The position numbers and the translations under genes were made by a program. Source: an uncultured SAR86 cluster bacterium (GTDB lineage Bacteria; Pseudomonadota; Gammaproteobacteria; Magnimaribacterales; D2472). From it: a stretch of 64,000 bases of DNA. The notes under the pieces were generated by a model, which saw only the letters and a list, made by a program, of their open reading frames with translations, was not told the DNA's origin and made no database searches. Shown here in pieces: positions 1 to 64,000 of this stretch; positions within the stretch are counted from its first letter, which is position 1, and every line of letters begins with the position of its first letter. The DNA is taken from assembly GCA_902557965.1 (NCBI GenBank), contig CACECK010000002.1, positions 1 to 64,000 of the forward strand, given 5' to 3'.

Positions 1-2
1 GT

Positions 3-1940
3 TTAAGACCAAATATCTCAATTAGAGGAACTGCTATTGAAAGGTCTGGAAAAGTAACAATTATGGAAGATGGTGTTTTAGTAGCTCCTTCTCCATACAC
101 TTCCTCAGCAGCATACTATTTCCCAACTACTGCAAGAATTCATTCTGTAGAAGTATTGAAAGGACCAGCTGTTGTATCGCAAGGACCGCAGACAATCGGC
201 GGGGCTATTAACTTAATAAGTACACCAATACCAGAAGTAAATTCAGGTAAGTTTGTGCAAGAAATTGGTGAAAACGGAATGGCAAGAACTCATGCATATT
301 ATGGCGCTACTCAAGGAAACTTTGGTGCATTAGTAGAAGTACACGAACATTCAAGTGATGGTTTTGATTCAATTGCAAATGTTGGTGGCGATACTGGTTT
401 TGATAAATCAGATCTTATGATTAAAGCAAGATATAGTTCTGGCAATCATACATTGACATTAAAAAGAGTAGATCTTGATGAAAATTCAGATCAATCATAT
501 GTTGGTCTTTCTCAAGAAAGTTTTATGTCTAATCCTAGAATGAGATACGGAGCGACAGCATACGATGAAATGATGAATGACGGAGAACAGACATCTTTAA
601 CGTATGTTGGTGATTTTGATAACTTTAATGTTGTATTTACATCATGGCAAAACGACTATCACAGAGACTGGTTTAAAGTGAGTGACTTTAATAATTTGAA
701 AGCTCATGGTGAGGATGATGATATTAACGAACTAATAAGTAATGCAAATAATGGAAGTACAAATGCTCAAGCTATTCTAGATGGTGAACTACCTGTTCAA
801 ATAGAATATAAACATAATAATAGATTTTATAAAAACGAAGGCTATCAATTTAGAATTTCAACAGAAATTGGTATACATGCACTTACTATTGGCTATAGAG
901 ATATGGAAGATTCAGAGAGTAGAGTTCAGGCTCACGAATACGCTGATCAGTCTGCAGATGGATCCTTATCAGCTCTTTACGGTTACGTTGGCCTTAGTGG
1001 CAGCAATAACAGATTAAGAGAGTCAAGCGCAACTTCATATTACTTAGAAGATACTATGGATTTTGGTAAGCTTGCTCTAACAGTAGGTTACAGATCAGAA
1101 GACTATGATCAACGTCATAGAAGATGGTCAGATGCAGCTGGGCCAAATTTAACAGAAGTTAGAATTGGGCCTGCAGATGTTAGAGATACAATGGCTTATA
1201 ACGATCATACAACATCAAGTATTGGTGCTACATATGATCTTAACGACACAATGACTTTGGTTGCTGGATTCCATGAAGGAATGACTCCAATGTTCGGTGC
1301 TGATCCAGAAGAAGCTGACAACATGGAGCTTGGCGTAAGATATTCAGAGGGAACTACAAATATTGAAGCTTTCTACTTTGCAAGTGATTATTCAAGATTA
1401 GCAGCTGAATGTACTTTAGTAAGTGGCGCCTCATGTAATCCAGACGAATCAGCAGTATTTAGTGGTGGTGAAGCTGAAGTATCCGGTCTTGAGTTCACTG
1501 GATCTTGGTTGTTGCAGGGCAACTATGATGTTACGTACCCAATTTCAGTTAATTTCACAAGTACAGATGCTACATTTAAAAATAGTTCAGACAGTGACTA
1601 TTTTGGTACTGTAGCTGCTGGAGATGATTTACCATATATCCCTGATTCACAAAGCTCTATCGTTGTAGGGTTTATCAATGATAGTGGTCTTAGTGGAAAT
1701 GCAAGATTTGTTCGTGTTGGAGGTTCTTGTTCGCTTGCAGCTTGCGGAGTCTATAACAAAATTGAATCTCATAGCTATTTAGACTTAAATCTTAGAAAGG
1801 CTCTAAATGATTCAATGAGTGTGTATCTAATTCTTGAAAATGCACTTGATAGTGAAGATTTAATTTCAAGAGCACCCTCAGAAGGAGCTAGATCACAAAA
1901 ACCACAAACAATGAAAGTTGGTTTTTCATACAACTTTTAG
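3..1940 (+). CDS. TonB-dependent outer-membrane receptor (FecA-like), 5' end outside window
   Basis: Frame is open from base 3 (RPNISIRGTAIERSGKVTIMEDGVLVAPSPY, plug domain); KGPAVVSQGPQTIGGAINLIS plug motif; C-terminus ends in aromatic residues (KVGFSYNF). The ATG at 63 is internal. Confidence 0.9.
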   Translation, partial: LRPNISIRGTAIERSGKVTIMEDGVLVAPSPYTSSAAYYFPTTARIHSVEVLKGPAVVSQGPQTIGGAINLISTPIPEVNSGKFVQEIGENGMARTHAYYGATQGNFGALVEVHEHSSDGFDSIANVGGDTGFDKSDLMIKARYSSGNHTLTLKRVDLDENSDQSYVGLSQESFMSNPRMRYGATAYDEMMNDGEQTSLTYVGDFDNFNVVFTSWQNDYHRDWFKVSDFNNLKAHGEDDDINELISNANNGSTNAQAILDGELPVQIEYKHNNRFYKNEGYQFRISTEIGIHALTIGYRDMEDSESRVQAHEYADQSADGSLSALYGYVGLSGSNNRLRESSATSYYLEDTMDFGKLALTVGYRSEDYDQRHRRWSDAAGPNLTEVRIGPADVRDTMAYNDHTTSSIGATYDLNDTMTLVAGFHEGMTPMFGADPEEADNMELGVRYSEGTTNIEAFYFASDYSRLAAECTLVSGASCNPDESAVFSGGEAEVSGLEFTGSWLLQGNYDVTYPISVNFTSTDATFKNSSDSDYFGTVAAGDDLPYIPDSQSSIVVGFINDSGLSGNARFVRVGGSCSLAACGVYNKIESHSYLDLNLRKALNDSMSVYLILENALDSEDLISRAPSEGARSQKPQTMKVGFSYNF

Positions 1941-1983
1941 TAATTTTTTAGGAGAGAGGGGTGCAGCGCATACCCCTAAAGTT

Positions 1984-2011
1984 AAAGGGGCAATTTATTG
2001 CCCCTTTTTTT
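1984..2011 (+). terminator. Rho-independent terminator after TonB receptor gene
   Basis: aaaGGGGCAA-ttta-TTGCCCCtttttttt: perfect stem plus U-run, 44 bp after the stop codon. Confidence 0.9.
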
Positions 2012-2031
2012 AAAATAAGTAAAATAACAGT

Positions 2032-2577
2032 ATGAGAAATTTCCTAAAGTATGATGACACTCAAGTTGTAAAATATGACAGCATAATATTAGCTGTTATT
2101 TACACAGTAGGTCACATATTTATTGCAATGACCTGTAACAGGATTATCACTGGCGCTTCATTGAATATGGCAGCTGCAGATGCATTTGTAGAGCCTATTA
2201 TTAATGGTTTTTGGTTTTATTTCCTTCTTGTCTATATTAAGACAAACATTGAAAAGAAAATTAACAATAATTCTATTACGTTTTTATCTAATGCTAAATT
2301 GGGACTATATTTAGCAATTTTATATACCATTGGCCATATTTTTATTGCAATGGTTTGTAACAGATTATTAACTGGAGCTCCATTAAATCTAGCAGCTATT
2401 GATGCTCTTGTAGAGCCTATTGTTAATGGTTTTTGGTTTTATCTTCTTTTTGTAGTATTTAATAAATACAAAATGCGCTCAAAAGCTTATTCCGGAAAGA
2501 GCAACAAAAGCCCGGCACCAGGGGCATATCAGTCATCAAAACTTGCACCAGTCAATAACAAAAAGAATATAGATTAA
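2032..2577 (+). CDS. Small membrane protein with two tandem DUF2061-like units
   Basis: Internal repeat YTVGHIFIAMTCNRIITGASLNMAAADAFVEPIINGFWFYFLL / YTIGHIFIAMVCNRLLTGAPLNLAAIDALVEPIVNGFWFYLLF. Confidence 0.7.
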   Translation: MRNFLKYDDTQVVKYDSIILAVIYTVGHIFIAMTCNRIITGASLNMAAADAFVEPIINGFWFYFLLVYIKTNIEKKINNNSITFLSNAKLGLYLAILYTIGHIFIAMVCNRLLTGAPLNLAAIDALVEPIVNGFWFYLLFVVFNKYKMRSKAYSGKSNKSPAPGAYQSSKLAPVNNKKNID

Positions 2578-2623
2578 GTATACAAAAAATTTTTCTATAC
2601 AGTACAATACTTCAACCCAATGT

Positions 2624-2699
2624 GGGGCTATAGCTCAGCTGGGAGAGCACCTGCTTTGCAAGCAGGGGGTCCGCGGTTCGATCCCGCGTAGCTCCACCA
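2624..2699 (+). tRNA. tRNA-Ala (anticodon TGC), CCA encoded
   Basis: GGGGCTATAGCTCAGCTGGGAGAGCACCTGCTTTGCAAGCAGGGGGTCCGCGGTTCGATCCCGCGTAGCTCCACCA folds as a cloverleaf; 76 nt; T-loop GGTTCGATCC. Confidence 0.98.
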
Positions 2700-2704
2700 T
2701 TTAA

Positions 2705-4933
<2,229 letters not shown>

Positions 4934-4934
4934 A

Positions 4935-6188
4935 TTACTTAGTTTCTAATATTTTTATATTTTGTAGTGATTGCATCGAGTATGTTGCAATCACTGCCAA
5001 TATATTCATATATAACTGAGCTAACAGTAGTTTAGTAGAGAGCAACTCTAAGCTTATAAATTCAAAATAATATATTCCAAGAATAGTAAAGAAAGCAAAG
5101 AACAATATCATTCGGTATGCTAATACTTTTGCTTGCATCAGATAACCTGTTATTGAAGATATAAATACAATAATTATTCCAAATGCTGCAATCTCAAAAT
5201 AAGTGTGAGATGAAACAAATGTTAGAACTGATCCAGACACAGCGATTGTAAAGAGCATTTGAAAGAAACCAAATATTTTTATATCTGAAGTTACCTTAGG
5301 ATTAAATTTCTTATAAAAATCATTTGGATTTTTTTCTTCGATGCAGTCATCTGGTCTCCAGTATGTTTGCGAGAACCATACCTTTACCTTATCGTGCCAT
5401 GATTTAGTTTTAATAGTATCCTTAATCATTATTGAAAATACTTGGAAGTTTGCCCAAAGAGGATTCCAGCTATTTAAAGGAGTAGCTGTTCCATATACTG
5501 GCTTTAAATCAGATCTTTCTGCTGTATATGTGCCAAACATTCTATCCCAAATAATAAATACACCACCGTAGTTGGCATCAATGTACTCTTTGTTTTTAGC
5601 ATGATGTATTCCGTGATTCATTGGGGTGATGAAAACTTTTTCCATCCAGCCTAAATGACCAATATGTTCAGTATGAACCCAAAATTGATAAACTAAATTA
5701 ACACCTGCAACTGCAATAAAAACTTCTACAGGCACACCAAGCAGTATCATCGGCATATAAAATATCCATTTCCATAACCAACCCGTGCTGGTTTGTCTTA
5801 GTGCTGTTGCAAGATTAAAATCTTCACCATGATGATGTACGCTGTGTGTTGCCCACAAAATCTTAATTTCATGATGCATTCTATGCATCCAATAGTATGA
5901 CAAATCATATAACAAGAAAGCTATTATCCATGTAAATGGATTTTTTACAGATAGTAACTCTAAATTAAGATTTGTGCTGATATAAACAAATATTACACTT
6001 TGAACACCAAGGTTAAGCATGGTAGGGAATCGACTTATCATTCCAATAGTAATGCTTGTTACCGTATCATTAAGTCGATAAGTATTTTTACCAACGTATT
6101 TACCATAGAAATATTCAATTACTATAAGCAAAAAGAATACTGGTATAGCAAATGTTATGATTACTGACTTATCTGTTACTACTTCCAT
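4935..6188 (-). CDS. Sterol desaturase / fatty acid hydroxylase superfamily membrane protein
   Basis: 417 aa; histidine clusters HRMHH, HSVHHH, HGIHHAKN; multiple TM segments. Confidence 0.85.
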   Translation of the reverse strand: MEVVTDKSVIITFAIPVFFLLIVIEYFYGKYVGKNTYRLNDTVTSITIGMISRFPTMLNLGVQSVIFVYISTNLNLELLSVKNPFTWIIAFLLYDLSYYWMHRMHHEIKILWATHSVHHHGEDFNLATALRQTSTGWLWKWIFYMPMILLGVPVEVFIAVAGVNLVYQFWVHTEHIGHLGWMEKVFITPMNHGIHHAKNKEYIDANYGGVFIIWDRMFGTYTAERSDLKPVYGTATPLNSWNPLWANFQVFSIMIKDTIKTKSWHDKVKVWFSQTYWRPDDCIEEKNPNDFYKKFNPKVTSDIKIFGFFQMLFTIAVSGSVLTFVSSHTYFEIAAFGIIIVFISSITGYLMQAKVLAYRMILFFAFFTILGIYYFEFISLELLSTKLLLAQLYMNILAVIATYSMQSLQNIKILETK

Positions 6189-6213
6189 ACCTTAGAATTA
6201 TAAAAAAATTTCA

Positions 6214-7023
6214 TTAATTTGTCGTTATAAGTTTGAGTGCACCGACTACGGTACCATATTCTCTGTTATCTTCAAAGATTCCTCGCATATCTGCTAATTT
6301 CAACCTTTCGTTAATTGCATTTTTAATATATTTGTTTGTTGAAACTCTTCCAATAAAATGAACTTTATTGATTCCACATAATGATGCATTAAGATAGGCT
6401 ATTGTTCCAATAACCTCTCCAATCATATTTAATAGTGCAGCAGCAATATCATTCTCTGATACATCATCTTTTTTCTTTAATTTAGCAAAATTAGATGCAG
6501 TCACTGAAGGATTTAAAACCCCAATGTCATTCACAACATCACCAATTAATAGATCTATATTCTTTCTGTCGCCAAATGTAGCTTTTTTAGTTATCTCATC
6601 TATTGATGAGCTATTTAAAACTAAATTACCAAAACCTTGAAGTGTTCCACCTCCGATGGCAATTCCACCAATATAATTAAATTCTCCATTTTGATGATGA
6701 ATGCAAGCTGTTCCGGTTCCGGCACTAATAACAACAAACGGCCCATGTGTATTGTAAATTTCAATCGCACCGCAACCAATCGCATTTGTTTCATTTATTT
6801 TTATGACTTCAACGTTTTTATAAATACTTTCAAGAGAATCTGACTTCCCTCCTGTAACAGCAATTTTATCTACATCATCAATATCAATATTTAAATGTTT
6901 AAAAATTTCATCAAGCATTGAATGATCAATCTTTTTTGATGGAAGTGTAAAAAAATCTACATTAGCATCCTTGCTTACCGCAATATCAGTATTTGAAATA
7001 CCAAAATCAATTGCTACTTTCAT
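6214..7023 (-). CDS. coaW: Type II (CoaW-like) pantothenate kinase
   Basis: 269 aa ASKHA fold: MKVAIDFGISNTDIAVS phosphate-1 motif, VVISAGTGTACIHH, GGIAIGGGTLQGFGNLVL. Confidence 0.75.
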   Translation of the reverse strand: MKVAIDFGISNTDIAVSKDANVDFFTLPSKKIDHSMLDEIFKHLNIDIDDVDKIAVTGGKSDSLESIYKNVEVIKINETNAIGCGAIEIYNTHGPFVVISAGTGTACIHHQNGEFNYIGGIAIGGGTLQGFGNLVLNSSSIDEITKKATFGDRKNIDLLIGDVVNDIGVLNPSVTASNFAKLKKKDDVSENDIAAALLNMIGEVIGTIAYLNASLCGINKVHFIGRVSTNKYIKNAINERLKLADMRGIFEDNREYGTVVGALKLITTN

Positions 7024-7396
7024 GAGTTTTGTAGAGTATTAAAAGCCCAGCAAGAATGGCAATGTTTTTTATGAAATTTTGCATTTCATGTTTTTGATTG
7101 ATGACATCATTAATATTCCAAAAGTCATGTATATAGAAATTAAACAGAATTATGTTGATTGCCAAAATCAGCGAACCTAGCTTTAAAAATCGACCTAAAA
7201 TTATTGATGTCCCAAAAATTAATTGACATAAAATAACTAAAATTAATGAAAAGGCAGGGAATGGAACCTCGTTTATTGTGACGATTTGTATATATTCTGG
7301 AAACGAAAGTACTTTAGATATACCAGGTACTAAAAAGTACAAACCAATAATTACTCTACCTGTAAGGTAGATATATTTGTCAAAATTGTCACTCAA
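7007..7396 (-). CDS. DoxX-family membrane protein
   Basis: 129 aa; GRVIIGLYFLVPGISKVLSFPEYI, four predicted TM segments. Confidence 0.75.
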   Translation of the reverse strand: MSDNFDKYIYLTGRVIIGLYFLVPGISKVLSFPEYIQIVTINEVPFPAFSLILVILCQLIFGTSIILGRFLKLGSLILAINIILFNFYIHDFWNINDVINQKHEMQNFIKNIAILAGLLILYKTHESSN

Positions 7397-7400
7397 TTGT

Positions 7401-9593
7401 TTATTCTAAGTAAGTTGATGGCCAGGTCATAGGAACCTGCTGCTGAGGATTAAAAACTCTAGGACCTTTTGCAGGGTAGGCCTTTGCTGCTGCAGATATT
7501 TCCTCTGCGCTTATAAATTCACTTGGAACTAACTTGAAAACATCTAGGCCTCTAGTAATTTCTGTTCCGTAAATATAACCATCATAAAAATATGTTGACC
7601 AATAACCACCAGTGATGAGGACATCTTCGAGTATTGGTCCTCTATCAAAATAAGCTATTTCAGTAGGATTAGAAGAATCAGTAAAGTCCATAATTGATAA
7701 ACCGCCTTGGTACCAAGCTTGAACAAAAATATCTCTATTTGGAATTGGAATAATTGAGCCATTGTGAGCAACACAATTTTCTGTTTCTAACTGAGGTGCA
7801 GGCATTTTATAGTGACTTTTAAATACCATTTTATTATCAACAATGTCATATATTGCGTCAGCGCCCCAATCCAGTGGATCCCAGGCACGACATCTAGCTC
7901 GACCACCGCCACCCCATTCATCTGTGAAGATAACCTTAGTACCATCGTTGTTAAATGTTGCTGAATGCCAATATGCAAAACCTTTGTCAGTAACAACATC
8001 AAGTCTTTGTGGGTTATATGGATCTGTTATATCAAATAAAATACCGTTGCCTGAACATGCTCCAGCGGCGATATTTGCTGAAGGAAAGACTGTTATATCA
8101 TGACACTGATCTGTTCTTTTTGTATCTTGTGTATCATCCCCATGATCACCTCCTTGCCATAATCCTGCAAGTGAACCAGTTTCCTCATCGGCAAAAACTG
8201 TTGGACTAGATACTATTCTTGCCTTGGATGGGTCTGAAACAGGAATTTCTATAACGTCAATTCTAAAAAGCGCTGTTCTTTTGTCTCCAGGAACATTTCC
8301 AACGCATATTTCCATTTCATCTTCATCTCTAACACTACCTGTCCCTGAGTTATATACAATAATTTTTCCATCTTCATTAGGACCTGAAACTATTGAGTGC
8401 GTGTGCGATCCTCGACACGTCTGAACGGCACCAACTTGTATGGGGTTTGTGAGATCAGAAATATCAAATATTCTAATACCTCTGAATCTTTCTGGACTTG
8501 CGTCTCTTCCAACTCCCTCAAGTCCACAATCAATTCGGCTCCTAATTTGTTCAACAGACATAATTAGTATATCTCCAACAATAGATACATCTCCTTGACC
8601 ACCCGGACAAACGACTGATGAAAGAAGATCCGGAATACCATCATCATTTAACTTATATATATTAAACCCGTGATAGCTACCAGCAACTAAAATATCATCT
8701 CTAAATGCCATATCTGTATTAGCAAAACTCAACATAGGGCTTCTTAGTGAACGAGACTTTTCTAAAGTTGTTTTTTCTCTATCCTCTTCAGGTTTTGTTG
8801 TATCTTCAGATCCTTTTGCTGCTGGATTTTCGGGATCATAAAATCCTGTTGGTTTTCTTAGAGAAGTTATTAGTTCTAAATTTAGAATTGCTTCATCTGC
8901 AATAAATAGGCCTGCTGTTAAACCAGATCTTGGATCATCAGATAAATTCACAGCAATAACATTCATTCTTTCAATCTCAACGCCTTGATCATTCACTAAA
9001 TCAGAAACAAACTCATTTAAAATAGGATCATACGCAGCACCAGGATATTTTTTTAGATCTTCTACCATTTCAAGGGCACCATCATGATGAGCAATCATTA
9101 GTTGAAGGAATAACCTATCAAAATCTGTACTTTTTGAATTTCTTAACTCACTTAATTGTTTAGGGCTAGCCATTCCAACCATTTCTGCATGCATTTGGTG
9201 GTGATTATGGTTTCCCATCATATTGTGAGCATACTCACCCCTTTCTTTTAACCAACTTTCCATAAAGTTAATTTCGTCCTCTTGAGACACATCTATTCTC
9301 TTAGCAAGATCTACAATTGTTTTATTATTAGTCCTTTCGTCTACTAAATTTGACATAAGAATAGCTTGTTCATGATGCACAATCATTCCTCTGAGAAATT
9401 TCACATCAGCTTTGATATACGAAGTATTTGCAATATCAGTTGCAGCATTTGCATCTAGATTTTTAGAAGGTTCGCCAGGAGCACCTGGTTGAATGATTGG
9501 AGCTTGATTAATAATTGAATTGGAAGCGCCTAATTGAAAAGCTGATACAAGTAAAAAAAAATATAAAGGTTTTTTAAATTTTAATTTAAGCAT
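7401..9593 (-). CDS. Exported DUF305 domain fused to LVIVD-type beta-propeller protein
   Basis: ORF to 9611; signal-peptide-like start MLKLKFKKPLYFFLLVSAFQLGAS; FLRGMIVHHEQAILMS...LMIAHHDGALEMV (DUF305); long C-terminal repeat region with GIRIFDISDLTNPIQVG, ILFDITDPYNPQRLDVV, LSIMDFTDSSNPTEIAYF. Confidence 0.8.
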   Translation of the reverse strand: MLKLKFKKPLYFFLLVSAFQLGASNSIINQAPIIQPGAPGEPSKNLDANAATDIANTSYIKADVKFLRGMIVHHEQAILMSNLVDERTNNKTIVDLAKRIDVSQEDEINFMESWLKERGEYAHNMMGNHNHHQMHAEMVGMASPKQLSELRNSKSTDFDRLFLQLMIAHHDGALEMVEDLKKYPGAAYDPILNEFVSDLVNDQGVEIERMNVIAVNLSDDPRSGLTAGLFIADEAILNLELITSLRKPTGFYDPENPAAKGSEDTTKPEEDREKTTLEKSRSLRSPMLSFANTDMAFRDDILVAGSYHGFNIYKLNDDGIPDLLSSVVCPGGQGDVSIVGDILIMSVEQIRSRIDCGLEGVGRDASPERFRGIRIFDISDLTNPIQVGAVQTCRGSHTHSIVSGPNEDGKIIVYNSGTGSVRDEDEMEICVGNVPGDKRTALFRIDVIEIPVSDPSKARIVSSPTVFADEETGSLAGLWQGGDHGDDTQDTKRTDQCHDITVFPSANIAAGACSGNGILFDITDPYNPQRLDVVTDKGFAYWHSATFNNDGTKVIFTDEWGGGGRARCRAWDPLDWGADAIYDIVDNKMVFKSHYKMPAPQLETENCVAHNGSIIPIPNRDIFVQAWYQGGLSIMDFTDSSNPTEIAYFDRGPILEDVLITGGYWSTYFYDGYIYGTEITRGLDVFKLVPSEFISAEEISAAAKAYPAKGPRVFNPQQQVPMTWPSTYLE

Positions 9594-9783
9594 CTTTGTT
9601 ATCCTCATCAATTATTTCTTTTGATTCACCCTCAATGATATTTTCATTTTTGTTAGCAGAGTTCCCAAATCTATTGATACGGTTATTTCTGTTTAGTTGT
9701 TTACTTGAGGCCTTAACCTTAGCGAGCTTAAAAAATGCAAATAATGCTATAACAGCAATTAGACCAAATACTAAGTTATTCAT
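9586..9783 (-). CDS. Small single-TM protein of unknown function
   Basis: 65 aa: MNNLVFGLIAVIALFAFFKLAKVKASSKQLNRNNRINRFGNSANKN...; overlaps the next gene and lies 6 bp from the upstream gene, so probably translated. Confidence 0.6.
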   Translation of the reverse strand: MNNLVFGLIAVIALFAFFKLAKVKASSKQLNRNNRINRFGNSANKNENIIEGESKEIIDEDNKDA

Positions 9784-9789
9784 CGAAAA

Positions 9790-10533
9790 TTACCTGCTTC
9801 TGATTTTTGCTAGTAATCTTAAAATTTCAAGATAAAGCCATATTAAGGTCACCATAAGACTAAAGGCGCCGTACCATTCCATATATTTTGGCATTCCTTT
9901 TTCAGCACCTTCTTCAATAAAATCAAAATCGAGAACCAGACTTAGAGCTGCAACACCTACAATTATTAATGAAATACCAATACTCATTGGAGAATTTGAT
10001 GTTAGAAAACTGAGTGTTGAACCAAAAAAGCTCATTACAAAATTTACTAAATATAAAATCATTATTCCGCCTATAGCAGATACCAACATTAATCTGAAAT
10101 TTTGAGTTGGAAGAATTAGACCAGACTTATAACAGACTAATAATGTTGCAAGTATTCCAAAAGTAAGTGCTAGGGCCTGCATCGCAATCCCAGGAAATTG
10201 TGCTTCGAAGATCATGGTTATGCCACCCAAGAAAATACCTTGACTCAATGCATACAAAGGAGCAGTTGAGCCTGCTTTTGCAGGACTTCTGAAAATTGTT
10301 ACCATTGCTAAAATAAAACCAATTATGGCTGCTGGAAGCATCAATTGAGGTATGTTCCACCCAATAAATGCACCACCAAAACATAGAGATAAAAGAATAC
10401 CAGTCTTGTTCACAGCGCCATCAAGGGTCATTCTTTCACTAAGTGGAATATCGCCATATGTACTACCAAAGTTTCTTGTAAAAGCAGGATTAGCTGATCT
10501 TCCAAATCTATTTATTGCAGCATGTTTAGACAT
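9790..10533 (-). CDS. Bax inhibitor-1/YccA family membrane protein
   Basis: 247 aa, 7 TM; EEGAEKGMPKYMEWYGAFSLMVTLIWLYLEILRLLAKIRSR. Confidence 0.9.
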   Translation of the reverse strand: MSKHAAINRFGRSANPAFTRNFGSTYGDIPLSERMTLDGAVNKTGILLSLCFGGAFIGWNIPQLMLPAAIIGFILAMVTIFRSPAKAGSTAPLYALSQGIFLGGITMIFEAQFPGIAMQALALTFGILATLLVCYKSGLILPTQNFRLMLVSAIGGIMILYLVNFVMSFFGSTLSFLTSNSPMSIGISLIIVGVAALSLVLDFDFIEEGAEKGMPKYMEWYGAFSLMVTLIWLYLEILRLLAKIRSR

Positions 10534-10593
10534 AAGTAATCTCCATATTTATTATCATACTAATTAGGTATGGTCAGAAAGACAAATTTAAAG

Positions 10594-11700
10594 TTATAAA
10601 GCTGTAGGAATTTGACCAAATTTTTCTAAAGGCTTCTTCATTTCAGCCCAGTCACACTCGAAATCGTCGGGAGCATTTTCATACTCTAGAAGACCAAGAG
10701 CTTCAAACTTTGGCCTGACAGTGTCAGTTAACAAACCTATTCTTGAAAGATTTGGAATTACTCTAGAGAATAAGAAATTTCTAAACATTTCAAATGATTT
10801 TGTATCCATTGCAAATTTTCTTGCCTCTTCTTCAGTCATACCAAGGAACCTTTGTTCTGCTTTAGTATTTATAAGCCTTTCTCTAGAAATTACACATGCT
10901 TCATAAGCAAATTGCGCACGTTCCTCTATTTCCTCTGGAGAAAGTGTTTTTATATATTCTTCAAGATAATTAATACCAAATGTAACGTGTCTTGCTTCAT
11001 CTCTCACTACGTAATGAAGCAATTGTTTTAATAGCGGGTCTTTTGTTATAGCTTTCAACATTTGAAAAGCCGCCAAAGCTAAACCTTCTATGATAATTTG
11101 CATGCCGATAAATTTTAAATCCCATCTTTCATCCGTCAGAATTTTATCTAGTAATAACTTAAGAGATGGATTTATAGGATAATGGATACCAATCTTTTCT
11201 TGAAGATATCTATTAAAAACCTCAACGTGCCTTGCTTCGTCAAATGTTTGAGAAGCAGCATAGAGTTTTGCATTATAAGTTGGCGCACACGATGCTAACT
11301 GGGAGGCTACCAAAAGGGCGCCTTGCTCTCCGTGCAGGAATTGACTCATAAGCTCAGCAGTTGAATGCCTGTCAAATAATATTTTTTCTTCTTCAGATAA
11401 ATTCTCGTATGCTTTTAAAGTCTCATGAGGTAATTGATCATCTGTTTCAACCAATCTTTCATCAGCAGGGTGGGTATAGTCCCAATTTAAATCAATCGAA
11501 CCATTCCAATTAAGCTCCTTTCCCAATTCATAAAGTTTTTTTATTCTATTATCAGAAATTGTGTAGTCCCAATTGTATGCACCAGTTAATGGAGTATGAA
11601 AAATCTCTACAACATCCTCAACTTGCTTTTGTGAAAGATCTAAATCCTCATCAAAATACAGCAAATCCTCAGGTGGACCTTTTTGTTCATTAATTTTCAT
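10594..11700 (-). CDS. Ferritin-like diiron-domain protein
   Basis: 368 aa; helices with HGEQGALLVAS, DEARHVEVF, IIEGLALAAF, RDEARHVTFG (two ExxH-type diiron motifs). Confidence 0.8.
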   Translation of the reverse strand: MKINEQKGPPEDLLYFDEDLDLSQKQVEDVVEIFHTPLTGAYNWDYTISDNRIKKLYELGKELNWNGSIDLNWDYTHPADERLVETDDQLPHETLKAYENLSEEEKILFDRHSTAELMSQFLHGEQGALLVASQLASCAPTYNAKLYAASQTFDEARHVEVFNRYLQEKIGIHYPINPSLKLLLDKILTDERWDLKFIGMQIIIEGLALAAFQMLKAITKDPLLKQLLHYVVRDEARHVTFGINYLEEYIKTLSPEEIEERAQFAYEACVISRERLINTKAEQRFLGMTEEEARKFAMDTKSFEMFRNFLFSRVIPNLSRIGLLTDTVRPKFEALGLLEYENAPDDFECDWAEMKKPLEKFGQIPTAL

Positions 11701-11724
11701 GTATATATCCTCTAACTTGTTTTA

Positions 11725-11745
11725 AATGTATGCACCGCATACATT
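11725..11745. promoter_or_regulatory. Perfect inverted repeat between cobT and ferritin-like gene
   Basis: AATGTATGC-acc-GCATACATT, 9-bp arms, 3-nt spacer, 25 bp upstream of the ATG of the 10594..11700 gene; no U-run following on the minus strand. Confidence 0.55.
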
Positions 11746-11770
11746 GATTAAGACTATTTTATATTATTTG

Positions 11771-13537
11771 TTAATCCTTGAAAAGCTTAGTTAGTTCCTC
11801 AAGAAGGACCTCACCTAATTCCTCAGCTCTATTAATTGTTAAGGAATTTTTATAATATTTTGTTACATCGTGTCCGATTCCGATTGCCTGCAACTCAACA
11901 GGACTTTCATTTTCAATCAATGAAATGATATCTCTTAAATGGTTGTCTAAGAAATCTTCTCTATTAGCCGAAAGGGTACTATCGTCTACTGGCGCACCAT
12001 CAGAAATTACAATTAGTATTTTTCTTTCCTCATTTCGTTTTATTAATCTTTCATGAGACCAAGCCAATGCCTCACCATCAACATTTTCTTTTAAAAGACC
12101 TTCTCGAAGCATGGCACCAAAATATCTTCTTGATCTTCGCCAACTATTATCTGCACTTTTATAAACTATATGCCTTATGTCATTTAATCTTCCAGGATTT
12201 GATCTATTTCCTTGTATATTCCAAAGTTTTTTTGAGTCTCCACCTTTCCAATGTTTTGTAGTAAAGCCTAATATTTCTGTTTTTACCTGACATCTTTCTA
12301 AAGTACTTCCTATTATGTCTGCACATATTGCAGCTAAACTAATAGACCTTCCTCTCATAGAGCCAGAATTATCAATAAGGAGAGTGACAATCGTATTTTT
12401 AAATTTATTTTCAGTTTCTTCTTTAAAACTAAGTGGATAAGTTGGATTTGCTATTACCCTGTGGAGTCTCGCATTATCAAGCATTCCTTCTTCAAGATTA
12501 TAATTCCAACTTGTATTTTGCTTGGCTAACAAGAGCCTTTGCAGTCTATTAGCTAATTTTCCAATAGTTAAAAGGTGAGGTTTTATTAGATTATCCAATT
12601 GATTTCTAAGTCTCAATGATTCATCTGAAGTGACTAGGTCTTGTGCATCAATTACTTCATCAAACTTAGTTGTATATATTGAATAGTCTTTCTTTACTTG
12701 ATTTATAAAATCATTTCTTGGATATGGAATGGCATCAATTTCTTCTTCAATTGACGTGTCATCAGTGGATTCAATTGCCTCTTGAATATCAATCTCCATA
12801 TCTCCATTAAAGTCTTTAAGATCAATGCTAGATTCATCTGAACCCTCTGTATCATTTTCTAATTCTTGATTTTCTATGTCATCGGTACTGCCAGGGGAAT
12901 CATCGAAATCTAGATTATCTTCTTCTTGTTCATAATCTTTTAAGAGTTTTATTTCTTGAAGAAATTTAATTGCAGTAGCTTCAAATTTATCTTGGTCCCT
13001 CACATTCTCAATAAGTTCTGCTTTGATTTTTTTAGTAGCCTTATTAATTTTATATTTATCACAGAAATTTTTAATAATTGTTTTAGATTCATCACTTAGA
13101 GGAAAGTTAGCTTCCTCTTTGAGCCACAAATTCACACCATGTGATAAATAATTTAATGATTTAATATCATCAATATCAAGACTTCTTTGATTTAAAAAGT
13201 CTGAAAGATTTTTTTTTGATCCTTTAAATTCTATTGAACCTAAAATCTCAACTCTTGATACTTCCAGCTCATTAAATATCATTCTTGCTGGAAGTGTAAG
13301 AGGCATTTCTTTCTTATTTTTATGAAACGTATGCCAAAAAGCTTGAAAGTCAGATTCTCCCCTCCATTTTGATAGATCCCTTGTTGATCTAGGCACTGTT
13401 GAATAAATAATATTACTTCCAGAAGGAGGTCTTTGATATAAACCTTTATTAGAGGTAAGTTTTTTGTTCTTTGAGATTGCTTTTACAGTTGAAATTGCAG
13501 CTTCGTGAAGTTTGTCTCTATTTTTTGTCCAAGCCAT
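11771..13537 (-). CDS. cobT: CobT-like protein (VWA domain, cobaltochelatase-family subunit)
   Basis: 588 aa; acidic middle region; [25 protein letters not shown] motif; [15 protein letters not shown]. Confidence 0.9.
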
Positions 13538-13540
13538 TGC

Positions 13541-14521
13541 TTAAGAATTAGATTCTGTATTATCTATTTCTAAATCAAAGCACCGTTGAAAATATTCTGA
13601 GATAATTGATCTCTCAACTTCATCACACTTATTTAGAAATGTAAGTTTAAAAGATGAAACAATGTCTTTAAATATTTTAAAATTTTGGCCCCAAGATATA
13701 ACAGTCCTTGGAGACATTAATGTTGAGATATCACCATTAGAAAAACCAGCTCTAGTTAAGTTTGCAAGCTTGATCATATTTTTAACAGTATCTTGATTTT
13801 TAACACCTTTAAGATTATTGAGCTTAGACATTACAACTTTAAATTCTTGATCTGGATCTAGATAATTAAGAGTTGCAAGAATATGCCATCTATCCATTTG
13901 CCCTTGATTAATTTGCTGAGTTCCATGATATAAGCCGGTCATATCGCCAAGACCAACCGTATTTGTTGTTGCAAACAATCGAAATGAGCTATGCGGTTCT
14001 AATATTTTATTTTGATCTAATAGAGTTAACTTGCCTTCAACTTCAAGGATCCTTTGGATCACAAACATAACATCAGGCCTTCCTGCATCGTATTCATCAA
14101 ATACCAGTGCAACTGGATTTTGTATAGACCAAGGAAGTAATCCTTCTTGAAATTCAGTAATCTGCTTACCGTCGTTAAGTTTAATTGCGTCTTTGCCTAG
14201 AAGATCAATTCGACTTATGTGGCTATCAAGATTAATTCTTACACATGGCCAGTTTAATCTAGCTGCAATTTGTTCAATATGTGTTGACTTACCGGTGCCA
14301 TGAAAACCTTGTACCATGACTCTTCTGTTATGTTCAAAGCCAGCTAAGATAGATAAAGTAGTGTCTTTATCAAAGACATAACTTTCATCGACCTGAGGTA
14401 CCCAATCTGTTTTGTCCTTATACCCTCTAACAACTAGATCAGAATCAATATTAAAGACCTTAGCAACATCAATCTTTGCATCAGGTTTTTTTGGTAAATC
14501 TATAGTTTTATTTATTGTCAT
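13541..14521 (-). CDS. cobS: CobS-like AAA+ ATPase (cobaltochelatase-family subunit)
   Basis: 326 aa; GFHGTGKST Walker A, ALVFDEYDAGRPDVMF Walker B. Confidence 0.92.
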   Translation of the reverse strand: MTINKTIDLPKKPDAKIDVAKVFNIDSDLVVRGYKDKTDWVPQVDESYVFDKDTTLSILAGFEHNRRVMVQGFHGTGKSTHIEQIAARLNWPCVRINLDSHISRIDLLGKDAIKLNDGKQITEFQEGLLPWSIQNPVALVFDEYDAGRPDVMFVIQRILEVEGKLTLLDQNKILEPHSSFRLFATTNTVGLGDMTGLYHGTQQINQGQMDRWHILATLNYLDPDQEFKVVMSKLNNLKGVKNQDTVKNMIKLANLTRAGFSNGDISTLMSPRTVISWGQNFKIFKDIVSSFKLTFLNKCDEVERSIISEYFQRCFDLEIDNTESNS

Positions 14522-14628
14522 AGTAAATCAATAGTTTTGGATTGCATATCCTACCTTTTGGAGGTTTAAAGTTCTAGTTTTTTTGTAAACAATGTAAGAT
14601 GTTATCTTATTTTAATTATATATTTATT

Positions 14629-15384
14629 ATGAGTGAAAGACTAAAAGATAAAGTGGCATTAATTACTGGCGCAGCTCAAGGTTTAGGAAAAGAGATGGCA
14701 AGATCCATGATATCAGAGGGCGCTGAAGTATTCATAAGCGATATTAATCAGGATCAGTTAGACGAGACTGTTACAGAGTTGTCATGTTCAGGTATTAGTC
14801 TTGACGTAACAAAATCAGAAGATTGGGAAAAAGCAGTTGCACATATTAAAGATAAATCAGGTTCATTAAATATATTGGTTAACAATGCCGGCATTGGTAA
14901 TGGTGGTGATATCGAGTCTACTGATATGGATACATGGAGATTAGTGCATAACGTAAATTTAGATTCAGTATTTCTAGGTTGTAAATATTCTCTTCCGCTT
15001 ATGAGAGATTCCGGAAATGGCTCAATTATTAATATTTCATCAATGTCTGGCATTGTTGCATCCCATAATACGTCTGCTTATAACTCATCCAAAGCAGCAG
15101 TAAGGCATTTATCAAAATCAATCGCATTACATTGTGCAAAATCTACTAACTTAGTTCGATGTAATTCAATCCATCCAGTCTTTACAAGAACAGCAATGGT
15201 GCAAAGCATGATTGATGCAGCGCCGGAGCGAGACATCGAACAGAAACTCATACAACAAATACCCATTAGAAAACTTGCTGAACCAATTGATATAGCAAAT
15301 GCAGCTATATTTCTTGCATCAGATGAATCATCCTTTATAACTGGTACAGAACTTCTAATTGATGGGGGCCTCAGCGCAACTTAA
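14629..15384 (+). CDS. Short-chain dehydrogenase/reductase
   Basis: Start chosen at ATG 14629 (MSERLKDKVALITGAAQGLGKEMA); NNAG, YNSSK motifs. Annotated ORF starts at 14599. Confidence 0.9.
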   Translation: MSERLKDKVALITGAAQGLGKEMARSMISEGAEVFISDINQDQLDETVTELSCSGISLDVTKSEDWEKAVAHIKDKSGSLNILVNNAGIGNGGDIESTDMDTWRLVHNVNLDSVFLGCKYSLPLMRDSGNGSIINISSMSGIVASHNTSAYNSSKAAVRHLSKSIALHCAKSTNLVRCNSIHPVFTRTAMVQSMIDAAPERDIEQKLIQQIPIRKLAEPIDIANAAIFLASDESSFITGTELLIDGGLSAT

Positions 15385-15388
15385 TAAC

Positions 15389-16260
15389 ATGAGTAATAAA
15401 TCAGTTTTATCAAAATCTTTGCAACTATTTGATTTAGAAAAAGTTGATAGAGATATTTTTAGTTGGAATGGAACTAACGTAGGTTACAAGCGAATATTTG
15501 GCGGACAAGTAATGGCTCAAACCCTTATAGCTGCATATAAAACTGTTGAAGTAGAGCATTTTGCTCATTCATTTCATTCATATTTTCTAAGGCCGGGCGA
15601 TATGAAAAAATCAATTACTTTTACTGTAGATAGAATAAGAGATGGTAAAAGCTTCACCACAAGAAGTGTAAAAGCAATTCAGGATGGGGAAGCTATTTTT
15701 AATTGTTCAATTTCGTTTCAGAAAAGAGAAAAGGGCCTAGAGCATCAAATTGAGATGCCTGATGTTCCAGAGCCTGAATCATTAAAAAGTGAGCAAGAAA
15801 TAAGAGAAGAGATTTTAAAAGAATTGAATATGAAAAAAGAGGACATGCCTATGTTCATTAAACAAAGAGAGATAGAAATGCGGCCAGTTGAGGAGCAAAA
15901 TTACTTTAAACCCGAGAGAATGCCGCCTTATAAAAATACATGGATAAAAACGGACGGCAGTCTTCCTGATGACCAAATAATCCAGCAAGCCTTCCTTCTA
16001 TATATTTCTGATATGGGCCTTCTTGGCGCAGCAAATAATTCTGTGGGCGTTAACTTTCTTACAAAGAACCTTCAGAACGCTAGCCTTGATCATGCAATGT
16101 GGTTTCATAGAAAACTTAGTCTTGATGGATGGTTTCTTTATAGTATTGATAGTCCAGTAACAAGAAATGCAAGAGGTTTTTCTAGGGGCTCTATTTTTTC
16201 CAGAGACGGCGAGTTAATTGCATCATGTACTCAAGAGGGCTTGATAAGGCTTTGGGAAGA

Positions 16261-16264
<4 letters not shown>
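15389..16264 (+). CDS. tesB: Acyl-CoA thioesterase II
   Basis: Start chosen at ATG 15389 (MSNKSVLSKSLQLFDLEKVDRDIF); GGQVMAQTLIAA, double hot-dog architecture. Confidence 0.92.
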
Positions 16265-19031
<2,767 letters not shown>

Positions 19032-19045
19032 TTACCTTATCAAAA

Positions 19046-22000
19046 ATGCCAAAACTTTATAAAAAAGACTATTTCAAAGACAATTGCGGCTTTGGATTGA
19101 TTGCCAATATTGAAGGCAAGTCATCAAGAAAAATTGTTCTAGATTCAATAAATGCTCTTGAAAGCATGACTCATAGAGGTGGTATTGGCTCTGATGGTAA
19201 AACAGGAGATGGATGCGGCTTACTTCTTCAACTTAACAATGAATTTTTTATTAGAACGCTCTCAAGTGAGCAAGGCATTGACCTTTCAGATAGATTTGCT
19301 GTTGGGCAATTATTCTTTTTTGAAGAGCTTGAAAAAATTGAAAATAAGATTCGTAAAATTGTCTTAAAAGAAGGTTTAAAATTAAAAGCTATTAGAACCG
19401 TTCCAGTTAATAAAAATATTCTTGGAAGTATAGCCTTAGATTGCATACCTAACATTTACCAAATTTTTTTAGAGCCAAAAAATAAAGGTATGAGTAATTC
19501 TGAATTTGAAACAGCGTTACTTCAATCAAGAAAGTTTATTGAAGAAATATTCTTGGATGATGAAAAGCTTTATTTTTGTAGTCTATCTTCCAAAACCATA
19601 GTTTATAAAGGGTTGATGCTTCCAAAAGATATTGAAAGTTTTTACATTGATTTCCAATCAAAATACTTTAAATCATCGATTTGTGTTTTTCATCAAAGAT
19701 TTTCTACTAACACAAGTCCGAAATGGCATCTTGCTCAACCTTTTAGATTATTGGCGCATAACGGAGAGATTAATGCCATCAGAGGCAATAGAAATTGGTC
19801 AAAAGCAAGATCAAATGTTTTCGTAACACCAAAGATCCCTAAAATACAAAAATTTAAACAAGTTATAAATGAAACTGGCTCAGATTCTTCTGCTTTGGAT
19901 AACATGATTGAAGTATTGGTCACAGGCGGAATAAATATTTTTAAATCCATAAGAATGCTTTTGCCTCCTGCATGGCAAAATGCTCAACTCTTGGATCCCG
20001 ATATCAGAAGTTTCCATGAATACAATTCAATGCATATGGAGCCATGGGATGGACCAGCTGGTATTGTCATGTCAGACGGCAAATGGGCAATTTGTGTGCT
20101 TGACAGGAATGGCCTTAGACCAGCCAGATATCAGATTGATAAATTCAATAACATTACAATAGCTTCAGAAACTGGTGTAAATCCAATTAGTGAAAAAGAT
20201 ATTGTTTCTAAGGGAAGACTATCACCAGGAGGTATGTTGGCTGTAGATACCGCAGCAGGTGATATTTTTTCAGAGAAAGATATAGATGAAAAACTAAAAC
20301 AAATTGCACCCTATAGAAAATGGCTCAATGATAATGCAATTTATATAGAGTCAAGTTTAGATACTTATGAGGGACCAGGCCTAAAAAAGGTCACTCCTGA
20401 AGAATTTAACATATCTTCAAAATTATTTTTACTATACAAAGAAGAAAGGACTTCTGTAATAAAGCCACTTGCTGTTAACTCTCAAGAGGGAACTGGATCT
20501 ATGGGTGACGACACTGCATTGGCAGTCATGAGCAAGATGCATAGACAGATCTATGATTATTTCAGACAGCAATTTGCTCAGGTAACCAACCCTCCAATTG
20601 ATTCGTTAAGAGAAGCTAGCGTCATGTCACTAGAAACCTGTTTTGGTCCTGAATTAAATATATTTAATGAAAGTGAACAACATGCGAAACGATTAGTTAC
20701 AACTTCACCGGTATTATCTTATAAAAAACTCCAATCGATTCTATTAAACCCATACTTTAAGTGTCATGAAATTAAACTCACATACAATAAAAAAGATAAC
20801 CTTGAGCATGCTCTTAAATTGCTTCAAAAAAAAGCAGTAAGCAGTATAAATAAAGGAAACACTATAATTCATTTAGATGAATCTCTTCCTAGTAAAAATT
20901 ACTTACCAATAAATGCATTGCTTGCTGTTGGTTGCGTTCATCAAAAACTTGTTGAATTAGGCTTACGATCAAGGGCTAATATTATAGTTACTTCATCTTC
21001 TGCCAGGGACACACATCAGATAGCATGTTTAATTGGTTTTGGAGCTACTGCTGTTTATCCTACTCTTGCGTATCAAACAATCCTTGATTTAACTCAAAGA
21101 AATGAGCTCAATGGTTCCCCACATGAAAATTGCGCTAAATATAGAAAAGGAATAAACAAAGGACTCCTCAAAATTATTTCTAAAATGGGTATTTCGACAA
21201 TTTCAAGCTATAGAGGATCACAACTTTTTGAAATCGTTGGGTTAAGCAAAGAGGTTGTCGATTTATGCTTTACAAATACAGAAAGCAGAATCGAAGGCAA
21301 AAGTATTAAAGATCTTGATAAGGAAAATAAAGCGCTGAACAAATACGCACGGTCAAACCTTTCAGAAATAAATGTTGGCGGGCTACTCAAATACGTTCAT
21401 GGTGGCGAATATCACACTTATAATCCTGAAATTGTAAAAAAACTTCAAGAAGCTGTTTCCACTGGAAACCAAAAAATATACAACGAATACGCAGACTTAG
21501 TTGATAAGAGGCCACCAGCTATGCTTCGTGATTTGTTAGAGATCAAAAAGGTTGATACAAAAAAAGAAGTTGAAGCTGAACCAGTGAGCAAACTTATTAA
21601 AAGATTTGATTCTGCAGGGATGAGCCTTGGTTCATTATCTCCAAAGGCTCACGAAACACTTGCTGAAGCAATGAACACTATGGGTGCAAGATCAAATTCT
21701 GGAGAAGGTGGAGAAGGTAAACATCGATATGGTACTTTAAAAATGTCAAAGATAAAGCAAATCGCTTCTGGTAGATTTGGTGTAACTCCACATTACTTAG
21801 TAAATGCAGAAGTTTTACAAATAAAAATTGCTCAAGGCGCTAAACCTGGTGAGGGTGGACAATTACCAGGCGGAAAAGTAAATAATTTAATTGCTGAACT
21901 TAGGTATTCAACTCCAGGCATTACTTTAATATCTCCACCACCTCATCATGATATTTATTCTATTGAGGACTTAGCCCAATTAATTTATGACCTGAAGCAA

Positions 22001-23473
22001 GTAAATCCAAATGCTTTAGTCTCTGTTAAGCTTGTTTCAGAGCCAGGAGTTGGAACAATAGCTGCTGGTGTTGCAAAAGCATACGCTGATCTAATTACCA
22101 TTTCTGGTCATGATGGTGGTACAGGCGCAAGTCCACTAACATCAATAAGATACGCTGGTTCTCCTTGGGAATTAGGCCTATCAGAAGCTCATCAAACTCT
22201 TAGGGATGCTGGTCTGAGACATAAAATAAGACTTCAAACAGATGGAGGAATGAAGACTGGTTTAGATGTTATTAAAGCAGCCATCTTAGGAGCAGAATCA
22301 TTTGGATTTGGAACTGGGCCTATGATATCTATGGGCTGCAAGTATTTAAGAATATGCCATCTAAATAATTGTGCTACCGGTGTAGCTACGCAAAGAAAAG
22401 ATCTTATCAATCAACACTTCATTGGAGAGAAAGAAAAAGTAATTAATTATTTTCAATTTATTGCAAATGACGTCAGAGAGCATTTAAAAGAAATGGGGGT
22501 TTCAAAATTAGAAGATTTAATTGGCCAAACTCAGTATTTAAAGATGGCTAATCAAATAGAAAGTCAGTATAAAAATATTGATTTATCAGGATTACTTGAA
22601 AAAGATGAAACAAATAAAGAACCACATTTTTGCACTGTAGAAAAAAATGAACCATGGGATCAGGGCATTCTTGCAAAAAAAATATTAAAGCAATCTAAGA
22701 AATTAATTGATGGTGAAAAAAAAGGAACACTAAATTTTCAAATTACGAATATGGATCGATCAATTGGAGCAAGTATTTCTGGATACATTGCTACAAAATA
22801 TGGTGAAGAAGGACTACCAAAACCACTATCACTTAAGTTCAAAGGATCTGCTGGTCAAAGTTTTGGATGCTGGAATGCCAATAATTTAAATTTGATTTTG
22901 GATGGCGATGCTAATGATTATGTTGGAAAGGGTTTAAATGGGGGAAGAATAGTAATCAAAAATGACTCTGACTATGCATATGGTAAAAATACTGTTCTTG
23001 CAGGCAATACTTGCCTATATGGAGCGACTGGTGGCGAGTTATATGTATCTGGTTCTGTAGGAGAAAGATTTGCGGTTAGAAATTCAGGTGCAAAAGCTGT
23101 TATAGAAGGATCTGGAGATCATTGTTGTGAGTATATGACAGGTGGACATATAACAGTTCTTGGATCTGTTGGTTTAAATTTTGGTGCTGGTATGACAGGA
23201 GGTTTTGCATATGTTCTTGATGAAGATAGAACTTTTTTTGATAAATGCAACAGAGGCCTAGTCAACCTTGAACGGATTTCTACTGAAGAGATGCAACCCC
23301 ATAGAAAGCACCTAAAAGAAATCTTAGAAAAACATCACAAATATACTAAAAGTCCAAAAGCTAAAGATATACTTAACGATTTTGAAAGGTATGAACCTTT
23401 CTTTTGGTTGGTAATTCCTGCAGCTTCAAATATTCAGGACTTATTAAAAGCAACCACAGCTAATGCTGCGTAG
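19046..23473 (+). CDS. gltB: Glutamate synthase large subunit
   Basis: 1475 aa; KDNCGFGLIANIEG N-terminus, HQRFSTNTSPKW glutaminase motif, GEGGEGKHRYG and FMN/Fe-S region, C-terminal GXGXG repeats. Confidence 0.98.
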   Translation: MPKLYKKDYFKDNCGFGLIANIEGKSSRKIVLDSINALESMTHRGGIGSDGKTGDGCGLLLQLNNEFFIRTLSSEQGIDLSDRFAVGQLFFFEELEKIENKIRKIVLKEGLKLKAIRTVPVNKNILGSIALDCIPNIYQIFLEPKNKGMSNSEFETALLQSRKFIEEIFLDDEKLYFCSLSSKTIVYKGLMLPKDIESFYIDFQSKYFKSSICVFHQRFSTNTSPKWHLAQPFRLLAHNGEINAIRGNRNWSKARSNVFVTPKIPKIQKFKQVINETGSDSSALDNMIEVLVTGGINIFKSIRMLLPPAWQNAQLLDPDIRSFHEYNSMHMEPWDGPAGIVMSDGKWAICVLDRNGLRPARYQIDKFNNITIASETGVNPISEKDIVSKGRLSPGGMLAVDTAAGDIFSEKDIDEKLKQIAPYRKWLNDNAIYIESSLDTYEGPGLKKVTPEEFNISSKLFLLYKEERTSVIKPLAVNSQEGTGSMGDDTALAVMSKMHRQIYDYFRQQFAQVTNPPIDSLREASVMSLETCFGPELNIFNESEQHAKRLVTTSPVLSYKKLQSILLNPYFKCHEIKLTYNKKDNLEHALKLLQKKAVSSINKGNTIIHLDESLPSKNYLPINALLAVGCVHQKLVELGLRSRANIIVTSSSARDTHQIACLIGFGATAVYPTLAYQTILDLTQRNELNGSPHENCAKYRKGINKGLLKIISKMGISTISSYRGSQLFEIVGLSKEVVDLCFTNTESRIEGKSIKDLDKENKALNKYARSNLSEINVGGLLKYVHGGEYHTYNPEIVKKLQEAVSTGNQKIYNEYADLVDKRPPAMLRDLLEIKKVDTKKEVEAEPVSKLIKRFDSAGMSLGSLSPKAHETLAEAMNTMGARSNSGEGGEGKHRYGTLKMSKIKQIASGRFGVTPHYLVNAEVLQIKIAQGAKPGEGGQLPGGKVNNLIAELRYSTPGITLISPPPHHDIYSIEDLAQLIYDLKQVNPNALVSVKLVSEPGVGTIAAGVAKAYADLITISGHDGGTGASPLTSIRYAGSPWELGLSEAHQTLRDAGLRHKIRLQTDGGMKTGLDVIKAAILGAESFGFGTGPMISMGCKYLRICHLNNCATGVATQRKDLINQHFIGEKEKVINYFQFIANDVREHLKEMGVSKLEDLIGQTQYLKMANQIESQYKNIDLSGLLEKDETNKEPHFCTVEKNEPWDQGILAKKILKQSKKLIDGEKKGTLNFQITNMDRSIGASISGYIATKYGEEGLPKPLSLKFKGSAGQSFGCWNANNLNLILDGDANDYVGKGLNGGRIVIKNDSDYAYGKNTVLAGNTCLYGATGGELYVSGSVGERFAVRNSGAKAVIEGSGDHCCEYMTGGHITVLGSVGLNFGAGMTGGFAYVLDEDRTFFDKCNRGLVNLERISTEEMQPHRKHLKEILEKHHKYTKSPKAKDILNDFERYEPFFWLVIPAASNIQDLLKATTANAA

Positions 23474-24541
23474 CTATACATTAAAAGCTTTTTTAATATT
23501 ATTTACTTGAAATTTATTAGTCCTAAAAGCCTTATAATTTTTATTAATCATAATTAGATTTAACTTACCATTGGCTACCTTTTTATCATTCATAATATAT
23601 TTTTTTAGTGCAGAATATTTATAATTTGAGTGATCTGAATCAAGACCAATTGAGTTTATCAAATTAATTATGTTTTCAAGTTGATAGTCTTTGATATGGC
23701 CCTCAAAGAAGGAGACTTTGCTAGCAATAACCATTCCAAGAGTAATAGCTGCACCATGACTTAGTTTTTTATAACCTGTGAAGGCCTCAATTGCATGCCC
23801 AAAGGTATGACCAAAGTTTAAAATAGCTCTGATACCACTCTCTTTTTCATCTTTAGTAACTATCTTAGATTTAGTCTTTATAGATTCTTCTATAATTTTT
23901 ATTAAAATTTTGTTCTCTCGATTAATTATTTTTTGTGGATTGTTTTCAATTAAGCTTCTTAACTTTTGATTATCAATAAAAGCATATTTTATAACCTCAC
24001 CAAGACCAGACTTATATTCCTTTTCACTAAGCGTTTTTAAATAAGTAGTTGAGATAAGTACTAATTTTGGATTATAAAAAGCACCAACTAGATTTTTACC
24101 TTGAGGAACATTAATCGCTGTTTTACCTCCAACAGAGGAATCAACTTGAGACAGAAGGGTGGTAGGCATTTGTATATAATCAATACCTCTTAAAAACGTA
24201 GCAGCACTAAATCCTGCAATATCACCAACAACACCGCCACCAAAGGCTACAATTAGATCCGTTCTTGAAAATTTTAGATCAATAAGTTTTTTTAAAATCT
24301 GTTGATAATTTTTAAATGATTTTGCTTTTTCACCTTTATTAATTATATGAACGTAAACATTAGAATTTTTAATTGACTGCTTAAGCGTTCTTACATAAGC
24401 ATTTGGTAAACCACTATCAGTAACAATAAGGACCTTTGCTTTTTTATCTATGACTTTATTTAACTCATTTTTAGGTAAGGCTTTATCAGTAATACAAATT
24501 TTGTATTTCGAATTACCTTTTCCAGCATAAACCTCAATCAT
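23474..24541 (-). CDS. aroB: 3-dehydroquinate synthase
   Basis: 355 aa; GGGVVGDIAGFSAATFLRGI, LNFGHTFGHAIEA. Confidence 0.96.
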   Translation of the reverse strand: MIEVYAGKGNSKYKICITDKALPKNELNKVIDKKAKVLIVTDSGLPNAYVRTLKQSIKNSNVYVHIINKGEKAKSFKNYQQILKKLIDLKFSRTDLIVAFGGGVVGDIAGFSAATFLRGIDYIQMPTTLLSQVDSSVGGKTAINVPQGKNLVGAFYNPKLVLISTTYLKTLSEKEYKSGLGEVIKYAFIDNQKLRSLIENNPQKIINRENKILIKIIEESIKTKSKIVTKDEKESGIRAILNFGHTFGHAIEAFTGYKKLSHGAAITLGMVIASKVSFFEGHIKDYQLENIINLINSIGLDSDHSNYKYSALKKYIMNDKKVANGKLNLIMINKNYKAFRTNKFQVNNIKKAFNV

Positions 24542-24542
24542 T

Positions 24543-25046
24543 TTAACTCTTTACTATCTTTACAATCTCTGAGGCTACTTCTTGGCTGGACTTATTTTCT
24601 GTATTAACGACATGATCAGCTACTGATTGATATAACTCCTCTCTATCGTTTTGAAGTTTTGTGAGTATTTCCTCTGGATCACCATTTTTAAGAAGCGGTC
24701 TATCTTTATCCTTAGCTGTTCTCTCTAATTGAACCGATATCGGCGTGGCTAAATAAAATACAGTACCTCTTGAAGATAAGAGTTCTCTATTTTGGTCAGA
24801 TAAAATTATTCCGCCGCCTGTAGAAAGTACCACTGAATTTTTGTCAACCATCTCTGACAGAATCTCACTTTCTCTTTTTCTGAAACCACTTTCTCCTTCA
24901 AGATCAAATATCCAATCAATAGATGCGCCAGTGCGTGACTCAATTTCTTCATCTGTATCCAAGAATGTCATAAACAGCTCATCAGAAATAATTTTTCCGA
25001 CTGTTGACTTTCCTGAGCCCATTGGACCAACAATAAAAATATTCAT
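24543..25046 (-). CDS. aroK: Shikimate kinase
   Basis: GPMGSGKSTVGK Walker A, DTDEEIESRTG, STGGGIIL, RDRPLL-type motif. Confidence 0.95.
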   Translation of the reverse strand: MNIFIVGPMGSGKSTVGKIISDELFMTFLDTDEEIESRTGASIDWIFDLEGESGFRKRESEILSEMVDKNSVVLSTGGGIILSDQNRELLSSRGTVFYLATPISVQLERTAKDKDRPLLKNGDPEEILTKLQNDREELYQSVADHVVNTENKSSQEVASEIVKIVKS

Positions 25047-25146
25047 AGTTTTTAATTTTGGTGTGATTTTACCATTTAAGTGCAGAAAAACACTTTTTTA
25101 AATATTAAATGATATATTCTCTAAAAGTAAAGATTTAAAATAAGCT

Positions 25147-27588
25147 ATGCAACAAAGTATTCGATATCTTTTTTATCTTGGAATTATTACCTGCACACTG
25201 GCAATTACTTTGATTTTTGGAACAAATCTTTACCTAAAACCTTCTCTTCCTAAGATTAATCTTGTTGATGAATCTGAGTTACAAATGCCCCTTAAGGTAT
25301 ATACAAAAGATAAAAAATTAATTGGTGAATTTGGTGAAATTAAAAGGCGTTCAGTATCATTTAATGAAATACCTATAGACATAAAAAATGCATTTTTAGC
25401 TGCTGAGGATGATAATTTTTTTAATCATCAAGGAATAAGCTATACAGGATTAATTCGCTCATTTATTAGATGTCTTCGACCAACAGGCTGCGAAGGGGGC
25501 GGAGGAACAATAACTATGCAGGTTGTAAGAGGTTATTTATTAACAAGAGAACAAACAATTACTAGAAAGATTAAAGAAATTTTTCTAGCACTTGAGCTTG
25601 AAGGAAAGCTCAAAAAAGAGGAAATTTTTGAGCTCTACGTAAATAGGATATTTTTAGGTAACAGGTCATATGGAATTCAAGCTGCGGCAAATACATATTT
25701 TGATAAAAATTTAGATGAATTAAATATTTCTGAATCAGCTACTATTGCAGCACTTGCACAACTTCCATCAAGAGTAAATCCCGTTAAAGATAAAAGGAGG
25801 ACTCAACAAAGAAGGAATTGGATATTATCAAGAATGCTTCATCTAGATTATATAAATAAAGATCAATATGACGAAGCAATACTAGATGAAATAAAAATTG
25901 CCAATGATATAAATTTATTTGATGTTGATGCAAGCTACATCGCAGAGCTTGCAAGACAAGACGTCATTGAAAGATATGGCCTCAAAGCCTATAAAGAAGG
26001 CTGGTCAGTTTATACAACAATTGATTCATACTCTCAAAATGTAACAAAAGATGGAATGCTGGAACAATTGTTTTTATATGACAAAAGACATGGATGGAGA
26101 GATCCTGATAATTTCCAAAACTTATTTAGTGGCAGTCAAATAGAGTCTCTTCAAAAACTTGATCTTAAGATTTTATTTGATAATAAATATTTTAATAATA
26201 TGGATTTAGATGATGACGATATCTCAAATAAAATAAATAATGTTTTTAATTCATACCCTCATTACAACACTCATACAAAAGCAATTGTTTTAAAAGTTGA
26301 AGAAAAAAAGTTTATAGCAATTAATCAAAATTTAGAATTAATCGAATCATTATGGTCAAACGAATATTCATGGGCAAGAAATCAAGAATCTATTGATAGT
26401 TTTGGCAGCCGACCCAGTAGTTTTGAAGACTTATTAGCCTTTGGAGATTTTATTTATTTAAAAAATGATGATGGGTTCTTTACTCTTGATCAAATACCAA
26501 TTGTAGAATCATCTATTGTTTCTATTAACCCAAAAAATGGTGAAGTAAAAGCCTATCATGGAGGTAAGAACTTTAATGCAAGTAATTTTGATAGAGTTAG
26601 GTTATCTTATCCACAGACTGGCTCGAGCTTCAAGCCATTCATTTATGCATCAAGTCTTGCGAATGGATATAACCTTTCTTCATTAATAAACGATGCTCCT
26701 ATTGCATTTGAAGATGAAAATTTAGAAAGTGTTTGGAGGCCGCAAAATTACACTGGAAAATTTTATGGTCCAATTTCTCTAAGAGAAGCTCTTATTAAAT
26801 CTGTAAATATTGTGTCTATAAAACTATTAAGAGAGCTTGGTTTAGAAAAATCACAAGAATATATAGAGAACTTTGGATTTTCGAAGTCTAGACTGCCCAA
26901 TGATTTATCTCTTGCTCTAGGGTCAGGAAATTTCTCACCTGCAGAGATGGTAAGAGCTTTTAGTGTAATTGCTTCTGATGGCTATATACCCGACATGCAC
27001 TATATTCATGAAATAAAGGATAGAAATGGAAATTTAATCTTTTCACATAACGAGTCTCTTACAAAATTAAATACTCAAAGCATCAATGCATTCCCATGGC
27101 TAGATACTATCGAAATGAATGTTAAGTCTCCGTATTATTTATTAAAACCTCTAAACAAAAAAGATAAAGTTATCGATGAACGAATTTCTTTTCTGATAAA
27201 AGATACACTAGAGGGATTTTTAAAAAATGGTGTTGCAGGAAGAAAATCAGCTTTCCTAGAAAGAGATGACATTGGAGGAAAAACTGGAACTACTAACGAT
27301 TCTGTAAGTACTTGGTTTTCTGGATTTCATCAGGATCTTGTAACTACTGTATGGGTAGGTACGGATGATTTTACTTCTCTTGGGCAGAATGAATATGGTT
27401 CAACAATCGCTTTACCTATTTGGTTGGACTACATGGATAAGGTAATGAATACTCTGGAGGTTTCCAATAAAAATATCCCTGAAGATATATCATTCGTTAA
27501 AGTGAATAAACTAACAGGAAAAGTCGACGCAGATGCTGGAGATGATGATGCTTACTTCGAATTATTTCTGAAAGAGAATATTAATTAG
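25147..27588 (+). CDS. mrcA: Penicillin-binding protein 1A (transglycosylase/transpeptidase)
   Basis: 813 aa; AAEDDNFFNHQGISYTGLIRS, GGGTITMQVVRGYLL, TGSSFKPF and KTGTTND motifs. Confidence 0.94.
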   Translation: MQQSIRYLFYLGIITCTLAITLIFGTNLYLKPSLPKINLVDESELQMPLKVYTKDKKLIGEFGEIKRRSVSFNEIPIDIKNAFLAAEDDNFFNHQGISYTGLIRSFIRCLRPTGCEGGGGTITMQVVRGYLLTREQTITRKIKEIFLALELEGKLKKEEIFELYVNRIFLGNRSYGIQAAANTYFDKNLDELNISESATIAALAQLPSRVNPVKDKRRTQQRRNWILSRMLHLDYINKDQYDEAILDEIKIANDINLFDVDASYIAELARQDVIERYGLKAYKEGWSVYTTIDSYSQNVTKDGMLEQLFLYDKRHGWRDPDNFQNLFSGSQIESLQKLDLKILFDNKYFNNMDLDDDDISNKINNVFNSYPHYNTHTKAIVLKVEEKKFIAINQNLELIESLWSNEYSWARNQESIDSFGSRPSSFEDLLAFGDFIYLKNDDGFFTLDQIPIVESSIVSINPKNGEVKAYHGGKNFNASNFDRVRLSYPQTGSSFKPFIYASSLANGYNLSSLINDAPIAFEDENLESVWRPQNYTGKFYGPISLREALIKSVNIVSIKLLRELGLEKSQEYIENFGFSKSRLPNDLSLALGSGNFSPAEMVRAFSVIASDGYIPDMHYIHEIKDRNGNLIFSHNESLTKLNTQSINAFPWLDTIEMNVKSPYYLLKPLNKKDKVIDERISFLIKDTLEGFLKNGVAGRKSAFLERDDIGGKTGTTNDSVSTWFSGFHQDLVTTVWVGTDDFTSLGQNEYGSTIALPIWLDYMDKVMNTLEVSNKNIPEDISFVKVNKLTGKVDADAGDDDAYFELFLKENIN

Positions 27589-28157
27589 TTTTTAAAAATA
27601 CTTATCGATAATAATTCCCAGACATTTTCAATATATGAAGAGGGAGAATCTTTAAATTTAGATCTTATATATCTTGAAACATTTCCTTCCAATGATGCAA
27701 CAATGAGTTGCGCAGAAATGCCTGGTTGAGTAACAAGATTATTAGCATCTTCTTTTAATACTTGTCTTATAAAGAGCTCATACCTTTCATAAAACTGATT
27801 AACATTATCTGAAACATTTTGTTCATTTGAGGACAAAGCCTCTCTTGAGAGAAGCCTTGCAAAACCCTTATTCTTTTCAACAAATAGCATAAAAAATATA
27901 AATGCATTTTTTATTTTCTCTTTAGAAGAAATGTTTTCTTTTTTTAGCTCATTACATTTTGAAAAAATTGCATTGTCACAAAATGCGAATAGTTCTGCAT
28001 AGATTGATCTCTTGCTTGGAAAATGTCTATATAGAGCTGCTTCAGTTATACCAGATTTCTCAGCAAGAAGCGCCGTGGTAACTTTTGACATATTTCTTTC
28101 TTCTAGCATGCCTGCAAGTGATTCTAGAATAATATTTTTTCTATCTTTCTTTGTCAT
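27585..28157 (-). CDS. slmA: TetR-family nucleoid occlusion factor SlmA
   Basis: 190 aa; TTALLAEKSGITEAALYRHFPSKRSIYAELFAF and NKGFARLLSREAL, SlmA-like; adjacent to an algC homologue. Confidence 0.8.
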   Translation of the reverse strand: MTKKDRKNIILESLAGMLEERNMSKVTTALLAEKSGITEAALYRHFPSKRSIYAELFAFCDNAIFSKCNELKKENISSKEKIKNAFIFFMLFVEKNKGFARLLSREALSSNEQNVSDNVNQFYERYELFIRQVLKEDANNLVTQPGISAQLIVASLEGNVSRYIRSKFKDSPSSYIENVWELLSISIFKN

Positions 28158-29521
28158 TAAGTTAAATTTATATCAATCTCAGGGCAAATGCGAGATAGTT
28201 CACTTAAAAAACATTCCTTTATATGTATTAAACTTTCATTCGAGTCACCTTCAAACCTTAAAACGAGCTTTGGTGTTGTATTAGATGCTCTAAGAAGACC
28301 CCAACCATTATTAAAGTTTATCCGAAGACCGTCTATAGTGATTTTTTCACCATCTAGCTGACAATTTTGCGAAAATTTTTCAATAATTTCAAATTTATCA
28401 TCATCAGTTACGTCAATATTTAATTCAGGAGTTGAATAGAGTTTAGGTAGCTTTTTATTCATTGAAGAAATGCTCTCATTTTTTTTTGAGATCATTTCAA
28501 TTATTCTTACTCCGGAATAATGTCCATCATCAAACCCATACCATTTGTCATTAAAAAAAATATGCCCACTCATTTCTCCTGCTAATAATGGATTATGTTT
28601 TTTAATACCATTTTTTATGTGAAAGTGTCCTGTAGGAGACATAATAGGCGTACCTCCATATTCTTCAATAATTTTTATAAGAGAATCCGAACATTTAACA
28701 TCAAAAATTACAGAACCTTTTTTTTTGGTCAAGATATCCTTACTTAACATCATCATTATTTTGTCTGGGAAGATTATCTCTCCTTTATCTGTGACTAAAC
28801 CCACTCTGTCCCCATCGCCATCAAAAGCTAGGCCAAGATCAGCTTTTTGATTGTGTACTTCATTAATTAAATCTTTAAGGTTTTCAACTTTTCCTGGATC
28901 AGGATGATGATTTGGAAAGTTTCCATCAACTTCACTAAAAAGCTCAATGACCTCACATCCAAGCCTTTTATATAACTCAGGAGCAATAAATCCAGCAGCA
29001 CCATTACCACAATCTATTACAATTTTTAGATTGCTATTTATCTCTGTAGAATCCACCACTTCTTTAATATATGAATCTTTAACATTCAACTCTTCTGCAT
29101 CTCCAAGAACATCGGGAGTTAGCTTACCTTTACTTATTAAACCTAAAATTTCTTTTCCTGAAACTGGATTATCATTAATTACTAACTTTATACCATTATG
29201 ATTTTTTGGATTATGACTGCCAGTAATCATTACACCACTTTTATGTTTATTCTTCTTTGCTGCATAATAAAGAAGAGGAGAAGTTGCAAGATCAATATTT
29301 AAAACATTTATTCCTGACTCAACAATCCCTTCAATTAATGCATCAAGCAGAGGTTTTCCAGACATTCTTCCATCTCTTCCAACACAAATTTCATCAATAC
29401 CCAAATCAATACATTTATGGGAGATTGCGAATCCAATTTTCTTTACAACAACTTCATTAATTTGATTTGGATATTCACCTCTAATGTCATATTCTCTAAA
29501 AATCGATTCTGTAATTCCCAT
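28157..29521 (-). CDS. algC: Phosphomannomutase/phosphoglucomutase
   Basis: 454 aa; FREYDIRGEYP, MITGSHNPKNHNGIKL, AFDGDGDRVG. Confidence 0.92.
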   Translation of the reverse strand: MGITESIFREYDIRGEYPNQINEVVVKKIGFAISHKCIDLGIDEICVGRDGRMSGKPLLDALIEGIVESGINVLNIDLATSPLLYYAAKKNKHKSGVMITGSHNPKNHNGIKLVINDNPVSGKEILGLISKGKLTPDVLGDAEELNVKDSYIKEVVDSTEINSNLKIVIDCGNGAAGFIAPELYKRLGCEVIELFSEVDGNFPNHHPDPGKVENLKDLINEVHNQKADLGLAFDGDGDRVGLVTDKGEIIFPDKIMMMLSKDILTKKKGSVIFDVKCSDSLIKIIEEYGGTPIMSPTGHFHIKNGIKKHNPLLAGEMSGHIFFNDKWYGFDDGHYSGVRIIEMISKKNESISSMNKKLPKLYSTPELNIDVTDDDKFEIIEKFSQNCQLDGEKITIDGLRINFNNGWGLLRASNTTPKLVLRFEGDSNESLIHIKECFLSELSRICPEIDINLT

Positions 29522-29583
29522 TTTTTTCTTTAGTTATATCTATGATTTTGCAATAATAAACAATCTTAATTATATCTTGAAAA

Positions 29584-30507
29584 GTGTTTGTAAATACGGA
29601 AAACAAATTAATATGGAAAAATGGCTCATTTCAGAGTTGGAATGATAGTAATGTTCATATTCTCTCTCACACTCTACATTATGGCACTGGTGTTTTTGAA
29701 GGTGTGAGAGCATACAAAACTGCTAATGGAGCAGCGGTATTTAGATTATTAGAACATACTGAAAGACTTTTTAATGCTGCTAAAAAACTAAATATTAATA
29801 TCCCATACTCAATCGATGAAGTCGTCAATGCACAGTGTGAAGTATTAAATGAAAACAAACTTGAAGAAGGCTATATCAGACCAATCATATATCTAGGTAA
29901 TGAAGGTCTTGGTTTAAGAGCCAAAGACCTTAGTGTTAATGTTGCTATAGCTGCATGGGAATGGCCATCATATATGAGCCCTGAAGCCAAACAAAAAGGC
30001 ATCTCAATTATTAAATCTTCCTATTCACAGTATGAAAATCCTCTACACTCTGGAAATAAAATAATAGGAACATATTTTCAAAATACGATGGCCCTGCATG
30101 AGGCAATCGATAAAGGCGCAGATGAGGCATTGATGATGGATGTTAATGGTTTTATTTCAGAAGGAAGTGGTGAAAATATTTTTATTGTGAAAGACGGAGT
30201 TATTATTACACCAACTACTAAACATTGCCTAAATGGCATCACAAGACAGTCTGTGATTCAAATTGCCAGGGATCTAAACTACGAAGTTGTTGAAAAAGAT
30301 ATTCAATATGATGAATTAGTTTTAGCAGATGAAGCTTTCTTTACAGGAACGGCAGTTGAAATAACGCCAATAAGAGAAGTTGATGAAAAAATAATTGGTA
30401 GCGGAGAAAGAGGACCAATTTCTAATAAACTTCAAGAAGCCTTTACACAAATAATCTCCGGCAATAACGCTACTTATTCAAATTGGCTAACCTATTCAAA
30501 TAATTAA
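29584..30507 (+). CDS. ilvE: Branched-chain amino acid aminotransferase
   Basis: 307 aa; HYGTGVFEGVRAYKT, GTAVEITPIREVD; GTG start. Confidence 0.95.
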   Translation: MFVNTENKLIWKNGSFQSWNDSNVHILSHTLHYGTGVFEGVRAYKTANGAAVFRLLEHTERLFNAAKKLNINIPYSIDEVVNAQCEVLNENKLEEGYIRPIIYLGNEGLGLRAKDLSVNVAIAAWEWPSYMSPEAKQKGISIIKSSYSQYENPLHSGNKIIGTYFQNTMALHEAIDKGADEALMMDVNGFISEGSGENIFIVKDGVIITPTTKHCLNGITRQSVIQIARDLNYEVVEKDIQYDELVLADEAFFTGTAVEITPIREVDEKIIGSGERGPISNKLQEAFTQIISGNNATYSNWLTYSNN

Positions 30508-30510
30508 ACT

Positions 30511-31758
30511 TTGCAAAAATTAAATATAGCAATTTTAAGTTATAGAAGCGCTAAGTTTGGAGGTGGCCAAGGCATATATATAAAAGATATTTCATATGCT
30601 CTCAGCCTTATGGGGCACAATGTAGATGTTATATCAGGACCCCCTTATCCAGATCTGCATGATGGAGTTAAATTAATAAAGTTACCAGGATTAGATTTAT
30701 TTGAAACATTTTCGTTTAAAGATAGATTTAAAAAGTTTAAAAAAAAGAAATGTAAAAATTTTGATGATTATTACGAATTTTTTATTGCGCTAGCTGGAGG
30801 ATTCCCTGAGCTTAGGACTTTTGGGAACAGAGCCAATAACTATCTTAAAAATAACAATAATTATGACGTTATTATTGATAATCAATCAATCAGCTATGGA
30901 TTGACAGAAATTCAAAAAAGATTTCCTTTGATTGAAATCATTCATCATCCTATTACTTTTGATTTTAAATTTGAATTAGCAGCCTCTAAAAAGATTAAGT
31001 ATAAAATATCAAGATATTTATGGTATTCATTTCTAAAAATGCAAAAGCAAGTAGCACCGAAATTACAAAATATTATTACAGTATCTCAAAGCTCTAAAAA
31101 AGGCATTATTGAAGAATTCAATTGTAAAAAAAATAATATTTTAGTTATAAATAATGGTTTAGATACTGAAGAGTTTTCACCAATTGAAGAATCGGTAAGA
31201 GATCTAAATAGACTTATTACCACCGCAAGTGCCGACGTACCTCTAAAGGGTTTGGATTATTCGTTGAAAGCACTCAAAATTTTAAAGAAAGATAATCCAA
31301 ATATTCACCTTATAGTAATAGGAAGCCCTAAAAAGGGTGGACACACAGAGAGATTAATTAAAGAGCTCAATATTAAAGATAATGTATTTTTTAAGAAACA
31401 TATATCAAAGGAAGAAATAAGAAAGCTCTACTCAACAAGTTCTGTTGCGATAGTTTCATCACTATATGAAGGGTTTGGATATCCAGTCATTGAGGCAATG
31501 AGTTGTGAAGTACCCTTAATAGCTACTAATGTATCTTCAATACCAGAATTAGTTGGAAAATATGGGATTCTTATTGATCCTAAAGATGAAAATTTACTTA
31601 GTCATAAAATTAAAAATGTTTTAAGTAACTATGATGAGCATAAAAAAACTGCAATTCTGGGAAGGCAGCATATAATTAAGACCTTTAATTGGTCTAAAAT
31701 AATAAGTGAATATGAAAAAACTATATTCAAAGTAATCGAGAATTTTAGAAAATGCTAA
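30511..31758 (+). CDS. Family 4 glycosyltransferase
   Basis: 415 aa; GGGQGIYIKDISYAL and SSLYEGFGYPVIEAMSCEVPLIAT (GT4 EX7E region); TTG start. Confidence 0.88.
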   Translation: MQKLNIAILSYRSAKFGGGQGIYIKDISYALSLMGHNVDVISGPPYPDLHDGVKLIKLPGLDLFETFSFKDRFKKFKKKKCKNFDDYYEFFIALAGGFPELRTFGNRANNYLKNNNNYDVIIDNQSISYGLTEIQKRFPLIEIIHHPITFDFKFELAASKKIKYKISRYLWYSFLKMQKQVAPKLQNIITVSQSSKKGIIEEFNCKKNNILVINNGLDTEEFSPIEESVRDLNRLITTASADVPLKGLDYSLKALKILKKDNPNIHLIVIGSPKKGGHTERLIKELNIKDNVFFKKHISKEEIRKLYSTSSVAIVSSLYEGFGYPVIEAMSCEVPLIATNVSSIPELVGKYGILIDPKDENLLSHKIKNVLSNYDEHKKTAILGRQHIIKTFNWSKIISEYEKTIFKVIENFRKC

Positions 31759-32456
31759 CTTTTAATTTTTCAAAACATAAAATTGAAGATACTAATGGTC
31801 TTATGTTGGATGTTGGATGCGGAGAGGGCAGACATATTTTTGGAGTCATGGAGTCATATCCTCAAATGAAATGTATAGGCATCGATCCGCATAAAGACTC
31901 TTTAAAGAAAGCGGAAGAGGGCTATGAATATTTTCAATCAATATCTAATGCAGGAGCAGAATTTATGGAAGCGTCTGCTTATTGTCTTCCTTTCCCTGAT
32001 GAGACATTTGATTTAGTGGTTTGTTCTGAGGTTCTCGAACACTTGTATGAGTATATAGATGCTGTAAAAGAAATTAAAAGAGTTTTAAAAAAAGGTGGAA
32101 AATTTTATGCAAGTGTCCCGGCTTCATGGCCAGAAAAAATATGTTGGGCCTTATCAAAAGAATATCAAAATCAACCAGGCGGTCATTTAAGAATTTTTAA
32201 TCAAAAAGATTTGGTTACTGAAATAGAAGGAGTTGGATTTAATATACTCTCTACAGAAAAATTTCATTCAATACATTCAGCTTATTGGTGGCTCAGGTGT
32301 CTTTTTTGGAAAACACAGGACTCTAATTTTTTAGTAAAAATATATAAAAAAATGCTAGAAAGGCATATCTTAAAAAAGCCATTTATTCTCGATAGAGTTG
32401 ATAAATTATTGAATCCTCTCATGGGAAAAAGCTTTTCGATGTATTTTGAAAAGTAA
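31752..32456 (+). CDS. Class I SAM-dependent methyltransferase
   Basis: MLDVGCGEGRHIFGV motif I; FDLVVCSEVLEHL. Confidence 0.9.
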   Translation: MLTFNFSKHKIEDTNGLMLDVGCGEGRHIFGVMESYPQMKCIGIDPHKDSLKKAEEGYEYFQSISNAGAEFMEASAYCLPFPDETFDLVVCSEVLEHLYEYIDAVKEIKRVLKKGGKFYASVPASWPEKICWALSKEYQNQPGGHLRIFNQKDLVTEIEGVGFNILSTEKFHSIHSAYWWLRCLFWKTQDSNFLVKIYKKMLERHILKKPFILDRVDKLLNPLMGKSFSMYFEK

Positions 32457-32458
32457 AA

Positions 32459-33496
32459 ATGCATCTACCCAATATTAAATTTAAAAAAAATATCACGCCT
32501 GGAAAAGATATATTTTTGAGAATTGCTCAGTCAATAAAAACAAATCAACTAGATTCAGGTGCCATACCTTCTAACTCAGATTTGTCGCATGATCCATGGG
32601 ACCATATTGAAGCAATAATGGGGTTAAATTTTCTCAATGACAAAGAAAGTTCAGATTTGGCTTTTAAATGGTTAAAAAATAATCAAAACAAAGATGGAAG
32701 CTGGTATGCAAAGTATTTCAATAACGACCCAATTGAGCTAAATAAACCAACTCATTTTGGTCCTTATATTTCTGTCGCAGCATTGCACTATTACAAAATT
32801 TTTTCTGATAAAGATAAATTATTGGAATTATGGGAAACAATTGATTCTGCTATTGATTTCTCACTTAATCTTCAAGATTCTAACGGAACAATTCCTTGGT
32901 CTGTGGATAAAAACAATCAAATAGAGAATGATTTTTTATTAACTGGAGCATCGTCAATTTTAAAAAGTCTTGAATGTGCAATTGCCATATCAAAAATATT
33001 GGATTTAGATTCTAATAAAAAATGGACTAAAGCATATGAATTGTTAGCTTATGCTATTAAGAATCCTAAGGGCCTTTTTGATAAAACAATAGATAGGTCA
33101 AGATTTTCAATGGATTGGTATTACCCAATTATTTCTGGGGTACTTTCAGATTCTGAGAAAGATAAATATATCAAAAAAATTTATAAAGATTTCTATATTG
33201 AAGGCATAGGAGTTAAATGTGTTGTTGAGGAACCATGGGTCACAGTTGCAGAAACTTCTGAATTTATAGTTTCATTAGTCATCTCAAATGAAATAGAAGA
33301 AGCAAAAAAACTATTAATTGAAGTTATGAATATTTCAGATCTAAATGATATTCCATATATGGGTTGGCAGTATAAAGAAAGTATTTTCTGGCCAGAAGAA
33401 AAACCAAGTTGGACTGCTGCAGCACTAATTTTAGCTGCAGACTCTATATATGACTTCTCATCAGGATCAGATATTTTAAAAGAAAATCAACTATGA
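32459..33496 (+). CDS. Prenyltransferase/squalene-cyclase-like alpha-toroid protein
   Basis: 345 aa; DPWDHIEAIMGL, AFKWLKNNQNKDGSWYAKYF, SLNLQDSNGTIPWS QW-like repeats. Confidence 0.6.
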   Translation: MHLPNIKFKKNITPGKDIFLRIAQSIKTNQLDSGAIPSNSDLSHDPWDHIEAIMGLNFLNDKESSDLAFKWLKNNQNKDGSWYAKYFNNDPIELNKPTHFGPYISVAALHYYKIFSDKDKLLELWETIDSAIDFSLNLQDSNGTIPWSVDKNNQIENDFLLTGASSILKSLECAIAISKILDLDSNKKWTKAYELLAYAIKNPKGLFDKTIDRSRFSMDWYYPIISGVLSDSEKDKYIKKIYKDFYIEGIGVKCVVEEPWVTVAETSEFIVSLVISNEIEEAKKLLIEVMNISDLNDIPYMGWQYKESIFWPEEKPSWTAAALILAADSIYDFSSGSDILKENQL

Positions 33497-34093
33497 TTTT
33501 TTTAAGCAAACTATCGTATCAACTCTGTCAAAATCATTAAATCCATTTTTAAGTGCATGCATATACACCTCATAAGGTGCTTGACCTCCATCTTCTGGAT
33601 TTTCGAAGATATCGTGAATAACCATGGCACCACCTGAAATGATTTTTTCATGCCATGATATAAAGTCATTCATTGCTGTTTCAAGTGAGTGTCCGCCATC
33701 AATAAAAACCATTGCAAGTGGAGAATTCCAACTTTCTGCAACACGTGATGATTCATTGACTATAGGAACGATATTCTTTATTCCAAAATTATTAATATTT
33801 TCTAAAAAAAGAGGAAAAGAATTTATTCTTTTTGAGAGTGCATCAAAAATCTCTATATCAAAATATTCTTCATTGACTTGATGCTCTTCTGACCCCATGT
33901 GATGATCAATAGTATAAACATACTGATTATTCGCCTGGGCACCTTCAGATAAAAACATTGAAGATTTACCACAATAAGTTCCTATTTCTAGAAGAGGACC
34001 GTATTCAGAAAATTTTCTAGCCCATTTATAGAGTGCTTTGCCTTCGTGCTCAGGCATAAAACCCTTTATGTCTTTATATTTTGCAAGATTCAC
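33491..34093 (-). CDS. Class I SAM methyltransferase (methyltransferase_24-like)
   Basis: 200 aa; LLEIGTYCGKSSMFL, AMVFIDGGHSLETAMNDFISW. Confidence 0.8.
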   Translation of the reverse strand: MNLAKYKDIKGFMPEHEGKALYKWARKFSEYGPLLEIGTYCGKSSMFLSEGAQANNQYVYTIDHHMGSEEHQVNEEYFDIEIFDALSKRINSFPLFLENINNFGIKNIVPIVNESSRVAESWNSPLAMVFIDGGHSLETAMNDFISWHEKIISGGAMVIHDIFENPEDGGQAPYEVYMHALKNGFNDFDRVDTIVCLKKS

Positions 34094-34962
34094 TTATATA
34101 AATCCGTTTTACCTAATGTTGATTTGAACCTTCTATGTTGCCATAGATACTCATGAGGAAAATTACGGATCTTTTCCTCAATATAATTATTTAAACTCTG
34201 AGTAAATTTAATCTCATCCTGATTATCAAAAAATATCTCTTCAATATTCAATATTAACAAACCAGCATCAATGTAACTATTTAGAAAGTATGCTTTACAA
34301 CCTGTTGAATTAATTAATTTATAGGGAGCAGAAATTGTCGCTGCTGGTTTATTAAAGAAATCAATCTCAATTGATCTTTTAAGTCCATAATCTTGATCCG
34401 GTGCATAAAGCACTGTCTTACCTTTTTTTAACCATTTAATAAAAGTAAAAGTATTTTTTCTGTCTGTAATTCCCTTCATACTCTTGAGCCTACCCGTCTT
34501 TTGAAGCAATTCAAATTCAGGAGAGTTGTGCTCACGCTCTATGCCATATATGTCACAATTCATTGCCAAGATTCTAGTATCAAGCTCAAGATGTAGAGAG
34601 TGCTTAAAAAACAAAAGCACACCATTTTTGTTCTCTTGTTCTTTAGCTAATTTTCCTAACCCATTGATCCTGTAGCTTATATTTTTTTCTATTCTTTCGT
34701 TGCTCCAAAACCATGAAACGCCTGTATCGAAGAGTATATTGCCAGAAGAAATTACATTTTTTTTATATAAATTATTTCTCTCCAATTCATTTAACTCTGG
34801 AAAACATAGATCAATATTTATTTTACTGAACTTATTCCTTTTAAATGGCAGCATCAATAAAATGTTTCCTAATATATTTCCTAATATTAAATGTATTCTT
34901 CTTGGAAGAAGCACCGCAATTTTCCACAAAAAGACAATGATTTTTAAAATTAGATTATTCAT
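34090..34962 (-). CDS. LpxL/HtrB-type lysophospholipid acyltransferase
   Basis: 290 aa; KHSLHLELDTR (HX4E), APDQDYGLK, PHEYLWQHRRFKS. Confidence 0.88.
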   Translation of the reverse strand: MNNLILKIIVFLWKIAVLLPRRIHLILGNILGNILLMLPFKRNKFSKINIDLCFPELNELERNNLYKKNVISSGNILFDTGVSWFWSNERIEKNISYRINGLGKLAKEQENKNGVLLFFKHSLHLELDTRILAMNCDIYGIEREHNSPEFELLQKTGRLKSMKGITDRKNTFTFIKWLKKGKTVLYAPDQDYGLKRSIEIDFFNKPAATISAPYKLINSTGCKAYFLNSYIDAGLLILNIEEIFFDNQDEIKFTQSLNNYIEEKIRNFPHEYLWQHRRFKSTLGKTDLYK

Positions 34963-35008
34963 TTAATATAAAATTGTATTATTACATTAATAGTTTAAAT
35001 TATTATCA

Positions 35009-36581
<1,573 letters not shown>

Positions 36582-36584
36582 ATA

Positions 36585-37523
36585 ATTATTAACACTAAAA
36601 AACCAATTATATTTTTATTTGGGCCAACAGCCTCTGGAAAAACTGATTTAGCAATTGAGCTTATTAAAAACTTTTCGGTTGAGTTGATTAGCGTTGATTC
36701 TGTAATGGTATACAAAGATTGCAACATAGGTTCAGCAAAACCAGATGAAAAGACACTAAAAAAATTTCCACATCATTTAATCAGTTTAAAAAGTCTTGAT
36801 AATGTTTTCACAGTTTCTGATTTTTGTGAGAGTGCAAATAAATTAATAATAGAAGCTCATAAAAATGGAAAATTGCCAGTTTTAGTTGGTGGATCAATGA
36901 TGTACTTTAAGTCATTGTTTGATGGTATTCATGATTTACCGGATAGAGACGAAGAATATAGAGAAGAACTTAAAAAATTAAAGAACAATAATTCAGACGG
37001 CTATCTTTACAAAATTTTAAAAGACACTGATCCGGTTTACGCCAATTTTATTAATAAGAATGATGATATGAGAATCATCAGAGCGTTAGAGATCTATAAA
37101 AATTCTCATAAAAAAATGAGCGATATTTTAAAAGAAAAACCAACAAATGGTGCAAAGCATAAATATGATATTCATCAGTTTGGGATTCATTTTGATAGAA
37201 ACATACTTCACAAAAGAATTAAAGAAAGATTAATTAGTATGCTTGATCAGGGCCTAATTGATGAAACTAGCAATATTTTAAAAAATTATAGATTATCTGA
37301 TGATCATCCAATTAAGAAAGCTGTAAATTATAAGCAAGCTTTTGATTTTCTTCGTGGTAAATATCCTGAGGATGTGATGCTAGATAAATCATTATACGCA
37401 ACAAGACAATTAGCCAAAAGACAAGATACGTGGATGAGAGGATGGGAAAAATATACAGCACTTAAAGACGGAAACCCAAAAATACTCTTAAATAGTGTCA
37501 AAAACATAGTAAGTTCACTTTAA
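36585..37523 (+). CDS. miaA: tRNA dimethylallyltransferase, probable non-canonical start
   Basis: Frame upstream of the listed TTG (36684) encodes IINTKKPIIFLFGPTASGKTDLAIELIKNFSVELISVDS, the required Walker A region; only ATA/ATT codons are available as starts after the glnB stop at 36579-36581. Confidence 0.9.
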   Translation: MINTKKPIIFLFGPTASGKTDLAIELIKNFSVELISVDSVMVYKDCNIGSAKPDEKTLKKFPHHLISLKSLDNVFTVSDFCESANKLIIEAHKNGKLPVLVGGSMMYFKSLFDGIHDLPDRDEEYREELKKLKNNNSDGYLYKILKDTDPVYANFINKNDDMRIIRALEIYKNSHKKMSDILKEKPTNGAKHKYDIHQFGIHFDRNILHKRIKERLISMLDQGLIDETSNILKNYRLSDDHPIKKAVNYKQAFDFLRGKYPEDVMLDKSLYATRQLAKRQDTWMRGWEKYTALKDGNPKILLNSVKNIVSSL

Positions 37524-37582
37524 ATATAATAATGTGGCCCAACATAAGTTTATAATACAGTTATATATAACGAGGTAATATT

Positions 37583-38615
37583 GTGAATTGGGATAATAAA
37601 GATAATGATCCATGGGGTAACAAAAACGATGCTCCTGACTTTGATGAATTAATGAAGAAATTTTCTGCTGTATTGGGCGGAAAGAAATCTTCATCAAATG
37701 GCTCTGGTGGTAATAATTCAGGATTCAACATGCCAGTTGGTAGGGTAATGGCTTATGCACTTTTTGGGCTTTTAGTATTAGCTGGATTTCAGTCTATATA
37801 CGTTGTGGAAGAACAAGAAAGAGCAGTAATACTTCGTTTAGGAAAATTTAATGAGGAACAACAGCCTGGTCTTAACTTTAAAATACCTATAATTGATGAA
37901 AAATTTACTGAGAATGTGACGATCACTAGAAGAGAATCGCAATCTGTAAGCATGCTCACTAAAGACGAGAACATAGTAGATGTTACTGTTTCTGCGCAAT
38001 ACAGAATTGCAAATTTAAAAGATTTTGTTTTAAATGTCAGAGATCCGGAAAACAGTCTAAAACAGGCACTAGATAGTGCGCTGAGATTTGTTGTTGGTGA
38101 TTTTACTCTTGATCAAACTCTGACAGTGGGAAGGCAGAATATTGCACAAGAAGTTCAAGAAAGAATGCAATCTTATCTTGATATATATACAACAGGTTTA
38201 TTAGTTCAGCAGGTAAATATTGAAAAAACAGATCCTCCTTCAGCTGTTAAAGATGCATTTGATGACGTTGTTGCAGCACGTGAAGATAAAGAAAAATTAC
38301 AAAATGAAGCTGAAAGATACGCTTTATCAATAGTTCCTGAAGCAAGAGGAAAAGCTCAAGCAGTAATAAAAGAGGCTGAAGGTTACAGACTTGCAGTTGT
38401 TGCAAATGCAGAAGGGGAAGTTGATAGATTTAATAAATTGCTTGAGGAATATACAAAAGCACCAATAGTTACAAGGGATAGACTATATTTGGATGCACTC
38501 CAATCTGTTTTATCTAACTCGACTAAAGTTATGGTTGATGTTGAAGGAGGGAATAATCTTCTTTACCTGCCTCTTGACAAAATCATGGAAGAAAATAAGA
38601 AAAAAGGAGATGACG

Positions 38616-38623
<8 letters not shown>
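37583..38623 (+). CDS. hflK: FtsH protease modulator HflK
   Basis: 346 aa; SPFH domain, YVVEEQERAVILRLGKF; GTG start. Confidence 0.95.
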
Positions 38624-40708
<2,085 letters not shown>

Positions 40709-40712
40709 TTTT

Positions 40713-41126
40713 TTATTTTAAAGTTTTAAGAAACTTATCAAGACTAACATTAATAAATTTATAAGAATCAGGACTTGAGAATTTTTTTGATAGTCTTAAA
40801 GATTCATCAATAACTACTGGCTTATCCAATTCTCCAAATAACATCTCATTGATTGCAAAATATAATATTGATTTATCTATAAGCTCAAGGCTTGAATTCT
40901 TTATTTTTAAAGAATTAATGGCTGACTCAATCTTTTTTATATTTTTTTCTATTGAAAGAAGTGATTTTGAAAAGAGATCAAAATCAACTTTTTTTGTTTT
41001 ATGTTCTTCTTTAAATTGTGCAATTATATTATCCGCAATTTGATTATCAAATAGCATCTGAAATATTGCTTGGATTAAATATTCACGAGACCTTACGGGA
41101 ATCTTGTAATTAGCTAGATTTTTCAT
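40713..41126 (-). CDS. nusB: Transcription antitermination factor NusB
   Basis: 137 aa; REYLIQAIFQMLFDNQ, INEMLFGELDKPVVIDESLRLSKKFSSPDSYKFINVSLDKF. Confidence 0.88.
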   Translation of the reverse strand: MKNLANYKIPVRSREYLIQAIFQMLFDNQIADNIIAQFKEEHKTKKVDFDLFSKSLLSIEKNIKKIESAINSLKIKNSSLELIDKSILYFAINEMLFGELDKPVVIDESLRLSKKFSSPDSYKFINVSLDKFLKTLK

Positions 41127-41514
41127 TTATAAGGCTAATCAATGCTTCCGTATTTTTACGAGTATTTTTTTCAAGCCGAGCTTGAAGCTGTTCATCATTT
41201 TCAACACAAATTACATTATTGATAATAGAGATATCACAGAATTCTTCAGCAAGTGATCCAATTGATCTAAAAGTTTCACTAGTAACTAAATCATAATGAG
41301 ATGTTTCTCCTCTCACCACAATCCCGTTAAAAATTATGCCGTTAAATTTAGCTTTTTTTAGTTTATTTTTTGCTAATGCGGCAAGCTCAATTGCACCAGG
41401 AGCTTTTGCTTTTTCACATTTAAAGCTTTTTTCTAAAATTTCAACTGAAATATTAACCATATTTGAAATTTTTTCTTCATACCATGAAGTGTGCACAATT
41501 AAGACTTTATTCAT
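41110..41514 (-). CDS. ribH: 6,7-dimethyl-8-ribityllumazine synthase
   Basis: 134 aa; APGAIELAALAK, GIVVRGETSHYDLV, ENDEQLQAR. Confidence 0.93.
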   Translation of the reverse strand: MNKVLIVHTSWYEEKISNMVNISVEILEKSFKCEKAKAPGAIELAALAKNKLKKAKFNGIIFNGIVVRGETSHYDLVTSETFRSIGSLAEEFCDISIINNVICVENDEQLQARLEKNTRKNTEALISLINEKSS

Positions 41515-42586
41515 TTTTGAATCCTGTTATTTCGATATCAAAACCAGAGACGGCATTATATTTTGTAGGCGTACCCAAGACAGTAATCTTTTTCAAGTTT
41601 AAAGCTCTTAATATTTGGGAACCTACACCAATAACCCTTCGATTGCTTTTAGGCTCAATTTCTTTTTCTTCAAGCTTATTTAACCAATAACTTTTAGCAT
41701 CTCTATGATTTATCAAAACAAAAAGACCAGTTCCTTCATCAGAGATTTTTTTTAAAGAATCTCTTATGGACCAGTTTTTACCTAATTCATCTATACCTAA
41801 AATATCTTGGAGTATGCTTTGAGTTTGCACTCTAACCAATGGAGACTCTGCAGCATTTATATCTCCCTTCGATAGAGAAAAGTGATACTCGTCATATATT
41901 TTGTCTCTCCATACATTTAGCTTAAATTCCCCAAATTCATTTGTAATATTTTTATCAAGCACTGATTCAATAGTTGCATCCACAGAAAGCCTATAGTCAA
42001 TAAGATCTGCAATGGTTCCAACTTTGATACCATTTTCTTTACCAAACTTTAGAAGATCATCTCTTCTGGCCATAGTACCATCATCATTCATTATTTCGCA
42101 TATCACTCCTGCCGACTCACACCCAGCAAGCTTAGCTAAATCGCACGCAGCTTCAGTATGACCAGCTCTACTTAAAACACCTCCTTTCATAGCTTTAAGT
42201 GGAAAAATGTGTCCTGGTTGAACAATGTCTGAAGGTTTGGAATTTTTATCAACAGCAGTTTTAATAGTATGAGCTCTGTCTGCAGCAGATATGCCAGTTG
42301 TAATTCCGTCTGCTGCCTCAATTGAAACTGTAAAAGCAGTCTTATTTGCAGCTCTGTTTTTATTTGTCATCATTTGGAGATCATACTTTTTACAAAGTTC
42401 TTTACTCATTGGTAAACAAATTAAACCTTTACCCTTTGAAGCCATGAAATTAATAATTTCAGGAGTAATTAATTCAGCAGCACAAACAAGATCACCTTCA
42501 TTTTCTCTGGATTCATCATCCAAAATAATTACCATTTTTCCAGCTTTAATATCTTGAATGATTTCTGTAATATTACTTTTTTTCAT
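41507..42586 (-). CDS. ribBA: DHBP synthase (RibB) with degenerate GTP cyclohydrolase II-like C-terminal domain
   Basis: N-terminus VIILDDESRENEGDLVCAAELI...PGHIFPLKAMKGGVLSRAGHTEA; the C-terminal half lacks the zinc-ligand cysteine motif. Confidence 0.93.
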   Translation of the reverse strand: MKKSNITEIIQDIKAGKMVIILDDESRENEGDLVCAAELITPEIINFMASKGKGLICLPMSKELCKKYDLQMMTNKNRAANKTAFTVSIEAADGITTGISAADRAHTIKTAVDKNSKPSDIVQPGHIFPLKAMKGGVLSRAGHTEAACDLAKLAGCESAGVICEIMNDDGTMARRDDLLKFGKENGIKVGTIADLIDYRLSVDATIESVLDKNITNEFGEFKLNVWRDKIYDEYHFSLSKGDINAAESPLVRVQTQSILQDILGIDELGKNWSIRDSLKKISDEGTGLFVLINHRDAKSYWLNKLEEKEIEPKSNRRVIGVGSQILRALNLKKITVLGTPTKYNAVSGFDIEITGFKNE

Positions 42587-43592
42587 TTCTTACGAAGGTT
42601 TGCTTTATATCTTGATCAATTTTATAGGACGATTCTAATTTAAAACCATAATTTTCAATAGTTTTATTTTTATCAAACCAATTAACACCTTTTTCACCAA
42701 GTATTTTTTTGGATGTATACACAATAATTTCATCAACCATATCTGTCTCAATAAAGCTTTTTACCAAACTAGGCCCAGCCTCTATAAGAATTGAACATAA
42801 ATCAGAATTTTTGTAAAAATTAATCACTTCTTCTAAATTTGAAGATGTGTGAACATCAACAGAATCCTCATTAAAAAATTGAAATTCATTTTTATTGAAT
42901 TCTTTGCTTGATAGTAATATTTTTTTTGGCTGATTTGATGCAAAGCTAACTCTAGCATTCATTCTAGGATTATCACTTCTTAAGGTATTTCCTCCAGTTA
43001 GAATTGCATCCCTTTCTGCTCTAAGTATTTGCACATCATCTCTTGAAGCCTCAGAAGTTATAATCGTTCTTTCTGTATTATTTAAGTGTGATTTGCCATC
43101 AGCTGATGATGCAATTTTGACTGTTAAGTAAGGCCTCATATTTTTTTGTTTAAAGAAAAAGAATCTATTTTGTCTTTCTACAAGATCAGAACATATACCT
43201 TTTTCTACCTGTATGCCATTTTCTTCTAGAATTTTAATTCCATTGCCTGATACAAGTGGATTAGGATCTATTGAACCTATAACAACTTTCTTAATTCCTG
43301 TTTTTGCGATTGCTTGTGCACACGAACCAGTTTTGCCAACATGACTACATGGTTCAAGAGTACATATTAAAACTAGTTCAGAAAAGGATTTAAATTCCTT
43401 ATCAATTTTTTTCTTTGCATTATTAATTGCATTTATTTCAGCATGATTTTGACCAAATATTTCGTGATAACCTTCAGAAATAATTTTTTCACCTTTTATT
43501 AATATTGCACCAACTACTGGATTAGGTTTGGCAGTGAATTTATATAAATTTGCATTCGAAATAGCTCGATGCATGAACTTTTCGTAATTCAT
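42573..43592 (-). CDS. ribD: Bifunctional diaminohydroxyphosphoribosylaminopyrimidine deaminase / reductase
   Basis: HAEINAI, CTLEPCSHVGKTGSCAQAI deaminase motifs plus C-terminal reductase domain. Confidence 0.95.
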   Translation of the reverse strand: MNYEKFMHRAISNANLYKFTAKPNPVVGAILIKGEKIISEGYHEIFGQNHAEINAINNAKKKIDKEFKSFSELVLICTLEPCSHVGKTGSCAQAIAKTGIKKVVIGSIDPNPLVSGNGIKILEENGIQVEKGICSDLVERQNRFFFFKQKNMRPYLTVKIASSADGKSHLNNTERTIITSEASRDDVQILRAERDAILTGGNTLRSDNPRMNARVSFASNQPKKILLSSKEFNKNEFQFFNEDSVDVHTSSNLEEVINFYKNSDLCSILIEAGPSLVKSFIETDMVDEIIVYTSKKILGEKGVNWFDKNKTIENYGFKLESSYKIDQDIKQTFVRNEKK

Positions 43593-44068
43593 TTTTTTGA
43601 TTTTTTACTTGATGGAGTTTCTTTGTTGAGAGAGTTAATTTCCTCAGAAAAATCTTCAATGTCTTGGAAGTCTCTATAAACAGATGCAAATCTTACATAG
43701 GCCACAGTATCAACCTCTTTTAAAGCATTCATCATAATTTTACCTATTTCAATAGATTTTATTTCTCTTACACCCTTTGTTCTTATCTCCTTTAAAATTT
43801 TCCCAAATATAGTATCTATTTCTTCTGTTGATAGTGGTCTTTTTTCTAAAGCCCTCAACATACCAGCTTTCAATTTTGAACCATTGAAAGGCTGTCTTTC
43901 GCCGTTACTTTTTATAACTCTTGGTAAAGCTAAATCAATTGTTTCGAAAGTTGTAAATCTCGAATGACATACCTCGCATTCTCTTCTTCTTCTAATTTGA
44001 GAACCATCTGCTACAAGTCTTGAGTCTATAACTTTTGTATCTTCGGCTTGGCAAAAAGGACAATACAT
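43589..44068 (-). CDS. nrdR: Transcriptional repressor NrdR
   Basis: MYCPFCQAEDTKVIDSR...RRRECEVCHSRFTTFE zinc ribbon plus ATP-cone. Confidence 0.97.
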   Translation of the reverse strand: MYCPFCQAEDTKVIDSRLVADGSQIRRRRECEVCHSRFTTFETIDLALPRVIKSNGERQPFNGSKLKAGMLRALEKRPLSTEEIDTIFGKILKEIRTKGVREIKSIEIGKIMMNALKEVDTVAYVRFASVYRDFQDIEDFSEEINSLNKETPSSKKSKK

Positions 44069-45349
44069 TTATAGTTTGTAAACCGGATAATCTGAAGTTA
44101 GTGAATGTACTTCATCTCGAACTCTTTTATGCACTGATTGGTCCTCAAAGTTATCTATGATATCCGCAATCCAATTTGCAACTTGAATGACCTCATTTTT
44201 ACCAAAACCTCTTGTAGTTATTGCTGGCGTCCCAATTCTAATTCCAGAAGTAACAAATGGGGAAGCAGTATCATTAGGGACAGAATTCTTATTAACTGTA
44301 ATATTTACTGTCCCAAGAAGTTTTTCAAGATCTTTTCCAGTTATATTCTTGCTTCTAAGGTCAACAAGTACAATATGATTTTCTGTTCCATTAGACACAA
44401 CATCGATACCTCTAGACATTATTGTTTCTGCTAAGATCTTTGCATTATCTATAACATCTTTAATATAATTTTTAAACTCTGGATCAAGAGCTTCTTTGAA
44501 ACATATAGCTTTTGCAGCAACTACATGCATTAATGGCCCTCCTTGTGACCCAGGAAAAACTGCTGAATTCAATTTTTTTTCTATTTCCTCATTCTTTTTT
44601 GCCAATATTATTCCTGATCTTGGGCCTCTTAGAGTTTTATGAGTTGTAGATGTAACAACATCTGCATATGGAACAGGTGAGGGGTATAAATCAGCCGCAA
44701 CTAAACCAGATACATGAGCCATATCTACAAGAAAATATGCACCTACTTCGTCCGCTATATTTCTAAATCTCTCCCAATCAACAATTCCTGAGAATGCAGA
44801 AAATCCAGCAATAATTAGTTTTGGCTTATTTTCTAGAGCTATTGAACGAACTTCATCATAATCGATATCATTTGTTTTGGGATGCAGCCCATATTGAAGG
44901 CTTTGATAGTTTCTTCCGGAGAAGTTTACTTTTGAGCCATGTGTAAGATGCCCACCATGGTCTAAACTCATTCCTAAAATAGTATCGTTTGGTTTAAGTA
45001 ATGCCAAGAAAGCTGCTGCATTTGCTGATGATCCTGAATGAGGTTGAACATTGGCATAATCCGCTTTGAACAGCTTTTTAGCTCTTTCTATGGCTAGATT
45101 TTCTGCTATATCAACATTTTCACAGCCACCATAATATCTCTTTGATGGATATCCCTCAGCGTACTTATTTGTTAACAAAGATCCTTGCGCTTCTAAGATT
45201 CTTTTAGAAGCGTAATTCTCAGAAGCAATTAATTCAATATGATCTTCTTGTCTTTGAGCCTCATTTTCAAAAGATGCCCAAAGATCTAGATCATAATCTT
45301 TGATTGAAGATGAATCCGAAAAGATAGTATCGCTTTTAAATGATTTCAT
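44069..45349 (-). CDS. glyA: Serine hydroxymethyltransferase
   Basis: [29 protein letters not shown]. Confidence 0.98.
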
Positions 45350-45385
45350 ATTTTTAACTTTATATAGGATTTAATTTTATCCCAA

Positions 45386-46039
45386 CTATGGCTTTTTGTG
45401 GATAAAAGGTTTTGTTCTATTAGGATAACATGTTTTACATATGTCACATTTTATTCCATAACATTCTCTCGCTTGACAGTATTCACGACCCCAAAAGATT
45501 ATTTGTAAATGAAGCTTATTCCAAGATGACTCTGGAAATAGTTTTTTTAAGTCCTCTTCTGTTTTTTTTACGTTTTTGCCATTAGTTAAACCCCATCTTT
45601 GAGCAAGTCTATGAATATGAGTATCAACTGCAAAAGCTGGAATCCCAAATCCTTGACTCATTACCACCGAAGCTGTTTTATGTCCGACCCCTGGAAGCGA
45701 TTCAAGATCATTAAAATTATTTGGTATTTTTGAATTAAATTTATTTACGAGAATGTTAGATAAATTTTTAATTGCTTTAGATTTTTGAGGACCTAGGCCA
45801 CAAGGTTTTATAATTTTATAGATTTGATCTCGTGTTAATTTATTCATACTCTCTGGAGTAGAAGCTTTTGCAAAAAGTTTTGGAGTGATTTGATTTACTC
45901 TTTCATCAGTACATTGCGCGGACAAAAGTACGGCAACTAATAGAGAGAAGTTATCCTTATGATCTAATGGAATAGGAGTTTGTGGATATTTTTTATCCAG
46001 CAATTTTTTTACAATATTCGCACGCTCGGATTTCTTCAT
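45386..46039 (-). CDS. nth: Endonuclease III
   Basis: LPGVGHKTASVV HhH, VDTHIHRLAQRWGL, C-terminal 4Fe-4S CX6CX2CX5C (CYGIKCDICKTCYP). Confidence 0.96.
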   Translation of the reverse strand: MKKSERANIVKKLLDKKYPQTPIPLDHKDNFSLLVAVLLSAQCTDERVNQITPKLFAKASTPESMNKLTRDQIYKIIKPCGLGPQKSKAIKNLSNILVNKFNSKIPNNFNDLESLPGVGHKTASVVMSQGFGIPAFAVDTHIHRLAQRWGLTNGKNVKKTEEDLKKLFPESSWNKLHLQIIFWGREYCQARECYGIKCDICKTCYPNRTKPFIHKKP

Positions 46040-46071
46040 TTGGATAAATGTAGCATAATATTTTGTGTTTA

Positions 46072-46383
46072 ATGAATACTAAAAAAATACAAAAATTTTT
46101 ATTTAAATTAAGAGACTCCTTTCTTGAAGAAAGTGAGGAGAACAGAAGGATGTTAGACACATACGCAAACTATATAGATGGCACTGCTAGTGATAAAGAA
46201 ATAGATGAGGCCAATTATCAACTTAAACAAGTTTTTAGAAGTGTTGGATTGGGTATTTTGGTTGTTCTTCCCTTCAGTCCTATATCTATTCCTTATGTTT
46301 TAAAAAAAGCTAAAGAATACAATATTGAGTTAATACCAGATTGGTATAAAGCTTTAAGTAAGGATAAAGATGAACTAGAATAG
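46072..46383 (+). CDS. Small LETM1-domain-like protein
   Basis: Start chosen at ATG 46072; VLPFSPISIPYVLKKAKEYNIELIPDWY resembles the LETM1 ribosome-binding-like segment. Confidence 0.5.
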   Translation: MNTKKIQKFLFKLRDSFLEESEENRRMLDTYANYIDGTASDKEIDEANYQLKQVFRSVGLGILVVLPFSPISIPYVLKKAKEYNIELIPDWYKALSKDKDELE

Positions 46384-46406
46384 TTATGATTTTAAATGGA
46401 GAAAAT

Positions 46407-47594
46407 ATGAAAAATGTTGTAATTGTAGATAGCGTCAGAACAGGCTTAGCAAAATCTCATCGAGGAGGTTTTAACATGACAAGACCAGATGAAATGCTTG
46501 CCCATATAATTGATGCAATGTTGGATAGAAATCCTGAAATGCCACCTGAGGCAGTTGAAGATATTATTATGGGATGCGGAAATCCTGAAGGTGCACAAGG
46601 TCATAATATTGGCAGAAATGCTGCAGTATTATCTAAGTTACCAATGACAACAGGAGGAACAACAATAAATAGATATTGTTCATCAGGCCTGCAATCAATA
46701 TCTATGGCCGCAAGTCAAATTATGGCTGGTTGTTATGACACTGTAATAGCTGGCGGAGCAGAAACCATATCAATGATGAATATGAATATGGATAACTTTG
46801 TTAATGAGAAATTAGCAGAACAAACTCCTGGAATATATTTCCCAATGGGTATGACAGCTGAAGTTGTTGCAAAAAGATACGATGTATCTAGAGAACAACA
46901 AGATGAGTACGCTTTTGAAAGTCAAATGAGAACTGCAGCAGCTCAACAATCTGGAGGATATGATGATGAAATAATTCCAATGGAAACCAAAATGCTACTT
47001 ACTAATAAAGAAACTGGCGACTCTAAAGAAATTGATTGCACAGTAGATAAAGATGAATGTAATAGACCCGAAACTACACTGGAGGGACTAGCATCATTAA
47101 AGCCTGTTTTTGATCCTGAAAATGGATCCGTTACAGCTGGTAATTCTTCTCAGCTTTCTGATGGAGCATCTGTAACTCTTGTAATGTCAGAAGATAAGGC
47201 CAAAGAGTTAGGCTTAAAACCGCTTGCTTATTTTAGAGGTTTTACAACTATGGGATGCGAGCCAGATGAAATGGGAATAGGTCCAGTTTATTCTGTACCT
47301 AAATTATTGAAAAACCATAATATGTCTGTTGAAGATATTGATATTTGGGAACTAAATGAAGCTTTTGCTGTTCAGGTTGTGTATTGTAGAGACCAATTAG
47401 GCATATCAATGGATAAACTTAATTTAGATGGTGGTTCAATATCAATTGGTCATCCTTTTGGAATGACTGGTTCAAGACAAGTTGGTCATATTGTGAGACA
47501 ACTCAATAGTTTAGATAAGCAATTTGGAGTTGTAACTATGTGCGTTGGCGGAGGTATGGGAGCTAGCGGCTTGTTCGAAAGATATCCTTCTTGA
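46407..47594 (+). CDS. Acetyl-CoA C-acyltransferase (thiolase)
   Basis: Start chosen at ATG 46407; NRYCSSGLQSISMAA active-site Cys, GHPFGMTGSRQVGH, CVGGGMGAS. Confidence 0.93.
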   Translation: MKNVVIVDSVRTGLAKSHRGGFNMTRPDEMLAHIIDAMLDRNPEMPPEAVEDIIMGCGNPEGAQGHNIGRNAAVLSKLPMTTGGTTINRYCSSGLQSISMAASQIMAGCYDTVIAGGAETISMMNMNMDNFVNEKLAEQTPGIYFPMGMTAEVVAKRYDVSREQQDEYAFESQMRTAAAQQSGGYDDEIIPMETKMLLTNKETGDSKEIDCTVDKDECNRPETTLEGLASLKPVFDPENGSVTAGNSSQLSDGASVTLVMSEDKAKELGLKPLAYFRGFTTMGCEPDEMGIGPVYSVPKLLKNHNMSVEDIDIWELNEAFAVQVVYCRDQLGISMDKLNLDGGSISIGHPFGMTGSRQVGHIVRQLNSLDKQFGVVTMCVGGGMGASGLFERYPS

Positions 47595-48484
47595 TATCAG
47601 AAAAAAAGATTTTAAAAACTTTTCAGCATCTGATTAAACAATCAGATGCTGACGATTTAATAATTGTAGGTTCTGGAGATGATGCTGCAGTACTAGATAC
47701 AAAAGGAAGGAATATTGTACATTCATTAGATATTTCTAAAATTAATACTCATTTTCCATCTAATTTTCTGCCTGAGGATATCGCATATCGGTCTGTTGCA
47801 GTTGCGCTTAGCGATTTAGCTGCAATGGGCGCTTATCCATCTTTTATGACAATTGGACTTACTTGTGATTCTAAGGATTTAAAATGGTACGAGGATTTTA
47901 CAACCGGTATTGATAACTCTATTAAAGATTTTAAAGTCGAGCTTGTTGGTGGAGACGTGACATTCGGAGATATTAGTGTTTGTGTGAATGTGTTTGGATT
48001 TCTTTTTAAAGAACCTCTTAAAAGATCTGGAGCAATTCCGGGTGAAAAAATTTATGTTACTGGCACATTGGGAATGGGTAGACAAGGATTAGAAGATTTT
48101 AAAAAAAATATTAACTCTGAGTTTAGTAAAAAATTCAAGAAACCTGAGCCTCAATTTGTTAAAAGCAAACACATATCAAATTTAGCATCGTCTTGTATTG
48201 ATATCTCCGACGGCCTTATAAAAGATTTATCAAGCATATGCTCAATGTCAAATGTTGGAGCAAGTATAAACTTTGAAGATATCCCAATTTTAAAAGATAT
48301 AGATGATTTAACTCATGGTGATGATTTTGAATTATGTTTTACTATTTCAGAAGAAAATGCCCTGTGTCTTGATAAGTCTGAATACTTTTGTATCGGCGAA
48401 ATTATAGAGGGAGATAAAATATCTCTTTTCAAAGATAATAATTTAATTGAAATAGAAAAAGATGGCTGGGACTCTTTTAAATAA
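47591..48484 (+). CDS. thiL: Thiamine-monophosphate kinase
   Basis: GSGDDAAVLD, SLDISKINTHFP, SVAVALSDLAAMGA, DISDGLIKDL; TTG start. Confidence 0.92.
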   Translation: MISEKKILKTFQHLIKQSDADDLIIVGSGDDAAVLDTKGRNIVHSLDISKINTHFPSNFLPEDIAYRSVAVALSDLAAMGAYPSFMTIGLTCDSKDLKWYEDFTTGIDNSIKDFKVELVGGDVTFGDISVCVNVFGFLFKEPLKRSGAIPGEKIYVTGTLGMGRQGLEDFKKNINSEFSKKFKKPEPQFVKSKHISNLASSCIDISDGLIKDLSSICSMSNVGASINFEDIPILKDIDDLTHGDDFELCFTISEENALCLDKSEYFCIGEIIEGDKISLFKDNNLIEIEKDGWDSFK

Positions 48485-49544
48485 AAAAATTGGCATTATC
48501 GGCGGTGGTGTTACTGGAGTAATCACTGCTATTTTTCTTGCAAAATCAGGTTGTAATGTAACGATTTTTGAAAAAAAAGAGCTCCTTTCAGAGACTAGTT
48601 CTAGAACAACCAAACTTCTCCATGGAGGGATAAGGTATCTTGAGAGTTTTCAAATAAAGGAAGTAAAAAATGGCCTTAATGATAGATATTGGTGGCTTAA
48701 AAACTTTCCAAATAGCACTAAAAAGATAGAGATCTTAATTCCTTTTAAAAGTTTTTTTAGTACTCAGTTTATAAAATATTTTATTGGTATAAAGTTTTAT
48801 CAACTTCTATCATTTAAAAAGAGTCTTGGGAAAGGAAGACTTCTGTCTAAAAAAACTAAATCGAATATATTCATAAATACTAACTATAAAAATTTTCTTA
48901 CTTTTTTTGATGGGGCAATGGATGATAAATCTCTAAGTAGAAAATTGAAAGATGAATTAAATATGTTAGAGGTTGATGTTTATGAGAACTATGAGGTATG
49001 TAATTTTAACGAAGCTGGTCAAGTTGATAAATTTTATTTTGATCAAATAATATTAGCAGCTGGGCCATGGACAAAAATTCTTTTGGAAAAAAATAATATT
49101 GAAAGTGATAAAGAAATTGATTTTATAAAAGGCAGTCATTTAGTAATTAATAAATCAATTGAAACTGGTTTTATGTTTGATGGTATTTGCAAAACAAGAT
49201 ATATTTTTGCACTTCCTTATGAGAACAAAACTCTTTTAGGAACAACTGAAAAAAGAGTTGATAATCCTGATAACCCTGAAATTGAAAGCGAAGAAAAGGA
49301 TTATCTTATCAATAGCTATAATTCATTTTTTAAAGATCAAATAATACAAGAAGATGTTATTTCATCATTTTCAGGAGTTAGACCATTAATAAAATCTTCC
49401 AATAAAGACTTTCATAAATCAACTAGGGATTTTTATCTTCAAAAAAATAAAAAATTGATTGCTATTTTTGGAGGGAAATGGACAACCGCACCATCTACAG
49501 CAAGGAAAATTGTTACAATTATAGAAAATGAAGAAGTTTCCTAA
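48462..49544 (+). CDS. FAD-dependent oxidoreductase, GlpD-like (glycerol-3-phosphate dehydrogenase family)
   Basis: 360 aa; IGIIGGGVTGVITAIFLAKSGCNVTIFEKKELLSETSSRTTKLLHGGIRYLES; lacks the C-terminal domain of full-length GlpD. Confidence 0.75.
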   Translation: MAGTLLNKKIGIIGGGVTGVITAIFLAKSGCNVTIFEKKELLSETSSRTTKLLHGGIRYLESFQIKEVKNGLNDRYWWLKNFPNSTKKIEILIPFKSFFSTQFIKYFIGIKFYQLLSFKKSLGKGRLLSKKTKSNIFINTNYKNFLTFFDGAMDDKSLSRKLKDELNMLEVDVYENYEVCNFNEAGQVDKFYFDQIILAAGPWTKILLEKNNIESDKEIDFIKGSHLVINKSIETGFMFDGICKTRYIFALPYENKTLLGTTEKRVDNPDNPEIESEEKDYLINSYNSFFKDQIIQEDVISSFSGVRPLIKSSNKDFHKSTRDFYLQKNKKLIAIFGGKWTTAPSTARKIVTIIENEEVS

Positions 49545-50022
49545 TCTAAAAGATCCATTTCACTTTGCAGCAACTCTTGGTGGAATCGGCAAGGTGCCAA
49601 TAGCGCCTGGAACTTTTGGAAGCATTACAGCTTTGATAATTTTTGTTTACTTATCTCACTTTATTAGCATGATCAACATGCTTATTCTGACAATATTATT
49701 TTTTATTTTATCAATATGGATATGCAGTGAGGCATCGAAGGATCTTGAAAATAAAGATCATAAATCAATAGTCATTGATGAGCTAGTAGGCATGTGGATA
49801 GCTTTATTACCAGTGCTTATTATTGCTAATTCTCAATACGAAAGAACAGTTTATGCATTAGCGGCATTTTTTTTGTTTCGCTTTTTTGATATCTTGAAAC
49901 CATTCCCAATTTCATATTTCGATAAGAATTATAAAAATGGTTTTGGAATTGTAATTGATGACGTAATTTCTGGCTTAATAGCAATTATTCCGTCTTATCT
50001 TATATTAATGCTTTTATCCTAG
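49528..50022 (+). CDS. pgpA: Phosphatidylglycerophosphatase A
   Basis: ATLGGIGKVPIAPGTFGSI, VIDELVGMWIAL, RFFDILKPFPI. Confidence 0.93.
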   Translation: MKKFPNLKDPFHFAATLGGIGKVPIAPGTFGSITALIIFVYLSHFISMINMLILTILFFILSIWICSEASKDLENKDHKSIVIDELVGMWIALLPVLIIANSQYERTVYALAAFFLFRFFDILKPFPISYFDKNYKNGFGIVIDDVISGLIAIIPSYLILMLLS

Positions 50023-51868
50023 ATCTAATTTGCTCAGGAGAAAGTCCTGCCTCAATAAGCATTTCATCTCTTGAAGCGTGCTCTATAAATCTATCAGGTA
50101 TACCGCATAGCAATGATTTTATATGAATACCATTTTCTGAACAAAATTCTTGCACTGCACTTCCAGCACCCCCCATTACAGAGCCATCTTCAATTGAAAT
50201 AAACATGTCTGCTGATTGAAGATATTTCAATAATATTTTTTCATCAAGCGGCTTAACGAATCTCATATCAATTAGTGTTATATCTAAACTGAGCGCTACT
50301 TCCTCAGCAATATGTAAAAGAGAACCAAAATTTAGCAATATTTTATTTCTATTTGCTTCATGAATTATTCTTGCTTCTCCAATTTTTATTTCCACAAGTT
50401 TTTTTTCTACTTCAGTGTTTGGACCCGTACCTCTTGGATATCTGACTGATGCTGGTCCAGTATGATTAAATGCTGTAGTGAGCATCAGCCTTGTTTCATT
50501 TTCATCAGCTGGAGTACATATCAACATATTTGGTATACATCTTAAATACGCAATATCGTAGTTACCAGAATGTGTTGGACCATCTTCGCCCACCAAACCT
50601 GATCTATCCAATGCAAAAGTAACATTTAGATTTTGAACAGCAACGTCATGTATTAATTGGTCATAAGCTCTTTGCAAGAAAGTAGAATAAATAGCTATAA
50701 CTGGTTTTTTTCCTGCAATAGCAAGACCAGCACCAAATGTCACAGAGTGCTGTTCTGCAATAGCAACATCAAAGTATCTATTAGGAAATTTTTTACTAAA
50801 TTCTACAAGCCCTGATCCTTCACGCATTGCAGGAGTGATTGCAACAAGTTCGTTATCTTTTTCTGCCATATCAACGATCCAATCACTAAAAATATCTTGA
50901 TATTTTTTCTGTTTTGAATTTTTTTGTTTGATAGATTTTATTTTGCCAATTGCATGAAATTCAATCCTATCAGCTTCAGCTGGATCAAGTCCTGCACCTT
51001 TCTTAGTTATAACATGTAAGAATTGAGGACCATCAAATTCTTTTAAATTGGAAATAACATCATTCAATTCTTTCAAATTATGCCCATCAATTGGACCAAT
51101 GTAATTTAGTCCCAATTCTTCAAATATTGTTCCAGGTGCAACCATTGCTTTCATTTGTGTTTCAACTTTTCTAGCTAAATGATAGGCTTGAGGCAAAGGC
51201 TTTAGAAAACTTGCTCCACTTTTTTTTATTCCTTTATAGGTTTTTGAAGCCCAAATTCTTGAGAAATAATTAGACAAACCACCTACATTCTCTGAAATAG
51301 ACATGTCATTATCATTCAAAATTATTAATACGTTTGGTTTTATATGCCCGGTATGACTTAATGCCTCAAAAGCCATGCCAGCAGTCATTGCACCGTCACC
51401 AATAACAGCAACATGTTTTTTTTCTGGCTCTGACTCAGCCGAGGCAACCGCCATACCTAACAATGCACTTATTGATGTACTTGAATGCCCAACACCAAAT
51501 GAATCATATTCACTTTCTGAAATTGCTGGGAAGGGCGCTAAACCAGATTTTTTTCTTATGGTTTGGATTTCATTTTTTCTACCTGTAAGAATTTTGTGAG
51601 GATATGCTTGATGACCAACATCCCAAACTAACTTATCAAAAGGAGTTTTATATAAGTAATGCAAAATTACTGAAAGCTCTACGACGCCCAGTCCTCCACC
51701 AAGATGACCACCGCTTTGACCAACTGAATAGAGTAAATATTCTCTTAGTTCATCTGATAAGGTCTGTAATTCGTTTATAGAAAAAGATCGAAAGTCTGCA
51801 GGAAATTCTACTCTATCTAAAAGAGGAGTATTTGGTTTACTTGAAGGAATTTCTTTAAATATTTTCAA
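50000..51868 (-). CDS. dxs: 1-deoxy-D-xylulose-5-phosphate synthase
   Basis: GGHLGGGLGVVELSVILHY, AVIGDGAMTAGMAFEAL, DRSGLVGEDGPTHSG. Confidence 0.97.
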   Translation of the reverse strand: MKIFKEIPSSKPNTPLLDRVEFPADFRSFSINELQTLSDELREYLLYSVGQSGGHLGGGLGVVELSVILHYLYKTPFDKLVWDVGHQAYPHKILTGRKNEIQTIRKKSGLAPFPAISESEYDSFGVGHSSTSISALLGMAVASAESEPEKKHVAVIGDGAMTAGMAFEALSHTGHIKPNVLIILNDNDMSISENVGGLSNYFSRIWASKTYKGIKKSGASFLKPLPQAYHLARKVETQMKAMVAPGTIFEELGLNYIGPIDGHNLKELNDVISNLKEFDGPQFLHVITKKGAGLDPAEADRIEFHAIGKIKSIKQKNSKQKKYQDIFSDWIVDMAEKDNELVAITPAMREGSGLVEFSKKFPNRYFDVAIAEQHSVTFGAGLAIAGKKPVIAIYSTFLQRAYDQLIHDVAVQNLNVTFALDRSGLVGEDGPTHSGNYDIAYLRCIPNMLICTPADENETRLMLTTAFNHTGPASVRYPRGTGPNTEVEKKLVEIKIGEARIIHEANRNKILLNFGSLLHIAEEVALSLDITLIDMRFVKPLDEKILLKYLQSADMFISIEDGSVMGGAGSAVQEFCSENGIHIKSLLCGIPDRFIEHASRDEMLIEAGLSPEQIRSRIKALI

Positions 51869-51869
51869 T

Positions 51870-52739
51870 TTAAGCTTCTCTATGTGTAATATATTTTGCT
51901 AATTCTATCAGCATATTTGTACCACTAATATTGTCATCAGAAATTTCATTAACAGCGGCTTCAGTTAAACTCTCAGATTCTTTGATGGCATTATCAAGAC
52001 CAACAGTATTTACATACGTTGCTTTATTATTTTTTTCATCTGAATTAGTATTTTTCCCAAGAGTTTTTTTATCAGAAGTAACTTCTAAAATATCATCTGT
52101 AATTTGAAAAGCTAGACCAATTTTTCTGCCAAAATTATGATATTTGTCGATATATTTGTTTTTATTATTTCCAATCTGTCCGAGCATTACGGCACACTCT
52201 ATAAGCTTTCCAGTTTTTAATGAATGAATAAGTACAATTTCATCTTTTTTAGTCTCTCTGGTTTCATTTTTGATATCTAAATATTGTCCATATACCATTC
52301 CATTCTTTCCGCATGCAGAGGATAGTATGCTGATAGCTTCAACTTTCATATCTGAATTAAGATGTGCATCATTAGCGATAATTTGATATGCAAGAGCCTG
52401 AAGAGCATCCCCTGCAAGTATTGCATTCGCTTCGCCAAATTTAATGTGATTTGATTCTTTGCCTCTTCTATAGTCATCATCATCCATGGATGGAAGATCA
52501 TCATGAATTAGTGAGTATGTATGAATTAACTCTATGGAAGTTGCAAGGGTAAGCTTACTTAATGGATTCAATTGATTATTATTTTCAGCAGATGCATAAA
52601 TTAGAGCTGCTCTAATCATTTTACTTTCACTTGAAGCAGAATAATTCATAGCTTGTTCGATAGGATTAGCTTCTTCTATAACTTCAGTTATATTTTTAGA
52701 GACTAATTCTCTTACAAGAGATAAAAACTTATCGAGCAT
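51870..52739 (-). CDS. ispA: Farnesyl/geranyl diphosphate synthase
   Basis: LIHDDLPSMDDDDYRRG FARM, FQITDDILE SARM. Confidence 0.95.
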   Translation of the reverse strand: MLDKFLSLVRELVSKNITEVIEEANPIEQAMNYSASSESKMIRAALIYASAENNNQLNPLSKLTLATSIELIHTYSLIHDDLPSMDDDDYRRGKESNHIKFGEANAILAGDALQALAYQIIANDAHLNSDMKVEAISILSSACGKNGMVYGQYLDIKNETRETKKDEIVLIHSLKTGKLIECAVMLGQIGNNKNKYIDKYHNFGRKIGLAFQITDDILEVTSDKKTLGKNTNSDEKNNKATYVNTVGLDNAIKESESLTEAAVNEISDDNISGTNMLIELAKYITHREA

Positions 52740-52747
52740 AAGTTTAT

Positions 52748-52969
52748 TTAGTTATTAATTTCAGTTGAAGTACCATCATCTAAAAGCTTCTTAATTTTTA
52801 ATTCAGCTTTTTGAAGTTGTTTTTGACATTCCTTAACAAGATTAACTCCTACCTCAAAAGACTGAACAGAATCTTCAAGGCTTATATTTTCATCCTCAAG
52901 TTTAGCTACTATTGATTCAAGTTCCTTTAGAGAAGCTTCAAAATCTATTTGTTTATCTTCTTTAGACAT
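52748..52969 (-). CDS. xseB: Exodeoxyribonuclease VII small subunit
   Basis: 73 aa; FEASLKELESIVAKLEDENISLEDSVQSFEVGVNLVKECQKQLQKAE. Confidence 0.94.
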   Translation of the reverse strand: MSKEDKQIDFEASLKELESIVAKLEDENISLEDSVQSFEVGVNLVKECQKQLQKAELKIKKLLDDGTSTEINN

Positions 52970-52985
52970 ATTTTATTGTAATTTA

Positions 52986-55900
52986 TTAGTTGGTATTTGG
53001 CAGAATTTTTTTATATCTCTCTCTTAGAGCATACGGTAATGCAAGCACAGCAGGTGTAAGTATTAGAGTAATAAATGTGCTAAACCCTAGTCCCCAAACA
53101 ATTGAAACAGCAAGATTTGACCACCAGTCAACGACTCTGCTGCCAACAACAATATCACGAGAAATCACATCAACACTTATGCCCATTGCAAGAGGCATTA
53201 ATCCAAATATTGTTGTAAGTGAAGTTAAAATAATAGGCCTTAATCTTTGTTTACATGCGTTAATAATATGAATAGATTTTTCAATCTGAGGCGACTCATC
53301 TTTTAATTTATTAAAAGTATCAATCAAAACAATATTATTATTAACCACAATACCCGCAAGAGTAACAATAGAAATACCTGTCATTGTGGTACTAAATGAT
53401 TTTCCAGTAATTAAAAGTCCCAATAAAACTCCAACAAACGAAATGGTAACAGCAGAGAGGATAATAAAAGATTGATAGAAGCTATTAAATTGAGTAATTA
53501 GCATTAGCAGCATCATGAATACTGCAGTAATACCGGCTACAATAATAAAATTATTTACCTCTTCAGTTTCTTCAGCCATTCCACTAAATTGATACGTTAT
53601 TCCTGGTCCTAAATATGTTGAAGCAAGCCAATTATCTAATTCATTAATTTTTTTAGACACTTCAGATTCATCTAAAGTTCCTGCACCAAGTTCCTGAAAA
53701 TATTTTCCGTTTTTTCTATTTATTGTTTGACGATTCTCTTTTGGAACTACATTAACAAAAGAACTAACTGGTACAGTACCCTGTCTAGTTACCACATTCA
53801 GATCTCTTACGCCTGTAATTGTTCTATCTGAATCAGGAAATCTTGCTCTAATTTCAACTTCATCTTTGGCATCATCAGGCCTATATTCACCAACTTTAAA
53901 ACCATTAGTTAACATTTGAACTAGGGCGCCAACATCACTTACGCTTACTCCAAGTTGTGCAGCCTTTTGTTTATCAACTTCAACACTCCACTCCACTGAA
54001 GGATATGCTTTTGATGAAAATATATTATTAAGACCTGCCATCCCAGTCCGCATATAATTTTCAATTAATGTAACTGCAGTATTAACTTGCTCTTCTGTGT
54101 CTCCATAAACATCAAGTTCTATAGGAGAGTCAAATGATGGGCCGCCTTCATCAGCTTCAACTTCTACTGAAATACCGGGTAGATCTTTGGTTGACTCTTT
54201 CAAACGATCCATTATTTCAAAACCTGATATCTTAGTTTGAGATGGCTCTAACGTCTCAATGAAACCACCACCAATTCTATCCGCACCAGATTGCCACCAA
54301 TTTGTTCCAGAACGAAGATATACATTTTTGATGCCTTCAACTTTAAGAAATCTTTCCTCAACCTGCTCAATAATTTCTTTTGTTTCTAAAGCAGATAAAT
54401 TACCCCTAGCTTTAACAGTTATATTTGCTTGAATAGGATCCACTATTGCAAAATAAATCGTTCCCATTCCTGAAATTGAGTAACTCATTATTATGATAAG
54501 CAATACAGACACAACAGCAGTAACTGTTTCAATAGGGTTATTTACAAATCTTTTAATATATTTACCATACCACTCTGTTAATTTAACAAAGATTGATGTA
54601 TGCCCATCATCATTATTAAGGGCAGATTCCTTTTGCCCAAAATATGAACCTAAAACAGGAATCACTATTAGAGAGTAAAAGAGGGATGCCGACAATACAA
54701 AAAAAATAGTTATTGGAAGATATTTCATAAACTGGCCTGTAAAACCAGGCCAAAACATCATTGGAATAAATGCAGCCAACGTTGTTCCAGTAGAGGCTAT
54801 TATTGGATAGAACATCCTTTTTGATGCAAGGGTATAACCCTCAACTCTAGATAGACCCTCAGCAATTTTTTTGTCTGCATATTCTGTAATAACTATTGAG
54901 CCATCAATTAACATACCCATACCTAGAAGTAGACCCATCATTACAAGAAAATTAACTTCCATATCAAGACTGTATAAAATTAGATAGGTCATTAAAAAGC
55001 AAAATGGGATCGACAATCCCACAAGCATTGAAACTCTGGGACCCATACTCGCAATCACAAGCACCATAATCAAGATAACAGCAGCAATAATATTGCCGTT
55101 AAGCTCTTTCACCATAAGACTTGCATATATAGTATCGTCGTTAGAAACAACAATTTTTAAATTTTTAGGAAGTTCTTTTTCAAAGCTTAATAATCTTTCT
55201 CTTATAGCATCTGATGCATCTATAGCATTAGCACTCTCTCTTAATGAAATTTCAAGAGTTACAGCATCTTGTCCATTTACTCGTGCATAAGACGTAAAGT
55301 CTTTAAAAGTTCTCTTTATAGTAGCAATGTCTCCTAAAGTGACAATCGCATCCTTTGTAACCTTTACAGGAATTGCATAAACATCTTTAGCAGACTCAAT
55401 AATACTGGGAACTTCAATATTAAAACTTCCTCTACCAGTATCTTGATTTCCACCTGGAATAATAAGATTATTATTTGATACCGAATAATAAATATCTGAC
55501 AAAGTAACTCCATAAGACTCCATTTTTGCTTTATCAATAACACCTTCGAGAACCTCTTCAGGAGCACCAGTCATTCTAACTTCAAGAATCTGTTCAATGG
55601 GCTCAATCTGTTCTTTAAGCTCTCTAGCATAAAAAACCTTTTGTCTTACAGAGCTTCCTCCAACAATACTAATATTCATTACAGGGAAGCTTGCTTCACT
55701 ATATTCTTGAATCTGGGGATCTTCTGCCTCTAACGGTAATTGATACTTAATTTCTTCAACACCTTGTTTTACATCCACCAAAGCTTGGTCAATATCAAAG
55801 CCTACTTCAAACTCTAGAAAAACCCTTGCATAGCTTAGGTAACTTGTTGACCGAATACTTTCAACACCAGTAACAGTTTTTAGTCTATTTTCAAGAGGTC

Positions 55901-56096
55901 TTGCAATGAGTCTAGACGTATCGCCTGGTGATGCACCATCAAGAAATACAGATACTGTTATGAAAGGAAGTTGAACATTTGGTGATGCTGCAACAGGAAT
56001 TTCTTGTCTGGCATATGTACCAGCTATGATCACCATAAAGGCAACCAATAGAGTTGTTTTTGCTTTTTTTATTGCAAAGTCAATTATTTTTATCAT
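52986..56096 (-). CDS. RND-family efflux transporter, AcrB-like permease
   Basis: 1036 aa; SVFLDGASPGDTSRLIARPLE, LVMMGLLLGMGMLIDGSIVITE, GISIVTLAGIVVNNNIVLID. Confidence 0.94.
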   Translation of the reverse strand: MIKIIDFAIKKAKTTLLVAFMVIIAGTYARQEIPVAASPNVQLPFITVSVFLDGASPGDTSRLIARPLENRLKTVTGVESIRSTSYLSYARVFLEFEVGFDIDQALVDVKQGVEEIKYQLPLEAEDPQIQEYSEASFPVMNISIVGGSSVRQKVFYARELKEQIEPIEQILEVRMTGAPEEVLEGVIDKAKMESYGVTLSDIYYSVSNNNLIIPGGNQDTGRGSFNIEVPSIIESAKDVYAIPVKVTKDAIVTLGDIATIKRTFKDFTSYARVNGQDAVTLEISLRESANAIDASDAIRERLLSFEKELPKNLKIVVSNDDTIYASLMVKELNGNIIAAVILIMVLVIASMGPRVSMLVGLSIPFCFLMTYLILYSLDMEVNFLVMMGLLLGMGMLIDGSIVITEYADKKIAEGLSRVEGYTLASKRMFYPIIASTGTTLAAFIPMMFWPGFTGQFMKYLPITIFFVLSASLFYSLIVIPVLGSYFGQKESALNNDDGHTSIFVKLTEWYGKYIKRFVNNPIETVTAVVSVLLIIIMSYSISGMGTIYFAIVDPIQANITVKARGNLSALETKEIIEQVEERFLKVEGIKNVYLRSGTNWWQSGADRIGGGFIETLEPSQTKISGFEIMDRLKESTKDLPGISVEVEADEGGPSFDSPIELDVYGDTEEQVNTAVTLIENYMRTGMAGLNNIFSSKAYPSVEWSVEVDKQKAAQLGVSVSDVGALVQMLTNGFKVGEYRPDDAKDEVEIRARFPDSDRTITGVRDLNVVTRQGTVPVSSFVNVVPKENRQTINRKNGKYFQELGAGTLDESEVSKKINELDNWLASTYLGPGITYQFSGMAEETEEVNNFIIVAGITAVFMMLLMLITQFNSFYQSFIILSAVTISFVGVLLGLLITGKSFSTTMTGISIVTLAGIVVNNNIVLIDTFNKLKDESPQIEKSIHIINACKQRLRPIILTSLTTIFGLMPLAMGISVDVISRDIVVGSRVVDWWSNLAVSIVWGLGFSTFITLILTPAVLALPYALRERYKKILPNTN

Positions 56097-56971
56097 ATGG
56101 GGTTAGTAATAACCTCTTGACCATCTTCAACAAAACCTTGGCCTTGAATAATTATTTCTACATTTTCTGCAATCCCTGTTACCCATAATCCTTCTTCAGA
56201 ATCCTCTAAAATTACTATCTCTACAAAATTCGCGAGATTCCCATCAGTTACTATTCTTATACCTAATTTACCCTCATCATTTAAAAGTAAAATTGATGGA
56301 GATATTTTGTGAGCTTTTACACTATCAATCTCAATGCTTATTTCAGCTGTAAGACCGTCTTTTATCAACCCTTCAGGATTATCTATTTGTGATTCGACAC
56401 TAAAAGTTCTTGTATCAGGTGATGCACTTTTTGAAACAAAAGTTAGCTTACCCTCAATTTTTTGCCCAGTTACTAAATCAACAAATACATTTTGATTTAC
56501 ACGAACTTTATTAATATCGTATTCAGGGACGCCAGCGATTAAAGAGATCGGATTTAACTGAATTATAGTTGCACATACTTGTCCTCTTTCAAGAAAATTT
56601 CCTGGTTTTACAATCTGTTCAATGTAGCCAGAAAAAGGAGCCTTAACTTCAGTTCTATTTAGTTCCACAATACCTAAACTACATAAGACAGTATCTTTCT
56701 CAACAAAATTACCTTGTGTTGCGCCTATATTTACGACTTCACCAGAAGTTTTTGCTTTTACGTTAATCCTTTTTTCTGATTTGGTTGTGGCTTTAAGTTT
56801 AATGTAAGGCTGATATTTGGTAGCTTTACTGAGAAGGGTTTGAACACTGAATAATTCATTAGATTCTTTAATTTGTTCTGGTTCATCATTTTTAAAAAAG
56901 CCAGAGACCATCCATAAAAGAATTGGAATTAATATATACAACGATAATCTGATATTTTGTGTTAACTTCAT
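56093..56971 (-). CDS. RND efflux periplasmic adaptor (membrane fusion protein)
   Basis: 292 aa; barrel-sandwich TEVKAPFSGYIEQIVKPGNFLERGQVCATI; overlaps the RND gene. Confidence 0.88.
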   Translation of the reverse strand: MKLTQNIRLSLYILIPILLWMVSGFFKNDEPEQIKESNELFSVQTLLSKATKYQPYIKLKATTKSEKRINVKAKTSGEVVNIGATQGNFVEKDTVLCSLGIVELNRTEVKAPFSGYIEQIVKPGNFLERGQVCATIIQLNPISLIAGVPEYDINKVRVNQNVFVDLVTGQKIEGKLTFVSKSASPDTRTFSVESQIDNPEGLIKDGLTAEISIEIDSVKAHKISPSILLLNDEGKLGIRIVTDGNLANFVEIVILEDSEEGLWVTGIAENVEIIIQGQGFVEDGQEVITNPI

Positions 56972-57015
56972 ATGCTTTAAAATTTATATACCGACATTAA
57001 TTATGTTACTAGTTT

Positions 57016-57597
57016 TTATACTTTGTGCTTTTGTCTTAGCTTTTCAAATAGATCTTTGTTTAGCGGCTTTCTATTTTTAAGATTTGCATTATCTTCAATT
57101 TCAAAAATTTTTCCATTAATCGCTTCAATTTTTAGAGAATTAAAAACTTTTTTAAAGGTATTAAAATTTTCATTTGAATTTTTTTCATTTATTTGATTCC
57201 ATCCAACACTTTTACCAGCATAGTAAACGATAGGGTGAGACCAGCTATAACTTTTTCTTGGTTGATATGATTTTCTTGCTTCGATATAAGCTTCTTCAAC
57301 AGTTGGAAAGCCATCTATTTTATTGATTTCAATACATGCTTTCATTAAATCCGTTAATGTAGGAAGATAAGATTGAGTGGAAATTACATTTTCAACTGCT
57401 TCAAGAATTACATTAGGTGATTGTTCTTTCAAGCTAAGAGCCCAAAGTTTTTTACCTTCTTTTAATTTTTCATCAGTACCAAAAACCTTATAAAATTGAT
57501 AGTGATAGGCAAGCTCAAGTTTCAAAAATAAAGCATCGATTGAGGTTATAAACTCCTCTTTAGTCGAGGTTGATTTCTTTTGCCCAAGTGTTGTCAT
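57016..57597 (-). CDS. Phage lambda P-like (helicase-loader-like) protein
   Basis: ORF to 57660; start chosen at MTTLGQKK (57597; GAGA upstream). Resembles the replication protein P family: FYKVFGTDEKLKEGKKLWALSLKEQSPNVILEAVENVISTQSYLPTLTDLMKACIE and SYSWSHPIVYYAGKSVGW. Confidence 0.55.
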   Translation of the reverse strand: MTTLGQKKSTSTKEEFITSIDALFLKLELAYHYQFYKVFGTDEKLKEGKKLWALSLKEQSPNVILEAVENVISTQSYLPTLTDLMKACIEINKIDGFPTVEEAYIEARKSYQPRKSYSWSHPIVYYAGKSVGWNQINEKNSNENFNTFKKVFNSLKIEAINGKIFEIEDNANLKNRKPLNKDLFEKLRQKHKV

Positions 57598-58351
57598 TTT
57601 TTCTCGTTTTGAAGTCTTGTTTATACTTTCCTGGTTCAGAATACTTTTTATCTTCTTCATTATTGCCTATATTACTATTCAATATATGACGCCTTTTAAC
57701 ATGATCAATAAATTTTGAATTCCATGTTGTGAACGCCGCGCCTTTATCTTTCCAATAAAGAATGAATTCGCTAAGGTATTTTAACGCAGAGTCTTTTGTT
57801 ATCTCCGATAAATTTAGAATATCAAATACATCATCATCTGGATACCAGTTTTCATCAATCATATGAGGAACACTCTTATTGGAATTTGATTCTTTTGCCC
57901 ACTCACGTCTTATAAAATCAATAAAAGTTGAATTCCAATTATTTTTTTGTTGACCTCTTTCAATCCAATAAATTTTAAATTCTTTTAACTTTAAAGAAAC
58001 AAATTCTTCTGGCATTTTTGTCATTGCAATTACTTCATATGTTTCGTTTGATGGCATCCAGTTATCAGACAATGAATTAGATTCTATATTTTTTGAAGCA
58101 GACCTTACTGAGAAATTTTGTTCTTTATCATCGCCATTTACTTTAATAAATTTATATTTAACTAGTTTGTCTACTGATGACTTTATTGTTTCAGCTGAAA
58201 GATATGTAGCATTTTCTTTTATCGCATTAAAAAGATCATCGTACGAATTATTATTAAGAATATTTTTATTGTATAAATCAAGAATCACTGCGGATTCTAA
58301 TCCAAGAGTTTCAGCAACTTCTTCTGAAAAAGATATTTTTTTATCTCCCAA
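57560..58351 (-). CDS. Primosomal DnaT-like protein with two tandem DnaT-type domains
   Basis: 263 aa; N-terminal winged-helix-like region, then DNWMPSNETYEVI...LKEFKIYWIERGQQKNNWNSTFIDFIRREW and ENWYPDDDVFDIL...LSEFILYWKDKGAAFTTWNSKFIDHVKRRH. Confidence 0.6.
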   Translation of the reverse strand: MGDKKISFSEEVAETLGLESAVILDLYNKNILNNNSYDDLFNAIKENATYLSAETIKSSVDKLVKYKFIKVNGDDKEQNFSVRSASKNIESNSLSDNWMPSNETYEVIAMTKMPEEFVSLKLKEFKIYWIERGQQKNNWNSTFIDFIRREWAKESNSNKSVPHMIDENWYPDDDVFDILNLSEITKDSALKYLSEFILYWKDKGAAFTTWNSKFIDHVKRRHILNSNIGNNEEDKKYSEPGKYKQDFKTRKNDNTWAKEINLD

Positions 58352-59404
58352 CTATTTTTTACCTCTTCTTTTTTCAACTGCTGAATTAAGTTGATCAAGA
58401 CAGTTAAGAGTATCGTCCCAGCCCATGCATGCATCAGTAATGCTTTGACCATATTTGAGCTTGTCAGATATCTTCTGATTTCCTTCGTTGAGATGACTTT
58501 CTATCATAACGCCTTTGATGTTTGAATTACCATTTTGAACTTGCTTAGCAATAGATCCTACAACTGGAATTTGCTCTTTATATTTCTTTTGGCTATTTCC
58601 ATGACTGGCATCTATCATTATTGATTCATTAACTTCAGCTTCTTTTAGGGCTGTTAGCGTGCTTTCAACAGATTCTTCATTATAATTTGGAACTTTTCCA
58701 CCTCGCAAAATAATGTGCGCGTCATTGTTACCTGCAGTTTTTAACATTGCAATGTCTGCTTCTTTAGTAGCCCCAAGAAATACATGTGAATGATTAGCGG
58801 CTTGAATACCATCTATGGCTGCTTTTAAACCACCATTAGTTGCGTTTTTTATCCCAATTGGACATGACAAGCCTGAAGCTAATTCTCTGTGAATCTGACT
58901 TTCAGCTGTTCTAGCACCAATAGCCCCCCATGAAATTACATCAGTAACGTACTGTGGCGAAATTGGATCAAGAAATTCTGTGCCAGCAGGTAATCCAATA
59001 TTTGCTATATCAACTAATAATTTCCTAGCTATTTCAACACCTTTTGCAATATTGAATGTTTCGTTTATATCTGGATCATTAATTAAACCTTTCCATCCAA
59101 CAGTGGTTCGAGGCTTTTCGAAATATACCCTCATTATTAAAAGTAGATTTTGGCTATATTTTTTGCTCTCAATTGCAAGCTTTTCTGCGTACTCAATAGC
59201 ACTTTCTGGATCATGTATAGAACAAGGGCCAACTACAACAAATAGCCTGTCATCTTTATCATGCAAAATTTGACTTACTTCATTTCTTGTTCCATAAACA
59301 AGTTTTGAAATCTCTTCATTAATCGGATATTCATTAACAAGCTCGTAGGGTGCAGGAACTTTTCTACGGTCTATTATTCTTGTATTGTCTGTTGAATAGT
59401 TCAT
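58352..59404 (-). CDS. aroG: 3-deoxy-7-phosphoheptulonate (DAHP) synthase, class I
   Basis: 350 aa; VVGPCSIHDPESAIEYAEKL, RVYFEKPRTTVGWKGLINDP. Confidence 0.97.
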   Translation of the reverse strand: MNYSTDNTRIIDRRKVPAPYELVNEYPINEEISKLVYGTRNEVSQILHDKDDRLFVVVGPCSIHDPESAIEYAEKLAIESKKYSQNLLLIMRVYFEKPRTTVGWKGLINDPDINETFNIAKGVEIARKLLVDIANIGLPAGTEFLDPISPQYVTDVISWGAIGARTAESQIHRELASGLSCPIGIKNATNGGLKAAIDGIQAANHSHVFLGATKEADIAMLKTAGNNDAHIILRGGKVPNYNEESVESTLTALKEAEVNESIMIDASHGNSQKKYKEQIPVVGSIAKQVQNGNSNIKGVMIESHLNEGNQKISDKLKYGQSITDACMGWDDTLNCLDQLNSAVEKRRGKK

Positions 59405-59557
59405 TATTGAAATTATTTTAAAAATGGATATCTATTATTAAATGAAAGCACTTTAAATAGAATGTTTTTATTTAATTTTCTTTATAATTTTATTTTTGAA
59501 TAAATGCTGTATTTTAAAGAAAAACACAACATATTGTATTAAAATATATAGTTACTC

Positions 59558-59571
59558 ACACTATATAGTGT
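59558..59571. promoter_or_regulatory. Perfect palindrome just upstream of scpA start
   Basis: ACACTATATAGTGT, 14 bp, ends 5 bp before the proposed scpA ATG at 59577. Confidence 0.45.
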
Positions 59572-59576
59572 TATAT

Positions 59577-60365
59577 ATGCATAATAATATTGCTCAATTA
59601 GAACTACCCACTTTCATGGGGAAAGAGTTTGACAAGCTACCTGATGATCTATTCATTCCTCCAAATGCGCTGGAAATTTGTTTAGAAACATTTTCAGGAC
59701 CGTTGGATTTGCTCTTATATTTAATAAGAAAAGAAAATATTAATATTCTCGATCTAGATATTTCTAAAATAACTGATCAATATTTAGAATATATCGAGAT
59801 GATGGATTCTTTAAAATTTGAACTAGCTGCAGATTATTTAGTTATGGCAGTTACTTTGGCTGAAATTAAATCTAGATTGATGTTGCCAAAGGATTCATTT
59901 GATGAAGATGATGAAGATCCTAGAGCAGCACTAATAAAAAGATTGCAGGAATATCAGAGGTTCAAGACAGTTTCAGAAAAAATTGCAGTCCTGCCAATGG
60001 TGGATAGAGATATATTTATTGCATCAGCTCAAAAACCAAAAAATAAAGAAGAAAAAAAACCTGACATCAATCTTAATTCGTCAGAATTATTTGAAACAAT
60101 TAAAGAAATTCTTTCTCGACCAAACTACAAAACCAATCATTTAATTGACTTTGAAGAATTATCAACACAAGAAAGAATTCAAATTCTATTGAAATTTTTA
60201 GAGAAACAAAACATAGTAACTTTCTCAAAAACACTCAGAAAAAATGAGGGGAAAAAAGGAGTTGTGGTTACACTTCTTGCTTCACTAGAGCTTGCTAAAG
60301 ATGGCTACTTAGAATTAATACAAAATAAAAGTGATGAGCTTTTTCTTAAATCAAGAGGGATATAG
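59577..60365 (+). CDS. scpA: Segregation and condensation protein A
   Basis: Start chosen at ATG 59577; CLETFSGPLDLLLYLIRKENINILDLDISKITDQYLEYI. Confidence 0.94.
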   Translation: MHNNIAQLELPTFMGKEFDKLPDDLFIPPNALEICLETFSGPLDLLLYLIRKENINILDLDISKITDQYLEYIEMMDSLKFELAADYLVMAVTLAEIKSRLMLPKDSFDEDDEDPRAALIKRLQEYQRFKTVSEKIAVLPMVDRDIFIASAQKPKNKEEKKPDINLNSSELFETIKEILSRPNYKTNHLIDFEELSTQERIQILLKFLEKQNIVTFSKTLRKNEGKKGVVVTLLASLELAKDGYLELIQNKSDELFLKSRGI

Positions 60366-60367
60366 TT

Positions 60368-60925
60368 TTGAATAATAATATTACTAATACAATTGAAGCA
60401 ATTTTATTGGGAGCTGGAAGACCAGTAAGAATCTCTGAGATGAGAGCAATTTTGGAAGCTGATGGCATTAAAATTGAATTATCTGATATTAAAAAATCAT
60501 TAAATCTTATAGAAGAAAGATACAAAGATACATCTCTTGAAATAAATGATGTTGCATCTGGATACAGACTTAAGATAAAGGATGAACATAGCTCTTCGTT
60601 AAGCCATTTGTGGAATGAAAAAGCACCAAGAACTTCAAAGGCTTTGATGGAAACCATCTCAATCATCGCATTTAAACAGCCAGTTACTAGAGGCGATATT
60701 GAAGATATAAGAGGCGTCACTGTAAGCACCAAAACAATTAGAGCCTTGCTTGAAAGAAACTGGATAAAACTATCAGGATATCGAGAAGTTCCTGGAAGAC
60801 CTGCTTTGTATGTAACCACTAAAGATTTTCTTGATGACTTAAATCTTAAAAGTATTTCTGAATTACCAGAATTACCAGAGGCTATTGAAAGTAAAGATAT
60901 CGATTTATTAACTCAAGCAGTTTAA
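60368..60925 (+). CDS. scpB: Segregation and condensation protein B
   Basis: 185 aa; TIEAILLGAGRPVRISEMRAIL, SKALMETISIIAFKQPVTRGDIEDIRGV, GRPALYVTTKDFLDDLNL; TTG start. Confidence 0.94.
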   Translation: MNNNITNTIEAILLGAGRPVRISEMRAILEADGIKIELSDIKKSLNLIEERYKDTSLEINDVASGYRLKIKDEHSSSLSHLWNEKAPRTSKALMETISIIAFKQPVTRGDIEDIRGVTVSTKTIRALLERNWIKLSGYREVPGRPALYVTTKDFLDDLNLKSISELPELPEAIESKDIDLLTQAV

Positions 60926-60928
60926 TTT

Positions 60929-61666
60929 ATGGCAGAAAGACTGCAAAAATATCTTGCAAAAGCCGGTATTGGATCAAGAAGATTCTGCGAAGATCTCATA
61001 AAGTCAAAAAAAATCAAAGTAAATAATGAAGTTGCATTAATTGGAAAAAAAGTGGGCCCAAGTGATATTGTCCAATACGATGGAAGGACGATCAAATATC
61101 ACACGGAGACTCTAAAAGTATTGTTGCTTAATAAACCAGAAGGAGTTCTCTCCTCATCAAAAAGGGAAAAAAAAATTCCTATAGTCTTTGATTATTTACC
61201 AAAGAATGAAAAGGCAAATAGATGGATATCTATTGGAAGATTGGATATCAATACCTCAGGTCTCATGCTTTTTACTAACGATGGAGATTTTGCAAATTTT
61301 TGCATGCATCCATCTTCTCAAATAGACAGAGAATATTTAGTAAGAGCTAGAGGTATATTCTCGAATGAAAAAAAACAAAAACTCTTAGAAGGAATAAAAA
61401 TTGATGGAGTTCTATTCTCTTTTTCAGATATTGTAGAAGGCCAAAAAAATGGATCTAATCAATGGTTCTCTGTTTGTCTTCACAGTGGCAAAAACAGAGA
61501 AGTAAGAAAATTATTTGAATCAGTAGAAATGGAAGTAAGTAGATTAAAGAGGACTAGATTTGGACCTATCTTTTTACCTTCTACATTAAAAATAGGAACA
61601 TGTGTCGAGCTTGACGAAAATGATATTAATTCAATAAAACAATATGGAACACATCAAAGCATTTGA
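60929..61666 (+). CDS. rluB: 23S rRNA pseudouridine synthase RluB-like
   Basis: S4 domain ERLQKYLAKAGIGSRRFCEDLIKSKKIKVN, ISIGRLDINTSGLMLFTNDG, GKNREVRKLFESV. Confidence 0.9.
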   Translation: MAERLQKYLAKAGIGSRRFCEDLIKSKKIKVNNEVALIGKKVGPSDIVQYDGRTIKYHTETLKVLLLNKPEGVLSSSKREKKIPIVFDYLPKNEKANRWISIGRLDINTSGLMLFTNDGDFANFCMHPSSQIDREYLVRARGIFSNEKKQKLLEGIKIDGVLFSFSDIVEGQKNGSNQWFSVCLHSGKNREVRKLFESVEMEVSRLKRTRFGPIFLPSTLKIGTCVELDENDINSIKQYGTHQSI

Positions 61667-62255
61667 AGTTCTGCAAAAAAAATCAAAAAAGCTTGGGTTT
61701 CAAGTTTTAGCTGAGCATATTAAAAACGTTGGACCTCTAAAAATTAAAAAATCTAGGATGGATTTTGTTGCTCATCTTGTAAAAATAATTGTTGGTCAAC
61801 AACTTTCTGTTCAATCTGCCGCTGCGATATGGAAAAGAACAGAATTAATTTTAAAAGAAAATAAATACAAGAATCCAAACAAAAATTTAGATAAAAAGTT
61901 TAAGGGTGCTGGTTTGTCCAGACAAAAAATAGAGTACATCAATGGAATTATTTTTAATAAAAATTTATTGGAGTTATCGAAAAAAAGTTTAAAAAAACTA
62001 TCTTCTGAAGAATATTATGAATTACTCATAAGTATTAAAGGTATTGGTCCATGGTCAATTGAGATGTCTAGGATATTTTATATTGGAGATCCAGATATAT
62101 TTTCAATTCTTGATCTTGGCCTCAAAAATGCTCACCTAAGATTATTTGACTTAAAGACATACAATGAGAGTTTTTATGAAAATTTTAGTCCATTCAGAAG
62201 CTATATGTGTTTATTTTTATGGAGAGTTTTAGAGGATGAAAACGTAACAATATAG
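61644..62255 (+). CDS. DNA-3-methyladenine glycosylase II-like (AlkA family)
   Basis: 203 aa; LVKIIVGQQLSVQSAAAIWKR, SIKGIGPWSIEMSRIF HhH-GPD, LDLGLKNAH. Confidence 0.87.
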   Translation: MEHIKAFEVLQKKSKKLGFQVLAEHIKNVGPLKIKKSRMDFVAHLVKIIVGQQLSVQSAAAIWKRTELILKENKYKNPNKNLDKKFKGAGLSRQKIEYINGIIFNKNLLELSKKSLKKLSSEEYYELLISIKGIGPWSIEMSRIFYIGDPDIFSILDLGLKNAHLRLFDLKTYNESFYENFSPFRSYMCLFLWRVLEDENVTI

Positions 62256-62257
62256 AG

Positions 62258-63022
62258 CTATATGTCGTCTCCATAACTTATGTTTACTTTGTTTGACTTA
62301 TTACTTAAGTCAGAAATCATCCATTTATAGTATGGAATCAACTCATCAACATTCTTTAATTGATTTGGATCTTCAGCAGGAAAAGCCATTGCTCTCATCT
62401 CGGTTCTAGTTGCCATTGGATTGAAGTTAAATACTTTAAAATTTTCAATGTGTTCAAGTTCATCGCTTAAAATTTCAGATAATACTTTAGAACCTCCCTT
62501 AGATACCGAGTATGCTCCCCAATATGCTTTACCCTCAAAGGCAACTCCTGATGAAGTAAAAATTAGACGTGGATTTTTTGTTGGCTTCATAAGGGGCAAA
62601 AGAGATTTAGTTAGAAGAAAAGAGCTTGTAAGATTTACTTTAAGAATTTTCTCCCAGGACTTTAGATCAAAGTCTTCAATATTTGACATTTTCTCAATTG
62701 TCGCAGCGTTATGAATGATGCAATCAAGGCTCTCGTAATCTTGAGATATTATATTAACTATTTCTTGAGTTTTAATTTCATCTAAGCCACTTAAATCACA
62801 TTTAATGATACATGGAGTAGTATTTGTAGTTTCAATGATTTCGTCATAGATACTATCAAGAAGGGCTTCGTTTTTTGACAATAGAATTATATTTGCTCCA
62901 AGCTTGCTTAATTCTTTGGAGACAGCTCTGCCAATTCCTTTTGATGCTCCAGTAATTAGAATGTTTTTAGCCTTGAAAGCACGATCTTCATTATTTGAAT
63001 TTTTATCCATAACCTTAATCAA
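62258..63022 (-). CDS. Short-chain dehydrogenase (YciK-like)
   Basis: NILITGASKGIGRAVSKEL, HNAATI, YSVSKGG; neighbour of gph and ubiG. Confidence 0.85.
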   Translation of the reverse strand: MIKVMDKNSNNEDRAFKAKNILITGASKGIGRAVSKELSKLGANIILLSKNEALLDSIYDEIIETTNTTPCIIKCDLSGLDEIKTQEIVNIISQDYESLDCIIHNAATIEKMSNIEDFDLKSWEKILKVNLTSSFLLTKSLLPLMKPTKNPRLIFTSSGVAFEGKAYWGAYSVSKGGSKVLSEILSDELEHIENFKVFNFNPMATRTEMRAMAFPAEDPNQLKNVDELIPYYKWMISDLSNKSNKVNISYGDDI

Positions 63023-63665
63023 TAAATCTAATTATTTCTTTTGGAGAATCCACCATCATTTTTGTACTTTTTGTATTTAGGGAATAACCATAACCGCAAC
63101 CTATAACTTTTGTACCAGCTGATTCACCTGCTTGTAGATCATTATTATGATCTCCAAGATATATAGTATTCTGAGGAAGAACGCTTAGCTTATTACAGGC
63201 AAGCAATATGCCCTCTGGATTTGGCTTAGAGATCTTTACATGATCGGGACAAACTAAAATCTTACAACTTTTAAATAATTCAAAATTATTTATAAGAGGT
63301 TCAGCATATGCATTAGGTTTGTTAGTAACTATGCCATAGGGTATGTTATTCATATTAAGGAAATTGATGACATCAGATACTCCTTCAAATGGCTTAGACA
63401 GGTTAGTAAGATTTTCTTTATATACTTCAAGAAATTCCGCTTTCAGTTTATTTAGCATTTGATTATCTTGATCAATTTTAAACGCAAACTTTATGAGTTC
63501 GGCCGATCCTTCTGACACGTATGGACGCAAAGTTTCAATATCTACTTCAGGATACTCATATTTTACTAATATATTATTGATTGATTGATGAAAGTCAGGT
63601 GCAGTATCAATGAGAGTTCCATCAAGATCAAACAATACCAACCCAGTATTAAACTTTTTTTGCAT
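63015..63665 (-). CDS. gph: Phosphoglycolate phosphatase (HAD)
   Basis: VLFDLDGTLIDTAPDFHQSIN, YLGDHNNDLQAGESAG. Confidence 0.9.
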   Translation of the reverse strand: MQKKFNTGLVLFDLDGTLIDTAPDFHQSINNILVKYEYPEVDIETLRPYVSEGSAELIKFAFKIDQDNQMLNKLKAEFLEVYKENLTNLSKPFEGVSDVINFLNMNNIPYGIVTNKPNAYAEPLINNFELFKSCKILVCPDHVKISKPNPEGILLACNKLSVLPQNTIYLGDHNNDLQAGESAGTKVIGCGYGYSLNTKSTKMMVDSPKEIIRFID

Positions 63666-64000
63666 ACATCATAAAATTAACACCCAGGTCATTGTTTAAA
63701 TTTGCTTGGTGTGAGATTGGATTGTAAAACATACCCTTACTTTCAATTAAGCTAGCGTTTGCATTTCTAACATAAGAAGCAAGCTCCGATGGCTTTATAA
63801 ATTTATCAAATTCATGAGTCCCTTTAGGTAGGAGTTTGAATATATACTCAGCACCAACAATCGCGGTAATCCATGACCTAGGATTTCGATTTATTGTTGA
63901 TAGAAAAAGGTGTCCATTTGGTTTCAAAAGTTTGACGCACGTATCCACCAGTGAGCTAGGATCAGGCACATGTTCCAAAACCTCAAGACAGGTTACAAGG
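63649..64000 (-). CDS. ubiG: Ubiquinone biosynthesis O-methyltransferase, 5' end outside window
   Basis: Frame open to the window edge: LVTCLEVLEHVPDPSSLVDTCVKLLKPNGHLFLSTINRNPRSW. Confidence 0.92.
   Translation of the reverse strand, partial: LVTCLEVLEHVPDPSSLVDTCVKLLKPNGHLFLSTINRNPRSWITAIVGAEYIFKLLPKGTHEFDKFIKPSELASYVRNANASLIESKGMFYNPISHQANLNNDLGVNFMMYAKKV

Follow-up and report, generated by a model that had tools for sequence, protein, structure and literature searches.

DopC and DopE were reportedly described by Brezellec in 2017 as domesticated initiator and lambda-P genes in genomes that lack dciA and dnaC/I. The original prediction for the locus studied here, that lambda-type genes had already been proposed as domesticated elsewhere, refers to this DopC/DopE proposal, and the idea is not new. 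For the SPP1 loader G39P, Bailey is said to have found in 2003 that removal of the last 14 residues abolished helicase binding. In bacteria with neither DnaC nor DciA, helicase loading has to our knowledge been addressed by prediction and not yet by biochemistry. SAR86 bacteria are among the most abundant in the ocean. DopE has been named as a loader family (PMC13326638), and genomes lacking both loaders have been called an open question (PMC5109545). DnaC and DciA dock via short helices on the same linker-helix/docking-helix (LH-DH) site of DnaB (PMC9912922). In lambda P, the lysine at residue 229 cross-links to the DnaB residues 167, 175 and 373; the last visible part of the chain was modelled, tentatively, beside the linker helix of DnaB (PMC6391071). 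On ssDNA, the C-terminal domains of DnaT assemble into filaments in which each interface holds two nucleotides (PMC13377028).

We analysed a window of 64,000 nucleotides from an uncultured SAR86 bacterium; scans that included named genomes also placed the host in SAR86. The gene pair of the window is a typical representative of the DopC/DopE group; what is new is a DopC that carries a DopE-type tail where DopE is missing, found in sister families outside the window. In comparison with the published system, the pair and the inferred role are the same. However, the SAR86 pair adjoins aroG and not ettA/glyA, its DopC contains two DnaT domains as against three in many other members, and there are SAR86 sister families without DopE that have the DopE-type tail on DopC.

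The dopC/dopE locus in SAR86

Two overlapping minus-strand genes between aroG and an RND locus had been predicted, and the open reading frames agree. The dopC gene (57560..58351, minus strand) encodes 263 amino acid residues and starts with a TTG adjoining the stop of aroG, the DAHP synthase gene (58352..59404, minus strand). The dopE gene (57016..57660, minus strand) encodes a lambda-P-type helicase loader of 214 residues and starts with an ATG inside dopC; the two genes share 101 bp in different frames (57560..57660, minus strand). The start of dopE is probably the ATG at 57660, because the overlapping amino-terminal MKKIKxxL is kept as MQKIKPLL in distant orthologues. Downstream lies the gene of an RND membrane-fusion protein (MFP; 56093..56971, minus strand). 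Both neighbours are conserved in SAR86, where the order is aroG-dopC-dopE-RND (MFP/permease). Compared with close relatives, the dN/dS ratios were 0.17-0.23 for dopC and 0.06-0.19 for dopE, and therefore the pair of reading frames is not a chance product; judged by these ratios, both genes are under purifying selection.

The DnaT-repeat gene dopC was present in 90 of 100 SAR86 relatives, and DopE in 13/13 genomes of family f3 and 55/60 of family f1 among the genomes listed, own genome included. In the relatives, the pair beside aroG was syntenic and not sporadic. Seven relatives without the DnaT-repeat gene were checked, and an aroG match was also absent in all of them (0/7), which makes it more likely that a whole stretch is missing or was deleted than that dopC alone was lost. 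Three f4 genomes (G068, G077 and G083) had neither a DnaT gene nor an aroG match. Their locus was probably deleted or is missing from the assembly; G068, 93% complete, consists of one contig, and a real loss is possible.

Orthologous pairs were found across SAR86 and also in Pseudohongiella, OM182 and other Pseudomonadales. The non-SAR86 pair loci that we read lie mostly between ettA and glycerate kinase/glyA, have three DnaT domains per DopC and, in some genomes, have dopC unlinked from dopE. At three loci (L109, L122 and L126) DopE had no adjoining dopC, and a DnaT-repeat DopC was encoded elsewhere in the same genomes. The non-SAR86 distribution was taken from a search of 32 genomes. A class sample was unfit for reading the distribution in Pseudomonadales, because the DopE profile matched only 12 of its 274 genomes and six of these carriers also had DciA and look like carriers of a prophage P.

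The phage ancestry of the pair is clear: P-like and DnaT-type initiators are encoded by Pseudomonas and Stenotrophomonas phages. The two genes might therefore be what remains of a lambdoid phage, with no function in the cell. We consider this hardly credible and rejected it on synteny and selection, since the pair is syntenic across the order, is retained in very small genomes and is under purifying selection, and distant orthologues share another fixed locus, from ettA to glycerate kinase/glyA. In addition, no phage genes were seen among the open reading frames listed around the pair. The pair is chromosomal, syntenic, resident and outside any prophage, in line with the prediction of a fixed chromosomal locus.

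Kinship of DopE with lambda P and of DopC with DnaT

DopE matched the Pfam family Phage_lambda_P (PF06992) with 27.2 bits, which for the window copy alone is barely above the cut-off of 26 bits, and PHROG 109, 'P-like helicase loader', with an E-value of 1e-13. PF06992 was found in 49/50 DopE orthologues. The DopE profile matched lambda P in the PDB (E 3e-6) over the lambda-P residues 24-227, tail included, and also matched SPP1 G39P, weakly. The AlphaFold model of DopE has a modest global confidence (mean pLDDT 77.6, pTM 0.49) and consists of a disordered N-terminus, helices at residues 32-181 and, beyond a linker, a final helix at 202-211 that is modelled with confidence. With Foldseek, the model matched lambda P bound to DnaB (9oa1) with an E-value of 2.5e-4 and G39P (1no1) with a TM score of 0.80 on the target and an rmsd of 2.0 A. 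The downstream gene, predicted to be lambda-P-like, is so by Pfam, PHROG, the profile match and the 9oa1 fold match.

Three regions were distinguished in DopE. The proximal helical domain (residues 32-115; 57316..57567, minus strand) is G39P-like and kept in the short DopE variants; PF11417 matched this domain in 5/50 orthologues. The distal lambda-P region (residues 121-181; 57118..57300, minus strand) has the motif WSHP..YY.GK..GW and is lost in the genus g6. The C-terminal tail PLNKDLFEKLRQKHKV (57019..57066, minus strand) contains the helix 202-211 and is the proposed DnaB-binding element. DopE and lambda P (8v9t, 9oa1) are alike in sequence profile and fold along almost their entire length, down to the C-terminal tail, but DopE is encoded by a resident chromosomal gene, is about 15% identical to lambda P in the fold alignment, has a partner with DnaT domains and occurs in short forms without the distal region. 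With G39P it shares the proximal helical domain and the arrangement of a domain, a flexible linker and a C-terminal helicase-binding tail, the latter being predicted in DopE, whereas most DopE members have the extra distal P region.

Two consecutive DnaT domains had been predicted in the upstream gene, and PF17948 matched DopC in two stretches (E 9e-35). The first DnaT domain is encoded at 57878..58075 (E 1.1e-17) and the second at 57689..57859 (E 1.5e-17), both on the minus strand. The DopC model, also of modest global confidence (mean pLDDT 77.2, pTM 0.35), matched the ssDNA-binding domain of DnaT (4ou6) with a probability of 0.99; the two proteins of the pair thus match the folds of DnaT and lambda P, respectively. 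The N-terminal domain (residues about 1-70; 58142..58351, minus strand) forms helices at 10-65 with pLDDT values of about 82-89. A winged-helix-like N-terminus had been proposed; the helical head appeared in the model, but the matches to winged-helix folds were weak. At the C-terminus, DopC has the motif NTWAKEINLD (57563..57595, minus strand), the form found alongside DopE, which is DRSWAE outside SAR86.

A descent of DopC from a phage initiator of the lambda O type is possible. DopC matched PHROG replication initiation families, among them PHROG 11233, a replication initiation protein, at residues 6-71 (E 0.0013); a direct match to lambda O was not found. Residues 1-257 of the Pseudohongiella DopC matched a Stenotrophomonas phage protein (E 4e-11), whereas the window DopC searched directly against phages gave no match. 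DopC and E. coli DnaT have the ssDNA-binding C-terminal domain in common (PF17948; 4ou6), but in DopC it occurs two or three times in tandem and the head looks different. Since DnaT assembles into filaments with two nucleotides per interface, the tandem domains may represent a ready-made, pre-built segment of such a filament.

Absence of DciA, the search for DnaC and the proposed loading function

With the PF05258 profile, DciA was not found in the own genome, and profile searches detected it in 0/100 SAR86 genomes and, in a second scan, in 0/32 other DopE-bearing genomes. In the class sample, 221/274 genomes had DciA. A hidden DciA was rejected at the profile level for the own genome, the 100 relatives and the 32 distant DopE carriers. 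For DnaC, no DnaC-like gene was seen in SAR86 among the PF01695 matches listed. These were mostly frames of 430-485 amino acids, which are DnaA because in several single-contig genomes they lie at base ~500, or Lon-like frames of ~800 amino acids; a few weak matches below the cut-off were in frames of 230-320 amino acids. A Pfam scan of DopC and DopE showed neither an AAA+ domain of the DnaC/I type nor a PF05258 domain. The pair has the same inferred job as DciA and DnaC/DnaI, but its folds are unrelated to theirs.

The lack of dciA in the relatives and in the own genome, and of any DnaC-like gene seen, supports the prediction that the pair stands in for DciA or DnaC as the loader of DnaB. We regard it as likely that dopC and dopE form a resident helicase-loading module, derived from a phage initiator and lambda-P genes, that replaces DciA or DnaC in SAR86. 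The DnaT domains of DopC have their origin in the restart protein DnaT, which in E. coli works with PriA/PriB (PMC13377028), and the pair could instead belong to a preprimosome, as DnaT does, and assist PriA in reloading DnaB, while oriC uses an unrecognised loader or a self-loading DnaB. We think this improbable, since a P-type loader adjoins DopC, and DciA is missing in all these genomes with no DnaC seen, a complementarity expected of an initiation loader; moreover, restart and initiation roles can coexist. DopE could also serve chiefly in replication restart, or inhibit the helicase.

For a loading module, the following sequence of events is proposed, in which the binding of DnaB and of ssDNA, the DopC-DopE contact and the loading itself are predicted from sequence and by analogy. 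At the opened origin or at a restart site, the tandem DnaT domains of DopC would coat the ssDNA over a few nucleotides, acting as a covalently linked piece of a DnaT-type filament. DopE would join DopC and present its C-terminal helix on the flexible linker, and this helix, as the key DnaB-contact element, would dock on the LH-DH site. The DnaB ring would thereby be delivered and opened onto the ssDNA held by DopC. As SAR86 is abundant and has very small genomes, the pair would be a minimal natural example of helicase loading free of DnaC and DciA.

The C-terminal tail in families with and without DopE

The DopE tail reads LFEKLRKKHKV in f1, LKKKYL or LKEKHLI in f3 and RIAKLKKELGL outside SAR86. 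It aligns with AQALAKIAEIKAKFGL at the residues ~210-227 of lambda P, and the cross-linked residue 229 lies just past this stretch. In the families f2 and f4, DopE was found in 0/27 genomes, and an order-wide profile search detected none genome-wide. The only f2 match to the DopE profile, a 429-amino-acid frame with an E-value of 0.09, was taken as chance. Where DopE is absent, DopC ends in ...KLKEKHQI (f2) or ...LRNKYKI (f4). This tail was at the exact C-terminus of DopC in 13/13 f2 and 7/7 f4 genomes read and not in the DopC of f1 or f3.

The C-termini were scored with a C-terminus-anchored profile trained on DopE tails. The f2/f4 DopC C-termini gave 2.7-15.3 bits, with 23 of the 24 loci at 5.3 or more, where some loci are second copies of the same genome and the distinct genomes number about 12 in f2 and 7 in f4, to which an f2 fragment (L017) is added. 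The poor score of 2.7 came from the f4 member G065. DopC from families with DopE had a median of about -7.5 and a maximum of 1.7, one further f2 fragment aside. The median of 4677 other C-termini was -13.4, although a few unrelated ones reached 9-11.6 bits, and phage P proteins scored poorly.

These few high scores, and a motif of about 12 residues and low complexity, would also fit a convergence of short basic helices, without any transferred or replaced loader tail. We consider convergence rather unlikely, since the tail occurs on DopC in exactly the two families without DopE, is absent from f1/f3 DopC and is placed precisely at the C-terminus in all f2 and f4 genomes read; this placement would argue for a function even if the likeness were convergent. 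Furthermore, the f2 DopC tail is closest to the f3 DopE tail (LKEKHxI) and the f4 DopC tail to that of f1 DopE (LRxKYKx). Short as the motif is, this likeness favours a passage of the tail from DopE to DopC within each lineage over chance; a de novo rebuilding on DopC is possible.

The DnaB tree grouped the families as (f2,f3)|(f1,f4) with supports of 95/97 and 100/100, and an independent tree of AroG, MFP and RND gave the same grouping (100/100). The DopE-less families f2 and f4 are therefore not sisters, and the event occurred twice. Since the outgroups have DopE with the tail, the simplest history that the sequences allow is that DopE was lost twice independently, in each case with the tail on DopC. 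After the loss, the tail-ended DopC would both hold the ssDNA and bring DnaB, as a one-protein loader. There is about an even chance, in our estimate, that in lambda-P-type loaders the essential part for docking on DnaB is just the C-terminal helix, and that this helix was twice independently moved to, or rebuilt on, the ssDNA-binding partner, giving a non-AAA+, DciA-free loader in one protein (head, tandem DnaT and tail).

The genus g6 of f1 points to the same element. In its DopE, the match to the model covers the proximal part alone, from position 8 to about 115, and the protein ends in LEKLRKKHxI; by its sequence, g6 has lost the distal half of the P domain and retained the tail. The g6 proteins that we read (L114 and L209) have 145-151 amino acids and consist of the proximal domain and the tail only, a G39P layout; eight genomes matched. 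Most or all of DopE was lost more than once with the tail spared, and this pattern points to a single short peptide as the DnaB contact. If so, what loaders of unrelated origin have in common would be the need for a short helix that fits the LH-DH site and is attached to a protein that binds ssDNA.

Further arrangements were seen in two DciA-negative, non-SAR86 genomes. One (L172, genome G366) encodes a 397-amino-acid fusion protein that lacks DnaT domains and joins an initiator-like head to a proximal P domain and a tail, and the other (L170, genome G209) a short DopE of 170 amino acids near a DnaT-repeat DopC. In the DnaB proteins (loci L186-L204), the conserved tryptophan of the docking helix is lost in f1 and f3, which have DopE, and in the f4 member G065, and is kept in f2 and most of f4, where the tail is on DopC. 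A co-evolution of DnaB with its loader is possible from this pattern. The Stenotrophomonas phage Suso (L230:2983-3849) encodes an initiator with a head and DnaT, with no P gene annotated adjoining it, that ends in LSPDENRKRFAEAFALLK and looks similar to the DopE tail. This DopE-like end suggests that phages may also use the design of head, DnaT and docking tail.
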